Of a stretch of 52,945 nt of DNA, positions 1-52,945 are shown piece by piece. The notes below the pieces were generated by a model. That model saw only the letters and a list, made by a program, of their open reading frames with translations. It made no database searches and was not told the DNA's origin. Both the position numbers and the translations under genes were made by a program. Positions within the stretch are counted from its first letter, which is position 1, and each line of letters opens with the position of its first letter. The stretch covers positions 1 through 52,945 of the forward strand of contig NZ_JAPSHV010000008.1 of assembly GCF_031179385.1 (NCBI RefSeq), given 5' to 3'. This DNA is from Arthrobacter sp. (lineage in GTDB: Bacteria > Actinomycetota > Actinomycetes > Actinomycetales > Micrococcaceae).

Positions 1-845
1 TTGGCGTTGAAGGCAACGCCAAGCCCGGCCGCCGCCAGCATGTCGAGGTCGTTGGCTCCGTCGCCCACGGCGACCGTGCGTTCGAGCGGAATGCCGGCTG
101 CCTCGGCCCAGGCGCGCAGGCAACGCTCCTTCTCCGCACGGTCCACGACCGGGCCGATGACCGAACCCGTCAGGGTCCCGGCATCCACACCGAGTTCGTT
201 GGCCTTGGCATGGGTGAGCTTCAGCCGCGCAGCGAGCGGCTCCAGAATCTGGCTGAACCCACCCGAGACGACCGCCACGAGATGGCCCGCGTCAAGGAAC
301 GCCTCCACGAGATGTTCGGCTCCCTCACTCAGTTCAATCCGGGTGCCGACGTCCTCGATGACGCCTTCGGCCAGCCCGGCGAGCACAGACACCCGTGCGT
401 GCAGGCTTTGGGCGAAATCGAGTTCTCCGCGCATCGCTGACTCTGTCACCGCCGCCACCTCGGCCTCTCGGCCGGCGTGTGCAGCAAGGAGCTCGATGAC
501 CTCCTGTTTTATCAGCGTTGAGTCCACATCCATGATGAGAAGCTTGGTTCCCTCGCTGAGGAGCGCGGGAGGTACAACGGCAATTCCAATGTCGTCGGAG
601 ATCAGCGGAGCGAGCGCGGTCCGCAACGTATCGATGTCGTTGTCCGAACTGACAGTCAGGCTGGAAACCTGATACCTGCCGCCGTTGTCCGTACTTTCGC
701 CGACGACGACGGCGCCCGTCGTTTGCATGGCGCGGCGCACCTTTGATTGATGCGAATCCTCCAGTCGGGTGCCGTAGCTGACCACCCTGAACATCTCCGT
801 CACGTGCGCGCATGGCCTTTCATCGGTCCGACTCTCACCTGTCAT
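1..845 (-). CDS. serB: Phosphoserine phosphatase SerB (3' end outside window)
   Basis: Haloacid-dehalogenase family enzyme that removes phosphate from O-phosphoserine, the last step of serine synthesis in the cytoplasm. Reading the minus strand, the visible 281 residues hold the nucleophile motif DVDST (about 106-110), the SGG motif II (194-196), a lysine in motif III, and GDGAND (261-266) that binds Mg. About 100 residues precede the catalytic domain, as in actinobacterial SerB proteins with an N-terminal regulatory (ACT-like) part; I infer this domain from length only. The frame runs off the window at base 1, so the C-terminus is missing. The start is uncertain: ATG at 845 has no clear ribosome site; GTG at 803 (weak AAAGG 12 bases upstream) and ATG at 794 are alternatives. 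It is divergent from the ABC ATPase gene. Confidence 0.93.
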   Translation of the reverse strand, partial: MTGESRTDERPCAHVTEMFRVVSYGTRLEDSHQSKVRRAMQTTGAVVVGESTDNGGRYQVSSLTVSSDNDIDTLRTALAPLISDDIGIAVVPPALLSEGTKLLIMDVDSTLIKQEVIELLAAHAGREAEVAAVTESAMRGELDFAQSLHARVSVLAGLAEGVIEDVGTRIELSEGAEHLVEAFLDAGHLVAVVSGGFSQILEPLAARLKLTHAKANELGVDAGTLTGSVIGPVVDRAEKERCLRAWAEAAGIPLERTVAVGDGANDLDMLAAAGLGVAFNA

Positions 846-946
846 TATGATGCTCAGCGCAGTGGCCGTGAAACCGGCGCAGGGCGGGGTCTAACGGGTG
901 CGTCACGTCCTGACGGTTGATTTAACGTTCAAGGCCGCACTTGGCC

Positions 947-961
947 TAGTGTCTACTGTCA
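947..961 (+). promoter_or_regulatory. Putative -10 box of a leaderless mRNA (ABC ATPase)
   Basis: TAGTGT at 947-952 lies eight bases before the ATG at 961, the spacing expected if transcription starts at the start codon. No Shine-Dalgarno is visible and no good -35 is seen. Inference from spacing only. Confidence 0.35.
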
Positions 962-1746
962 TGAGTGATGTTCTGGAACTCTCCGGGGTAAGCCTTGTCC
1001 GTGGAGGGAAGGCGCTCCTGGACGACGTCGACTGGCAGGTCCGCGAAGGTGAGCGCTGGGTGGTCATGGGACCGAACGGTGCCGGCAAGACGACCCTGCT
1101 GCAGATCGCTGGTGCCCGGATTCATCCCACCCGCGGGGTCGCCGGAATACTCGATGAAGTGTTGGGCGCCGTCGACGTCTTTGAGCTGCGCCCGAGGATC
1201 GGCCTCGCCTCCGCTGCGCTGGCCTCGCAGATCCCTGAACACGAAACCGTTCTCAACGTTGTGGTCACGGCCTCGTACGGAGTGACCGGGCGCTGGCGTG
1301 AGCAGTACGAAAAGCTGGACGAGCGTCGAGCCTTCAAGCTGCTCGACACCTGGGGTGTGTCCACGCTGATGAACCGCCCGTTTGCTTCCCTGAGTGAGGG
1401 TGAGCGCAAGCGCGTGCAGATAGCACGTGCCCTAATGGCCGACCCCGAACTCCTGCTGCTGGACGAGCCCGCTGCCGGCCTGGACCTGTCCGGGCGGGAG
1501 GACCTCGTCGCGCGCCTGAGCGAACTGGCCGCAGATGAGGATTCACCCGCGATTGTCCTGGTAACCCACCACCTTGAAGAGGTGCCGCCGGGCTTCACCC
1601 ACGCCATGCTGATGCGGGAAGGCGCCGTGGTGGCAGCTGGACCCATCGGCGAGGTTCTAGTTGCAGACCTCTTGAGTGAGGCGTTCGACATGCCCCTCCA
1701 GGTCACGCATCGGGACGGCCGCTACAGTGCCGTAGCCCGCTCCTAG
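961..1746 (+). CDS. ABC transporter ATP-binding protein, YlmA-like
   Basis: A stand-alone ABC ATPase of 261 residues. It shows Walker A GPNGAGKT (37-44), the signature LSEGERKRVQIARA, Walker B with LLLLDEPAAGLD, and the H-loop VTHH. No permease gene that obviously belongs to it lies beside it; the next gene is a TauE-type carrier, which does not need an ATPase. The protein resembles YlmA-type soluble ABC proteins, whose substrate is unknown. An upstream in-frame GTG at 898 would add 21 residues, but the ATG at 961 matches the family start and sits at leaderless spacing from a -10-like box. It has an 18-base gap to the next gene, so an operon is likely. Confidence 0.9.
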   Translation: MSDVLELSGVSLVRGGKALLDDVDWQVREGERWVVMGPNGAGKTTLLQIAGARIHPTRGVAGILDEVLGAVDVFELRPRIGLASAALASQIPEHETVLNVVVTASYGVTGRWREQYEKLDERRAFKLLDTWGVSTLMNRPFASLSEGERKRVQIARALMADPELLLLDEPAAGLDLSGREDLVARLSELAADEDSPAIVLVTHHLEEVPPGFTHAMLMREGAVVAAGPIGEVLVADLLSEAFDMPLQVTHRDGRYSAVARS

Positions 1747-1764
1747 CGGACCGGTACGAACTTC

Positions 1765-2541
1765 GTGGACCTACTGCGCGACGGCCTGATCCTCCTCGGT
1801 GGCCTTTGGGCCGGAACCATCAACACGATCGTCGGCTCCGGAACCCTGGTGACCTTCCCCATCCTCGTGGCTCTGGGCTACGCACCGGTGACGGCCACCA
1901 TCAGCAACGCGATGGGGCTCGTGGCCGGTAACGTATCCGGCGCGTGGGGGTACCGGGAGGAGCTGAAGGACCACAGAAGAACCCTCGCAAAGCTCTTGCC
2001 CGCTTCCTTGCTCGGCGGCATCACCGGTGCCGCCCTGCTCCTGAACCTTCCGGAGACGGTCTTCGAGATCGTCGCGCCGTTCCTGATCGTCGTTGCCCTG
2101 GGGTTCGTGATCTTCCAGCCGAAGCTGCAGCGCTGGGTCCGCCGTCGTGCGGAATCGAAACCGCCTACCCGGTCCCACCCGCTCGCATTGACGGTGCTGG
2201 TATTCCTGGCCGGCGTGTACGGCGGCTACTTCGTCGCAGCGCAGGGCATCCTGCTCGTCGGCATCCTTGGTGTCTTTCTGCACGGCACCATGCAATCGGC
2301 CAACGCGATGAAAAACGTGCTGGTGCTGGGCGTGAACCTTATTGCGGCCGTTTCCTACATGATCTTCGCCTTCGACCGGATCGAGTGGTGGGTTGTTCTG
2401 CTCATTGGCATCGGCTCCCTGATCGGCGGCATCATCGGTTCAAAGGTCGGCCGTCGGCTTTCCCCCGTGGTGCTACGCAGCGTGATCGTCATCCTTGGCC
2501 TGGTTGCCCTCTACGCGATGATCGCGCGGCTGGTGAGCTAG
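1765..2541 (+). CDS. TauE/SafE family sulfite exporter-like membrane protein
   Basis: Polytopic membrane protein of 258 residues with about eight hydrophobic segments. The N-terminal repeat has the typical glycine-rich pattern GTINTIVGSGTLVTFPILV, followed by ATISNAMGLVAGN; the second half repeats the pattern (GGYFVAAQGILLVGIL, then NAMKNVLVLGVNLIAAV). This is the TauE/SafE (DUF81) family, carriers linked to export or uptake of sulfite, sulfoacetate and other small anions. The substrate cannot be read from sequence. GTG start at 1765. It lies between an ABC ATPase gene and a TrmH gene, both on the same strand; the TrmH frame begins one base after its stop. Confidence 0.88.
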   Translation: MDLLRDGLILLGGLWAGTINTIVGSGTLVTFPILVALGYAPVTATISNAMGLVAGNVSGAWGYREELKDHRRTLAKLLPASLLGGITGAALLLNLPETVFEIVAPFLIVVALGFVIFQPKLQRWVRRRAESKPPTRSHPLALTVLVFLAGVYGGYFVAAQGILLVGILGVFLHGTMQSANAMKNVLVLGVNLIAAVSYMIFAFDRIEWWVVLLIGIGSLIGGIIGSKVGRRLSPVVLRSVIVILGLVALYAMIARLVS

Positions 2542-2542
2542 G

Positions 2543-3355
2543 TTGCCGCTGGAAATACTCACTGACGCGTCAGATCCCCGCGTCACCGATTACACCGGCC
2601 TCACCGACACCCAGCTGCGTCGGCGGCGGGAACCGGCGGAGGGCCTCTATATCGCCGAAAGCACGAAGGTGCTCCGCAGGGCGATCGACGCCGGTCATAC
2701 TCCTCGTTCCTTCTTCCTGACGGACAAGTGGCTGCCGGATCTCGAGGACGTCCTTGGCCGGTTTCCGGACGTGCCCGCCTACGTTGGCTCTGAGGCCGTA
2801 CTCGAGGAGATCACCGGTTTCCATCTGCACCGCGGAGCGCTGGCGGCCATGAACCGGCCCGCCCCGCGCGGCGTGGAAGACGTTCTGCGCGAAGCGCACC
2901 GCGTCGTCGTGCTTGAGGACATGGTGGATCACACCAATCTTGGCGCCGTGTTCCGCTCCGCTGCGGCGCTCGGCATCGACGCGGTCCTGGTTACTCCGCG
3001 ATGCGCGGATCCTCTGTACCGCAGGGCAATCCGCGTCAGCATGGGAACCGTATTCCAGGTCCCCTGGGTCAGGCTTGAATCCTGGCCGGACAGCATCAGC
3101 ACCCTGCGCGACCTCGGTTTCCTGGTCGCAGCGCTGGCCCTTGAGCCAGGGTCGATCGAATTGCAGGAGCTGTCACAGCGAAACCCTGAACGCCTTGCTC
3201 TAGTCCTCGGTACTGAAGGTGAGGGGCTCTCTCCACAGACCATCGAAAGCTCGGATCTCATCGTCCGTATTCCCATGAGCAATGCCGTCGACTCGCTCAA
3301 CGTTGCAGCAGCGGGGGCCGTCGCCTTCTGGGAGTGCCGCCGTCGTACCGGCTGA
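2543..3355 (+). CDS. TrmH/SpoU family RNA 2'-O-methyltransferase
   Basis: SPOUT-class methyltransferase of 270 residues that transfers a methyl group from SAM to a ribose 2'-hydroxyl of rRNA or tRNA. An N-terminal substrate-binding domain (about 1-105) is followed by the knotted catalytic domain: motif 1 with DHTNLGAVFRSAAALG, motif 2 LGTEGEGLS, and motif 3 IPMSNAVDSLNVAAAGAVA. The start is TTG at 2543, one base after the preceding stop, so translation is probably coupled. Closest in layout to actinobacterial TsnR/RlmB-like proteins; the exact target nucleotide is not decided. Confidence 0.9.
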   Translation: MPLEILTDASDPRVTDYTGLTDTQLRRRREPAEGLYIAESTKVLRRAIDAGHTPRSFFLTDKWLPDLEDVLGRFPDVPAYVGSEAVLEEITGFHLHRGALAAMNRPAPRGVEDVLREAHRVVVLEDMVDHTNLGAVFRSAAALGIDAVLVTPRCADPLYRRAIRVSMGTVFQVPWVRLESWPDSISTLRDLGFLVAALALEPGSIELQELSQRNPERLALVLGTEGEGLSPQTIESSDLIVRIPMSNAVDSLNVAAAGAVAFWECRRRTG

Positions 3356-3368
3356 CCGGCGGGCGCTT

Positions 3369-3397
3369 TTACGGATCGGGAGCAGGTGCGGTAGAGT
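3369..3397 (+). promoter_or_regulatory. Possible promoter of the L31 gene
   Basis: TAGAGT at 3392-3397 resembles an actinobacterial -10 box; TTACGG at 3369-3374, 17 bases upstream, could be a weak -35. It would give a leader of about 70 bases before the L31 start at 3476. I saw no convincing Zur operator here. Confidence 0.35.
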
Positions 3398-3475
3398 TGG
3401 TTGCTGGCCTGCGGGCCGCCAACTTTCACATCACCGGTGTCTGGCAAAATCCAGGCAACTACAGAAGGTACTCCT

Positions 3476-3730
3476 ATGAAGTCTGATATCCACCCCAAGT
3501 ACACAGCGGTGGTCTTCCGCGACCTCGCTTCCGAGAAGTCTTTCCTCACCCGTTCAACGGTCACCTCTGACAAGACCGTCGAGTGGGAAGACGGCAACAC
3601 CTACCCGCTGGTAGAGGTGGAAATCTCCTCGGAGTCGCACCCGTTCTACACCGGCAAGCAGCGCATCATGGACTCTGCCGGTCGCGTTGAGCGCTTCAAC
3701 CAGCGCTTCAAGGGCTTCGGCAAGAAGTAG
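3476..3730 (+). CDS. rpmE2: 50S ribosomal protein L31 type B (zinc-independent)
   Basis: Ribosomal protein of 84 residues with the L31 signature (MKSDIHPKY, then SHPFYTGKQ, then [10 protein letters not shown]). It lacks the CxxC pair that binds zinc in the type A protein, so it is the C-minus paralogue. In many bacteria this form replaces zinc-bearing L31 when zinc is scarce, under Zur control; I did not find a clear Zur box, so that control is not shown here. ATG at 3476 has AGAAGG about eight bases upstream. It is followed at once by a strong terminator, so it is probably monocistronic. Confidence 0.96.
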
Positions 3731-3748
3731 CCTCGTTTAGTCTGCGCC

Positions 3749-3790
3749 GCTGGGCCCGAACCGGAATTTCCGGTTCGGGCCCAGCGCTTT
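3749..3790 (+). terminator. Rho-independent terminator after rpmE2
   Basis: Near-perfect GC-rich hairpin: the left arm 3749-3766 pairs with 3768-3785, in practice a CCGG-closed stem with an A/T loop, followed by GCGCTTT. It separates rpmE2 from lplA. Confidence 0.85.
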
Positions 3791-3821
3791 AACCGAAGTA
3801 CAAAGTGGCGGCAGGAGGATT

Positions 3822-4895
3822 ATGGGAAAGGCATCAATGCGGCAGCATCACGGGGAGTTCAAGGTGCCGGGGGGCAAGCTGGTCGTCGCGGACACCGATG
3901 TCGTCGGCGGCAAGCTCAGCGGCGTATCCATCAACGGTGACTTCTTCCTGGAACCGGATGAGGCCCTCGACGACATCAATGCCGCCCTTGAGGGCCTGCC
4001 CGCCGACACCCTGCACGGAGACCTGGCATCGGCGATCCGCCGGAGGATACGCGCAGACGCGCAGCTGTTCGGATTCTCGCCCGAGGCGGTAGCCACGGCC
4101 GTCCGGCGAGCCCTCGGGAAGGCTTCATCGTGGGCGGATCATCAGTGGGAGATCATCCCTCCCACGCCTCTCTCCACGGCCATGCACGTAGCCATGGACG
4201 AAGTGCTGACGCGCGAAGTGGGAGCCGGCCGGAGGAATCCCACCCTGCGCTTCTGGGAATGGGAAAGCCCGTCCGTGGTCATCGGCAGCTTCCAGTCCGT
4301 GCGCAACGAGGTGGATGAGGAAGCCGTCCGCCGTCACGGTGTGAACGTGGTCCGTCGGATCAGCGGTGGGGGAGCGATGTTCATGGAGCATGGAAACGCC
4401 ATCACGTACTCCCTCTACATCCCGCAGTCGCTGGTGGACGGGTTGAGTTTCGCTGATTCCTACCCCTTCCTCGACGACTGGGTCATGGAGGGATTGAGGC
4501 AACTCGGCATCTCGGCGTGGTACCAGCCGCTCAACGACATCGCCACTGACCTCGGCAAGATTGGCGGCGCGGCCCAGAAACGACTGAGCAACGGCGGCAT
4601 GCTCCACCACGTGACGATGTCCTATGACATCGATGCCGACAAGATGCTCGAGGTCCTGAGGATCGGCCGGGAGAAACTCTCGGATAAGGGAATCAAGAGC
4701 GCAAAGAAACGGGTGGATCCTCTCCGCCGGCAGACGGGACTGGCCCGCGAGGAGATCATCCAGATACTGAGCGACACCTTCCGGAAGCGGTATCAGGCCA
4801 CGGAGGGTTCGCTCAGTCCGGCGGAGATGTCGGCAGCGCAGTCTCTGGTCGAGGAAAAATTCGGTACCGACGAATGGCTCTACCGGGTTCCGTAG
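3822..4895 (+). CDS. lplA: Lipoate-protein ligase A with N-terminal accessory domain
   Basis: Attaches lipoate to lysine of lipoyl domains (pyruvate and 2-oxoglutarate dehydrogenases, glycine cleavage H) in an ATP-dependent reaction. The protein has 357 residues. Residues about 10-100 (FKVPGGKLVVAD, ISGDFF-like SINGDFFLEPDEA) match the small LplB/accessory domain. The catalytic biotin/lipoyl-ligase fold follows from about 115, with RRISGGGAMFMEHGNAITYS-type lipoyl-AMP loop near 180 and the conserved lysine in DLGKIGGAAQKR. In E. coli LplA the accessory domain is at the C-terminus, so the order here is reversed. ATG at 3822 has GGAGG six bases upstream. The gene is convergent with pepN, with three bases between the stops. 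The exact role (salvage or octanoate transfer) is not decided. Confidence 0.88.
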   Translation: MGKASMRQHHGEFKVPGGKLVVADTDVVGGKLSGVSINGDFFLEPDEALDDINAALEGLPADTLHGDLASAIRRRIRADAQLFGFSPEAVATAVRRALGKASSWADHQWEIIPPTPLSTAMHVAMDEVLTREVGAGRRNPTLRFWEWESPSVVIGSFQSVRNEVDEEAVRRHGVNVVRRISGGGAMFMEHGNAITYSLYIPQSLVDGLSFADSYPFLDDWVMEGLRQLGISAWYQPLNDIATDLGKIGGAAQKRLSNGGMLHHVTMSYDIDADKMLEVLRIGREKLSDKGIKSAKKRVDPLRRQTGLAREEIIQILSDTFRKRYQATEGSLSPAEMSAAQSLVEEKFGTDEWLYRVP

Positions 4896-4898
4896 GCC

Positions 4899-7568
4899 TC
4901 ACCCCGCAGAAGCCGGTTGCCCCTCCAGCCGACCGCGGGCACCTTCTCCGCTGGTTTGCACGGCCTGGGCGCGGAGTCGGCGCATCAGATGATCACGCTC
5001 CTCCAGCACAATTCGGCGCAGCGACTGTGGGGCATCGGCATGCTCATCCAGCCATGCGTCCGTCAGCTGCACCACGGGGTGGTCGACAGGTAGCTCGCCG
5101 GACTGGAGGTCCTGATGTGCAGGAAACAATCCGCGCACAATCCTGGCAGACATTTCGATCGGCAATTCGCGCCATACCCGGTCGATCTCATGGAAATAAG
5201 CGGCGACGTAGGGCTCGTGCAGCTCTTTGGGACCCTCCTGAAAGCCCAGGATGGTCGCGCTGAGCAACTCGTTGGAGAGCCTGTCGCCGAAGACCACTTC
5301 CTTCCAGGCCTTCGCCTTGACTCCCGCGTCCGGGAAGGCTGTGCAGGCGGTTGTGAAGCCGGAGCGTCCCGCTGCGGTGTGGTCGCGCTGCAATGCGGCT
5401 TCAAGCTCGTCGACTGTCGCAAGATTCTGTGCAGATAGCGCCTGCCAGAATTGCCATGTCAGGTCGTCGTCAATGACCAGTCCGTCAATCGACACGGATC
5501 CCTCCAGGAGCCCGCGCAGCAAGGGTGCGTGGACTGCGGTCTTTCGAGAGATCGCTGCGAGCGCGCGAGCCCACACCAACTGATGATCGGAGGCGGGTTC
5601 AGCGCTGCGGAGCCCACGCATCAGAAAGGCCGCGAACCGCTCACGCAGAGCCGGACGGTCCGCCGCGGGAGCATAGTGTTCAATGGCGTGCCGGGCGTTC
5701 TGGAGCAGCTGCTGAAGGACCCCCACGCCTTCCTCGGCTGGAGCAGTGCGCTCGACAGCGTTCACATAGTCGTTTGCGGTTAACAATGCGTCCCGCGTCG
5801 AGGACCAGAGAGCGGCCAGACAGACGGCCCGCGCCAATGGCTCCTCGAGACGATCGCCGGCGGCAAGGAGAGTTGTCAGGGAGCGCTCATCGAAAACAAG
5901 CTTTGCGTAGGTGAGGTCGTCGTCGTTGATCAGGAGGAGGTCGGGCTGCCGGCAGCCGACCAGTTCCGGAACTTCGGTTCGGGCGCCGTCCACCATCACG
6001 CTGTGGTAGGCGGTGCGGAGCAGCCTGCCGTTTACGTCCAGTGAGAAAAGACCCAACCGGATACGGTGCGGGCGGGGGGCCGATGTCCCGGTCACGGGGT
6101 CGTCGGCTCGCTGGAGGATCGCAACGGACGTGTACGCGCCGTCGCCGTCGGTGCGCACTTCGGCCTCCAGTTGCGGCACGCCGGAGGTCTGCAGCCAGCA
6201 GCGGGCCCACTCTGACATGTCCCTGCCGGAGGCGGCGCTGAGCGCACTCAGCAGATCGACCAGTGCCGTATTCGAGAAGGCATGCTCCCGGAAATAGGAT
6301 CGTGCGGCCCTGGTGAATGCGTCGAACCCTGCATATGCGACCAGCTGCTTGAGTACCGATGCGCCCTTGGCGTAGGTGATGCCGTCGAAGTTGAGCTTCG
6401 CAGCCTCCAGATCGACAATATCGGCGACGATCGGGTGAGTTGACGGGAGCTGGTCCTGGAGGTAGGCCCAGGACTTCCGGCGCGTGGCGAACGTGACCCA
6501 GGACGTAGCGGATCCCAGTGCTTCCGCAACCGCAAGTGCTCCCGAGAAGTCGGCGAAGGACTCCTTCAGCCACAGGTCGTCCCACCAGGTCATTGTCACA
6601 AGGTCGCCGAACCACATATGGGCCATCTCGTGCATGATCGTGTTGTCGCGCGCCTCGTATTGGGCATGGGTAGCCCGGGAAGTGAAGACGTAGGACTCCG
6701 TGAAGGTCACCAGCCCCGGATTCTCCATGGCGCCAAGGTTGTACTCAGGCACAAAAGCCTGATCGTACTTCCCAAAGGGATAGGGGTAGCGAAACAGGTC
6801 ATGAAAGTACGTCAAACCGCGCCGGGTCGTGTCGAAGATGCGCTCTGCGTCCAGGTGTTCAGCGAGCGAACGGCGGCAGAAGAGCGACAGAGGGATCGTC
6901 AGTACCTCGCCGTCACCGACGATCCCGGTCCAGCTATCCGTCACTGATGCGTACGGACCCGCAAGCACGGTCGTGATGTAGGTGGAGATGCGCTCGGTGG
7001 GCTTGAAGTGCCAGGTGGCCGAACCGTCGTCGTGCTGGTCCCGGCTGTTCTCGGAACCGTTGGAGGCGACCGTCCAGGATTCGGGCGCGCGGACGTGAAA
7101 GCTGAAGGATGCCTTGAGGTCGGGCTGTTCGAAGCAGGCGAACACGCGCCGTGCGTCCGCCGGTTCGTACTGGGTGTAGAGGTAGGTTGCATCGTCGGCT
7201 GGGTCCTGGAAGCGGTGCATGCCCTCACCGCTTCGGCTGTAGAGGGCAGTCCCCTCCACGATGACGGTGTTCCGCGCTGCAAGATTCGGAAGAAGAATGC
7301 GTGCGCCGTCGACTGCCTGCACTGGATCGAGGACCTCGCCATTGAGGATGACGGCCGCGATGCCGGAGTGGATGAAATCGAGGAAGGTGCCCGCGCCGGG
7401 GGTCGAGCAGTCGAAGGTGATTTCCGTACGGGAGGAGAAACCGGGGTTCTGACGGTCTTCGGCCGTGCGCAGGTCGAGCGCTACATCGTAGCTGGTGACG
7501 CTGATGATTGCTGAGCGGCCGGCCGCCTCATCGCGGCGCAGATTTTCGTTGTGCACCGGCCTATTCAA
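4899..7568 (-). CDS. pepN: Aminopeptidase N (M1 zinc metallopeptidase)
   Basis: Cytoplasmic zinc aminopeptidase of up to 889 residues that removes N-terminal amino acids from peptides. It shows the substrate-binding GAMEN motif (279-283), the zinc motif HEMAH (313-317) with the third ligand E336 in KESFADF, and an ERAP1-like C-terminal helical domain. The start is uncertain: TTG at 7568 gives the longest frame, while GTG at 7556 gives MHNENLRRDEA, closer to the usual actinobacterial N-terminus. No signal peptide is seen. It is divergent from the ATP-grasp gene (about 106-base gap). In a cell with a Pup proteasome, such peptidases finish the breakdown of released peptides (inference). Confidence 0.95.
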   Translation of the reverse strand: MNRPVHNENLRRDEAAGRSAIISVTSYDVALDLRTAEDRQNPGFSSRTEITFDCSTPGAGTFLDFIHSGIAAVILNGEVLDPVQAVDGARILLPNLAARNTVIVEGTALYSRSGEGMHRFQDPADDATYLYTQYEPADARRVFACFEQPDLKASFSFHVRAPESWTVASNGSENSRDQHDDGSATWHFKPTERISTYITTVLAGPYASVTDSWTGIVGDGEVLTIPLSLFCRRSLAEHLDAERIFDTTRRGLTYFHDLFRYPYPFGKYDQAFVPEYNLGAMENPGLVTFTESYVFTSRATHAQYEARDNTIMHEMAHMWFGDLVTMTWWDDLWLKESFADFSGALAVAEALGSATSWVTFATRRKSWAYLQDQLPSTHPIVADIVDLEAAKLNFDGITYAKGASVLKQLVAYAGFDAFTRAARSYFREHAFSNTALVDLLSALSAASGRDMSEWARCWLQTSGVPQLEAEVRTDGDGAYTSVAILQRADDPVTGTSAPRPHRIRLGLFSLDVNGRLLRTAYHSVMVDGARTEVPELVGCRQPDLLLINDDDLTYAKLVFDERSLTTLLAAGDRLEEPLARAVCLAALWSSTRDALLTANDYVNAVERTAPAEEGVGVLQQLLQNARHAIEHYAPAADRPALRERFAAFLMRGLRSAEPASDHQLVWARALAAISRKTAVHAPLLRGLLEGSVSIDGLVIDDDLTWQFWQALSAQNLATVDELEAALQRDHTAAGRSGFTTACTAFPDAGVKAKAWKEVVFGDRLSNELLSATILGFQEGPKELHEPYVAAYFHEIDRVWRELPIEMSARIVRGLFPAHQDLQSGELPVDHPVVQLTDAWLDEHADAPQSLRRIVLEERDHLMRRLRAQAVQTSGEGARGRLEGQPASAG

Positions 7569-7674
7569 CCACGGCCCGCCCAGGACCTACCGTGGAGACG
7601 GAACGGGCGGTTGCCGAAGACCCGGAGCGTCGCGCCGGTAGGTAAACAAGGCCGATGCATGGCAATGTGGTGCC

Positions 7675-9279
7675 ATGTCCGAGCTCTTTGAAGACTATGC
7701 AACAGCGGCCCGCCGTACGGTCGCCTACGACGAAATGTTCGATGGCGCGAACCTTCCACGCACGGAATACCGACCGGTCGCGGCCGCCCTTGGGGAGCTC
7801 AACCTCGCCGATGTGACGGCCCGGGCAGATTCGATGGCCCGGACGTTCCTCGATCGCGGAGTAACCTTCGATTTCGCGGGGGAGGAGCGCCCGTTCCCAC
7901 TGGATATCGTGCCGCGCGTCATCGCCGGGTCGGACTGGGACCATCTCGAGCGGGGAGTCGCCCAGCGGGTCCGTGCGTTGGAGGCCTTCCTGAACGATGT
8001 CTACGACAAGATGGCCGTTGTCAGCGACGGCGTCATTCCCCGTCGCCTGATCACCTCCTCGGCCCACTTTCACCGTGAAGTTGCCGGGTTCGACCCCGCA
8101 GGCGGGGTGCGGGTACACATCTCCGGTATCGATGTGGTGCGCGACGACGAGGGCACCTTCCGCGTCCTTGAAGACAATGTGCGGGTCCCCAGCGGAGTCA
8201 GTTACGTCTTGGAGAACCGGCGCGCGATGGCGAAGGGCCTTCCCGAAGCGTTCGGCCAGCAGCACATCCGGCCGGTCGAGGAGTACCCGCGGCGCCTGTT
8301 GGCCGCGCTGCGCAAAACCGCGCCTCCCGGCGTGGAGGATCCTACCGTCGTCGTCCTGACACCCGGCGTCTTCAATTCGGCCTACTTCGAGCACACCTTG
8401 CTCGCCGGCCTCATGGGGGTCGAACTGGTTGAGGGACGGGACCTCATCTGCAGGGGCAACAGGGTGTACATGCGTACCACCGCCGGTGAACAGCGTGTCG
8501 ATGTGATCTACAAGCGAATTGATGATGAGTTCCTTGACCCCCTTCAATTCCGGGCAGACTCCGTGCTCGGCTGCCCCGGCATCGTCAACGCGGCGCGGGC
8601 CGGGATGGTGACGATCGCAAATGCAGTAGGCAACGGCGTCGCCGATGACAAGCTGGTTTATACATACGTTCCGGACCTGATCCGTTACTACCTCAGCGAG
8701 GAACCGATCATTGCCAACGTCGATACCTTCCGGCTGGAGGAGCCGGCGGCACGGGAAGAGGTGCTCGACCGGCTCGATGAACTCGTCGTCAAACCCGTGG
8801 ACGGTTCCGGCGGCAAGGGGCTGGTCATCGGTCCCGACGCGACTGCCGACGAACTGAATGCGCTTCGCGGGCGTATCCTCGCCGATCCCCGCGGATGGAT
8901 CGCGCAACCTGTCCTGCAGTTGTCCACCGTACCCACCATGTCCGGCGGTCAATTCAGTCCCCGTCACGTGGATCTGCGGCCCTTCGCAGTCAATGACGGC
9001 GAAAACGTGTGGGTCCTGCCCGGTGGTTTGACGCGGGTGGCCATGAAGGAAGGCTCGCTCATCGTGAATTCAAGCCAGGGAGGGGGTTCGAAGGACACCT
9101 GGGTGGTCGACGGACAGGCCGACAGCCCCGCCGCTGCGCCGGAGTTGATTCCCCTGAGGGAGCGTGTCAGTGTCTGGCCGGTTGAGACGGGATGGCGCGA
9201 CCGCCAGCCTGAGCAACAGCAGCAGCAACAGCAACAGCAGCAACGCGATCGCGAGGAGGAGGTGTCGGGCGATGCTTAG
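7675..9279 (+). CDS. Circularly permuted ATP-grasp type 2 protein (DUF404/DUF407)
   Basis: A 534-residue protein of the circularly permuted ATP-grasp family (COG2308). The ATP-binding glycine-rich loop is seen in VVKPVDGSGGKGLVIGPDA, and other typical blocks are DVYDKMAVVSDGVIPRRL, VLEDNVRVPSGVSYVLENR and VDVIYKRIDDEFLDP. Family members are predicted amide/peptide ligases and none has a settled substrate. The C-terminus is unusual: ten glutamines in a row (codons at 9214-9243) and then an acidic tail. The gene overlaps the alpha-E gene by eight bases, and that gene overlaps the transglutaminase gene, so the three are almost certainly co-translated. It is divergent from pepN. The ATG at 7675 has no strong Shine-Dalgarno. 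Confidence 0.9.
   Translation: MSELFEDYATAARRTVAYDEMFDGANLPRTEYRPVAAALGELNLADVTARADSMARTFLDRGVTFDFAGEERPFPLDIVPRVIAGSDWDHLERGVAQRVRALEAFLNDVYDKMAVVSDGVIPRRLITSSAHFHREVAGFDPAGGVRVHISGIDVVRDDEGTFRVLEDNVRVPSGVSYVLENRRAMAKGLPEAFGQQHIRPVEEYPRRLLAALRKTAPPGVEDPTVVVLTPGVFNSAYFEHTLLAGLMGVELVEGRDLICRGNRVYMRTTAGEQRVDVIYKRIDDEFLDPLQFRADSVLGCPGIVNAARAGMVTIANAVGNGVADDKLVYTYVPDLIRYYLSEEPIIANVDTFRLEEPAAREEVLDRLDELVVKPVDGSGGKGLVIGPDATADELNALRGRILADPRGWIAQPVLQLSTVPTMSGGQFSPRHVDLRPFAVNDGENVWVLPGGLTRVAMKEGSLIVNSSQGGGSKDTWVVDGQADSPAAAPELIPLRERVSVWPVETGWRDRQPEQQQQQQQQQQRDREEEVSGDA
9214..9243 (+). repeat. Ten-codon CAA/CAG glutamine repeat
   Basis: Ten consecutive glutamine codons, mixed CAA and CAG, near the 3' end of the ATP-grasp gene. 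The trinucleotide run can change length by slippage without shifting the frame. Confidence 0.95.
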
Positions 9280-10198
9280 CCGGATCGCAGAGTCCCTGTT
9301 CTGGATTGGCCGGTACGTCGAGCGCGCCGACGGGACAGCACGAATCCTCGATGTTCACCTTGAGCGGCTCAACCAGATGCCGCGCCCCGTCCAAAGTGAC
9401 GTGTCGCGCCAATTGCTCGGCGTTATGGGCAGCCGGCCGCAGACCGAGGACTTCGGCCTGCCCGAGCTTCTCGAAGCGTTGGCTTTCGACCGGAGCAGCG
9501 CGACCTCGATCGCCGGTGCACTTGGGGCCGCCCGTGAGAACGCACGCCGGGCAAGGGAAACTGTTTCGGGCAGCGTCTGGGAGGGATTGAACACCACTTG
9601 GTACGGGCTCACCCAGCACCGGAAGGACGTTGTCGGAACCTACCGCTTCTGCCACTGGGTTCTTGAACGCACGGCCATGGTCCGTGGCCTTTCAGACACC
9701 ACCATGAGTCATGACGAAAGCTGGCAGTTCCTCGTGCTGGGAAGAAGCCTCGAACGGGCCGACATGACCGCGCGGATGCTCTCCACGAGGGACGTCCACG
9801 CCTCGGGTCTGTCCTGGGTGAATATGCTGCGCTGCGCCGGAGCCTACGAGTCGTTCCTCCGCACCCGCAGGGCTTCCTTCGGTGAGCAGCACGCGGCGCA
9901 GTTCCTGCTGCTGGACCGCCTCTTCCCGCGGTCAATCATGTACGCGCTGAGCGACGCTGAGAAGTGCCTGGCGAAACTGAACCCCGAGTATCAGCGGGTT
10001 GGCTTCATCAACGATGCAAGCCGGATTGTCGGCCAGGCGCGCACGTTCCTTGAGTTCCATCAGACGGACGATCTGATGTCGGAACTGCCGGAGCACATGG
10101 AAAGAGTTCAGAAAGCGTGCGCACGTGCGTCCGACGCCGTCGCACGCACGTATTTCTCGCAGGCAGCGGAGCTGTCCTGGGTGGGGGAGGTCTCATGA
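9272..10198 (+). CDS. Alpha-E domain protein (DUF403)
   Basis: A 308-residue all-helical protein of the alpha-E family (COG2307), starting with the typical MLSRIAESLFWIGRYVERAD. Other family blocks are LSRLRENAR-like AARENARRARETVS and LGRSLERADMTARML. Its biochemical role is unknown; it is almost always encoded next to a COG2308 ATP-grasp protein, as here, and is thought to work with it. ATG at 9272 lies inside the last codons of the ATP-grasp gene and has GAGGAGG upstream; the longer frame from 9164 would begin inside that gene and adds non-family sequence. The stop overlaps the next start (ATGA). Confidence 0.92.
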   Translation: MLSRIAESLFWIGRYVERADGTARILDVHLERLNQMPRPVQSDVSRQLLGVMGSRPQTEDFGLPELLEALAFDRSSATSIAGALGAARENARRARETVSGSVWEGLNTTWYGLTQHRKDVVGTYRFCHWVLERTAMVRGLSDTTMSHDESWQFLVLGRSLERADMTARMLSTRDVHASGLSWVNMLRCAGAYESFLRTRRASFGEQHAAQFLLLDRLFPRSIMYALSDAEKCLAKLNPEYQRVGFINDASRIVGQARTFLEFHQTDDLMSELPEHMERVQKACARASDAVARTYFSQAAELSWVGEVS

Positions 10199-11046
10199 CC
10201 CGTTTGCTGATCGAACACCGCACGGGGTACGACTACCTGCGCCGCGTCTCACTGTCGTACAACGAAGCCCGCATGACTCCGCTCACGGATTCCCAGCAGG
10301 TGGTCCTGGAGTCCACCATCAGCCTGAACCCCACCAGCGCGGCCATGGCGACCTACCGGGACTACTGGGGCACGCGGGTGACCTCATTCGATGTGCAGGT
10401 TCCGCACGATCGACTCGAAGTATCCGCCCGGACGCTCGTCGAGGTGAGCCGCACTGAACGAATTCCCTCACCGGAGGAAGTGGTGAGCTGGGAGGATTTG
10501 CGGTCCGACGACGTCGTAAACGACTACGCGGACTGGTTGCCGCACACCCATCTGACCAAGCCGAATGACGAGATTCGCGCTTTGGCAAGCGAGGTAACCG
10601 ATGGCCAGGATCCGCACACCGCGGCTCACTCCGTCTTCGACTGGCTGAAGGGCGAGATGCAGTACGTGCAGGGAGTCACGGGTGTTCAATCCAACGCGCG
10701 TGATGCGTGGGCTGAACGTCAGGGCGTGTGCCAGGATCTCGCGCATGTCGCGATAGGCGCGCTCCGCAGCCTTGGCATTCCGGCCCGATACATTTCGGGT
10801 TATCTCCATCCGCGCAGGACGGCGGCCGTCGGGGAAGCAGTAGCCGGCCAGTCACATGCCTGGGTCGAATGGTGGGACGGCGAATGGCGCGGCTGGGATC
10901 CGACCAACAGCGGTCCGGTCAGTGACTTCCACGTATCCGTGGCGCGCGGCCGCGACTACCGGGACGTCTCGCCGCTCAAAGGCATCCTCTCGGGCGGCGG
11001 CGGGTCCACGCTCAACGTGACGGTCGAGATCAAGCGCGTAGCCTAA
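10195..11046 (+). CDS. Transglutaminase-like cysteine protease family protein
   Basis: A 283-residue protein with an N-terminal beta domain (about 1-85, bacterial transglutaminase-like N-terminal region) and a transglutaminase core. The catalytic triad is visible: Cys in RQGVCQDLAHVAIGALRSLG, His in GQSHAWVEWW, Asp in WRGWDPTNS. Family members may cleave or form amide bonds. The start ATG at 10195 overlaps the alpha-E stop (ATGA) and follows GGGGGAGG. An alternative frame start at 10117 lies within alpha-E and is unlikely. It is the last gene of the ATP-grasp/alpha-E/transglutaminase operon and is followed by a strong hairpin. Confidence 0.92.
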   Translation: MTRLLIEHRTGYDYLRRVSLSYNEARMTPLTDSQQVVLESTISLNPTSAAMATYRDYWGTRVTSFDVQVPHDRLEVSARTLVEVSRTERIPSPEEVVSWEDLRSDDVVNDYADWLPHTHLTKPNDEIRALASEVTDGQDPHTAAHSVFDWLKGEMQYVQGVTGVQSNARDAWAERQGVCQDLAHVAIGALRSLGIPARYISGYLHPRRTAAVGEAVAGQSHAWVEWWDGEWRGWDPTNSGPVSDFHVSVARGRDYRDVSPLKGILSGGGGSTLNVTVEIKRVA

Positions 11047-11080
11047 GCAGGGCAGCCGCCCTGGTGGCGGCTGCCCTGCT
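11047..11080. terminator. Hairpin between the transglutaminase gene and glgC
   Basis: Perfect 14-bp GC-rich stem: 11047-11060 pairs with 11066-11079 around a five-base loop. It has no long T run. It sits one base after the transglutaminase stop and before the end of the opposed glgC gene, so it could serve both. Confidence 0.7.
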
Positions 11081-11116
11081 TGGGAATATCCCGGATTCGA
11101 ACTACCTCAGGGGCGG

Positions 11117-12355
11117 CTACTCCACCATCTGGCCCTTGCTGAGGATGGTGAGGCCTGAATCCGTCACCGTGAATCCACGGCTGAGGTCGAGCTCCCTGTC
11201 GACGCCGATCTTGGCCCCGGGCGGTACGTGAACGTTCTTGTCGATGATTGCCTTGTGAACTACAGCTCCCGCTCCGATCGTCACGTGGTCGAGCAGGACC
11301 GAGCCTGCGACGTCCGCGCCCTCGTCGACGAACACATCCGTCGCCAGCACCGAGCCCTGGACCGAACCACCCGAGATCACGACGCCGTTCGACACGATCG
11401 AATCGTGTGCCACGCCGGAGACGCCCGTGGCGCTGCGAACGAACTTGGCAGGCGGGGAAATGCTCTGGCGGGTGTAGATCGGCCACTCGAGGTTGTAGAG
11501 GTTGAACAGCGGCAGTGGAGTGATGAGATCCATGTTCGCTTCGTAATAGGAGTCGAGAGTGCCGACGTCGCGCCAGTACTGGCAGTCCCGGTCCGTCGAT
11601 CCTGGGATCTCGTTCCTGGTGAAGTCATAGACGGCGGCGTCTCCACGCTCCACGAAGTGGGGGATGATGTCGCCGCCCATATCGTGCTTGGTGTTCAGGC
11701 GCGCAGCGTCGATTTCCAGAGCTTCGATGAGCGCGTCGGTATTGAAAACGTAGTTGCCCATGGATGCCAGGAAGCTGTCCGGGTCATCCGGCAGGCCGGG
11801 TGTGGATTCAGGCTTCTCGACGAAGGCCGAGATCCGGTCGGGATCGCTGGAGTCCAGCTCGATTACTCCGAACTGGTTCGCGAGGTGCAGCGGCTGCCGA
11901 ACCGCCGCGACGCTGACCGATGCTCCGCTCTTGATATGCGCCTGCACCATCTGCTCGAAGTCCATGCGGTAAACGTGGTCGGCACCGATCACGACGACGA
12001 TGTCCGGCCGGGCATCGTGAATGAGGTTCAGGGACTGGTAGATGGCGTTCGCGCTTCCAAGGAACCAGCTCTTGCCCCGTCGCTGCTGTGCCGGTACCGA
12101 CGCGATGTACTGCTGCAGCTGTGTGGACATCCGCCAGGTCTCGGAGATGTGCCGGTCGAGGCTGTGCGACTTGTACTGGGTAAGCACCACGATCTGCAGA
12201 TAACCGGAATTGACCACGTTGGATAGCGCAAAATCAATCAGGCGGTACGGTCCCGCGAATGGCACCGCAGGCTTTGCGCGGTCCGCAGTCAGGGGCATCA
12301 ACCGTTTTCCTTCGCCGCCTGCCAGTACTACCGCCAGCACTTTTTTGACTGCCAC
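11117..12355 (-). CDS. glgC: Glucose-1-phosphate adenylyltransferase GlgC
   Basis: Makes ADP-glucose from ATP and glucose-1-phosphate for glycogen and related glucans. The protein has 412 residues. It shows the N-terminal nucleotidyltransferase loop [23 protein letters not shown]/sugar-binding blocks ([12 protein letters not shown]), and the C-terminal left-handed beta-helix with hexapeptide repeats. The start is GTG at 12355 with GAAGGGG about ten bases upstream. It is divergent from glgA, the usual actinobacterial layout, so both are likely controlled from the 86-base spacer. Confidence 0.97.
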
Positions 12356-12429
12356 GGTTCAAACCCCTTCCGCTCGTCCTTGAGTATGACCTCGTTCGAC
12401 TCACACTAGAGGACTGGCCCGCCCTGCAC

Positions 12430-12442
12430 TACGTTGGAAACG
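12430..12442 (+). promoter_or_regulatory. Putative -10 box of a leaderless glgA mRNA
   Basis: TACGTT at 12430-12435 ends six bases before the GTG at 12442. This spacing would place the first transcribed base on the start codon. There is no Shine-Dalgarno. Confidence 0.4.
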
Positions 12443-13635
12443 TGCGAATAGACATTGTGACAAAAGAGTTCCCGCCGGAAATCTACGGTGGAGCAGGTGT
12501 TCACGTCGCGGAACTGGCTCGTGTGCTGGCCGGGCGTGTCGATCTGGCTGTGCACTGCTTCGGCTCCGCCCGCCCCGAGGACTACCACGGTGCTCGCGTG
12601 AGCACCTACGGAGTGCCGGATGGACTTGCAGCTGCGAACGCTGCGGTCCAGACTCTTGGCACAGACCTGTCCATCCTTCAGGGCATCGCGGGCGCTGATC
12701 TGGTTCACTCGCACACCTGGTACGCAAATATGGCGGGTCACCTCGCGTCGCTTCTTCATGGGATTCCGCACGTCCTGAGCGCGCACAGCCTGGAACCGCT
12801 GCGTCCCTGGAAAGCGGAGCAGCTCGGCGGCGGATATGCCCTCTCATCCTGGGTGGAGAAGACGGCCTACGAGGCCGCGGCGGCTGTCATCGCTGTTTCG
12901 GACGGTATGCGCCAGGACATCCTGCGCTGTTACCCGGACGTTGATCCGGCAAAGGTTCAGGTGGTCCACAACGGCATTGACACCGCAGCGTGGTCGGCGG
13001 ACCACAATGACGACGCCGTCCGGTCGCTGGGCATCGATCCCGGCAAGCCAAGCGTGGTCTTCGTGGGACGGAACACGCGGCAGAAAGGCGTTCCCTATCT
13101 GTTGCGCGCGGCGGCGAAGTTACCCGCCGATGTGCAGCTTGTGCTGTGCCTTGGCGCCGCGGACACGCCGGAACTGGCCGCCGAGACCGCCCGGCTAATC
13201 GATGAGCTGCAGGCGCAGCGCGGCTCGGTCATCCTGATCGAGCGGATGCTCCCGCGACCTGAACTCATCCAGGTGCTCAGCCATGCCACTGTCTTCGCCT
13301 GCCCCTCAATTTATGAGCCGCTGGGGATCGTGAACCTCGAGGCCATGGCGTGCGGCGCCGCAGTGGTGGCAAGCGCCACGGGAGGCATCCCGGAGGTCAT
13401 CGAGGACGGCATCACCGGTACGCTCGTTCCGCTCGAACAGGTTCAGGATGGAACCGGAACTCCGCTTGACCCGGACGGGTTCGTGAATGATTTCGCGGAG
13501 GCTCTAAATGTCCTCGTCGCGGATCCCGCACGCGCCCGCGCCATGGGTGAGCGCGGACGCGTCCGGGCGGAAGAGCATTTCTCGTGGGACTCCATCGCTG
13601 AGTCCACCCTCAACGTCTACCGCTCGGTGCTCTAG
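12442..13635 (+). CDS. glgA: Glycogen synthase, GT4-type (GlgA/GlgM)
   Basis: A 397-residue GT-B glycosyltransferase of family GT4. The N-terminal donor/acceptor loop KEFPPEIYGGAGVHV and the C-terminal block EPLGIVNLEAMACG are seen. In mycobacteria the homologue (GlgM) uses ADP-glucose from GlgC to make maltose-1-phosphate for the GlgE route; in other actinobacteria it is annotated as ADP-glucose:glucan synthase. The sequence alone does not tell these apart. GTG start at 12442, divergent from glgC. Its stop overlaps the end of the opposed acyl-CoA oxidase-like gene by four bases. Confidence 0.93.
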   Translation: MRIDIVTKEFPPEIYGGAGVHVAELARVLAGRVDLAVHCFGSARPEDYHGARVSTYGVPDGLAAANAAVQTLGTDLSILQGIAGADLVHSHTWYANMAGHLASLLHGIPHVLSAHSLEPLRPWKAEQLGGGYALSSWVEKTAYEAAAAVIAVSDGMRQDILRCYPDVDPAKVQVVHNGIDTAAWSADHNDDAVRSLGIDPGKPSVVFVGRNTRQKGVPYLLRAAAKLPADVQLVLCLGAADTPELAAETARLIDELQAQRGSVILIERMLPRPELIQVLSHATVFACPSIYEPLGIVNLEAMACGAAVVASATGGIPEVIEDGITGTLVPLEQVQDGTGTPLDPDGFVNDFAEALNVLVADPARARAMGERGRVRAEEHFSWDSIAESTLNVYRSVL

Positions 13636-15719
13636 CGGGTCTCGGCCCTCCGCTCGATGAGGATCTTCTCGTCGAGCGGGGCGTCTGGGCTCGCCCGCAG
13701 GATGCGGGCGTAATTCCGGGACTCCTCCTGGCGCTCCCGTTCTGCGCCGGTTGCGATGGCCGCGCGCAGGTGCTCGGGACCGTAACCGAACGCGTCAACC
13801 AGATCCACGGCGTGTGGGCGAAGCTTCAGCAGCAGCCGGTTGATGTACGGACCGAGCGTTCTGGCGCGCTGCGCCGAGAGCCGACCGTTCATCAGGTACC
13901 ACCCGAGGTTGTCCTCGATGAGGCACAGTCCGAAGAGGTCACGGAGCCAGGTGAGGACCTGGCGTGTACCGGCGTCCTCGGTGCGGGCAAGGGCCGCGGT
14001 AAACGCCTCCCACTGCAGCAGCTCCGCGTGGGCGCGGGCAGCCTCGATGAGTTCGTGCTGGTGCTGATTGAAGACCTCCGCCGCTTGGGCGGGAGGAAGC
14101 CGGCGTGCTCCCCGCAGCGCCCCGGCCAATTCCCCGACCATGGTGTCGACCCTGCCGCAGAGCAGTTCGTGCTGGGTGTCCTCGTCCCGAAGTGCGATCG
14201 CTGATTTCCGTTCGGAGCCGGTGTCGACCACGGTTTGGAGAACCCGGCGCAGACCGGTCCTGTGCAGCGTGCGGTCAGCGGCCTGAGTAGCAACGAAGCG
14301 GGCCAACACGCCGAAATCGACTCCCTGGAACTCCTTGGCGTAGTCCGCAAGCAGGCGCTTGGCAACGAGCTGCAGCAGGACGTTGTTGTCCCCCTCGAAC
14401 GTTGCATACACGTCGAGGTCCGCGCGCAGCGAGGTGTACCTGTTCTCGGTAAGGAATCCCGCACCGCCGCTGGCTTCCCGGCACTCCTGCAGCGTGTCGA
14501 GCGCGTGCCACGTGGATAGCGGCTTCAGCGCCGCCGCCAGCGTCTCCAGATCCTGGCGGTCCTCATCGGTTGCATGCTTACCGGAGAACACGCCGTCGAA
14601 CTTCTCAAGCAACTCTTCATGTGCGAAAGACGCGGCATACGTAGTCGCCAGCCGGGGGAGGAGCCTGCGCTGGTGGAGCTGATAATCGAGAAGGACTTCC
14701 TCGGACAGTTCCGAAGACGTCGTGAACTGGCGGCGCTCCACCGAGTACTGGATGGCCGTTTTCAGCGCCAGCTTGCTGGCAGCCACCGCAGCACCGTCGA
14801 GGGAAACCCGGCCCTGGACCAGAGTGCCCAACATGGTGAAGAAGCGCCTGCCGGGCGACTCGATCGGGGAGGTGTACGTTCCGTCCTCGCTGACGTTCCC
14901 ATACCGGTTGAGGAGGTTGGCACGTGGGACCCGGACATGCGTGAAGTGCAACCGGCCGTTGTCGATCCCGTTCAGTCCGCCCTTGAGTCCGTCGTCTTCA
15001 CCCCCGATTCCTTCCAGGAAATTCCCCTCCTCGTCGCGCAGTGGCACATACAGCGCATGCACGCCGTGATTAACCCCGCGGGTGATGAGTTGTGCAAAGA
15101 CGACGGCGGCCCTTCCGTCGTTGGCCGCGTTACCTATGTAGTCTTTCCAGGCCGCGCGAAACGGCGTATGAAGATCGAAATCGCCGTTCTCGGAGTCGAA
15201 GGTGGCGGTGGTGCCGATGCTCGAGACATCCGAGCCGTGTCCGGTTTCGGTCATCGCGAAGCAGCCCGGGATTTCCATGTTCATGATGCCCGGGAGCCAC
15301 CGACGGTGATGTTCATCGGTTCCGAGGTGCAGGACTGCCGCTCCGAACAGGCCCCACTGCACACCCGCCTTGATCTGGAGCGACGGGTCGGCGACCACCA
15401 GCTCCTCGAAGCCGGCGATGTTGCCGCCGTGGTCATCGGATCCACCCAGCTCCGTGGGGAAAGCCCGGTGGACGGCCTTGTTCTGAACAAGCACGTGGAG
15501 CTGTTCAAGACAGCGTGCTCGATGCTCAGCGCTGGTGGCGCCCTCAACCTTGTGCAGGGCGGGATCCCCTGCGAGCGCACGCGCCGTCCGGCGCGAGCCT
15601 GCCCAGCGTCCCAGCAACTGTTCGCCCAGGGCTGCCACGTTGACGACGGCGGCGTCGTCGTCATGGATTGGGAGGGTGGCTGGTACCGAGATCTCAGGAC
15701 GTGTGGCTGTTTGGGTCAT
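13632..15719 (-). CDS. Acyl-CoA oxidase/dehydrogenase-like flavoprotein
   Basis: A 695-residue flavin enzyme expected to introduce the 2,3 double bond in acyl-CoA. The layout is that of acyl-CoA oxidases rather than the shorter dehydrogenases: FAMTETGHGSDVSSIGTTAT, then CREASGGAGFLTENRY, then FEGDNNVLLQLVAKRLL with the catalytic Glu, and a C-terminal helical domain of about 200 residues. It is not FadE5-like in length. ATG at 15719 overlaps the TetR stop by four bases, so both are made from one mRNA. With the divergent thiolase, FabG-like and MaoC genes it completes a beta-oxidation set: oxidation, hydration, reduction, thiolysis. Confidence 0.9.
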   Translation of the reverse strand: MTQTATRPEISVPATLPIHDDDAAVVNVAALGEQLLGRWAGSRRTARALAGDPALHKVEGATSAEHRARCLEQLHVLVQNKAVHRAFPTELGGSDDHGGNIAGFEELVVADPSLQIKAGVQWGLFGAAVLHLGTDEHHRRWLPGIMNMEIPGCFAMTETGHGSDVSSIGTTATFDSENGDFDLHTPFRAAWKDYIGNAANDGRAAVVFAQLITRGVNHGVHALYVPLRDEEGNFLEGIGGEDDGLKGGLNGIDNGRLHFTHVRVPRANLLNRYGNVSEDGTYTSPIESPGRRFFTMLGTLVQGRVSLDGAAVAASKLALKTAIQYSVERRQFTTSSELSEEVLLDYQLHQRRLLPRLATTYAASFAHEELLEKFDGVFSGKHATDEDRQDLETLAAALKPLSTWHALDTLQECREASGGAGFLTENRYTSLRADLDVYATFEGDNNVLLQLVAKRLLADYAKEFQGVDFGVLARFVATQAADRTLHRTGLRRVLQTVVDTGSERKSAIALRDEDTQHELLCGRVDTMVGELAGALRGARRLPPAQAAEVFNQHQHELIEAARAHAELLQWEAFTAALARTEDAGTRQVLTWLRDLFGLCLIEDNLGWYLMNGRLSAQRARTLGPYINRLLLKLRPHAVDLVDAFGYGPEHLRAAIATGAERERQEESRNYARILRASPDAPLDEKILIERRAETR

Positions 15720-16435
15720 GATCCATCCTTTGAAAGGGGGCTGCGAAGAGAGGTAGGTGCGAGAGAAGCCTGCGGCACTGCGGTGGCGATACCGTCGAAG
15801 AGCCAGGCGGTGAGGGAATCAGCGAGGTCGGATTCACTGGGACGGTCAGGCCCCGGGGGTACCGACAGCCACTGCTCTCCTGCTGCGCGGACCATGCCGA
15901 TTGCCGCACGGGGCCAGAATGTAAGTGGCTGCGGAACGGCGGGCCCGGCAGGGTCGTCCGCCAGATATCGCTCCATGGGACTTGCGAGCATCGTGGAGAT
16001 CGCGTCGAAGAATGTGCTGAGCGTGGGGGAGCTCTCAAGTGCGGAACCTGCGTCCTGCGCCGGCTGCGTCACGAACATGTAGACGTTCGGTGAGGACTCG
16101 GCCATCTGCAGGTACGCGGAGACCATCGCACGCAGACCGTCCCTGGGCGTACTGGCCTGCCGGGCCGCCTCAATCAGTTGCTCCTGCATCCGACCGACGA
16201 CAACCTCGCCCATTGCACGCTGCAGCCCTGCCTTGTCCCCGAAGTACCGGTAAAAGACGGACTTGGACGTCTCTGCTGCCGAAGCAATCTCCTCCATGGA
16301 GGCGCCCGGGCCGATTCTGTGTACTGCTTTGCGTGCGGTCCTGATGAGTGCCGCGCGGCGGGCTTCACGATGCTTGGACCATCGGCTGGAGCGTCCGTCC
16401 GCAAGCGGGCGCACATGGGCAGTGAGCTGATTCAC
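15716..16435 (-). CDS. TetR family transcriptional regulator
   Basis: A 239-residue one-component regulator. The N-terminal helix-turn-helix is seen in ASMEEIASAAETSKSVFYRYFGDK (about residues 44-68; split by turn residues), and the rest is a ligand-binding helical domain. By position it should control the fatty-acid genes on both sides and sense an acyl-CoA (inference). The start used is GTG at 16435, which abuts a 14-bp palindrome; later starts would lengthen a leader. Its stop overlaps the start of the acyl-CoA oxidase-like gene (ATGA). Confidence 0.92.
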   Translation of the reverse strand: MNQLTAHVRPLADGRSSRWSKHREARRAALIRTARKAVHRIGPGASMEEIASAAETSKSVFYRYFGDKAGLQRAMGEVVVGRMQEQLIEAARQASTPRDGLRAMVSAYLQMAESSPNVYMFVTQPAQDAGSALESSPTLSTFFDAISTMLASPMERYLADDPAGPAVPQPLTFWPRAAIGMVRAAGEQWLSVPPGPDRPSESDLADSLTAWLFDGIATAVPQASLAPTSLRSPLSKDGS

Positions 16436-16467
16436 GATACTCAGCGTATCAGGTACGCTGGGTATCG
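16435..16467. promoter_or_regulatory. Palindromic operator for the adjacent TetR regulator
   Basis: Inverted repeat with 14-bp arms and a five-base spacer: left arm 16435-16448 (CGATACTCAGCGTA), right arm 16454-16467 (TACGCTGGGTATCG). The arms match at 13 of 14 positions. It touches the TetR start codon and lies 79 bases before the thiolase start, so one bound dimer or pair of dimers could block both promoters. Assignment to this TetR is by position. Confidence 0.75.
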
Positions 16468-16546
16468 ATAACTTACCGGGTCTGCCGCATGAGAGTCAGT
16501 CGGGCAGGACCTCTTTTCCACGCAAAAGCGCCAGCCAAGGAGCAGC

Positions 16547-17887
16547 ATGAACTCCCTTCCCACCCAACAGGACTCCACGCCCGAGAGCGACCGCAGTGTC
16601 CCAGCGCAGCCGCGGGCCGCCGTCGTGATCGGAGGGAACCGCATCCCGTTCGCTCGGTCTGGCGGACAGTACGCCTATGCCTCCAATCAAGAGATGCTGA
16701 CGGCGGCGTTGGACGGCCTCGTGGCGCGCTTCGGGCTACAGGGCGAGCGCATCGGCGAGGTGGCGGCGGGTGCCGTCCTGAAGCACTCCCGTGACTTCAA
16801 CCTCACGCGCGAAGCGGTCCTGGGATCAGCGCTCGCCGCGAATACGCCCGCATACGATGTGCAGCAGGCCTGCGCCACCGGTCTCGAAACCGTGGTCGGC
16901 CTTTCCAATAAGATCAAGCTCGGGCAGCTCGAATCGGGCATCGCCGGGGGCGTTGACTCGGCATCGGACGCACCGGTGGCGGTGAGCGAGGGGCTGCGGC
17001 GCGTATTGCTCGACCTCTCGAGGGCTAAGAGCACTATCCAGAAGCTTGCAGCGTTGCGCGGACTTCGCCCCGCGGACCTGTTGCCGAATGCTCCGACAAC
17101 ATCGGAACCCCGTACCGGACTCTCGATGGGCGAGCACCAGGCAATCACCACAGCCCGCTGGAACATCAGCCGGGAGGCTCAGGATGAGCTGTCGCTGGCC
17201 AGCCACAGGAACATGGCGGCGGCCTATGACCGTGGATTTTTCGATGACCTCGTCACGCCGTTCCGCGGGGTGTCCAGGGACGCCAACCTCCGCGCTGATA
17301 CGTCTCTCGAGAAGCTTGGCTCCCTCAAGCCGGTGTTCGGGCGCACTCTCTCCGCAGATGCGACCATGACCGCCGGCAACTCAACCCCGCTGACCGACGG
17401 CGCGGCGGTCGTTCTACTGGGTTCCGAGGATTACGCCCGCCAGAACAATCTGCCGATGCTCGCCAATGTCGTTGATGCGGAGGCGGCAGCTGTTGACTTC
17501 GTAGACGGGAAGGAAGGCCTGCTGATGGCGCCGGTCTACGCCCTGCCACGCTTGCTCCAGCGGAACAACATGAGCCTGGCCGACTTCGACTTTTTCGAAA
17601 TCCACGAGGCATTCGCCAGCACCGTCCTCACCAGTCTTGCGGCCTGGGAAGATGAAGACTTTTGCCGTACACAGCTGGGGTTGCCCGGCGCCCTCGGGAG
17701 CGTCGACCGTACCAAGCTCAACGTCAACGGATCATCCCTCGCTGCCGGACATCCCTTCGCCGCGACCGGCGCCCGTATCGTTGCTTCCCTGGCCAAGACG
17801 CTGGCTGAAAAGGGGTCGGGCCGCGGTCTTATCTCTGTCTGTGCCGCCGGCGGTCAGGGCGTCGTCGCGATCCTCGAGGCGCGCTGA
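16547..17887 (+). CDS. Acetyl-CoA C-acyltransferase (thiolase, FadI-type)
   Basis: A 446-residue thiolase that cleaves 3-oxoacyl-CoA with CoA to give acetyl-CoA and a shortened acyl-CoA. The active residues are visible: nucleophilic Cys in QQACATGLETV, His in FFEIHEAFAST (the HEAFA form of FadI rather than NEAFA), His in GHPFAATGAR, and the second Cys in VCAAGGQG. ATG at 16547 follows AAGGAGC. The stop is two bases before the fabG-like start. The order thiolase-FabG4-like-MaoC matches the mycobacterial fadA2/fabG4/htdX group. Confidence 0.93.
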   Translation: MNSLPTQQDSTPESDRSVPAQPRAAVVIGGNRIPFARSGGQYAYASNQEMLTAALDGLVARFGLQGERIGEVAAGAVLKHSRDFNLTREAVLGSALAANTPAYDVQQACATGLETVVGLSNKIKLGQLESGIAGGVDSASDAPVAVSEGLRRVLLDLSRAKSTIQKLAALRGLRPADLLPNAPTTSEPRTGLSMGEHQAITTARWNISREAQDELSLASHRNMAAAYDRGFFDDLVTPFRGVSRDANLRADTSLEKLGSLKPVFGRTLSADATMTAGNSTPLTDGAAVVLLGSEDYARQNNLPMLANVVDAEAAAVDFVDGKEGLLMAPVYALPRLLQRNNMSLADFDFFEIHEAFASTVLTSLAAWEDEDFCRTQLGLPGALGSVDRTKLNVNGSSLAAGHPFAATGARIVASLAKTLAEKGSGRGLISVCAAGGQGVVAILEAR

Positions 17888-17889
17888 TC

Positions 17890-19233
17890 ATGACGGACAC
17901 GTACCTCAAGCTCGTCAATGCCAAGCCATTCAGCCAGTTTGCGAAAACGGCAGGCCTGCCACGACCCGTGCCGCTCCGGCGTCACGCTCCCGGTGCGCCG
18001 CTGGTTCCCGGTCCGGTTCTCGTACTCGGTAGGTCGCCGGGCACCCAGACCGTAGCCACCACACTGCTCGGCTGGGATCTGGATGTCCGTCGGCACCTAC
18101 GCCCCAAGGAGAAACTGGGGGCGGTGGTCGTAGTGCTCGACGATGTCGCGGATCCCGCCCAGTTGGCAGGTCTCTTCCTGGAAGTCGGCTCCGTCGTTCG
18201 CCAACTCCTGCCCGGCGGGCGCATCGTGACGATCTCCCGGCCCGCAGCAGGCAGCACCGAACCTCGGGTTGCCTCCGCACGTAACGCCGTCGAGGGTGCA
18301 TTGCGCAGTCTTGCGAAGGAGCTGCGCGCCGGTGCCACCGCTAACGGGGTCCTGCTCGACGCTGACGTGGACGTGGAAGCGCCCAGCGTCGGTGCGACAC
18401 TCGAGTTCCTCCTTTCCGGCAAAAGTGCCTACGTCGACGGACAGTTCGTCACCGTGGAAACGTCCGACGGCGCTGCGCACCATCAACGCTCCGATGCTCC
18501 GCTCGCTGGGAGAACCGCCGTCGTCACGGGCGCCGCGCGGGGAATCGGCGCTGAGATCGCCAAAGTTCTTCGCCGCGACGGAGCCCAGATCATCGCCGTG
18601 GACGTGCCGGCCGCGGGCGAACACCTTGCCCTGGTTGCGAACGAGGTGGGAGGCACGGCCCTGCAGGTCGATGTCACGGCACCCGATGCTGCAGAGCGGA
18701 TCCTCAATCACGCCGCCACCCGTTACGGCAGGCTGGACATCATGGTGCACAACGCAGGGATCACCCGCGATCGCCTGCTGGCGAATATGGACCCGGCACG
18801 GTGGAACTCCGTCATGGCGGTGAATCTTGAATCGCAACTGCGCATCAACGAGAAGCTCCTCGCCGCTGACGGGTTCAGCGCCGACGGCAGCATCGTCTGC
18901 CTCGCGTCCACCAGCGGGATTGCAGGCAACCGCGGCCAGACAAACTATGCCGCGTCGAAGGCCGGCGTGATGGGGATGGTCAGGTCCACGGCCAACTCAC
19001 TGGCCGGATCCGGGCGCACTATCAACGCCGTCGCACCGGGGTTCATCGAAACCGACATGACCGCGAAGATCCCCTTCGCCACGCGTGAAGTGGCGCGTCG
19101 TCTGAGCAGCCTCCAGCAGGGTGGGCTCCCTCTGGACGTAGCCGAAGCCGTGTCCTTCCTCGCGTCTCCGGGTGCCTCGGGAATCAGCGGCCAGGTATTG
19201 CGCGTTTGCGGTCAAAACCTGGTCGGTGCGTGA
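17890..19233 (+). CDS. fabG: 3-oxoacyl reductase, long FabG4-type SDR
   Basis: A 447-residue short-chain dehydrogenase of the high-molecular-weight FabG type. The N-terminal half (1-about 200) is a flavodoxin-like, cofactor-less domain; the C-terminal half is a full SDR with TGAARGIGAEIA, catalytic Ser in CLASTSG, and YAASK. Mycobacterial FabG4 of the same design prefers NADH and acts on 3-oxoacyl-CoA, so a role as 3-hydroxyacyl-CoA dehydrogenase in this beta-oxidation set is likely. ATG at 17890. Its TGA overlaps the ATG of the next gene (TGATG), a sign of translational coupling. Confidence 0.92.
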   Translation: MTDTYLKLVNAKPFSQFAKTAGLPRPVPLRRHAPGAPLVPGPVLVLGRSPGTQTVATTLLGWDLDVRRHLRPKEKLGAVVVVLDDVADPAQLAGLFLEVGSVVRQLLPGGRIVTISRPAAGSTEPRVASARNAVEGALRSLAKELRAGATANGVLLDADVDVEAPSVGATLEFLLSGKSAYVDGQFVTVETSDGAAHHQRSDAPLAGRTAVVTGAARGIGAEIAKVLRRDGAQIIAVDVPAAGEHLALVANEVGGTALQVDVTAPDAAERILNHAATRYGRLDIMVHNAGITRDRLLANMDPARWNSVMAVNLESQLRINEKLLAADGFSADGSIVCLASTSGIAGNRGQTNYAASKAGVMGMVRSTANSLAGSGRTINAVAPGFIETDMTAKIPFATREVARRLSSLQQGGLPLDVAEAVSFLASPGASGISGQVLRVCGQNLVGA

Positions 19234-20159
19234 TGGATCGCTTGCTTCAGGAACCGCCGCCCCTCCCCGCCCTCTACGCGAAGGCGCTGATACGTCCTGC
19301 GCAGACCGCCCTGCGGTTACGGAAGCCGTCAACCGCACTTCCCGATGTCCGTCACCGGGTGGAGAACGTCACTGCGACGCCGGAGAAGGTAGCCGCCTTT
19401 CAAGGGCTAATGGGCCGGTTCCAATCTCAATTCCTGCCATCGGGATACGTTCACACGCTCGCTTTCCCAGTCGCGGTCAGCGTGCTGGCCCGCCGCGACT
19501 TTCCTCTTCCGTTACTCGGCATGATCCATCTTCGCAACGAGGTCCGCCATCTTCATCCGATTGCCATCGATGAACGTCTCAGCGTGACGGCACGGGTGGA
19601 GAAGCTGTTGCCCCACCGCAGCGGGACGATGGCTGACGTCGTGGTCGATGTGGAAGCTGCCTCCCAACTTGTGTGGAGCGGACGGTCCACCTATCTGGCG
19701 AAAGGCGTTCAAGCCGCTGCGCCAGGAACAGACAGCAGTGACCCTGCCGTGACCGATCGCACAGCGGAGGATGTCCCCGATTATCCGACACGTGTTTGGA
19801 CATTGGACGGCGGCATTGGGCGCAGTTATGCGGCTGTGTCGGGAGATTACAACCCGATTCACCTCAGCGTTGCGTCCTCGCGGATGCTCGGGATGAAGCG
19901 ACCTATCGCGCACGGGATGTATCTTGCGTCGCGCATGGTCGCCGAGATCGGACCGGACGAGTCATCGCCGTTCCAGTGGACGATCGACTTCCGGGCGCCC
20001 GTCACGTTGCCGTCCAGGGTGCTGCTCTCGGCACAGGTGGAGAGATCGTCCACTTCGGACTGGCTGGGTGCCGAGGTGACCGCGTGGGATCCGAAACGCC
20101 GTCGTACTCACTTCTCAGGGCGGCTGGAACGATTGCACCGGCAAGCCGGCGCGGAATAG
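19233..20159 (+). CDS. MaoC family enoyl-CoA hydratase (HtdX-like)
   Basis: A 308-residue double-hot-dog protein. The C-terminal half has the hydratase 2 motif: Asp in SGDYNPIHLS and His of that block, then HGMYLASRM. The N-terminal half is a degenerate hot-dog domain, as in mycobacterial HtdX. It should add or remove water at the 2,3 position of acyl-CoA with R stereochemistry. ATG at 19233 overlaps the fabG-like stop (TGATG). It is the last gene of the fatty-acid operon. Confidence 0.9.
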   Translation: MDRLLQEPPPLPALYAKALIRPAQTALRLRKPSTALPDVRHRVENVTATPEKVAAFQGLMGRFQSQFLPSGYVHTLAFPVAVSVLARRDFPLPLLGMIHLRNEVRHLHPIAIDERLSVTARVEKLLPHRSGTMADVVVDVEAASQLVWSGRSTYLAKGVQAAAPGTDSSDPAVTDRTAEDVPDYPTRVWTLDGGIGRSYAAVSGDYNPIHLSVASSRMLGMKRPIAHGMYLASRMVAEIGPDESSPFQWTIDFRAPVTLPSRVLLSAQVERSSTSDWLGAEVTAWDPKRRRTHFSGRLERLHRQAGAE

Positions 20160-20315
20160 TTGCACACCGGCTCTTCCACGTCCAGAGGGAGCGGTTGAAT
20201 CACCACCACTTTCAGGTCAGTTGGCTCCCGGACCTGTGAAGGCGGTTCCGAACAGTGGAGACTCCAGATGTCAGCTACCGCTGACTGCTCACCACTGATC
20301 GAAACGAGGAATTTC

Positions 20316-21281
20316 GTGAACTCACGAGGTTTGAAGGCAGCCGTTTTCGCAGCATCGACGCTGATGGCTTCGGCACTTCTGTCCGGCGGGGCCGCCCAGG
20401 CCGCTCCGCAGGTGCCAATGAAGGCGCCGGCAGCATCCATCTCGCACACCCAGGTCGACTCGCAGGAAGCACTCGAGGCGTACTGGACGCCGGAACGGAT
20501 GAAGAGCGCGAAGCCGGGCAACACCATCAACTCCCAGGGCTGGGGCGAGCAGGGCCGCTCGATCATGCCCAAGGCCGGCACTGAGGCGCAGGCCGCGCCC
20601 CAGCAGAAGGCAGCACCAAGCACGAGGGCAGGCAGCCCGGCTCCGGTCTCACATATCGGGAAGGTGTTCTTCACGCTCGGCGGCCAGAACTACGTCTGCT
20701 CAGCGAACTCCGTGCAGAGCACCAACCAGAGTACTGTCGCCACCGCTGGACACTGCACCTACGACATCAACGCAGGCTGGGCCAGCAAGTTTGTGTTCGT
20801 CCCGGCCTACAACAACGGCTCCGCACCCTACGGCATGTGGTCGGCCACTTCGCTGCACTCCACCACCGAGTGGGTGTCCCGGAACGACATCAGCTACGAC
20901 GGCGCCTTCGCCGTCGTAGCTCCGTTGAACGGCCGGACCCTGACCGCCGCGGTAGGAGCGTCGAAAATCGGGTTCAATCTCGCCCGGGGCCTCACCTACA
21001 CCGCCTATGGTTACCCGGCAGCCTCACCGTTCAACGGTGAGACCCTGAAGAGCTGTTACGGGACCGCATCGAGGGATCGGATCGGCGGCACCCAGTCACA
21101 GGGCATCCCGTGTGACATGACCGGCGGATCGTCCGGCGGCCCGTGGTTCATCGGATCCGGCTCGGGCGGCACCCAGAACTCCGTGAACAGCTTCGGCTAC
21201 AACATCCAGAAGAACGTGATGTATGGCCCGTACTTCGGCAGCTCAATCCAGACCGCGTACTCCACGGCGTCGAACCGCTAA
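20316..21281 (+). CDS. Secreted trypsin-like serine protease (S1)
   Basis: An exported protease of 321 residues from the GTG at 20316. The signal peptide is clear: basic start MNSRGLK, hydrophobic core, cleavage after GGAAQA. A low-complexity pro-region with Ala, Gln and Pro runs to about residue 115. The catalytic triad is visible: His in TVATAGHC, Asp in SYDGAFAVV, Ser in GGSSGGPW. Two cysteine pairs are likely. An ATG at 20268 with GGAG seven bases upstream would add 16 residues before the signal peptide; the GTG has CGAGGA five bases upstream and gives a more normal signal. It stands alone between the fatty-acid operon and kynU. The substrate is unknown. Confidence 0.9.
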   Translation: MNSRGLKAAVFAASTLMASALLSGGAAQAAPQVPMKAPAASISHTQVDSQEALEAYWTPERMKSAKPGNTINSQGWGEQGRSIMPKAGTEAQAAPQQKAAPSTRAGSPAPVSHIGKVFFTLGGQNYVCSANSVQSTNQSTVATAGHCTYDINAGWASKFVFVPAYNNGSAPYGMWSATSLHSTTEWVSRNDISYDGAFAVVAPLNGRTLTAAVGASKIGFNLARGLTYTAYGYPAASPFNGETLKSCYGTASRDRIGGTQSQGIPCDMTGGSSGGPWFIGSGSGGTQNSVNSFGYNIQKNVMYGPYFGSSIQTAYSTASNR

Positions 21282-21292
21282 CACGCACTTGC

Positions 21293-21345
21293 CACCATCG
21301 AAGGGCCGGCTTCCCCGCCGCGGGGAAACCGGCCTTTCGATGGTG
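21293..21345. terminator. Long hairpin after the serine protease gene
   Basis: Near-perfect inverted repeat with arms of about 25 bases around a CCG loop; the outer arms are CACCATCG and CGATGGTG. There is no T run, but position and stability suit a terminator of the protease gene. Confidence 0.7.
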
Positions 21346-21370
21346 TGATCTGCCCTACACCGCCCGCACT

Positions 21371-21383
21371 TACACTGATCTCA
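21371..21383 (+). promoter_or_regulatory. Putative -10 box of a leaderless kynU mRNA
   Basis: TACACT at 21371-21376 ends six bases before the ATG at 21383, with no Shine-Dalgarno in between. Confidence 0.4.
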
Positions 21384-22621
21384 TGACTCCCGACTCCCGG
21401 CTGGCGCTCGCCCGCAGTCTCGACGCCGAAGACCCGCTCGCGTCACGCCGCTCCCTGTTTGAAGGTCACGACGACGACGCTGTCGCGGCGTACCTTGACG
21501 GCAACTCGCTGGGACGGCCGCTCAAGGCGACCAGCGCCCGCCTCACGGAATTCGTACGCGATCAGTGGGGCGGGCGGCTCATCCGTGCCTGGGACGAGGA
21601 TTGGCTGCAACTTCCGCAGAGGGTGGGGGACAGGATCGGCCGGATTGCACTCGGTGCCGCTCCGGGTCAGTGCGTGGTGGCCGATTCGACCAGCGTTCTC
21701 CTCTACAAGGTCATTCGCGCGGCCTGTGCCGCCCGCCCCGACCGTACCGAAATTGTGATTGAGCGGGACAACTTCCCGACCGACCGATTCATCGTTGAGG
21801 CCATCGCCGCCGACCGCGGGCTAACGGTTCGCTGGGTGGAGGTAGCGCCTGATGCCGGTCCGACGCTGGAGGGGGTGAGCAAGGCGCTCGGCCCAGACAC
21901 CGCCGTCGTCGTGCTGAGTCATGTGGCGTACCGATCCGCGCACATAGCGGACATGGAAGCCATAACCCGCCTGACACACGACGCCGGAGCGCTCATCGTC
22001 TGGGACCTAAGCCACTCGGTGGGGTCGGTTCCGGTGCGGTTGGACGAGTGCGAAGCCGATTTTGCGGTCGGATGCAGCTATAAGTACCTGAACGGTGGGC
22101 CAGGAGCGCCTGCTTGGGCATACGTCGCAGCGCGACATCTGGCGGATCTCAGCCAGCCAATCCCCGGGTGGTTGGGAAGTGCGGATCCCTTTGGGATGGG
22201 GACGGGCTACCAGCCCGCAGACGGGATTCGCCGCATGGTCTCGGGTACACCGCCGATCCTGGGTATGCAGGCGCTGCAGGACATGCTGGACCTTCTGGAG
22301 GAAGTCGGCATAGAGGCTGTCCGTGCGAAGTCCTTGAAGCTGACTTCCTTCGCCGTCACCATCGTCGAGGACCTCATGGGGGCCGACGGGGTGCAGATTG
22401 CCTCACCCCGCGCTCCGGAGGAGCGCGGCAGCCACATCACGATTGACCATCCTGCCTTCAGCGGGATGATCTCGGAGCTCTGGCGCGACGGAATCATTCC
22501 CGACTTCCGTAATCCTCATGGCCTGCGTCTCGGGTTCTCACCCCTGTCGACGTCCTTCGAGGAGACTCTCGTTGGTATCGGATCAATTGCGGACAGACTC
22601 CGGTCGAGAGGTCTCGATTAA
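21383..22621 (+). CDS. kynU: Kynureninase
   Basis: PLP enzyme of 412 residues that cleaves kynurenine to anthranilate and alanine. Family blocks are YLDGNSLGRPL near the N-terminus, FPTDRF, WDLSHSVGSVPV, and the PLP lysine in GCSYKYLNGGPGAPA, followed by HITIDHP-type and FRNPHGLRLGFSPL blocks at the C-terminus. No tryptophan dioxygenase or other kynurenine-pathway gene is in the window, so its pathway partners must lie elsewhere if present. It is followed by tRNA-Leu. Confidence 0.95.
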   Translation: MTPDSRLALARSLDAEDPLASRRSLFEGHDDDAVAAYLDGNSLGRPLKATSARLTEFVRDQWGGRLIRAWDEDWLQLPQRVGDRIGRIALGAAPGQCVVADSTSVLLYKVIRAACAARPDRTEIVIERDNFPTDRFIVEAIAADRGLTVRWVEVAPDAGPTLEGVSKALGPDTAVVVLSHVAYRSAHIADMEAITRLTHDAGALIVWDLSHSVGSVPVRLDECEADFAVGCSYKYLNGGPGAPAWAYVAARHLADLSQPIPGWLGSADPFGMGTGYQPADGIRRMVSGTPPILGMQALQDMLDLLEEVGIEAVRAKSLKLTSFAVTIVEDLMGADGVQIASPRAPEERGSHITIDHPAFSGMISELWRDGIIPDFRNPHGLRLGFSPLSTSFEETLVGIGSIADRLRSRGLD

Positions 22622-22692
22622 AGACTTCGGGCCTGATCGTGTTAGAGTTTTTCTCGCTGCTTCGAGCGATTCACTCCTCGAAAACATCACCT

Positions 22693-22776
22693 GCGCGGGT
22701 GGCGGAATGGCAGACGCGCTAGCTTGAGGTGCTAGTCCTCTTATTGAGGGTGGGGGTTCAAGTCCCCCTCCGCGCA
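22693..22776 (+). tRNA. tRNA-Leu (anticodon GAG)
   Basis: An 84-base class II tRNA. The acceptor stem GCGCGGG pairs with TCCGCGC, the anticodon arm is GCTAGC-TTGAGGT-GCTAGT with GAG in the loop, a long variable arm (CCTCTTATTGAGG) follows, and the T arm is GGGGG-TTCAAGT-CCCCC. The CCA end is not encoded. A TAGAGT box at 22643-22648 may be its -10. Confidence 0.96.
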
Positions 22777-22780
22777 CAAC

Positions 22781-22808
22781 AAAAACCCCGGGAAACCGGG
22801 GTTTTTTT
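22781..22808 (+). terminator. Terminator after tRNA-Leu
   Basis: Hairpin with CCCCGG/CCGGGG core: 22781-22791 pairs with 22796-22806 around GAAA, followed by a run of seven T. A classical intrinsic terminator. Confidence 0.93.
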
Positions 22809-23083
22809 GTGCCCTCAACCACGCGAAGTGCGTTCTCGACCACGTGTCTCCCGCCTCGACCGCTGGACGCCGCTTCAGTTTGGGTCGGCGCTGTATCTAT
22901 TGGAGCCGACTTTTGCCAAAGGCGTGATGGAAAACCCGGGTACCCCCGAGCGAACCATTGGTACGGTGATGGGACCGTCCGCCGGGCTGGGTGTGAATCA
23001 CCTGCCGTAGGCGAGTTTCTGATCGACGGGCGCTCAGTCTTCGTTTCGCTTGTGCTCCCGTCTCCTAGCGAAGGGACCTATCC
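22809..23083. other. Intergenic region between tRNA-Leu and acdS
   Basis: I see no convincing gene, repeat or clear promoter here. The only plus-strand ATG frame (from 22928) gives 27 residues without a ribosome site. The end carries GAAGGGA, the Shine-Dalgarno of acdS. Confidence 0.6.
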
Positions 23084-24094
23084 ATGGCTATCTCGGATTT
23101 TGACCGCTACCCCCTCACCTTCGGCCCTAGTCCGGTACATCATTTGCCTCGCCTGACGGCGCACCTGGGCGGAGCGCAGATCTGGGCAAAACGGGAAGAC
23201 GTGAACAGCGGGTTGGCGTTCGGGGGGAATAAGACCCGCAAGCTTGAGTACTTCATCCCCGATGCGATCGCTCAGGGTGCAGACACCCTGGTATCTATCG
23301 GCGGGTACCAGTCCAACCACACACGCCAGGTCGCTGCAGTCGCAGCGAAGCTGGGCATGAAGGCACGTCTGGTCCAGGAAAACTGGGTGGAATGGCCCGA
23401 TCCGCTCTCGGACCGGGTGGGAAACATCCTGCTCTCCCGGATAATGGGCGCCGACGTGCGGTTGGACAGCGCCGGTTTCGACATCGGAATCAGGGACAGC
23501 TGGAAAAGTGCCATCGAAGAGGTGAGGGCCGCCGGGGGCACTCCTTACGCGATTCCGGCAGGCGGCTCGGACCATAAACTCGGCGGGCTGGGCTTCGCGA
23601 ATTGGGCGTATGAAGTAGAACAGCAGGAACGTGAGCTTGGCGTGTTCTTCGACACCATCGTTGTGTGCACAGTTACCGGCTCTACTCACGCGGGAATGAT
23701 CGCGGGGTTCGCGGGACAGCAGAGGCCGCGTCGCGTCATCGGGATTGATGCGTCTGCCACCCTGCGGAAAACGCGCGAGCAGGTCGAACGAATAGCACGG
23801 AACACGGCAGAGCTGATAGGACTGGGCCGCGAACTCCGGGATGACGAGATCACTGTAATGGAAGGATGGGCCGGCGATCTGTACGGAATACCGGTCGAGT
23901 CAACGCTGGAAGCCATCAGGTTGGGCGCCTCGCTGGAAGCGATGATCACTGACCCCGTCTACGAGGGGAAGTCGCTGGCAGGCCTGATTGATTTGGTCAA
24001 GAGCAGAGATATCCCGGCCGGCAGCAACGTCCTGTATGCCCACCTCGGCGGCCAACTCGCTCTCAACGCCTACAGCGGCTTGTTTCGCTCCTGA
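23084..24094 (+). CDS. acdS: 1-aminocyclopropane-1-carboxylate (ACC) deaminase
   Basis: PLP enzyme of 336 residues that opens the ring of ACC, the precursor of plant ethylene, to 2-oxobutyrate and ammonia. Near the start [13 protein letters not shown] and [21 protein letters not shown] are typical; Lys50 is the PLP lysine. The residues that separate true ACC deaminase from D-cysteine desulfhydrase are of the ACC type: Tyr293 and Glu294 in DPVYEGKS, and Leu321 in YAHLGG. The length matches the family (about 338). ATG at 23084 follows GAAGGGA. No acdR/Lrp-type regulator lies beside it. The trait is common in plant-associated bacteria and spreads by transfer; here it directly follows a tRNA gene, but I see no integrase. 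Confidence 0.95.
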
Positions 24095-24391
24095 CTCCTT
24101 CGCCAACCCGTCCCAAGGAATCACCAAGCCTTCCAAAGCATCATTGAGCCGGGAGCAGCCGCCATGACCTGGCGAGAGTTCTCGCCGGGCGGGTTCGACG
24201 TACGCGCCTCCTGCATCGGACCCGTCCGGCTCCCCTCACAGCCGGGTGTGGGACATTTCTTCGGGTTACTGAAAGGTACTCTCAAGAAGCCCTCAAGCAA
24301 TTCTCACGTCTGTAGAAGATTGCTTGACGCCTGAAGCTTCAGCAGAGGATCCTGAAAGTCCTGTAGCAGAGCGGGACTAATTGGGGCGGAT
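24095..24391. other. Intergenic region after acdS
   Basis: No gene I can support. It holds a 56-codon ATG frame (24164-24334) with GGAG nine bases upstream but no recognisable features, and a 12-base palindrome CTGAAGCTTCAG near 24333. An unmapped promoter for the small CxxC frame is expected here. Confidence 0.5.
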
Positions 24392-24547
24392 ATGGGAACA
24401 ATCAAGTGCAAGACCTGTCCGAGCACGTGGACGGTCACAACGAGCAAGGCTGAGTCTGTCATCGCACAAAATCACACGTACCTGAACCCTGGCCATAGGA
24501 CGGTCACGTTGTGGGAGGAACATGAGGACGAGGCACGCGCTTCCTGA
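24392..24547 (+). CDS. Small CxxC protein, 51 residues, function unknown
   Basis: A short frame MGTIKCKTCPSTWTVTTS ending EHEDEARAS. It has one CxxC pair (Cys6, Cys9), as in half a zinc ribbon, and an acidic C-terminus. ATG at 24392 follows GGGGCGG. It ends just before a strong two-way terminator, which supports its being transcribed. I do not recognise the family with certainty; similar short proteins occur in Arthrobacter relatives, so I keep it as a probable gene. Confidence 0.5.
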   Translation: MGTIKCKTCPSTWTVTTSKAESVIAQNHTYLNPGHRTVTLWEEHEDEARAS

Positions 24548-24589
24548 TCGATGAGTGTGTGAAGCCACCAACCTTGCGAATCGGTCCAA

Positions 24590-24638
24590 CGAAAAAGCAC
24601 CCACCCCCTGCGGTCGGCAGGGGGTGGGTGCTTTTTCG
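24590..24638. terminator. Bidirectional terminator
   Basis: Perfect 22-bp stem (24590-24611 with 24617-24638) around a five-base loop, with five A at one end and five T at the other. It can end transcription both from the small CxxC frame on the plus strand and from the lipoprotein gene on the minus strand. Confidence 0.95.
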
Positions 24639-24653
24639 TGTCGAGGAGCAGGA

Positions 24654-25256
24654 CTACTCCGCAGCAGGCAGTTCGGCGTCCGGAGTCTCCTCGAGGTACG
24701 TCGCTTTCCATTCGCCCTCCGTGTAGACCACGGTGGCCGAGTAGATCGAGCCGGCCGCGTCGAACGGACGTGTCTCCTGCGCCTCGCCCGACTCGTCGAA
24801 CTCAGTGTAGGCACTCGGATTGACGGGGATCACAGCCTCAACTTCCACGCCCTCAGCGACCTCGTCGGCGGGGGTAGTGATGAGGATCTGCTTCACCTTG
24901 GGCTGCCCGCCAAGGATCCAACCGCCGTCGTCGTAGATGGCCTTGATCGATTCAGCATCGGCAACCGCCGCGTCAGCGCCGTCGAGGGACGCGAGCAGTG
25001 CTTCGATGTCGCCTGTCTGCAGGGCGTAGGACTTCAGTTCGAATACATGATGCAGAAATGCCTTGGCCCCATCGGCGGTTGACTCGCCCATGAGCTCATT
25101 GGTGGCAGGCTGCACGATGTTCGCTGCAGGAGCGCTTGAGCTTGCAGGGGTGGGCGCTGCCTCTGCTGGTGTGGCGGCAGATTCGGAGGACTCGCCGCAG
25201 GCGGTGAGCACAGCGAGGGCGACGACGGCGGTAGCCGCAATCTTGATGGTCTTCAT
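24654..25256 (-). CDS. Lipoprotein, DUF6318-like
   Basis: A 200-residue exported lipoprotein. It has a basic start MKTIKI, a hydrophobic core and the lipobox LTAC with Cys20 as the lipid site. A Ala/Pro/Ser linker (about 21-50) follows, then a globular domain with FLHHVFELKSYALQTGD, IYDDGGWILGG and VYTEGEWKATYLEE, which suggests an NTF2-like fold (inference) and matches the DUF6318 family of Micrococcaceae. Function unknown. The start is ATG at 25256 with GGGGAGAA upstream. It ends 16 bases before a two-way terminator. Confidence 0.88.
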   Translation of the reverse strand: MKTIKIAATAVVALAVLTACGESSESAATPAEAAPTPASSSAPAANIVQPATNELMGESTADGAKAFLHHVFELKSYALQTGDIEALLASLDGADAAVADAESIKAIYDDGGWILGGQPKVKQILITTPADEVAEGVEVEAVIPVNPSAYTEFDESGEAQETRPFDAAGSIYSATVVYTEGEWKATYLEETPDAELPAAE

Positions 25257-25440
25257 GTTCTCCCCAGGGAAGGTAATTTGTGCGCCAGAGCGGCGCCGAC
25301 GCCCAACAGACTAGCCGTAGCCTGAGGCAACAAGACGCAATTCACAGCGGAACGTGCTGCAAATCACACGATTCGGGTCCCGGCCCCGGTACTCATCGGT
25401 AGGCTGGAGTCATTCACCCACCGAACGATGGAGGTCTGTC

Positions 25441-26742
25441 ATGGGAGTCGCCCCCGAAGATGAAGTAGTCCGGATCTGCCGGGAGCTCATACAGATCGAC
25501 ACCTCCAACTTCGGAGACAACGAGGGGCCGGGAGAGCGGAAGGCCGCTGAATATACGGCGGGGCTGATTGAGGAAGTGGGTCTTGAGGCCCAGCTCTTCG
25601 AGTCGGCCCCGGGCCGGGCGTCGGTTGTCACCCGTGTCAGCGGAAGCGACTCAAGCCTCCCTGCGCTGGTGGTTCATGGCCACCTCGATGTCGTGCCGGC
25701 GCAGAAGGAGGATTGGAGCGTAGACCCGTTCGGCGCGGAGGAACGGGACGGTCTGATCTGGGGACGCGGGGCCGTCGACATGAAAGACATGGATGCGATG
25801 ATCCTGTCTGTCCTCCGGTCGATGCAGCGGGAGGGTGTCCATCCGAAGCGTGACCTCATCTTTGCCTTTTTCGCCGATGAGGAAGCCGGCGGAAACTACG
25901 GCGCCTCCTGGTTGGTCGACAACAAACCGGAGCTTTTCGAGGGCGCAACCGAGGCGATCTCGGAGGTGGGTGGATTCTCGGCGACGATCGGCGGGCAGCG
26001 CACATACCTGCTGCAGACGGCGGAGAAGGGGATCTCCTGGCTCCGCCTCGTGGCTCACGGCCGGGCCGGGCATGGATCGCAAATCAACACCGACAACGCG
26101 GTGACACAGCTCGCCCGGGCAGTGGCCCGTATCGGAGAGCATCAGTGGCCGGTTGAACTGACACCTACCACGCGCCAGTTCCTGGATGGCGTGACGGAAT
26201 TGACCGGCGTCGAATTCGACCCTGACAACCCGGAGACACTACTCAAGGAACTGGGCACCGTCGCGCGCTTTGTCGGCGCAACCCTTCAGAACACGTCGAA
26301 CCCAACCATGCTGAAGGGGGGATACAAGCACAATGTCATCCCAGGCAGCGCGGAGGCGCTCATCGACGTCCGTACCCTTCCAGGGCAGGAAGAGGAAGTC
26401 CTGGCGACCATCAAGTCCCTCGCTGGAGAGTCCGTGGAAGTCTCCTATGCGCACAAGGACGTTTCCCTCGAGGTACCGTTTGCCGGTAATCTGGTCGACC
26501 GCATGGTCGATGCCTTGCTTGCCGAGGACCCTGAAGCCAAGGTCCTTCCGTACACCCTGTCCGGTGGCACAGACAACAAGTCGCTCAGCCGGTTGGGCAT
26601 CACCGGGTACGGATTCGCTCCGCTGCGGCTGCCGGATGATCTCGACTTCACCGGAATGTTTCACGGCGTGGATGAGCGGGTTCCCACCGAATCCCTCCGT
26701 TTCGGCGCGAGGGTCCTCAACCGGTTGCTCACCAACAGCTGA
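25441..26742 (+). CDS. M20 family metallopeptidase (dipeptidase-like)
   Basis: A 433-residue cytoplasmic zinc peptidase of family M20. The metal and catalytic residues are visible: VVHGHLDVVPA (His, Asp), WGRGAVDMKDMDAM (Asp), ADEEAGGNYG (catalytic Glu-Glu), and a late His in GMFHGVDER. A lid domain occupies about 190-310. ATG at 25441 follows GGAGG. The longer frame from 25354 has no family sequence. Its TGA overlaps the ATG of the next gene (TGATG), so the two are co-translated. Substrate unknown. Confidence 0.93.
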   Translation: MGVAPEDEVVRICRELIQIDTSNFGDNEGPGERKAAEYTAGLIEEVGLEAQLFESAPGRASVVTRVSGSDSSLPALVVHGHLDVVPAQKEDWSVDPFGAEERDGLIWGRGAVDMKDMDAMILSVLRSMQREGVHPKRDLIFAFFADEEAGGNYGASWLVDNKPELFEGATEAISEVGGFSATIGGQRTYLLQTAEKGISWLRLVAHGRAGHGSQINTDNAVTQLARAVARIGEHQWPVELTPTTRQFLDGVTELTGVEFDPDNPETLLKELGTVARFVGATLQNTSNPTMLKGGYKHNVIPGSAEALIDVRTLPGQEEEVLATIKSLAGESVEVSYAHKDVSLEVPFAGNLVDRMVDALLAEDPEAKVLPYTLSGGTDNKSLSRLGITGYGFAPLRLPDDLDFTGMFHGVDERVPTESLRFGARVLNRLLTNS

Positions 26743-27902
26743 TGGGTTCCCCCGCAGAAGAAATCCTCCCGGACGACCTCCTGAACCGGTTCCGAACACG
26801 CGCGCCTGATTACGACGCACGCAATGTGTTCTGCCACGAGGATTTCGATGATCTCGCCTCACGCGGTTATCTACGGCTCTTCTGCGCGGAGGACGACGGC
26901 GGCGCGGCTCTTGGCATGGCGGAAGCGGTTGCCTGCCAGCGACGATTGGCTGCTGCCGCGCCCGCAACCGCCCTCGCCGTCAACATGCACCTCGTCTGGA
27001 CCGCCGTGGCAAGGCTTCACGAGAAGCTGGGGGACCCGTCCCTGGGCTTCATCCTGAAAGAGGCTGCCGAGGGGGAGGTCTTCGCCTTCGGACTATCGGA
27101 ACCGGGTAACGATGCTGTGCTGTTCGACTCGATAACCATTGCGGAGCGGGAAGTGGGCGGTGCCTACAAGTTCACCGGTACCAAAATCTTCACCAGTCTT
27201 TCCCCGGTATGGACCAGGCTCGGCGTCTTCGGCAAAAGCGAGGGTGGCGGGGAACCGCAACTCGTTCACGGATTCATCACCCGGGGGTCAACAGGTGTGG
27301 AAATCCTCGCGGATTGGAACACGGTAGGGATGCGGGCGACGCAATCGCACACGACTCGCCTCAACGGCGTCGTCATACCGTCCGAGCGCATCTTCCGGCA
27401 TCTCCCGGTCGGCCCCAATCGCGACCCCTTCGTCTTCGCCGTCTTCGCCGCATTCGAGACCCTCATCAGCGCCGTTTACGCGGGCATCGCGGACCGCGCC
27501 CTCGAACTCGCTGTGCAGGCGCCGCTTGCGCGGACGCCCGGTATGGACGGCGTTCCGGTTGCGTCCCGGCCCGCCATACGGATGACCGTAGCTGAAGCGG
27601 CCATGAAGTGGGAAGCTCTTGACGCGCACCTTCGGCTGCTCGCTGCCGACCTGGATGACGGCGTCGACCATGAGGACCAATGGTTCGCAAAGCTGGTGTC
27701 CCTCAAGACCCACGCGACGGGCGCCGCCCGCGAACTGGTGGATGCAGCTGTGTCGCTCTCCGGCGGCAGGGGCTACTTCACGGAAAGCGAGATCAGCCGC
27801 CTTTCGCGCGACGTGACCGCAGGTACCTTCCATCCCTCCACCGTGGAATCCGCTCGTCGCACGGTGGCGAACGCCTGGCTTGGACCTGAGCAGCAGATCT
27901 AG
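26742..27902 (+). CDS. Acyl-CoA dehydrogenase-like flavoprotein
   Basis: A 386-residue member of the acyl-CoA dehydrogenase superfamily. The FAD/substrate blocks FGLSEPGNDAVLFDS and FTGTKIFTSL, and the C-terminal LSGGRGYFTESEISRLSRD, are clear. The usual catalytic Glu in an IYEGT-type loop is not seen; the sequence there is RDVTAGTFHPST, as in more distant family members with other chemistries. So the reaction may not be acyl-CoA dehydrogenation. ATG at 26742 overlaps the M20 stop. It is convergent with the small DUF5703 gene and overlaps its end by four bases. Confidence 0.88.
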   Translation: MGSPAEEILPDDLLNRFRTRAPDYDARNVFCHEDFDDLASRGYLRLFCAEDDGGAALGMAEAVACQRRLAAAAPATALAVNMHLVWTAVARLHEKLGDPSLGFILKEAAEGEVFAFGLSEPGNDAVLFDSITIAEREVGGAYKFTGTKIFTSLSPVWTRLGVFGKSEGGGEPQLVHGFITRGSTGVEILADWNTVGMRATQSHTTRLNGVVIPSERIFRHLPVGPNRDPFVFAVFAAFETLISAVYAGIADRALELAVQAPLARTPGMDGVPVASRPAIRMTVAEAAMKWEALDAHLRLLAADLDDGVDHEDQWFAKLVSLKTHATGAARELVDAAVSLSGGRGYFTESEISRLSRDVTAGTFHPSTVESARRTVANAWLGPEQQI

Positions 27903-28132
27903 GCCGTGCGCTCCACCCGCAGGACCTTGCGCCGAAGCCAGAACCTTCGATGCCCGCCAATGTAGATGCAGCTGCGTTCGAGTTCCCACTTGCCGTATTC
28001 GGCATGTTCGGTCAGGAGCTGGCGGGCAGCGGACAGGGGCTCACCAGCGCTGACGGTGACCACAAGGTACTCATACTGACGGCCGTAGTCCCGTTTCCGG
28101 ATGACGGTTGAGTTCAGAAATTGTTCGCGCAT
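27899..28132 (-). CDS. Small basic protein, DUF5703-like
   Basis: A 77-residue protein with many Arg and aromatic residues (VIRKRDYGRQYEYLVVTVS, then IYIGGHRRFWLRRKVLRV). This matches the short DUF5703 family of actinobacteria, function unknown. The start is ATG at 28132 with GAGGGAAAT upstream. It has no membrane segment. Its end overlaps the acyl-CoA dehydrogenase-like stop. Confidence 0.85.
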   Translation of the reverse strand: MREQFLNSTVIRKRDYGRQYEYLVVTVSAGEPLSAARQLLTEHAEYGKWELERSCIYIGGHRRFWLRRKVLRVERTA

Positions 28133-28160
28133 TTCCCTCCAATTTGCTTCACTTTACCGA

Positions 28161-28174
28161 TAACGTCTAGACCA
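28161..28174 (+). promoter_or_regulatory. Putative -10 box of a leaderless mRNA (small acidic protein)
   Basis: TAACGT at 28161-28166 lies seven bases before the ATG at 28174. No Shine-Dalgarno is visible. Confidence 0.35.
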
Positions 28175-28419
28175 TGAGCATCGATCCGCGTGTCGCATTG
28201 CAATCGCTGGTTTCCGCACTTGAAGAGCACCTCGCCGCTGCAGCATCGCGCAGGGGAGACGATGATCCGGCGGTGGAATCTGCTTATCTTTCGATCGCGG
28301 ATTCCTTTGAGGCATACGAAGAATCGTTGTATGAGGCGTATGGAGAAGTGACTCCGCTCGTCATTTACGAGGACGACGAAGACGAAGAGGAAGAAGTGGA
28401 GTCGGTCACCGGTTCGTAA
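28174..28419 (+). CDS. Small acidic protein, function unknown
   Basis: An 81-residue protein with a helical front (LVSALEEHLAAAASRR) and a highly acidic tail (YEDDEDEEEEVE). Similar short proteins are common in Arthrobacter and relatives, usually annotated as hypothetical. It has no membrane segment and no metal motif. It lies between the opposed DUF5703 and aldo/keto reductase genes. Confidence 0.82.
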   Translation: MSIDPRVALQSLVSALEEHLAAAASRRGDDDPAVESAYLSIADSFEAYEESLYEAYGEVTPLVIYEDDEDEEEEVESVTGS

Positions 28420-28436
28420 GCCGACCGATCCGGCGG

Positions 28437-29372
28437 CTATCGGGGAGCCGAAACCTCATCGAGAACCTCAGCTATCTGCGCGGGCAGGGGAGCCTGGGAA
28501 CACGCAAGAAGCTCCTTGAGTTGCGCCCCCGTGCGTGCGCCGAGGACAGCCGAAGCCACGGTCGGTCGCTGGAGCAGCCAGCGCAGGGCGACCTCCGCAG
28601 CTGAGAGTTCCAGTCCGCGCGCAGCAGTAGACACCGCATCCGTGATCCGCGCGGCCTTGCCGGCCAGATATGGTTCGAGATAGCCGGCCCAGTCGTCGCT
28701 GGCAGCACGAGAATCAGACGGCAGTTGGGAGCGATACTTCCCCGTGAGCGCCCCACGGCCAAGCGGTGCCCAGGCGATGGTTCCGACACCGAAAGCTTCC
28801 GATGCAGGCAGCACCTCGTCCTCCACCCGTCGGCTCAACAGGGAATACTCCGTTTCGTGGACAGACACCGGGAATCCTGCCGTGGAACACAGCCGGGCAA
28901 GTTCCCACCCTGTGTAATTGGTCACACCCACATAGCGGGCGCGCCCTGAACGATAAGCGTATTCCAGTGCGGCCAGGGTCTCCTCGACGGGGACGGGCGA
29001 TTCCGACGCCGGCGCCATCCAAAAGTCGACGCTGTCGGTGCCCAGCCGTGAAAGCGAAGCGTCCAGAGAATCCAGCAGTCCCTTACGCGAGGCGTCCACG
29101 CGGCCCTCGGACCAGTGCCTCGGAATGCCGCCCAGTACTGCAAGTACAACCTCAGAGCGGGCGACGACGTCTCCCAACAGGGAACCGAGGAGCGCTTCCG
29201 CCTGCCCGTCGGAGAATCGAGCAGCAGTGCTCACAAGCGTTCCACCGGCCTCTACAAACAGGCGAAGTTGCTCCCGCGCTGCCTCTTCATCAACGTCCAT
29301 TCCCCAGGTCATCGTCCCTAGACCGAGCACAGATACCAGCTGTCCGCTACCGCCCACATTTCGCCACTGCAT
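28437..29372 (-). CDS. Aldo/keto reductase homologue without catalytic tetrad
   Basis: A 311-residue (beta/alpha)8 protein of the aldo/keto reductase superfamily, clear from LGLGTMTWGMD, SLDASLSRLGTDSVDFW, VPVEETLAALEYAYRSGRARYVGVTNYTGWEL and APLGRGALTGKY. All four catalytic positions are changed by comparison with the family: Asp is Ser48, Tyr is Phe53 (in VSTAARFSDG), Lys is Leu80 (in VVLAVLGG), and His is Pro121 (in DFWMAPASE). The C-terminal NADPH-binding block AVLGARTGAQLKELL is kept. It is therefore probably a cofactor-binding pseudo-enzyme or sensor. The start is ATG at 29372, divergent from uppP with a 49-base gap. Confidence 0.92.
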   Translation of the reverse strand: MQWRNVGGSGQLVSVLGLGTMTWGMDVDEEAAREQLRLFVEAGGTLVSTAARFSDGQAEALLGSLLGDVVARSEVVLAVLGGIPRHWSEGRVDASRKGLLDSLDASLSRLGTDSVDFWMAPASESPVPVEETLAALEYAYRSGRARYVGVTNYTGWELARLCSTAGFPVSVHETEYSLLSRRVEDEVLPASEAFGVGTIAWAPLGRGALTGKYRSQLPSDSRAASDDWAGYLEPYLAGKAARITDAVSTAARGLELSAAEVALRWLLQRPTVASAVLGARTGAQLKELLACSQAPLPAQIAEVLDEVSAPR

Positions 29373-29408
29373 ACGCCAAGCCTAAAGCCTGTGCTCCGAA
29401 CGGTGACG

Positions 29409-29422
29409 TAGGGTCTTATCTG
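29409..29422 (+). promoter_or_regulatory. Putative -10 box of a leaderless uppP mRNA
   Basis: TAGGGT at 29409-29414 ends seven bases before the GTG at 29422. No Shine-Dalgarno is present. Confidence 0.45.
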
Positions 29423-30246
29423 TGAATTGGATCGAAGCGGCCGTCCTGGGCCTCGTTCAGGGCCTTACCGAATTCCTGCCAATCTCATCAAGTGCACACC
29501 TGCGGATCGTCGGGGAATTGCTGCCCAGGGCGCAGGACCCCGGAGCGGCCTTCACCGCCATCACCCAACTTGGAACTGAAACCGCCGTCATCGTCTACTT
29601 CTGGCGCGACATCCTCCGGATCATCCGGGCATGGTTCGGTTCGCTCACCCGGAAGGTCCCACGAAACGATCCGGATGCACGGATGGGTTGGCTGGTCATT
29701 CTCGGCAGTATTCCCATCGTCATCCTGGGTCTGCTCTTCCAGGACCAGATTGAAAGCACGTTCCGCAGCATGTGGCTTGTCGCCACCATGCTGGTGGTCT
29801 TCGGCGTCATTCTGGCCGTCGCAGACGCTGTTGGACGCCAAAGACTCACCCTCGACCGTCTCACCTATAAGCACGGCATCCTGTACGGCTTCGCCCAGGC
29901 GCTGGCGCTCATTCCCGGCGTCTCCCGCTCGGGCGGAACCATCACCGCGGGACTCCTGATGGGCTACACCCGCGAGGCCGCCGCACGGTATTCCTTCCTT
30001 CTGGCCATCCCCGCAGTCTTCGGCAGTGGCTTCTACCAGCTCTACAAGAGCGCAGGCACGCCGGGACCCTACGGACCCGGGGAGACGCTGCTCGCAACAC
30101 TTATAGCCTTCGGCGTGGGCTACGTAATCATCGGATGGTTCCTGAAGTTCGTTTCCACACGCAGCTACGGAATCTTCGTCTGGTACCGCATAGCGCTGGG
30201 CCTGGTTATTTTCTTGCTCCTTGGTTTCGGTGTCATCTCCGCATAA
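29422..30246 (+). CDS. uppP: Undecaprenyl-diphosphatase UppP (BacA)
   Basis: Membrane phosphatase of 274 residues that turns undecaprenyl diphosphate into the monophosphate, recycling the lipid carrier of cell-wall synthesis; it also gives bacitracin tolerance. Family motifs are [15 protein letters not shown] (Glu17 and Ser residues of the active site) and [18 protein letters not shown] with the key Arg. About seven to eight membrane segments. GTG start at 29422. It is followed by mshC, as in mycobacteria where uppP and mshC are near neighbours. Confidence 0.95.
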
Positions 30247-30283
30247 CGGGCGCCGCGCCATCTGTCCTCCAACACCGACCCTC

Positions 30284-30296
30284 TAAGGTAGAACCG
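30284..30296 (+). promoter_or_regulatory. Putative -10 box of a leaderless mshC mRNA
   Basis: TAAGGT at 30284-30289 ends six bases before the GTG at 30296. No Shine-Dalgarno is present. Confidence 0.45.
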
Positions 30297-31579
30297 TGAT
30301 CTCCTGGAATTCCCGCACTGTTCCGGACCTGCCCGGCGGCCCCCCACCCATCCGCCTTTGGGATAGTGCGTTGGGGACACTCGCCGAACTCCCGCAGGAA
30401 GCCCGCCAAGGACTGTATGTATGCGGGATAACCCCGTACGACGCAACCCACATGGGCCACGCGGCAACCTACGTGGCCTTTGACCTGTTGAACCGGCTCT
30501 GGCGGGACGCCGGTCATGACGTCGACTACGTGCAGAATGTCACCGACGTCGATGACCCGCTGCTGGAGCGGGCGACCGCCACAAAAGTCGATTGGATGGA
30601 TCTCGCCCGTTCCCAAACGGACCTCTTCCGCACCGATATGGAGGCACTGAACGTACTGGCGCCTGACCATTACGTGGGCGCGGTGGAGTCGGTGCCGGCC
30701 ATCGTTCCGGTCATCGAGGACCTGCTCCAGCGCAACCTTGCCTACTGCGTCCCTGGATCGGAGAGGGAACCCGATGGGGATGTCTACTTCTCTGTCGAAC
30801 GAGCCAGCCAGGGAACGGATACCGGCAACGGAACCACGTGGAATCCGGGTTTCATCTCGCACCTGAGTGGGCAGGAAATGATCACCACCTTCGCCGAGCG
30901 GGGCGGAGACCCTGCCCGAGCCGGCAAGCACAACCCCCTGGATCCGCTCCTGTGGCGCGTGGCGCGACCAGGGGAGCCCTCCTGGGACGGAGCCTCCCTG
31001 GGCCCGGGCAGGCCGGGGTGGCATATTGAGTGCTCCGTGATTGCACTTCAGCACCTCGATGCGCCCTTCGCGGTTCAGGGCGGGGGATCGGATCTGATGT
31101 TCCCGCACCACGAGATGAGCGCCGGACATGCCCAGGCCATCTCGGGTCTCCCTCTCGCCCGCCACTACGCGCATGCGGGCATGGTTGGGCTCGACGGCGA
31201 AAAAATGAGCAAGTCCAAGGGGAATCTTGTGCTGGTGTCAGCTCTACGGGAGGCCGGCACGGATCCAGTGGCCATTCGTCTTGCCATCCTCGCGAATCAC
31301 TACCGCTCCGACTGGTCGTGGACCACGGGAGCCCTCGACGCTGCACGCTCCCGTCTTGATATGTGGCGAGCGGCGCTTGCCACCGCCACCGTGGAGTCGG
31401 TGCACGAACTCCTTGCGTCGATGCGCGCGGCACTGGCTCATGACCTTGATGCTCCGGCCGCCTTGGAGGCAGTGGACAGCTGGTGCGCGGCGGGCGCACA
31501 TCTCACGGGTACAGACGAAGGCGCGGAGCTTGCGGCGGACGCGCTGGACGCACTCTTGGGCATCCGGTTGAAGGACTAG
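30296..31579 (+). CDS. mshC: Mycothiol ligase MshC
   Basis: ATP-dependent ligase that joins cysteine to GlcN-inositol, the third step of mycothiol synthesis, in the cytoplasm. The protein has 427 residues and is a cysteinyl-tRNA synthetase relative: zinc ligand Cys43 in [16 protein letters not shown], the HIGH-like HMGH (52-55), and KMSKSKGN near residue 303. It lacks the tRNA anticodon-binding domain; the length and [10 protein letters not shown] start are those of MshC rather than CysS. GTG start at 30296. It is convergent with the PAC2 gene and overlaps its end by four bases. Confidence 0.96.
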
Positions 31580-32472
31580 TCCTTCCGCCGCTTTTTCAGG
31601 TAACGCTCGAACTCCCGTGCGATGGATTCGCCGCTTGCCTCGGGCAAGTCGGCGGTATCTTTGGCTTCCTCAAGCTGCCGGACATACGCTGCAACCTCCG
31701 GGTCCTCAGTCGACAGCTCGTCAACGCCCCGCTCCCAGGCCTCCGCTTCCTCGGCGAGCGCGTGGGTGTCCAGACCTACGTGAAGCAGCTCTTCCAGACG
31801 GTTCAGCAGGGCAAGCTGCGCTTTAGGCGACGGTGACTGTCCAACATAGTGGGGAACAGCAGCCCACATGGACAGCGTCGGTATATCCGCGAGCTGACCG
31901 ACTTCAGCGAGCACCCCTACTATTCCAATGGGCCCCTCGTAGGTTGAGGACTCGACGTTGAGCGACTCGCGAATGAGGTCATCGTCTGAAGAAACCGTGA
32001 CCGGTATGGGGCGGGTATGGGGCACGTCCGCGAGAAGGGCACCCACCAGGACGAGGCAGTCGACCTCGAGCTCCTTCGCCATTCCGATGAGTTCGGCCGT
32101 GTAGGCGCGCCACTTGTAGGACGGCTCCACTCCGTGCACAAGGATCACATCGAGGTTGCTCTCCGGCACCGAAGCGCGGCTGATGCGGGTGGTTGGCCAC
32201 TTGATGCGCCGCTGCCCGGAGCTGTTGCGTTTGATGACGGGCCTGGTGAACTGGAAGTCGTAGAACTCGTCGGCGTCAATGGTGGAGATCTTCTCGCCGC
32301 CCCACTGCTTGCCCACAAACTTCAGGGAATCGCTGGCGGCTTCGCCGGCGTCGTTCCAGCCTTCGAAAGCGGCCAGCATCACGGTGACCCGGCGCTTCCC
32401 GTTGCTCTCAGGGAAGAGCCCCGGAAGGCCCGCGGGAACGCCTTGGCTCTGGTTGTCTTCGAACGTACTCAC
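31576..32472 (-). CDS. PAC2 family protein
   Basis: A 298-residue protein of the PAC2 family, named after a eukaryotic proteasome assembly chaperone. Typical blocks are [44 protein letters not shown] and [16 protein letters not shown] helical tail with basic end (RYLKKRRKD) closes the protein. It lies about 3.3 kb from the proteasome genes; a homologue sits near them in mycobacteria too. A chaperone role for the 20S core is possible but not shown. The start is GTG at 32472, six bases after a TAGGGT box on the minus strand (32484-32479). Confidence 0.92.
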
Positions 32473-32484
32473 CGTTTCACCCTA
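32470..32484 (-). promoter_or_regulatory. Putative -10 box of a leaderless PAC2 mRNA
   Basis: On the minus strand TAGGGT (32484-32479) is followed by six bases and then the GTG start at 32472. No Shine-Dalgarno fits between them. Confidence 0.45.
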
Positions 32485-32564
32485 GACCTCCTGCTGCTGC
32501 CCTGTCAGGCACGCCACCGGCGCTTCGCGCAGAGCGCACCGCGGTTCAGCGCAACGCAGCCACG

Positions 32565-32577
32565 TAGACTTGGGACA
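32565..32577 (+). promoter_or_regulatory. Putative -10 box of a leaderless HAD-gene mRNA
   Basis: TAGACT at 32565-32570 ends six bases before the ATG at 32577. The same TAGACT-TGG-ATG layout recurs at 45879. Confidence 0.45.
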
Positions 32578-33350
32578 TGGTCACCCCTTCCAGCGATACG
32601 GCTGTGCCCTCGAACATCACCGCGCCGCCCGGGCATGAAGCGTCCGGAACGGTCGAGCTTCAAGCGGTCCTCTGGGACATGGACGGCACCATTGTCGACA
32701 CCGAGCCGTACTGGATAGAAGCGGAGCACCAGCTGGTAGCGGCTCACGGTGGCTCCTGGTCAGCTGAACAGGCCGAGGGTCTGGTAGGGCAAGCTCTAAC
32801 TTTCTCCGCCGGGGTGCTGCAGGCGGCCGGTGTGAAGCTCAGCGTGCGGGAGATCATCGATACGCTCACCGAACAGGTGACGGCTAAGGTGCGCGAATCG
32901 GTGCCGTGGAGGCCCGGTGCGCGCGAACTCCTTCTGGCCCTTCGCGGAAGGGACATCCCATGCGCCCTGGTCACTATGTCGGAGCAGCAACTGGCCGTGG
33001 AAGTGGCCCGGCATCTCCCGGGAGACACCTTCGAGCTGCTGGTCACCGGAGACCGCGTCACCAGGGGGAAGCCCGATCCGGAGGCCTACCAGACGGCGTT
33101 CGATGAACTTACTGCACGCGTAGGCCCGTTGCGTAAAGGGGCCGTCGTCGCGATTGAGGATTCCCTTCCCGGCGTCACCGCCGCCAAGGCCTCCGGAGTG
33201 GTGACTCTCGGTGTGCCGCATTTCGTTGCGTTGCCCCCCGACTCCGCCGACCATCTTTGGCCATCCCTCGAAGGGCGCCAGGTCGAGGATCTCGAAAGCC
33301 TTCTGCCCTCCCAGACTGAGAGCGCCTCCGGCGACAGGCGGATCACGTGA
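32577..33350 (+). CDS. HAD family hydrolase (phosphatase/phosphomutase-like)
   Basis: A 257-residue haloacid-dehalogenase fold enzyme of subclass I. Motif 1 is LWDMDGTIVDTEPYW with the nucleophile Asp and the general-acid Asp; a helical cap follows; motif 2 is in ALVTMSEQQ, the motif 3 Lys in GKPDPEAY, and motif 4 in VAIEDSLPGVTAAKASG. It resembles beta-phosphoglucomutase-like phosphatases; the substrate is unknown. The stop overlaps the start of the M50 protease gene by four bases (GTGA), so the two are coupled. Confidence 0.9.
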   Translation: MVTPSSDTAVPSNITAPPGHEASGTVELQAVLWDMDGTIVDTEPYWIEAEHQLVAAHGGSWSAEQAEGLVGQALTFSAGVLQAAGVKLSVREIIDTLTEQVTAKVRESVPWRPGARELLLALRGRDIPCALVTMSEQQLAVEVARHLPGDTFELLVTGDRVTRGKPDPEAYQTAFDELTARVGPLRKGAVVAIEDSLPGVTAAKASGVVTLGVPHFVALPPDSADHLWPSLEGRQVEDLESLLPSQTESASGDRRIT

Positions 33351-34501
33351 ACCGGTCACGACGCGCTGAGGCAACACGGCAGGACGGCATACCGCTGGGA
33401 AGGATTGTCGGTATCCCTGTGGTGCTGGCCTGGTCCTGGTTCATCATTGCCGCTTTCGTGGTGATTGTCTTCGGCCCTCAGGTAGCAGATCTATACCCCG
33501 GCCTGGGAATCGGTGCCTATGGCGTTGCTCTTGCCTACGCGGTGCTCCTGGCGGTATCGGTGCTGATCCATGAGCTCGCCCACGCACTTTCTGCCCGCCG
33601 CTTCGGATGGCCGACAACCCGGATCGTCCTGAACCTCTGGGGTGGACACACCCAGTTCGAGAACTTCGCTGCCAGCCCGGGCAGATCTCTCGTTGTGGCG
33701 CTTGCGGGACCGGCCGCTAACTTCGTCCTCGCTCTGGCCGGCTGGGGAGCGATTCTCCTTCTGCAGCCAACGGGCGTGACCAATCTGCTCGCCAATATCC
33801 TCGTCTGGGCAAATTTCCTCGTCGCAGCGTTCAATGTGCTGCCGGGACTGCCGCTCGACGGCGGGCGGATCGTGGAATCAGCCGTCTGGCGCGCTACCGG
33901 AAGCCAGGAAAAGGGCACCGTGGCTGCCGGCTGGACGGGGCGGTTGATCGCCGTCGGACTGATCGCCGTCGTCGTGCTGGTTCCGCTTCTGACTGGTAGC
34001 CAGCCCAGTCCCGTCACGGTGATCGTAGCCGTCGTCATGGGAGGTTTTCTGTGGCTGGGAGCCAGCTCCGCGATAGCCAATGCCAAGATGCGGCTGCGAC
34101 TACCGGAAGTCAGCGCGGGAAGGCTCAAGCAGCCTGCCGTCGGCGTACTCGCCGGGACCTCCGTGCAACAGGTAAAGCGTCTCCTCGCCGACAGGCCGGG
34201 AGTCGACGTCGTTCTCACCAGCCCGAACGGGCTGCCGGAAGCGGTAGTTGATCGCGATGCGCTGACGGCCGTTCCCGACTCCCAGGCAGAGACCACTCCT
34301 GCCAACGCTGTTGCCCGGGCCCTCGCCCCCGGAGCATATGTCCCGGAATTCGCCGAAGGGCAGGAGCTGGTGCAGTATCTCGCCCGGCTCGCCGGCAGTG
34401 AATACGCCGTCACGGACAGACAGGGCACAGTGACCGGGTTGCTGCACCAGTCCGTTGTCATCGCGGCAATCACCGGCCGCTCCCACCCAGGTTTTAACTG
34501 A
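33347..34501 (+). CDS. Site-2 protease family membrane metallopeptidase (M50) with CBS region
   Basis: Intramembrane zinc protease of 384 residues. The zinc motif HELAHA starts at residue 75 inside a membrane helix, and the second metal block NVLPGLPLDGGRI gives the third ligand Asp. About six membrane helices fill residues 20-240. The C-terminal 125 residues look like a CBS pair (VGVLAGTSVQQVKRLLA and YAVTDRQGTVTGLLHQS). This is the layout of Rip3-type mycobacterial site-2 proteases. Such enzymes cut membrane-bound regulators; the target here is unknown. The start is GTG at 33347, overlapping the HAD gene. Confidence 0.92.
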   Translation: MNRSRRAEATRQDGIPLGRIVGIPVVLAWSWFIIAAFVVIVFGPQVADLYPGLGIGAYGVALAYAVLLAVSVLIHELAHALSARRFGWPTTRIVLNLWGGHTQFENFAASPGRSLVVALAGPAANFVLALAGWGAILLLQPTGVTNLLANILVWANFLVAAFNVLPGLPLDGGRIVESAVWRATGSQEKGTVAAGWTGRLIAVGLIAVVVLVPLLTGSQPSPVTVIVAVVMGGFLWLGASSAIANAKMRLRLPEVSAGRLKQPAVGVLAGTSVQQVKRLLADRPGVDVVLTSPNGLPEAVVDRDALTAVPDSQAETTPANAVARALAPGAYVPEFAEGQELVQYLARLAGSEYAVTDRQGTVTGLLHQSVVIAAITGRSHPGFN

Positions 34502-34557
34502 CACCCCAAGCACGCGGGCGCCTCCGGGCTGCCTCAGCAGAACCACCGGAGGACCTC

Positions 34558-35640
34558 ATGAACACCAGCCAGTTCGGCACGGCGACCGACATCGAGACTG
34601 AGCAGCAGCCCCATGGAGCGGCAGCTCGCCGCGGTCCGCTCCGTCCCGGCGAACGGGTGCAGCTGACGGACGAAAAGGGTCGGATGAATACCATCACCCT
34701 GACCCCGGGCGGAGCCTTTCACACGCACAAAGGGTTCCTCAGCCACGATCAGCTGATCGGAGCATCGGAAGGCACCATCGTTACCAACACCAACGGCGCG
34801 CAGTACCAGGCGCTTCGCCCGCTGCTCTCCGACTTCGTGCTGTCGATGCCGCGCGGCGCGGCCGTCGTGTACCCCAAAGACGCCGGCCAGATCGTGACGA
34901 TGGCTGACATCTTCCCAGGTGCGCGCGTCGTCGAGGCTGGGGTCGGTTCCGGAGCGCTCTCCATCTCATTGCTGCGCGCCGTCGGTGACAACGGCTACCT
35001 TCACTCGTTCGAGCGTCGGGAAGAGTTCGCGGACATCGCGAAAGGGAACGTCGAGACGATCTTCGGCGGCCCGCACCCCGCCTGGCAGATCACGCTCGGA
35101 GACTTCCAGGAGCAGGTCATTGAGGCCGAAAAGCCGGGAACCGTTGACCGCGTTGTCCTCGACATGTTGGCGCCATGGGAATGCCTCGACGCCGTTGCCA
35201 CAGTGCTGGCACCCGGCGGTGTGTGGATCAGCTACGTCGCTACGGTGACACAGCTGTCGCGTACCGCCGAGGCGATTCGCGCCGACGGACGGTTCACCGA
35301 GCCGGACGCGTGGGAATCGATGGTGCGCGGCTGGCACCTTGAAGGCCTCGCGGTCCGCCCTGACCATCGGATGGTGGCGCACACCGGGTTCCTGCTCACG
35401 ACCCGGCGCCTCGCGCACGGCGTGACCGGTATCAGCACCAAGCGTCGACCATCGAAGACAGGGTTCAGCGAGGAAGACCTGAACGCGTGGACCCCCCAGG
35501 CCGTGGGTGAGCGTGCAGTGTCGGACAAGCGGCTTCGACGCGTGGCGCGCGACGCCAGTTCAACTATCCAGCGTGGGTCACTTCCACCCGAGGAAGCCCA
35601 GGCTCGACGCGAGTCCGAGTCGGCCGACCAGGGCGAGTAA
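34558..35640 (+). CDS. trmI: tRNA (adenine-58-N1) methyltransferase TrmI
   Basis: SAM-dependent enzyme of 360 residues that methylates A58 in the T loop of tRNA as a homotetramer. The N-terminal domain (to about 95) is followed by a Rossmann domain with VVEAGVGSGALSISLLRAVG (SAM loop) and VVLDMLAPWECLDAVATVL. The C-terminal 60 residues are variable and charged. ATG at 34558 follows GGAGG. The same gene precedes mpa in mycobacteria. It lies 90 bases upstream of mpa with an inverted repeat between. Confidence 0.94.
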   Translation: MNTSQFGTATDIETEQQPHGAAARRGPLRPGERVQLTDEKGRMNTITLTPGGAFHTHKGFLSHDQLIGASEGTIVTNTNGAQYQALRPLLSDFVLSMPRGAAVVYPKDAGQIVTMADIFPGARVVEAGVGSGALSISLLRAVGDNGYLHSFERREEFADIAKGNVETIFGGPHPAWQITLGDFQEQVIEAEKPGTVDRVVLDMLAPWECLDAVATVLAPGGVWISYVATVTQLSRTAEAIRADGRFTEPDAWESMVRGWHLEGLAVRPDHRMVAHTGFLLTTRRLAHGVTGISTKRRPSKTGFSEEDLNAWTPQAVGERAVSDKRLRRVARDASSTIQRGSLPPEEAQARRESESADQGE

Positions 35641-35651
35641 TCCGGCTCGGC

Positions 35652-35677
35652 CGAAAGTGACGAAGTTATCACTTTCG
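35652..35677. promoter_or_regulatory. Inverted repeat between trmI and mpa
   Basis: Perfect 9-bp arms CGAAAGTGA (35652-35660) and TCACTTTCG (35669-35677) around an eight-base loop. It could be a weak terminator of trmI or an operator for the proteasome operon; there is no T run. A TATGGT at 35701-35706 could be a -10 downstream of it. Confidence 0.45.
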
Positions 35678-35730
35678 ACCTAATCCGTTCTGCACTGCGC
35701 TATGGTCAAAAGGGAACGCAACAGACAACG

Positions 35731-37515
35731 GTGAAGGTGGCGATCGCGTTGGATACATCACACAACGACTCCGGAACACCCAAGTCAGCCCCGGAATCGC
35801 CCCGCACGCCCACTGATGGGCAGCTTGCTATGGCCCAGCGCCAGATCAATGTCCTGCGCGACAAGCTCAGGCACATCGACCGGCAGTTGGCAGCCGCCAC
35901 ACAGAACAACTCGAAGCTCGTCTCGGCCCTCGAAACCGCACGCACTGAGATCGTTCGCCTGAAGACAGCGCTCGAGAAGGAAGGCGCCGCGCCGTTCAGT
36001 TTCGCAACGGTCATCGAGGTGAACCCCCGCAGCTCGACTGTCGGCGGCAACGGAGCACAAGCGGCTCTGCAGGACAGCGCAGACATCTTCCAGTCCGGAC
36101 GAAAACTCAGGGTCGCCATCAGTCCACTGGTCAACGTGGAGCAGGTCATGCCGGGGCAGGAGGTGCTGCTCAACGAATCCCTGACGATCGTCGCAGCACT
36201 TGCCTTCGAACGCGCCGGCGAACTGGTGACGATCAAGGAGCTGCTCGGCAAGGACAGGGTCCTCGTGATCGGCCGCGCCGATGAAGAGCGCGTGGTCCGT
36301 CTGAGCGGTCCGCTTCAGCAACAGAAAATCCGCGTCGGCGACGCGTTGTCCGTTGATAACAGGACCGGCTACGCGTTGGAGAAGATTGCGCGCAGTGAAG
36401 TCGAAAACCTCGTCCTCGAGGAAGTGCCGGACATCGCTTATGAGGACATTGGAGGGCTCGGACCGCAAATCGAGCAGATCCGCGATGCTGTCGAGCTACC
36501 GTTCCTTCATCCCGACCTCTACCGCGAGCACGGGCTGAAGGCGCCGAAGGGGATCCTTCTCTATGGTCCACCCGGGTGCGGTAAGACCCTGATTGCCAAA
36601 GCTGTAGCGAACTCGCTGGCGGCCAGGGCCATTGAACGCACGGGTTCAGAGGAAACCCGGAGTTACTTCCTCAACATCAAGGGTCCAGAGCTGCTCGACA
36701 AGTATGTCGGTGAGACGGAACGGCACATCCGGCTGATCTTTGCGCGTGCCCGGGAAAAGGCCTCGGATGGATCGCCCGTCGTCGTCTTCTTTGACGAGAT
36801 GGACTCGCTTTTCCGGACGCGCGGCACCGGAGTCTCCTCCGATGTCGAGACCACCATCGTGCCCCAGCTGCTCAGTGAAATCGACGGCGTCGAAAAGCTC
36901 GAGAACGTCATCGTGATCGGTGCGTCCAACCGTGAGGACATGATCGATCCAGCCATTCTCCGGCCGGGGCGCCTTGACGTGAAAATCAAGATCCACCGCC
37001 CCGACGCGGAAGGCGCAGCGGAGATTTTCGCCAAATACATCACCGATGATCTGCCACTCCACCGGGACGACCTCGCTGAATACGGCGGAAGCGTCCCAGC
37101 GACTATCCAGGCGATGATCCGGCTGACGGTGGAGAAGATGTACTCGACCGAGAAGTCCAATGAGTACCTTGAGGTCACGTATGCCAATGGCGATACTGAG
37201 ATGCTCTACTTCAAGGACTTCAATTCCGGCGCAGTGATCCAGAACGTTGTGGACCGTGCCAAGAAGAGTGCAATCAAAGACCTCCTGCTGAACGGCCAGA
37301 AGGGCCTGCGTATCGAACACCTCCTTCAGGCAGTTGTCGACGAGTTTCGTGAGCACGAGGACATGCCCAACACCACCAATCCGGACGATTGGGCTCGGAT
37401 TTCCGGCAAGAAGGGCGAACGGATCACCTACATCCGCACGATCGTGCAGGGCAAGGCCGGCCAGGAGCCCGGGAAGACCATTGAGACAGCAGCCAACACA
37501 GGGCAGTATCTGTGA
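35731..37515 (+). CDS. mpa: Proteasome-associated AAA ATPase Mpa (ARC)
   Basis: Hexameric unfoldase of 594 residues that recognises pupylated proteins and threads them into the 20S core. Domains in order: N-terminal coiled coil (about 30-85, binds Pup), two OB domains (about 90-235), AAA module with Walker A GPPGCGKT (279-286), Walker [12 protein letters not shown] and the second region of homology with [17 protein letters not shown]. The C-terminus ends GQYL, the motif that docks in the core and opens its gate. The start is uncertain: GTG 35731, with another GTG at 35737 and a TTG at 35749 that has GAAGGTGG upstream. Its stop overlaps the dop start (GTGA). Confidence 0.96.
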
Positions 37516-39161
37516 CAGGAAAGCGTCCCGAACCTGCACCAACAACCGATGTGCCGCCACTGACTGTTCACCGGGTCATGGGCACGGAAACCGAATACGG
37601 AATCATTGCCCCGGGTATCTCCGACGCAAACGCGACCGTCCTGTCGACGCAGGTGGTCAATGCCTATGCGGCGACCCTGCGGGAAGGACTGGGCAACCTC
37701 GCCGGGACCCGCTGGGACTACACGGACGAGGCCCCACTGTCCGATGCCCGGGGTTGGCAGATGGGACGCGCGGCCGCGGACCCGTCACAGCTCACGGATG
37801 AGCCGCCGGTCCTGACGGCGGAGCAGATAGCGCTTGTTGATCAGGGATCCGGCGAACCGTCCGAGGACGCCGCGGTGCTGATGAACCTTGTCCTTGGGAA
37901 CGGGGCAAGGCTCTACGTTGACCATGCGCACCCGGAATACTCGAGCCCCGAAGTGACGAGCCCGCTGGACGCCGTGCGATGGGACCGCGCAGGGGACGTA
38001 GTTGTCCAGCGGGCAATGGCACGTATTGCGGCAACGCCCGGCTTCTCGCCGGTGATCCTGTACAAAAACAACACCGACAGCAAGAGCGTCTCCTACGGGT
38101 CACACGAGAACTACCTCGTGCCGCGACACGTTCCATTCGGCAGGATCGCGGCCGCCCTGATCCCGTTTTTCGTCACGCGGCAAGTGATCTGCGGCGCGGG
38201 TCGGATCGGTATCGGCGCTGTAAACCAGCAGCCCGGCTTCCAGCTGAGCCAACGGGCTGACTTCTTTGAGAATGAAGTCGGCCTCGAGACAACAGTGCGG
38301 CGGCCAATCATCAACACCCGGGACGAGCCCCACGCGGTAGCCGAGAAGTATCGCCGCCTGCACGTAATCATCGGGGATGCGAACCTGAGCGAGGTGTCCA
38401 ACTATCTGAAGCTGGGTACCACCTCGCTGATCCTCGGTCTGATAGAGAATGACCTCGTGCCCGTCCCGGAGATCGCCGATCCCGTCCGCGAGCTCCAGGC
38501 AGTCAGCCACGATCCCTCGTTGCGGCATCTTGTCACGCTGGCCGACGGCCGTAGGGTGACGGCCGTGGACATTCAGGAGATGTACCTCGAAGCGGGCGCA
38601 GGTGCAGTGCGTGCGCAGGGCGGCGGGGATAAGCAAACCATGGACGTTCTCAGCCGTTGGGAGTCCCTGATCGCCACGCTCCGCAGGGAGCCGATGGAGG
38701 CTGCGCGCCAGGTCGACTGGATCGCGAAACTCAAAGTGCTGCAGGCGTACCGGGACCGGGATTCCCTCCAGTGGAATGATCCGCGACTGGCCCTTATCGA
38801 CTTGCAGTACGCGGACCTTCGACCGGACAAGGGCATCTATTACAGGCTGGCCGCCAGAGGCGCGATGGAGAAGTTGGTGAGCAACGACGACGTCGTCGCG
38901 GCCGTCTCCGATCCTCCGCGGGATACGCGTGCCTACTTCCGTGGACGGTGTATCTCCTCCTTCCCCAATGAGGTCGTCGGTGCGAGTTGGGACTCCATCA
39001 TCTTCGAACTGCCTTCGCAGCGCAGGCTGCAGCGCATCCAGACCAGGGAACCCCTCCGCGGAACAGCGGAACTGACCGAATCGCTGTTCGCCGGTTCGCG
39101 GACGGCTGAGGAATTTGTATCCCGCCTTCAGGGCGGTCCTGAACCCAGCATGGCACCATAG
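37512..39161 (+). CDS. dop: Depupylase/deamidase Dop
   Basis: A 549-residue relative of glutamine synthetase that deamidates the C-terminal Gln of Pup to Glu and also removes Pup from substrates. Blocks are [15 protein letters not shown] at the start (metal-binding Glu residues), [21 protein letters not shown], and [12 protein letters not shown]. It carries the Dop-specific insertion near the N-terminus (about 40-95) that PafA lacks. GTG at 37512 overlaps the mpa stop, so it is translated together with mpa. The pup gene follows after 38 bases. Confidence 0.96.
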
Positions 39162-39199
39162 AAGTAGCCGATAAACGGTCGAAGAGAAGGGCTCTCATC

Positions 39200-39409
39200 A
39201 TGGCAACACAGGACCAGCGGAACACCGGATCGCGCCCCGAGGAGCAGGACGAGGTCACGCCCGACCGAGCACCGGCACCGGCAGCGGACCAGTCGCAGGA
39301 CAACAGCCAGACCGAAGGTGTCGATGATCTGCTCGATGAAATCGACGGTGTGCTTGAGTCGAATGCGGAGGAATTCGTCCGTGGATTCGTGCAGAAGGGC
39401 GGACAGTAA
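39200..39409 (+). CDS. pup: Prokaryotic ubiquitin-like protein Pup
   Basis: A 69-residue, mostly disordered acidic protein used as a degradation tag. The C-terminal region DDLLDEIDGVLESNAEEFV binds the Mpa coiled coil, and it ends VQKGGQ. The last residue is Gln, so Dop must deamidate it before PafA can ligate it to lysines. ATG at 39200 has AGAGAAGGG upstream. prcB begins three bases after its stop. Confidence 0.98.
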   Translation: MATQDQRNTGSRPEEQDEVTPDRAPAPAADQSQDNSQTEGVDDLLDEIDGVLESNAEEFVRGFVQKGGQ

Positions 39410-39412
39410 CGC

Positions 39413-40234
39413 ATGCTGCCGGAAGACGCGGCCTCAGCCATAGGCCGGGCCGCATCCACCTCTTTCTCCGACTACATCGCCGCACAGAATCCCGCCGCAC
39501 TACCCTCTGCCCGCAATGCAGCGAATCATGCCGGAGCTGGCGTGGACCTGGCTCCCCATGCCACCACAATCGTTTCACTGACCTATGCCGGTGGTGTGCT
39601 CATGGCCGGTGACAGGCGGGCGACAATGGGAAACATCATCGCCAGCCGCCATATAGAGAAGGTTTTCCCCGCGGACACGTTCTCGGTGCTTGGGATTGCG
39701 GGCAGCGCCGGCATTGCTTTGGACATTACGCGTCTGTTCCAGGTTGAGCTGGAACACTACGAGAAAATCGAGGGCATGCGGATGAGCCTTGATGGGAAAG
39801 CCAACCGGCTCGCTGCCATGATCCGGGCGAACCTTCCGCTTGCCCTTCAGGGCCTGGCGGTTGTTCCTCTCTTCGCGGGGTTCGACACCACTCGCCGGGT
39901 CGGTCGGCTTTTCTCCTATGACGTCACCGGCGGACGTTACGAGGAGCAGGAACATCATTCGGTCGGTTCCGGTTCGGTTTTCGCGCGCGGCGCGCTCAAG
40001 AAGCTCTGGAAGCCGAACCTTGGAGAGGATGCTGCCGTGAAAGTGGCGGTGGAGTCGCTGTATGACGCGGCCGACGACGATTCGGCGACGGGGGGCCCCG
40101 ACGTCGTGCGCCAGCTCTGGCCGGTGGTCTACACCGTGAACAGTGCGGGTGCCCGGCGCATCCCCGAGCGGAGCCTCGCAGAGGCGGCGGAGGAGATTAT
40201 CGCGTCACGGTCGGTATCAGGGCGGGAGGCCTAG
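39413..40234 (+). CDS. prcB: 20S proteasome beta subunit PrcB
   Basis: Catalytic subunit of the actinobacterial 20S core, 273 residues. A 50-residue propeptide ends in PHA before Thr51, the N-terminal nucleophile after processing ([10 protein letters not shown]). The Lys and Asp around GDRRATMG support the Ntn-hydrolase site. ATG at 39413 lies three bases after the pup stop; prcA starts two bases after its own stop. Two rings of seven beta subunits are sandwiched between alpha rings. Confidence 0.97.
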
Positions 40235-40236
40235 CC

Positions 40237-40968
40237 ATGACCCAACAGTTCTATGTTTCGCCCGAACAACTGATGAAGGACCGCGCCGATTTTGCGCGAA
40301 AGGGTATCGCACGCGGACGCTCCGTCATCGTTTTGACCTGCAGGGATGGCATTGCATTGGTTGCCGAGAATCCCTCACCTTCATTGCACAAGTTGGGCGA
40401 AATCTACGACCGCATCGCCTTCGCCGCCGTGGGGAAGTACAACGAGTTCGAGAGCCTCCGACAGGCCGGGGTGCGGTATGCGGACGTCAGGGGTTACTCC
40501 TACGACCGCGAAGACGTCACGGCTCGTGGACTGGCCAGTGTCTATGCGCAGAGCCTCGGAGCGGTCTTCACTGCTGAGAGTAAACCGTTTGAGGTGGAAC
40601 TTGCGGTCGCTGAGGTCGGACACACCATCGGCCAGGATCACATCTATCGGTTGACCTTCGACGGCTCCATCGCCGATGAGTCAGGATTCATCGTGATGGG
40701 CGGCCAGGCGGATGCGGTGGTTGATGCGCTGAAGGGCCGCTGGAGCGCCGAGCAGGACTTCGCCGAAACTATCCGTGCTGCTGTTGACTCCCTCCGGCAC
40801 GACGGCGGAACCTCCGCGGAGCCGCGGGCACAGCTGAGTTCGAGGACTCTCGAGGTGGCGGTGCTGGACCGAGACCCGCTCACCGCTCGCGGTACCGTCC
40901 GGGCCTTCCGTCGCATACCGGCCCAGGATGTGGACGACATGCTGAGCAATGAACGAGTGTCCCTGTAA
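40237..40968 (+). CDS. prcA: 20S proteasome alpha subunit PrcA
   Basis: Non-catalytic ring subunit of 243 residues that gates the 20S core and docks Mpa. It starts with [20 protein letters not shown], the gate and H0 helix typical of actinobacteria, followed by [20 protein letters not shown]. The N-terminal Thr of beta subunits is absent, as expected. It is tightly linked to prcB and its TAA overlaps the ATG of pafA (TAATG). Confidence 0.97.
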
Positions 40969-42329
40969 TGGACCGCCGGATCTATGGGATCGAGACGGAA
41001 TTCGGGATCGCCTACTCCGGTCCCAATTCTCGGCCGCTCTCGCCCGAGGAAGTTGCCCGTTACCTTTTTCGAAAGGTGGTGAGCTGGGGGAGGTCATCGA
41101 ATGTCTTCCTCACCAATGGTTCCCGTCTCTACCTGGATGTCGGTTCTCATCCGGAGTACGCCACGGCCGAGTGCGACGACGTTGCGCAGCTGATAGCGCA
41201 TGATCGTGCGGGCGAACTCATCCTCGAGGACCTGATCGCCGAAGCCCAGCGCAAGCTCGGTCAGGAGGGATATGACGGCCGGGTCTATCTCTTCAAGAAC
41301 AACACGGATTCCGCAGGTAACTCCTACGGCTCCCATGAGAACTACCTCATCCCGCGCAAGCTGGAATTCTCCCGCCTGTCCGACATTCTGATTCCGTTCC
41401 TCGTCACCCGGCAGTTGCTGGTCGGGGCGGGGAAGGTGCTGAAGACCCAGTCCGGTTCCCTTTACGCCTTTTCCCAGCGGGCAGACCACATTTGGGAAGG
41501 GGTTTCGTCAGCTACAACCCGGTCCCGGCCCATCATCAACACCCGCGATGAACCGCACGCTGATGCGGAGTTCTACCGGCGGCTCCACGTCATCGCCGGG
41601 GACTCGAACATGTCCGAGACAACGACTTTGCTGAAGGTAGCGTCAGTTGACCTCATTCTCCGCATGATCGAGGCCGGCGTCATCATGCGGGACTTCCGTC
41701 TCGAGAATCCCATCCGGAGCATCCGGGAAATCTCGCACGACCTCACCGGCCGCCAGCCGCTGAAACTGGCTAACGGCCGACGAGTATCTGCCCTCGATAT
41801 CCAGCATGAGTACCTCAGCCGCGCCCGGGCGTTCGTGCAGGCTGAAGGCGCGCACACGCCCCACCTTCCACGCGTACTTGAACTCTGGGAGCGAGCCTTG
41901 CGCGCAGTGGAGACGGACAACCACGCCCTGATCGATCGGGAGATTGACTGGGCAATCAAAAAGAAGCTGATTGACCGCTACATGGAACGCAATAATTTGG
42001 ACCTGGATTCTGCGAGGGTTGCCCAACTGGACCTTACGTACCACGACATCTCCCGGACACGCGGTCTGTTCTTCATGCTGCAGGCCCGCGGAGAGACGGA
42101 GCGCGTGGTCGATGACGTCGAGATCAAGGCCGCAGTTGACGTTCCACCTCAGTCCACCCGTGCCCGTTTGCGGGGCGAGTTTGTTCGCCGCGCGAAGGAA
42201 GCAAACCGGGATTTCACCGTCGACTGGGTGCACCTGAAGCTCAACGATCGGGCACAGCAGACGATCCTCTGCAAGGATCCATTCGCGTCCGAGGACGAGC
42301 GCGTGACAGCGCTTCTCGAGCATTTGTAA
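40968..42329 (+). CDS. pafA: Pup ligase PafA
   Basis: A 453-residue glutamine-synthetase-like ligase that uses ATP to join the C-terminal Glu of Pup to lysines of target proteins. The metal and nucleotide site is seen in [35 protein letters not shown] and [17 protein letters not shown]-terminal domain of about 70 residues ends [19 protein letters not shown]. It is similar to Dop throughout but lacks the Dop insertion. Its ATG overlaps the prcA stop. It ends the core proteasome operon; a 129-base gap follows. Confidence 0.97.
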
Positions 42330-42361
42330 GCATCCCTGCGTCAACCGGCACGGGAGAAAGT

Positions 42362-42388
42362 TTGCTGCCCAACCCGTTAGGGTAGGTA
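42362..42388 (+). promoter_or_regulatory. Possible promoter before the FKBP genes
   Basis: TTGCTG (42362-42367) and TAGGTA (42383-42388) are separated by 15 bases, short of the usual 17. It would give a leader of about 65 bases before the GTG at 42459. Low confidence. Confidence 0.3.
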
Positions 42389-42458
42389 AGTCCGGTGCCG
42401 AAAGGACGACCGGCGGGACCGCGGAACCGCGTTCTCCATCCCACTTGAAAGAAATACT

Positions 42459-43394
42459 GTGAGAAAAGTATTAGCATTCCTGCTGCCCGCGATGCTGTTC
42501 CTGACCGGCTGCGGCGGCGCAAGTACCCCGGCGGACTTTGAAGACGCCGGCAAGACGGCAGGCGCTGCCGAGACACTCGAATCCATCGAGGTCACAGATG
42601 CCGGGCCCGACGCCGCTCCAGAGGTTGAGTTCGACGCTCCGCTCGACATCACAGAGCAGGGGGCCCGTACCGTGACCGAAGGTGACGGCGCCGTCATCGA
42701 GGTCGGCCAGAACGTGAAAGTTCACGTCCTCTCCCTGAATCCTGAGGACGGCAGCCGAATTCAGGATTCGTACGAGGCAGGCGCCCCGCAAACGTTGCCG
42801 CTCGATGAAGAGCTCCAAGAGGTGTACCCGTCCCTCTATGAAGTAATGCTTGGATCCACGGTGGGTTCCCAGATTGCCTTCGCCATCCCCGCGGTTGAGG
42901 AACAGCCCCAGTCGCAGAAAGTTCTTCTCGTTCTGCAGGTGATCAGTGCAGAGAACCCGCCGAAGAAGCTCTCTTCCGAGGAAGTCGCCGAGCTCGAGGA
43001 AGCTGGTCAGCTTCCCACTGTGACACTCGACGGCGAAGGCGTGCCATCGATCGAGTTCCCGGAGAATGAGGCTCCGGCTGACCTCGTGGTCAAGGTCATC
43101 GAAGAGGGTACCGGCGAAGAGATCACGGAAGCTGACACCATCGCCGCCAATTACACCGGGTGGTCATGGCAGGGTGAGCAGTTCGATTCGAGTTTCGAAC
43201 GCGGCGAGCCCTCGGAGTTCCCGCTCAGCGGTGTCATCCCCGGCTGGACCCAGGGACTGTCGGGGTTGAAGGCCGGTTCGAAGGTTCTGTTGGTGATTCC
43301 GTCCGAGATGGCTTACGGTGACCAGCCCCAGCAGGGACCGGCCGGACCGCTGGCCTTCTATGTAGAGATCGTTGAAAAAGTAGCCGCACAGTAG
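42459..43394 (+). CDS. FKBP-type peptidyl-prolyl isomerase lipoprotein
   Basis: A 311-residue exported lipoprotein. The signal peptide ends in the lipobox FLTGC with Cys18. Two domains follow: a degenerate FKBP-like half (about 65-170), and a C-terminal FKBP (about 205-310) with FDSSFERGEPSEFPL and VIPGWTQGLSGLKAGSK, ILLVIP-type strand and AYGDQ. It should catalyse proline isomerisation or act as a chaperone outside the membrane. GTG start at 42459 after GAAAGAAA. The small FKBP gene follows after 13 bases. FKBP genes next to pafBC are common in actinobacteria. Confidence 0.93.
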   Translation: MRKVLAFLLPAMLFLTGCGGASTPADFEDAGKTAGAAETLESIEVTDAGPDAAPEVEFDAPLDITEQGARTVTEGDGAVIEVGQNVKVHVLSLNPEDGSRIQDSYEAGAPQTLPLDEELQEVYPSLYEVMLGSTVGSQIAFAIPAVEEQPQSQKVLLVLQVISAENPPKKLSSEEVAELEEAGQLPTVTLDGEGVPSIEFPENEAPADLVVKVIEEGTGEEITEADTIAANYTGWSWQGEQFDSSFERGEPSEFPLSGVIPGWTQGLSGLKAGSKVLLVIPSEMAYGDQPQQGPAGPLAFYVEIVEKVAAQ

Positions 43395-43407
43395 TAAAGG
43401 AGCCGCC

Positions 43408-43803
43408 ATGTCGTTCGGACAGCGCGAATACGACCGCACCAAACCTGAGGTTGACTTCCCCGGAGACGACCTGCCCGAGGACCTTGTCATCAGGGACCTC
43501 ATTGAGGGCACCGGCCGGGAGGCCCAGGCCGGGGACACTGTCTCCGCCCACTACGTCGGGGTAGCCTTCTCAACCGGGGAGGAGTTTGACTCCTCCTGGA
43601 ACCGCGGTACGCCGCTGGATTTCCGCATCGGCGTCGGGCAGGTCATCCAGGGTTGGGACCAGGGAATTCCCGGTATGAAGGTCGGCGGTCGGCGCCGCCT
43701 CGAGATTCCGCCGCACCTTGCCTACGGTGACCGCGGTGCCGGCTCGGCGATCGCGCCGGGCGAATCCCTCATCTTCGTCGTGGACCTGATGGGCGTTCGC
43801 TAA
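43408..43803 (+). CDS. FKBP-type peptidyl-prolyl isomerase, small cytoplasmic
   Basis: A 131-residue single-domain FKBP (PPIase), without signal peptide. All the usual active-site blocks are present: YVGVAFSTGEEFDSSW, GVGQVIQGWDQGIPGMKVGG, RRRLEIPPHLAYGDRGAG and LIFVVDLMGV. ATG at 43408 follows AAAGGAGC. It is linked to the FKBP lipoprotein gene upstream and followed by a hairpin, so the pair forms a short operon. Confidence 0.96.
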   Translation: MSFGQREYDRTKPEVDFPGDDLPEDLVIRDLIEGTGREAQAGDTVSAHYVGVAFSTGEEFDSSWNRGTPLDFRIGVGQVIQGWDQGIPGMKVGGRRRLEIPPHLAYGDRGAGSAIAPGESLIFVVDLMGVR

Positions 43804-43819
43804 CACCATCAAAGGCCAG

Positions 43820-43860
43820 GGGCGGGCAGCAACTCTCATTCGGGATGCTTGCCCGCCCTT
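43820..43860 (+). terminator. Hairpin between the FKBP pair and pafBC
   Basis: Nine-bp stem GGGCGGGCA (43820-43828) with TGCCCGCCC (43850-43858), extended by three more pairs across a bulge, then TT. It separates the FKBP operon from the pafBC transcript. Confidence 0.6.
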
Positions 43861-43888
43861 CGTCGTCGTTGGGTCCCGTCGAGAAGGG

Positions 43889-43902
43889 TATTCTTGCCAC
43901 CG
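43889..43902 (+). promoter_or_regulatory. Putative -10 box of a leaderless pafBC mRNA
   Basis: TATTCT at 43889-43894 ends seven bases before the GTG at 43902. This supports GTG 43902 as the start rather than the ATG at 43845, which lies inside the preceding hairpin. Confidence 0.4.
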
Positions 43903-45881
43903 TGTCAGCGAAACGAACAGAGCGTCTGCTCACCCTGGTGATGCTGCTCCTGTCTACCCGGCGGGGCTGGACGAAGGAGGAGTTGTTTCGCGAGATTGAG
44001 CAGTACGAACAGGCTTCCACGCCGGCAGCGCGTGAGAAGCTGTTCGACCGGGACAAGGCGACGCTCCGTGAACAGGGCATCCCGCTTGAGTCGTTCACTG
44101 AAGACTCACTGTTCGAAAATGACAACACGTCAACCCGTTACCGGATAGATGCCGAAGACTACCGTCTCCCGGGCATGAGCTTCACGGCTGCAGAATCAGC
44201 AGCACTGACTATTGCTGCAGGAATGTGGGAAGAGGCCTCACTCGGATCAGCCGCCTCCCGCGCGCTACGGAAGCTGCAGGGCAGGGGAGTGGATGCGGAG
44301 CCTGTGCCCGCTTCCCCTATCGATGCACGGATCCGCACGAATGAACCGTTCTGGGATGAGCTCTGGCAGGCTACGAGCGGACGTCGGGTGATCCGGTTTG
44401 GATATCGTGCGGCAAGCACAGGCGAGGAGCGGGAACGCACAGTACAGCCATGGGGCATGGGAAGTAGGTTCGGGCACTGGTACCTCGTCGGATTCGACGT
44501 TGATCGTCAGGCAGAGCGCTGGTTCCGCCTAACGCGCATGACGACGCCGCCCGCCGTGCAGCCTGGGAGCTACACGGTACCTCCGGAATTCTCCATGTCC
44601 GCTTCCCTCGCCACCCTCGCCGCAGGACAGACAGGCCTGCACGCCACGGTCGCAGTCAGGACGGGAACCTGTCATATTCTCCGGGCTCGTCCGGGCGCTA
44701 CGACAACTGAGCGGGGTGACGGGTGGGACACACTCGAATACACCTATACAGATCAAGCAACGGCAGCTGGGGAGATTGCGTCGTTCGGACAGAACGCGCA
44801 GGCTCTGTCCCCGCAGCCACTCGTGGCGGAAGTCCTGCGCCGGCTGGAGAGTGCTGCCCGGGCGCTCAGGGAAGCGCCGCCGACGTTCTCCTTCAGTGAA
44901 GACGCACCGCCCCGGTCCGCGGTGAGCCATGCCGTATCAACGGAGGACCGGCTACTACGACTGCTCGACCTCGTTCCATATCTCCTCAATCATCCGGGAG
45001 TGGAAGTGGCCGAGGCTGCCCGTGCCTTCGGTGTCTCACCGTCCCAGCTCATCCGGGACGTCGAACTGCTCTTTGTGAGCGGTCCACGTTTCTATCCGGA
45101 CGGCCTGATCGACATCCACCTCGACGACGACCGGATTCACATCACTGATCCACAGTCGCTCGGTGACCCTATCCGTTTCGGACTGGACGAGGTGTGCGCC
45201 CTCCTGGTGGGCCTCGACACACTCATCAACCTGCCGGGGCTTCCCGATGACTCCGCGGTCCGGTCCGCGAGCGAGAAGCTGCGCAGCGGGGCAGGAGACG
45301 CCGCACGAATGAATGAGTCCATCGCCGCCCGAGTTACAGAGGATGAAGTAGCTCCCGTCCTCGCGACGGTGCGTGCCGGAATCGAGCAACGCAAACAACT
45401 TCACCTGCGGTACGTCGTGCCTGCCCGCGACGAGGTGACCGAAAGGAATGTGGAGCCCCTCAGGGCCTTCCTGCATGACGACATCTGGTATCTGGACGCC
45501 TGGTGTCACCGTGCCCGCGGACGGCGAAACTTCCGGTTGGACCGCATGCAGCAGGTCGATGTGACCGACCTGCCCGCCACAGCCGAGGCCGAGTCACCCC
45601 CTGTCATCTTTGACCCGTCCACTGCTGATCAAACGGTGGTTCTAGTACTTGGCGCCGGTGCCCGGTGGATTGCCCAGTCATATTCCGCTGTACGGACCGC
45701 CGAGACCAATGACGGCAGGCTTGCCGCGGAGATCCGCCTCAATACAACCGGACGGCTTCCCAGCCTGGTAGCCAGCCTCGGGGGTGAATGCACGGTGGTG
45801 ATGCCCGGGGATGCTCGGAAGAATGCGCTCAGCTTCGTGGATGCTGCCCTGAACGTCTACGGGCAGCACGGCTCCAACTAG
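43902..45881 (+). CDS. pafBC: Fused PafB-PafC DNA-damage regulator (WYL-domain)
   Basis: A 659-residue transcription activator of the LexA-independent DNA-damage response. It is the natural fusion of PafB and PafC known from Arthrobacter. Two halves each have a winged helix (KRTERLLTLVMLLLSTRRGWTK at the start, split here by the residue limit; and DRLLRLLDLVPYLLNHPGV in the second half, about 365), a WYL domain (RVIRFGYRAAST; QLHLRYVVPARDEV) and a WCX domain. GTG 43902 gives the normal PafB start MSAKRTERLL. In mycobacteria PafB and PafC are separate subunits of one heterodimer; pupylation restrains the response. It sits two genes after pafA. Confidence 0.95.
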   Translation: MSAKRTERLLTLVMLLLSTRRGWTKEELFREIEQYEQASTPAAREKLFDRDKATLREQGIPLESFTEDSLFENDNTSTRYRIDAEDYRLPGMSFTAAESAALTIAAGMWEEASLGSAASRALRKLQGRGVDAEPVPASPIDARIRTNEPFWDELWQATSGRRVIRFGYRAASTGEERERTVQPWGMGSRFGHWYLVGFDVDRQAERWFRLTRMTTPPAVQPGSYTVPPEFSMSASLATLAAGQTGLHATVAVRTGTCHILRARPGATTTERGDGWDTLEYTYTDQATAAGEIASFGQNAQALSPQPLVAEVLRRLESAARALREAPPTFSFSEDAPPRSAVSHAVSTEDRLLRLLDLVPYLLNHPGVEVAEAARAFGVSPSQLIRDVELLFVSGPRFYPDGLIDIHLDDDRIHITDPQSLGDPIRFGLDEVCALLVGLDTLINLPGLPDDSAVRSASEKLRSGAGDAARMNESIAARVTEDEVAPVLATVRAGIEQRKQLHLRYVVPARDEVTERNVEPLRAFLHDDIWYLDAWCHRARGRRNFRLDRMQQVDVTDLPATAEAESPPVIFDPSTADQTVVLVLGAGARWIAQSYSAVRTAETNDGRLAAEIRLNTTGRLPSLVASLGGECTVVMPGDARKNALSFVDAALNVYGQHGSN

Positions 45882-45891
45882 ACTTGGAACA
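45879..45891 (+). promoter_or_regulatory. Putative -10 box of a leaderless mRNA (small membrane protein)
   Basis: TAGACT at 45879-45884 overlaps the pafBC stop and ends six bases before the ATG at 45891. Confidence 0.45.
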
Positions 45892-46223
45892 TGGAATGGT
45901 GGACGTGGATTCTCTTGTGGCTGGCCCTTGCCGCGCTGGCACTGATCTTTCTGGGTTTCCTCGCATGGCGGATCTTCCGCGGCTTCACCGGTGTGATGGA
46001 CGAGCTGGGGCGGGCGTCCGAGCTGCTTTCGCCTGACTCCGTTACGCACCTGGAATCCGGCTCCCGCCCTATACCCCTCGCCATCTTCGAAACTCCCGCC
46101 GCTGTGCGTGCTGAAAACTCCCGTGCAGCACGGCTCCGGCAGTGGCAGCGGCTTGAGCGCAGAGTACGACGGCGGTCCCTTCGAGGCCAGCCCCAGCGCC
46201 TGCGTGATTTACCGCACCTATGA
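45891..46223 (+). CDS. Small single-span membrane protein, function unknown
   Basis: A 110-residue protein with one N-terminal membrane helix (about residues 5-30, rich in Trp, Leu and Ala) and a cytoplasmic tail that turns very basic (RLERRVRRRSLRG). It lies between pafBC and tatA; the start is ATG at 45891. No known domain. By position it may be part of the Tat/PafBC transcript, but nothing in the sequence shows its role. Confidence 0.8.
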   Translation: MEWWTWILLWLALAALALIFLGFLAWRIFRGFTGVMDELGRASELLSPDSVTHLESGSRPIPLAIFETPAAVRAENSRAARLRQWQRLERRVRRRSLRGQPQRLRDLPHL

Positions 46224-46225
46224 CC

Positions 46226-46262
46226 TAGACTTGAACCAGAATCACCGAGAGGACAATCGCCA
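46226..46262 (+). promoter_or_regulatory. Possible tatA promoter and ribosome site
   Basis: TAGACT at 46226-46231 could be a -10 that gives a leader of about 24 bases with the Shine-Dalgarno GAGAGGA just before ATG 46262. No good -35 is seen. Confidence 0.4.
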
Positions 46263-46549
46263 TGCAGATTCAGGGTTGGCACATACTTATCATCATCGTC
46301 ATCGCGATCCTCCTGTTTGGTGCCCCCAAACTGCCGGGTCTGGCTCGCAGCGTCGGACAGTCGCTGAGGATCTTCAAGTCGGAAGTCCGGCAGATGAAGG
46401 AAGAGAACGGGTCGGACGATCCAGACGGATCTCCGGTCGAGGGACGCGTGGTGAACCAGCCGCGCCACGACGACACCTCGCACTCCCGCGATCCTCACCA
46501 TGGGACCACCCGTTCCTCGGGCCCGGGTAACACTCCGTCCTCCAACTGA
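46262..46549 (+). CDS. tatA: Twin-arginine translocase subunit TatA
   Basis: Pore-forming subunit of the Tat protein export system, 95 residues. A short N-terminal membrane helix (WHILIIIVIAILLFGAPKLP, with the typical FG-x-x-KLP hinge) is followed by an amphipathic helix LARSVGQSLRIFKSEVRQM and a charged tail. It exports folded proteins with twin-arginine signals. tatC follows after five bases. No tatB is present beside it; actinobacteria usually keep it elsewhere. Confidence 0.95.
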   Translation: MQIQGWHILIIIVIAILLFGAPKLPGLARSVGQSLRIFKSEVRQMKEENGSDDPDGSPVEGRVVNQPRHDDTSHSRDPHHGTTRSSGPGNTPSSN

Positions 46550-46554
46550 GCGCT

Positions 46555-47382
46555 ATGGCGCGGGTGAAAGGGCGCAAAGCCAATCCTGAAGGGCGCATGG
46601 CGCTCAAGGAACACCTCATCGAGGCGCGCAATAGGCTGTTCAAGTCCGCGATTGCCGTGGTGGTGGGCACCGTCGTCGGGTTCTTCATCTACAACCCGGT
46701 GCTTGAGGCAATGTCCAAGCCGGTTCGTGACATCAACGAGATCGAGGGCCGCAATGCGGCGCTGAATTTCGACGGCGTTGGGTCGCCATTCGATCTGATG
46801 ATCCAGATCTCGGTGTTTCTCGGCCTCGTCATTGCCAGTCCCGTCTGGCTGTATCAGTTATGGGCTTTCATCACGCCCGGGCTGAAGGTGAAAGAGCGCC
46901 GCATAGCCCTCGGTTTCATCGCCGTCGCCGTTCCGCTGTTCATTGCCGGTCTGGGGCTGGCTTGGTTGATACTTCCAAGCGCAGTACGGGTGTTGACCGA
47001 TTTCACCCCTGAAGGCTTTGCAAACCTCATCACCGTTCCGGTGTACATAACCTTCCTTCTGCGGCTCATGCTCGCGTTCGGCATAGCCTTCCTCCTCCCG
47101 GTGGTGCTCTTCGGACTCAATCTCGTCGGCATCATCAAGGGCAAGCAGGTTCTGAAGTCCTGGCGCATCACTGTCTTCCTCATCTGCCTCTTCGCAGCAA
47201 TGGCTGCGCCGGGCGGCGATGCCATGAGCATGTTCTATCTGGCCGTGCCGCTGCTGTTGCTTTTCTTTGTGGCAATCGCACTCTGCCTCATGAATGACAA
47301 GCGCCGCGACAAGCGAAACGCAGCCCGCGAGGCTGACATAGAGGCGAATGCCGACAGGGCATCGAGCATCGACGACCTCTAA
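46555..47382 (+). CDS. tatC: Sec-independent protein translocase subunit TatC
   Basis: Receptor subunit of the Tat system, 275 residues with six membrane helices. The N-terminal block LKEHLIEARNRLFKS holds the conserved Glu and Arg that bind the twin-arginine signal; LIASPVWLYQLWAFITPGL-type and FGLAFLLPV-type blocks follow. ATG at 46555, five bases after tatA. helY starts 50 bases later from its own promoter-like box. Confidence 0.96.
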   Translation: MARVKGRKANPEGRMALKEHLIEARNRLFKSAIAVVVGTVVGFFIYNPVLEAMSKPVRDINEIEGRNAALNFDGVGSPFDLMIQISVFLGLVIASPVWLYQLWAFITPGLKVKERRIALGFIAVAVPLFIAGLGLAWLILPSAVRVLTDFTPEGFANLITVPVYITFLLRLMLAFGIAFLLPVVLFGLNLVGIIKGKQVLKSWRITVFLICLFAAMAAPGGDAMSMFYLAVPLLLLFFVAIALCLMNDKRRDKRNAAREADIEANADRASSIDDL

Positions 47383-47420
47383 GCCCTGCGCGGTTGCAGT
47401 AGCCTGACCTTCCGAGAGTC

Positions 47421-47433
47421 TAGGCTTGATCCA
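47421..47433 (+). promoter_or_regulatory. Putative -10 box of a leaderless helY mRNA
   Basis: TAGGCT at 47421-47426 ends six bases before the ATG at 47433. No Shine-Dalgarno is present. Confidence 0.45.
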
Positions 47434-50249
47434 TGACCTCCCCAGCCGAGCGGTATCAGGCAGCGCAGGCACGCAATCGATACGCGAGAACCCGACTCCA
47501 CCAGTTCGAGCAAACCCTCGGTTTCGACCTCGACGAGTTCCAGCGGGAAGCCTGCACATCCCTTGAGGCCGGCAGGGGAGTGCTGGTCGCGGCGCCCACC
47601 GGTGCAGGGAAGACCGTCGTCGGTGAATTCGCCATCTTCATGGCGCTCAGCGATCATCTGAAGGCCTTCTACACCACACCCATCAAGGCACTCAGCAATC
47701 AGAAGTACGCTGAGCTGGCCGCTGTCCACGGCGCTGACCAGGTCGGTCTGTTGACCGGAGATACCAGCATCAATCCCGAAGCCCCCGTCGTCGTCATGAC
47801 CACGGAAGTTCTCCGCAACATGCTGTACGCGGACTCCGACACACTCGCGGGTCTGGGCTACGTCGTCATGGACGAGGTGCACTATCTAGCTGACCGGTTC
47901 AGGGGTGCCGTATGGGAAGAAGTGATTATTCATCTGCCCACCGAGGTCAAGGTGGTTTCCCTGAGCGCGACGGTCTCCAACGCCGAGGAGTTCGGTGCGT
48001 GGCTCCATACCGTGCGGGGGGACACCGATGTTGTGGTCTCAGAGCACCGGCCCGTTCCGCTCTGGCAGCACGTGATGGTTGGCCAGCAACTGCTTGACCT
48101 GTTCGCCGGTGAAGTGGCCTTCGATGAAGCAGCAGCTGAAGGTTCGTCAAGCGGCGCCGAAGAAAAGTTCGCTGTCAACCCGGAACTGCTTGATCTCGCG
48201 ACCACCGAAACGCGGCTTAACCAGAGGGCTCGTTGGGGCTCCGGCCCCAAGCGAGGACGCAATGGCCAAAGCCGGTACCAGCAACCGCAGACTGCCGTGC
48301 GGAGAGCGAGCCGCCCGCAGGTAATCGCCGCATTGGATCGGGAAGGCCTCCTGCCGGCGATCACCTTCATCTTCTCTCGCAACGGCTGTGAGGGTGCAGT
48401 CACCCAGTGTCTGGACGCCGGATTATGGCTGACGACGGAATACGAGCGCGGCATCATCAGTGACCGTATCGAGGAAGCAACCCTCGATATTCCCGAGGAA
48501 GACCTTGAAGTTCTCGGCTTCTGGTCCTGGCGGGAGGGTCTCATCCGGGGGTTCGCGGCGCACCACGCCGGAATGCTTCCCACCTTCAAGGAAGTGGTGG
48601 AGAAACTCTTCGAGGAGGGCCTCGTCAAGGCAGTCTTCGCAACAGAGACGCTGGCGCTCGGCGTCAATATGCCCGCCCGGTCGGTGGTCCTCGAGAAGCT
48701 CGACAAGTTCAACGGGGAAGCCCACGTGAACATCACGGCGGGGGAGTACACACAGCTCACCGGACGGGCAGGGCGACGCGGAATCGATGTGGAGGGTCAC
48801 GCCGTCGTTCTGTGGCAGCCCGGCACGGACCCGGGCGCGGTCGCCGGTCTGGCTTCCCGCCGTACGTACCCGCTCAATTCCAGCTTCCGTCCCACCTACA
48901 ACATGAGCATCAACCTCATCTCGCAGTTCGGGCAGCACCGGACCCGCGAGATTCTGGAAACCTCGTTCGCCCAATTCCAGGCAGATCGCTCCGTCGTGGG
49001 GCTCGCGCGTCAGGTGCGCACGCGTGAAGAATCCCTCAAGGGGTATGCAGACGCGATGACTTGCCACCTGGGCGATTTCCCGGAGTACTCGGCGATCCGG
49101 CGAGAGCTGTCCGACCTCGAGGCTGCGGCCTCGAAGGCCGGCGCCAGGAACCGGCGCAGCGCGGCCGCGGCGTCATTGGAAGCGCTTCGGCCCGGCGATG
49201 TCGTCGATATTCCCGCGGGGCGGGTAGCCGGCTACGCGGTCGTTCTCGCGGGGGACACGGCGCGCGATCCGCGTCCGACCGTTCTGACCCTCGAGAAGCA
49301 CGTCCGGCGGCTGTCGGTGCAGGATCTCGATGGTCCGGTCGAGGTCCTGTCGCGTCTGCGGGTACCCAAGCAGTTCGATGCCCGCAAGCCGAAGGACCGC
49401 CGCGATCTCGCCGCGTCCCTTCGGAACTCGCTCAACGATCGGCGTCCACCCACCTCAAGGACACCGGTCGAATTTCAGACCGTCGGAAGCGAGCGGCAGG
49501 AGAAGGCCATTGCCGACCTGCGCCGTCGACTCCGCGCCCACCCCTGTCATGGTTGCAGCGACCGCGAAAACCATGCCCGCTGGGCTGAACGGTGGTGGAA
49601 GCTGCGGCGGGAGACGGACCGGATAGCCCAGCAGATCCAGGGCCGCACAAACACCATCGCGAAGACGTTCGACCGGGTATCCGAGGTTCTGCTCAGCTAC
49701 GGCTATCTGCAGGAACACGAAGAGCAGGGCCTCGCGATTACTCCAGCCGGCCAGAAGCTTCGTCGGATCTACGGTGAAAAGGATCTCCTGATCGCACTGT
49801 CCCTCGAGAACGGTGCCTTCAATGACCTTGATGCCGCCGAGCTTGCCGCCCTTGCGTCGGCGCTCGTGTACCAGGCCAAGCGGGAGGAGCGCGGTCTGCG
49901 TCCACGCATGCCGTCCGTCTCGCTGGAGACGTCCGTTGATGTCGTGATCCGGCAATGGTCCCGCTTGACCGACCTTGAGGAGCAGTACCGCCTCACTGTT
50001 ACGAGTGAACCGGACTTCGGCCTGATGTGGCCGATCTATAAATGGGCTCGCGGAAAAGGGCTGCAGAGCGCGTTGCAGGGAACCGATCTCGCGGCCGGCG
50101 ATTTCGTGCGCTGGGCGAAGCAGATTATCGATCTCATCGACCAGCTCGCAAAGGTGCCCGACCTGCCTCCCGGCTTCCGCCGCCTCTGCATCAACTCGAT
50201 CGACCTCATCCGGCGCGGCGTAGTCGCATACTCTGCCGTGACGGAATGA
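47433..50249 (+). CDS. helY: Ski2/Mtr4-like DEAD/DEAH-box helicase HelY
   Basis: A 938-residue superfamily 2 RNA helicase, like mycobacterial HelY (about 906 residues). Motif I is AAPTGAGKTVV, motif II VMDEVHYLADR (DEVH), motif III SLSATV, and motif VI LTGRAGRRGID. A basic linker (about 230-290) and a C-terminal DSHCT-like helical region follow. It probably unwinds structured RNA for decay or rRNA processing; the partner is not known. The next gene, an amidohydrolase, starts inside its last codon (ATGA). Confidence 0.95.
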   Translation: MTSPAERYQAAQARNRYARTRLHQFEQTLGFDLDEFQREACTSLEAGRGVLVAAPTGAGKTVVGEFAIFMALSDHLKAFYTTPIKALSNQKYAELAAVHGADQVGLLTGDTSINPEAPVVVMTTEVLRNMLYADSDTLAGLGYVVMDEVHYLADRFRGAVWEEVIIHLPTEVKVVSLSATVSNAEEFGAWLHTVRGDTDVVVSEHRPVPLWQHVMVGQQLLDLFAGEVAFDEAAAEGSSSGAEEKFAVNPELLDLATTETRLNQRARWGSGPKRGRNGQSRYQQPQTAVRRASRPQVIAALDREGLLPAITFIFSRNGCEGAVTQCLDAGLWLTTEYERGIISDRIEEATLDIPEEDLEVLGFWSWREGLIRGFAAHHAGMLPTFKEVVEKLFEEGLVKAVFATETLALGVNMPARSVVLEKLDKFNGEAHVNITAGEYTQLTGRAGRRGIDVEGHAVVLWQPGTDPGAVAGLASRRTYPLNSSFRPTYNMSINLISQFGQHRTREILETSFAQFQADRSVVGLARQVRTREESLKGYADAMTCHLGDFPEYSAIRRELSDLEAAASKAGARNRRSAAAASLEALRPGDVVDIPAGRVAGYAVVLAGDTARDPRPTVLTLEKHVRRLSVQDLDGPVEVLSRLRVPKQFDARKPKDRRDLAASLRNSLNDRRPPTSRTPVEFQTVGSERQEKAIADLRRRLRAHPCHGCSDRENHARWAERWWKLRRETDRIAQQIQGRTNTIAKTFDRVSEVLLSYGYLQEHEEQGLAITPAGQKLRRIYGEKDLLIALSLENGAFNDLDAAELAALASALVYQAKREERGLRPRMPSVSLETSVDVVIRQWSRLTDLEEQYRLTVTSEPDFGLMWPIYKWARGKGLQSALQGTDLAAGDFVRWAKQIIDLIDQLAKVPDLPPGFRRLCINSIDLIRRGVVAYSAVTE

Positions 50250-51904
50250 ACACTCCCAACCCGAAAGTCGTACCTGTGCCAGCACAAGATCCCAAGCCCG
50301 TCCTGTACCGCAACGGCTCCGTCTACAGCGCCGCCGATCCCTTCGCCACCGCCATGCTGGTTACGGGCGACACGGTGGCGTGGGTCGGATCCGAGCACGC
50401 GGCGGCCGCGCTGGCTGACAGCAGCATGGACGTGATCGACCTACAGGGCGCGCTCATTGCCCCCGGCTTTGTCGACTCCCATGTGCACACCACCGAGACG
50501 GGATTGGCGCTCACCTCGCTCGACCTTACCGCGGTGAATAGTCTTGCCGAACTATTGGAGCTGGTAGCCGGCGCAGCCGCTGATACTACCGGAACGATTC
50601 TAGGCAACGGGTGGGACGAGTCGCGGTGGTCTGAGCGCCGGCCGCCCACGGCGGCAGAGCTCGAGAATGCGTCCGGCGGCCGGGATGTCTACCTCGTCCG
50701 CGCTGATGTGCACTCCGCTGTCGTCTCCGCGTCTTTGGCCGGGCGGCTCTCCCTGCAGGACCACGATGGGTGGGACGACGGTTTCGTTGTACGGGACGCC
50801 CACTTCGCAGTCCGGTCTGCGGTGCGGAATCTGAGCATCGGTGAAAGGGACAAGCTTCAGCGCGCGGCACTCGATCACGCGGCCGCGCACGGGATCGTTG
50901 CAGTCGTCGAGATGGCTGCTCCGCATATCGCCCCGCGCGAGGACGTCCTGGCGTTGCTCGAACGCGACGGTGCATACCCGGAAGTTCTCGCCTACTGGGG
51001 GCAAAGGGCCACCTCCGAGGAGGAGCTGCTCGGCATCCTCCAGGGCTTCGACGGTCGCATCCTGGGCCTCGGCGGCGACCTCAACGTCGACGGCTCCATC
51101 GGCTCGCACACTGCCCGCATGAGGGTTCCGTACGCTGATGCGCCGCACAGCTGCGGAAGCACTTTCATGCACGAGGACGACGTCGCCGCCCACCTCTCAG
51201 CAGCAACCTCGGCAGGATTGCAGGCGGGCTTCCACGTTATCGGCGACGAAGGACTGGACACTGTGATCGCCGGACTGGAGAAGACCGCAGTCATCCACGG
51301 GGTCGAAAAGGTCCGGGCTTCGCGGCACCGGCTGGAGCACGTCGAAATGGCCGATGATAATGCTATTCAGAAACTGGCCCATTTCGGAACAATTGTGAGC
51401 GCCCAGCCGGGATTCGACGCGCTGTGGGGTGCACCTGGCGGGCTGTACGAACAGCGCCTGGGCCCGGACAGGTACACGCCGATGAACAGGGTGGGCAGCC
51501 TACTGAGCCAGGGGGTGCCGGTGTGCCTTGGTTCTGACTCTCCCGTCACCCGCATGTCTCCCTGGCAGTCCGTCCGTGCGTGCATCGCGCATGCCAGCCC
51601 CGAGGAGCGGATTTCCGCCCGGGCGGCATTTCTTGCGCATACGCGAGCAGGCTGGCGTGCAGTAGGCGCGGAGAATCCGCTCCTCGGTCAGCTCGTTCCA
51701 GGAGCGCCCGCGTCCTATGCGGTGTGGGAGGTCGATGAGTTGATGGTCCAGACGCCGGACAGTCGGGTCCAGTCCTGGAGCACGGATCCGCGCGCCGGAA
51801 CCCCGTTGCTTCCCGCTCTCGATTCCGCGAACGAGCCACGATGCCTGCAGACCATGCACAAGGGGGTCCAGCTCTTCGCTGACGACAGCCTTACCCATCG
51901 GTAA
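50246..51904 (+). CDS. Amidohydrolase family protein (YtcJ-like)
   Basis: A 552-residue metal-dependent hydrolase of the amidohydrolase-3/YtcJ type. Metal ligands are in VDSHVHTTETG, later His residues are in GFHVIGDEGLDT and HRLEHVEMAD, and the catalytic Asp is in LGSDSPVTRMSPW. A small N-terminal beta domain (about 20-65) and its C-terminal partner complete the fold. Substrate unknown. The ATG at 50246 overlaps the helY stop (ATGA); the longer frame from 50042 lies within helY. A weak GC hairpin follows the stop. Confidence 0.9.
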   Translation: MNTPNPKVVPVPAQDPKPVLYRNGSVYSAADPFATAMLVTGDTVAWVGSEHAAAALADSSMDVIDLQGALIAPGFVDSHVHTTETGLALTSLDLTAVNSLAELLELVAGAAADTTGTILGNGWDESRWSERRPPTAAELENASGGRDVYLVRADVHSAVVSASLAGRLSLQDHDGWDDGFVVRDAHFAVRSAVRNLSIGERDKLQRAALDHAAAHGIVAVVEMAAPHIAPREDVLALLERDGAYPEVLAYWGQRATSEEELLGILQGFDGRILGLGGDLNVDGSIGSHTARMRVPYADAPHSCGSTFMHEDDVAAHLSAATSAGLQAGFHVIGDEGLDTVIAGLEKTAVIHGVEKVRASRHRLEHVEMADDNAIQKLAHFGTIVSAQPGFDALWGAPGGLYEQRLGPDRYTPMNRVGSLLSQGVPVCLGSDSPVTRMSPWQSVRACIAHASPEERISARAAFLAHTRAGWRAVGAENPLLGQLVPGAPASYAVWEVDELMVQTPDSRVQSWSTDPRAGTPLLPALDSANEPRCLQTMHKGVQLFADDSLTHR

Positions 51905-51991
51905 CCTCGGTCCCGATCTGATCAACCCCGGCGGCCCACCGGGCGCTCCGCTGACCTGCACGAATACCTAAAACCGCACGTCAGGACGCTG

Positions 51992-52019
51992 TTGACACCT
52001 CCTCCACAGCCCGTAAGCT
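51992..52019 (+). promoter_or_regulatory. Strong consensus-like promoter
   Basis: A perfect TTGACA -35 (51992-51997) and TAAGCT (52014-52019) are spaced by 16 bases. This is the closest match to consensus I noticed in the window, yet no normal gene follows for 400 bases. Transcription would start near 52026. Confidence 0.6.
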
Positions 52020-52025
52020 GTTAGA

Positions 52026-52230
52026 TCTACGGGTCGTACTCTGGCATTCCGGATAGACCTGACCGAGCCACCGCATACTGCGACGCCAAAGGGGACGAAA
52101 GACGTGGATGTTAGGCTCTTTCGCGCGGTGGAAGGCTTGGTACTCACAAACGGGTAGGTTTGCACGTCAGTAGAAAACAGCGCCGATCAATTGATCACTG
52201 CTGGCCCGAAGGCGTGCAAGCCTACCCGCG
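52026..52230 (+). ncRNA. Candidate structured RNA or mRNA leader
   Basis: The segment after the strong promoter can fold extensively. An 18-bp helix joins 52151-52168 (CGGGTAGGTTTGCACGTC) with 52211-52228, with only two G-T wobbles. Inside it CAGC/GCTG (52178-52181 with 52200-52203) and the palindrome GATCAATTGATC (52185-52196) extend the stem. A second helix CCACCGC/GCGGTGG joins 52068-52074 and 52125-52131. AAAGGGG at 52088-52094 precedes two tiny frames (17 codons from GTG 52104 and 21 codons from ATG 52108) that run into the long hairpin. It does not match any RNA family I can recall. Whether it is an independent RNA or the ppm1 leader is not decided. Confidence 0.4.
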
Positions 52231-52237
52231 AGCCCAT

Positions 52238-52277
52238 CGTTGGCCCTTCCCATCCAAGTCGCTGGCCCTTCCCATCC
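52238..52277 (+). repeat. Tandem direct repeat, 22-base period
   Basis: Two copies of an 18-base unit (52238-52255 and 52260-52277) differ at one position; both contain TGGCCCTTCCCATCC. Confidence 0.85.
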
Positions 52278-52354
52278 TGGGCAGTGCCTTCAAGCTTCGC
52301 GGCCCTGGAGCCGCGCGGGAAGTCGGCGGATGAGGCGTGCAGTTGGCATCTGCC

Positions 52355-52360
52355 TATACT
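52355..52360 (+). promoter_or_regulatory. Possible -10 box before ppm1
   Basis: TATACT at 52355-52360 fits a -10 box well and would give a leader of about 60 bases before GTG 52428. No matching -35 is seen. Confidence 0.35.
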
Positions 52361-52427
52361 GGGAAGCCCGTCCCGGTTCACCGAGCTGCTGCGCGCCTGC
52401 GCACCTGCCCCATCGAAAGGTTCTTGA

Positions 52428-52945
52428 GTGCGCGTTGTTACGATCATTCCCACCTACAACGAGCGCCAATCACTTCCCCTGACTCTTGACCGGCTCCGGG
52501 CAGCCGTACCGCACTCCGACGTTCTCGTGGTGGACGACAACAGTCCTGACGGCACAGGGGAGCTGGCGGACGCGATAGCAGCGAACGATTCAGCCGTTCA
52601 TGTCCTGCATCGGCAGGGCAAGGAGGGTCTCGGTGCCGCTTACATCGCCGGTTTCCGGTGGGCGCTTGACCGTGAATACGACGTTCTCGTCGAGATGGAT
52701 GCCGACGGATCGCATCAGCCGGAGCAGCTTCCCTCGTTGCTCGATGCAGTCCCCGGTGCTCATCTTGTAATTGGCTCCCGATGGGTTCCGGGCGGCTCAG
52801 TTGTCAACTGGCCGTTCCATCGCAAGCTGCTCTCACGCGCCGGTAGCTTGTACTCGCGCACAATGCTTGGTCTGTCGGTGCGCGACATTACCGCCGGCTA
52901 CCGTGCCTTCCGCCGTGAGACCCTTGAGAGCATTGACCTGTCCAC
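52428..52945 (+). CDS. ppm1: Polyprenol monophosphomannose synthase (3' end outside window)
   Basis: Family GT2 glycosyltransferase that moves mannose from GDP-mannose to polyprenyl phosphate, giving the donor for membrane-side mannosylation of lipoglycans and proteins. The visible 172 residues show [15 protein letters not shown], the donor site [15 protein letters not shown], and the metal motif [17 protein letters not shown] at 52428 follows GAAAGG at seven bases. The frame is open at the window end. In actinobacteria rbpA often follows, outside this window. Confidence 0.93.

Follow-up and report, generated by a model that had tools for sequence, protein, structure and literature searches.

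The amidohydrolase-ppm1 intergenic region and its promoter

The sequence analysed here (the window) is a stretch of 52,945 nucleotides from an Arthrobacter genome. At its right end, an amidohydrolase gene (positions 50246 to 51904, forward strand; Amidohydro_3, E 9e-70), which is the conserved upstream neighbour of the locus, and the 5′ part of a gene for a family 2 glycosyltransferase (52428 to 52945, forward strand, truncated by the window edge) are separated by a gap of 523 nt. The gap holds a predicted RNA gene (52026 to 52228, forward strand), whose start is set from the −10 box of its promoter and whose end is set from the end of a hairpin, P3, and the point where conservation ceases. 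An earlier note had drawn attention to the region; its coordinates are base-exact and all the elements it listed were found in place. The name it gave to the downstream gene, ppm1, is kept below as a label: the fragment scores over the Glycos_transf_2 cut-off, no NCBIfam equivalog passes its cut-off on it, and the exact name is unconfirmed.

The promoter described by the note as near-consensus is present, with a TTGACA −35 box (51992 to 51997) and a TAAGCT −10 box (52014 to 52019) on the forward strand, spaced by 16 nt. Both boxes are kept in all 26 copies of the element recovered from the genus: the first reads TTGACA in 25 and TTGACT in one, the second TAAGCT in 21 and a one-letter variant in five. 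A generic promoter and terminator scan reported nothing in this region because it requires at least four matches out of six in each box, and TAAGCT has three.

A feature absent from the earlier note, a conserved 32-bp palindromic site with the sequence TGACCTGC-N16-GCACGTCA (51952 to 51983, unstranded), lies 8 nt on the 5′ side of the −35 box. The same order is found in 26 of 26 genus copies, namely TGACCTGC-N16-GCAGGTCA, 8 nt, a TTGACA-like −35 box, N16 and a TAAGCT-like −10 box, with the left half of the palindrome exact, the right half carrying zero to two mismatches and the distance to the −35 box constant. In the genus, 33 of 37 genomes contain the exact pattern, about once per genome. 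When each palindrome was counted once and its position assigned by eye against the places matched by the RNA model, 31 of the 36 exact sites lay at the RNA promoter; the reversed pattern, used as a control, gave none. The palindrome of the window, having one mismatch, is outside these 36. Genus palindromes often enclose an inner GAAAC/GTTTC palindrome.

In other families two copies of the half-site form a direct repeat, TGACCTGC-N11-TGACCTGC; of 29 loci, 9 have it exactly and 15 with at most one mismatch per half. The inverted form also occurs outside the family, exact in locus L170 and with one mismatch in L164. Neither form was found within three mismatches in 10 of 21 Micrococcaceae loci from other genera and in 8 of 29 loci from other families; shuffled sequences gave one or the other form in 23 of 1340 cases. 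By eye, the motif GACACGCCG recurs upstream of the operator in several loci outside the Micrococcaceae (L100 to L110 and L153 to L172), and TTGACAC likewise contains GACAC. The palindrome was also considered as a terminator of the amidohydrolase gene. This is not favoured, since the half-site recurs elsewhere as a direct repeat, which is unable to form such a hairpin. The simplest reading of the upstream site would be a protein that binds paired half-sites. The 32-bp palindrome is the probable, predicted binding site of a regulator of the RNA, and a candidate site for a dedicated one. Transcription is predicted to start near 52026 under the control of this DNA-binding protein, which is probably an activator because the site sits just upstream of the −35 box.

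Conserved architecture of the predicted RNA

Analysis with RNAalifold of an alignment of the 26 genus copies, that of the window included (alignment A1), gave three structural elements on the forward strand. P1 is a hairpin (52031 to 52060) formed by 52031-52035 pairing with 52056-52060. P2 is a long-range helix (52062 to 52141; 52062-52067 with 52136-52141) that encloses a variable domain. P3 is a long hairpin (52151 to 52228) whose outer stem joins 52151-52168 to 52211-52228 and whose apical stem (52178 to 52203) pairs 52178-52181 with 52200-52203 and 52185-52189 with 52192-52196. In the window, the 18-bp helix that the note had placed here pairs at all 18 positions with two G-U pairs, and the nested stems lie where it had put them (CAGC at 52178, GCTG at 52200, GATCAATTGATC at 52185). 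Among the 26 sequences, P1 is paired in 96.9% of cells, with both sides changed at one of five pairs, and P2 in 95.5%, with both sides changed at four of six. Changes on both sides affect 12 of the 16 modelled pairs of the P3 outer stem (16 of 17 in the 62-copy alignment described below) and eight of the nine apical pairs.

Across the whole of A1, 25 of 36 pairs have at least one sequence in which both sides have changed and pairing is kept. Cells are paired in 96.2% of cases, against 84.0% in shuffled alignments and 29-40% when the partner strand was slid, and none of 500 shuffles reached any of the five measures used; A1 is also the source of the structure, which is thereby favoured over the slid versions, and relatedness can by itself beat shuffles. 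The argument is therefore carried by the size of the difference in A1 and by a wider alignment of P3 (A5). The latter comprised 62 of 67 copies, omitting L062, L079, L154 and L157, which are near-duplicates, and L168, in which the 3′ strand was mis-anchored. In A5, 19 of 21 P3 pairs have changed on both sides; 91.8% of cells are paired, against 74.9% after shuffling and 30-44% after sliding; and no shuffle in 500 matched the data on four measures, one in 500 doing so on the fifth. A further alignment, A4, was not used because the hairpin model R1, run on its own 67 source sequences, gave 17 extra matches, 15 of them antisense over the same hairpin and two elsewhere. Full-length alignments past the family were scripted only, and one mixed group aligned poorly. 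When the homologous gaps of relatives were aligned, the helices were thus found conserved, with strong covariation. The compensatory and G-U changes uphold the suggestion, made in the note from wobble pairs, that selection acts on RNA pairing. By this comparison the predicted P1/P2/P3 architecture is under base-pair selection.

A second helix proposed in the note, 52068-52074 with 52125-52131, pairs at seven of seven positions in the window and is not kept in 20 of the 26 copies: four copies have all seven pairs and two others six, and one pair is compensated in L006. The helix locally extends the conserved P2.

The domain enclosed by P2 contains the purine run AAAGGGG at 52088, as described, followed by two short frames beginning with GTG at 52104 (17 aa) and ATG at 52108 (21 aa), and the note had considered a peptide-controlled leader. 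The purine run is partly kept, as AAGGGG, in the nearest relatives (L003, L004, L006 and L007), and L003 keeps both starts. In L004 to L007, however, start codons or frame are lost: the ATG is replaced by ACG in L006, immediately followed by TAA in L004 and missing in L007; the GTG of L005 is interrupted by a one-base gap. Measured from the −10 box onward, copies are 196 to 217 long, and their lengths do not differ in triplet steps. The short ORF is not conserved, and a leader peptide, which we regard as extremely improbable, was rejected on these two grounds.

The region folds more stably than chance. The segment 52145-52235 gave z = −6.5 and the segment 52026-52240 z = −3.7, with none of 200 shuffles equally stable in either case. 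The fold alone would not settle the case, because long stems also occur elsewhere in the window, where 11 have at least 14 pairs with loops of at most 60, two of them longer than 18 bp and one equal. Four other long hairpins in the window, at 24589-24639, 11042-11084, 3748-3786 and 21293-21345, mostly have short loops and are probably terminators. What sets P3 apart from the other hairpins is conservation and not stem length.

The 3′ boundary of conservation is sharp. In the seven best relatives (72-88% identity), the main DNA match runs from 51928-51951 to 52227-52228 (query positions 24-47 to 323-324), and so ends at the last base of the long stem of P3. Mean column majority in the genus alignment is 0.76 in P3 and 0.44 just after it. 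The RNA would end at, or soon after, P3. By a rule-based definition, a U-run follows P3 in 11 of 67 copies (1 of 17 in the genus, 8 of 21 in other Micrococcaceae and 2 of 29 in other families) and is absent in the window. The lack of a U-run in 56 of the 67 copies, the window's included, together with the conserved internal loop described next, argues against P3 being a terminator only. Together, the conserved promoter, the covariation and the end of conservation at P3 support the note's proposal of a small RNA with a promoter of its own, as a predicted RNA.

The most conserved part of the RNA is the internal loop of P3, in which [U/C]AGANAAC faces GGNNCGAAG. In the window the 5′ side is AGTAGAAAA (52169 to 52177) and the 3′ side GCCCGAA (52204 to 52210), both on the forward strand. 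The 5′ motif is present in 67 of 67 copies listed and GGNNCGAAG in 63 of the 67, counts that are partly circular because the 5′ core pattern was the key used to list the copies; the models and the synteny are not circular. In A5 the 5′ strand is invariant or near-invariant, and the P3 stems and the apical loop vary while the internal loop stays conserved. The arrangement C-AGUA-G facing C-GAA-G is that of the sarcin-ricin or loop E motif. This is a motif and not a family, and 25 of the 67 copies depart from AGUA: the bases at these positions are AGUA in 42, ACUA in 7, CUUA in 6, AGCA in 5 and others in 7, the DNA variants being AGCA, ACTA, CTTA, ATTA, ATCA, CATA and CGTA. CTTAGA stands in place of AGTAGA in L004, L021, L071, L075 and L079, which belong to more than one group, a change that could put ordinary pairs with GAAG where the non-canonical motif would be.

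A conserved internal loop flanked by helices would resemble a docking site for a protein or ligand, and less a base-pairing seed. Pairing with mRNAs is a common role of bacterial small RNAs, and the regulated promoter predicted here would suit an RNA that pairs with messengers through exposed sequence. Across families, however, no single-stranded stretch is kept outside the internal loop, the apical loop and the 5′ domain varying in sequence and length, and we consider such a base-pairing RNA very unlikely. Protein docking is the reading we prefer, because conservation sits in the helix-flanked loop while stems and apical loop vary; the sarcin-ricin-like AGUA/GAA would then form a rigid platform in P3.

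Distribution and gene order

DNA searches matched 26 of 38 genus genomes, the window's included, and a full-length model (R2) matched 37 of the 38. The sole genome without a match, G003, has no ppm1 match at E 1e-40 either, and for this reason an assembly gap is likely there. Stricter filters were applied in searches over more than 40 genomes, making the family, order, class and phylum counts that follow lower bounds. R2 matched at least 180 of 395 family genomes, which represent 16 of the 32 genera. Nearly all of the genomes listed had a single match; the RNA would usually be present once per genome. The core pattern was found in 41 named stretches from Arthrobacter (in the wide sense), Sinomonas, Psychromicrobium, Paenarthrobacter, Acaricomes, Haematomicrobium and a Renibacterium bin, and in 19 of 19 fetched loci from other genera the RNA lies between the amidohydrolase and ppm1 genes. 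Among 18 Micrococcaceae genomes without an R2 match, 16 have ppm1. A copy precedes this gene in L243, L245 and L249, as located by a motif-and-helix script, and in L244, which was recognised by eye, the script having missed it through a helix offset wrong for that locus; L248 has a partial-looking copy, also seen by eye. By script and eye, the other 11 of the 16 have no copy before ppm1. The RNA is therefore dispensable, and has been lost, or never gained, in some Micrococcaceae lineages.

The hairpin model R1 matched at least 62 of 396 order genomes, 42 of them outside the Micrococcaceae, and 31 of these 42 were examined, in sets of 11 and 20. Among the first 11, the RNA lies just 3′ of the amidohydrolase gene in eight and of a helicase gene in three, and lnt follows among the ORFs listed, the one in L106 scoring as Lnt over the NCBIfam cut-off. 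Among the next 20, lnt is just downstream in all 20, joined by ppm1 in 14, and the helicase or amidohydrolase gene is upstream in 18. Since synteny was not used in finding them, these weakly scoring matches are taken as true. A model built from A5 (R3) matched, at E up to 0.01, at least 124 of 394 class genomes, from 63 of 137 genera. In 20 of these 124 loci that were fetched, lnt or ppm1 lies within 6.2 kb in every case, and the amidohydrolase or helicase gene was found in only five. In all, 70 of 70 fetched loci inside the class adjoin lnt, ppm1 or the usual upstream neighbours, and one of them is inverted: in L206 (genome G808, family f36; about 3032-3118 on the match strand) the RNA is turned around relative to amidohydrolase, lnt and ppm1.

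In the phylum, at least 17 of 296 genomes matched, five of them outside the class, one with E from 2e-7 to 2e-4. Of these five, L230 retains amidohydrolase and lnt. In L224, L225, L226 and L235 none of the four query proteins was found within about 1.5 kb, L225 reaching a contig end on its downstream side so that its neighbours are half known. L224 to L226 all carry GCGTATGGGGAAGGCG at the apex, together with a long helix resembling P2. In group f37, probably Streptomyces (L203 to L205, L231, L233, L234 and L236), about 200 nt on the 5′ side of P3 are strongly conserved, including GAGCCAGG and a GGTAGGTT −10 box, and the RNA therefore looks longer. Many distant actinobacteria thus carry a copy, in most cases at the equivalent position.

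This constancy of position raises the possibility of a cis-acting leader or attenuator of lnt or ppm1, with P3 or its loop as the sensor of a protein or ligand and read-through or translation as the step controlled. The RNA adjoins these genes in the loci fetched from the class and nearly always has their orientation. Moreover, in L075, L079 and L081 a distance of 37-56 nt separates the end of P3 from the ppm1 match, and these three loci have no promoter 5′ of P3 by pattern and none between P3 and ppm1 by eye. In the window, however, 200 nt separate the end of P3 from ppm1 and contain the −10-like TATACT (52355 to 52360, forward strand), a possible −10 box for a promoter belonging to the downstream gene. 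A DNA search revealed a second conserved block, 52346-52427, in five close relatives, and TATAAT-like letters occur just 3′ of P3 in several other genera by eye. A position always co-directional with the following gene, as in the 5′ UTR of a riboswitch or cis leader, was not found, given the inversion in L206, although the position fits in most other fetched loci, and the four copies outside the class mentioned above have other neighbours. The regulated gene would also have to change, because the next gene is ppm1 in the Micrococcaceae and the probable Streptomyces group and lnt in most other families. Constant neighbours can equally be plain inherited gene order. A cis leader seems to us unlikely. 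We favour a separate, trans-acting RNA gene on account of the predicted operator and promoter in front of it, the fact that conservation stops with P3, the downstream −10-like box, the inversion in L206 and the four copies located elsewhere.

Relation to known RNAs and possible role

The note had given no named RNA family with these features, and the Rfam 15 search without a match bore this out. At gathering thresholds, Rfam 15 matched in the window only a tRNA at 22693, and it found nothing at 20 loci drawn from 14 families; with E allowed up to 10 it gave chance matches only in the gap and, across eight loci, nothing at the element. Two families of similar size call for comparison, 6S RNA (RF00013; model of 187 positions) and raiA RNA (RF03072; 209 positions). 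The latter is likewise structured and shares several genomes with the predicted RNA. Its model, however, does not match the locus; it matches elsewhere in 5 of 11 genomes tested and was not found in the window's genome.

6S RNA, which binds the sigma-70 RNA polymerase holoenzyme and serves as a template for pRNA, has a long hairpin with an internal loop and a promoter of its own. The predicted RNA resembles it in its size, strong promoter and long loop-bearing hairpin, and could be a 6S- or Ms1-like RNA that binds RNA polymerase and fills a 6S gap. In 10 of the 11 genomes tested, the window's (G000) included, the 6S model finds nothing. The eleventh, G1150, carries a 6S RNA at another place, on a different contig from its copy of the predicted RNA, so that the two coexist; at the element itself there is no match and no 6S score. 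Ms1 RNA (MTS2823, scr3559) is also actinobacterial and, according to PMC9130861, was found across the phylum with the aid of synteny; its conserved neighbours there are a HAD-IB hydrolase and an oxidoreductase gene, and it lies mid-chromosome in Streptomyces. The predicted RNA has helicase, amidohydrolase, lnt and ppm1 as neighbours, and f37 copies are elsewhere, at 1.31 of 8.04, 1.71 of 9.17 and 6.20 of 7.08 Mb. It is set apart from Ms1 by neighbours and place. PMC11077062, a RIP-seq paper, identifies scr3559 and scr0792 as the RNAs that polymerase binds in S. coelicolor, apparently neither of them at this locus, and also expects more such RNAs, naming Micrococcus luteus. It further describes CoRP RNA, which is actinobacterial, recent and found by experiment and not by a known family model; unlike the predicted RNA it is 516 nt long, has homologs only in Corynebacterium and lies among tRNA genes. 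Weighing these points, we consider a polymerase-binding RNA of the 6S or Ms1 type distinctly unlikely.

Among the literature matches listed, which covered the main texts of openly available articles, there was no paper recognisably on this RNA. The locus is not named in the passages returned by term searches of PMC8164766, PMC3765725, PMC11678152, PMC11109978, PMC8632094, PMC2422843, PMC4681348 and PMC4895711. A full-text search for the core letters returned only a C. elegans paper, and one for scr1424, scr1423, SCO1423 and SCO1424 returned two papers on mannose synthesis and no small RNA. The transcript may already stand unnamed in small-RNA tables.

On the comparative evidence, the element almost certainly represents a real RNA gene family, and as far as searched this RNA is the first described member of an actinobacterial family. 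We postulate that it acts in trans through a protein bound at the P3 internal loop. The full statement, a separate family of noncoding RNA genes of about 200 nt acting in trans by protein docking at this loop, is one toward which we lean with only modest confidence, since its mechanism is a reasoned guess. The novelty lies in the family: structured RNAs that bacteria transcribe separately are, as a broad kind, already known. It is rare for a structured RNA to span a large part of a phylum, and among such RNAs whose role is understood several run core processes. We would tentatively entertain, as a doubtful but attractive extension, a phylum-wide global riboregulator whose P3 loop docks one conserved machine, be it RNA polymerase, the ribosome or a dedicated RNA-binding protein, and which its own transcription factor switches on through a site present about once in each genome of the genus. 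With a near-invariant loop, a promoter and operator fixed in the genus and a stable gene address, and yet no entry in Rfam 15, the RNA offers a testable target for the question of which RNAs replace 6S in actinobacteria.
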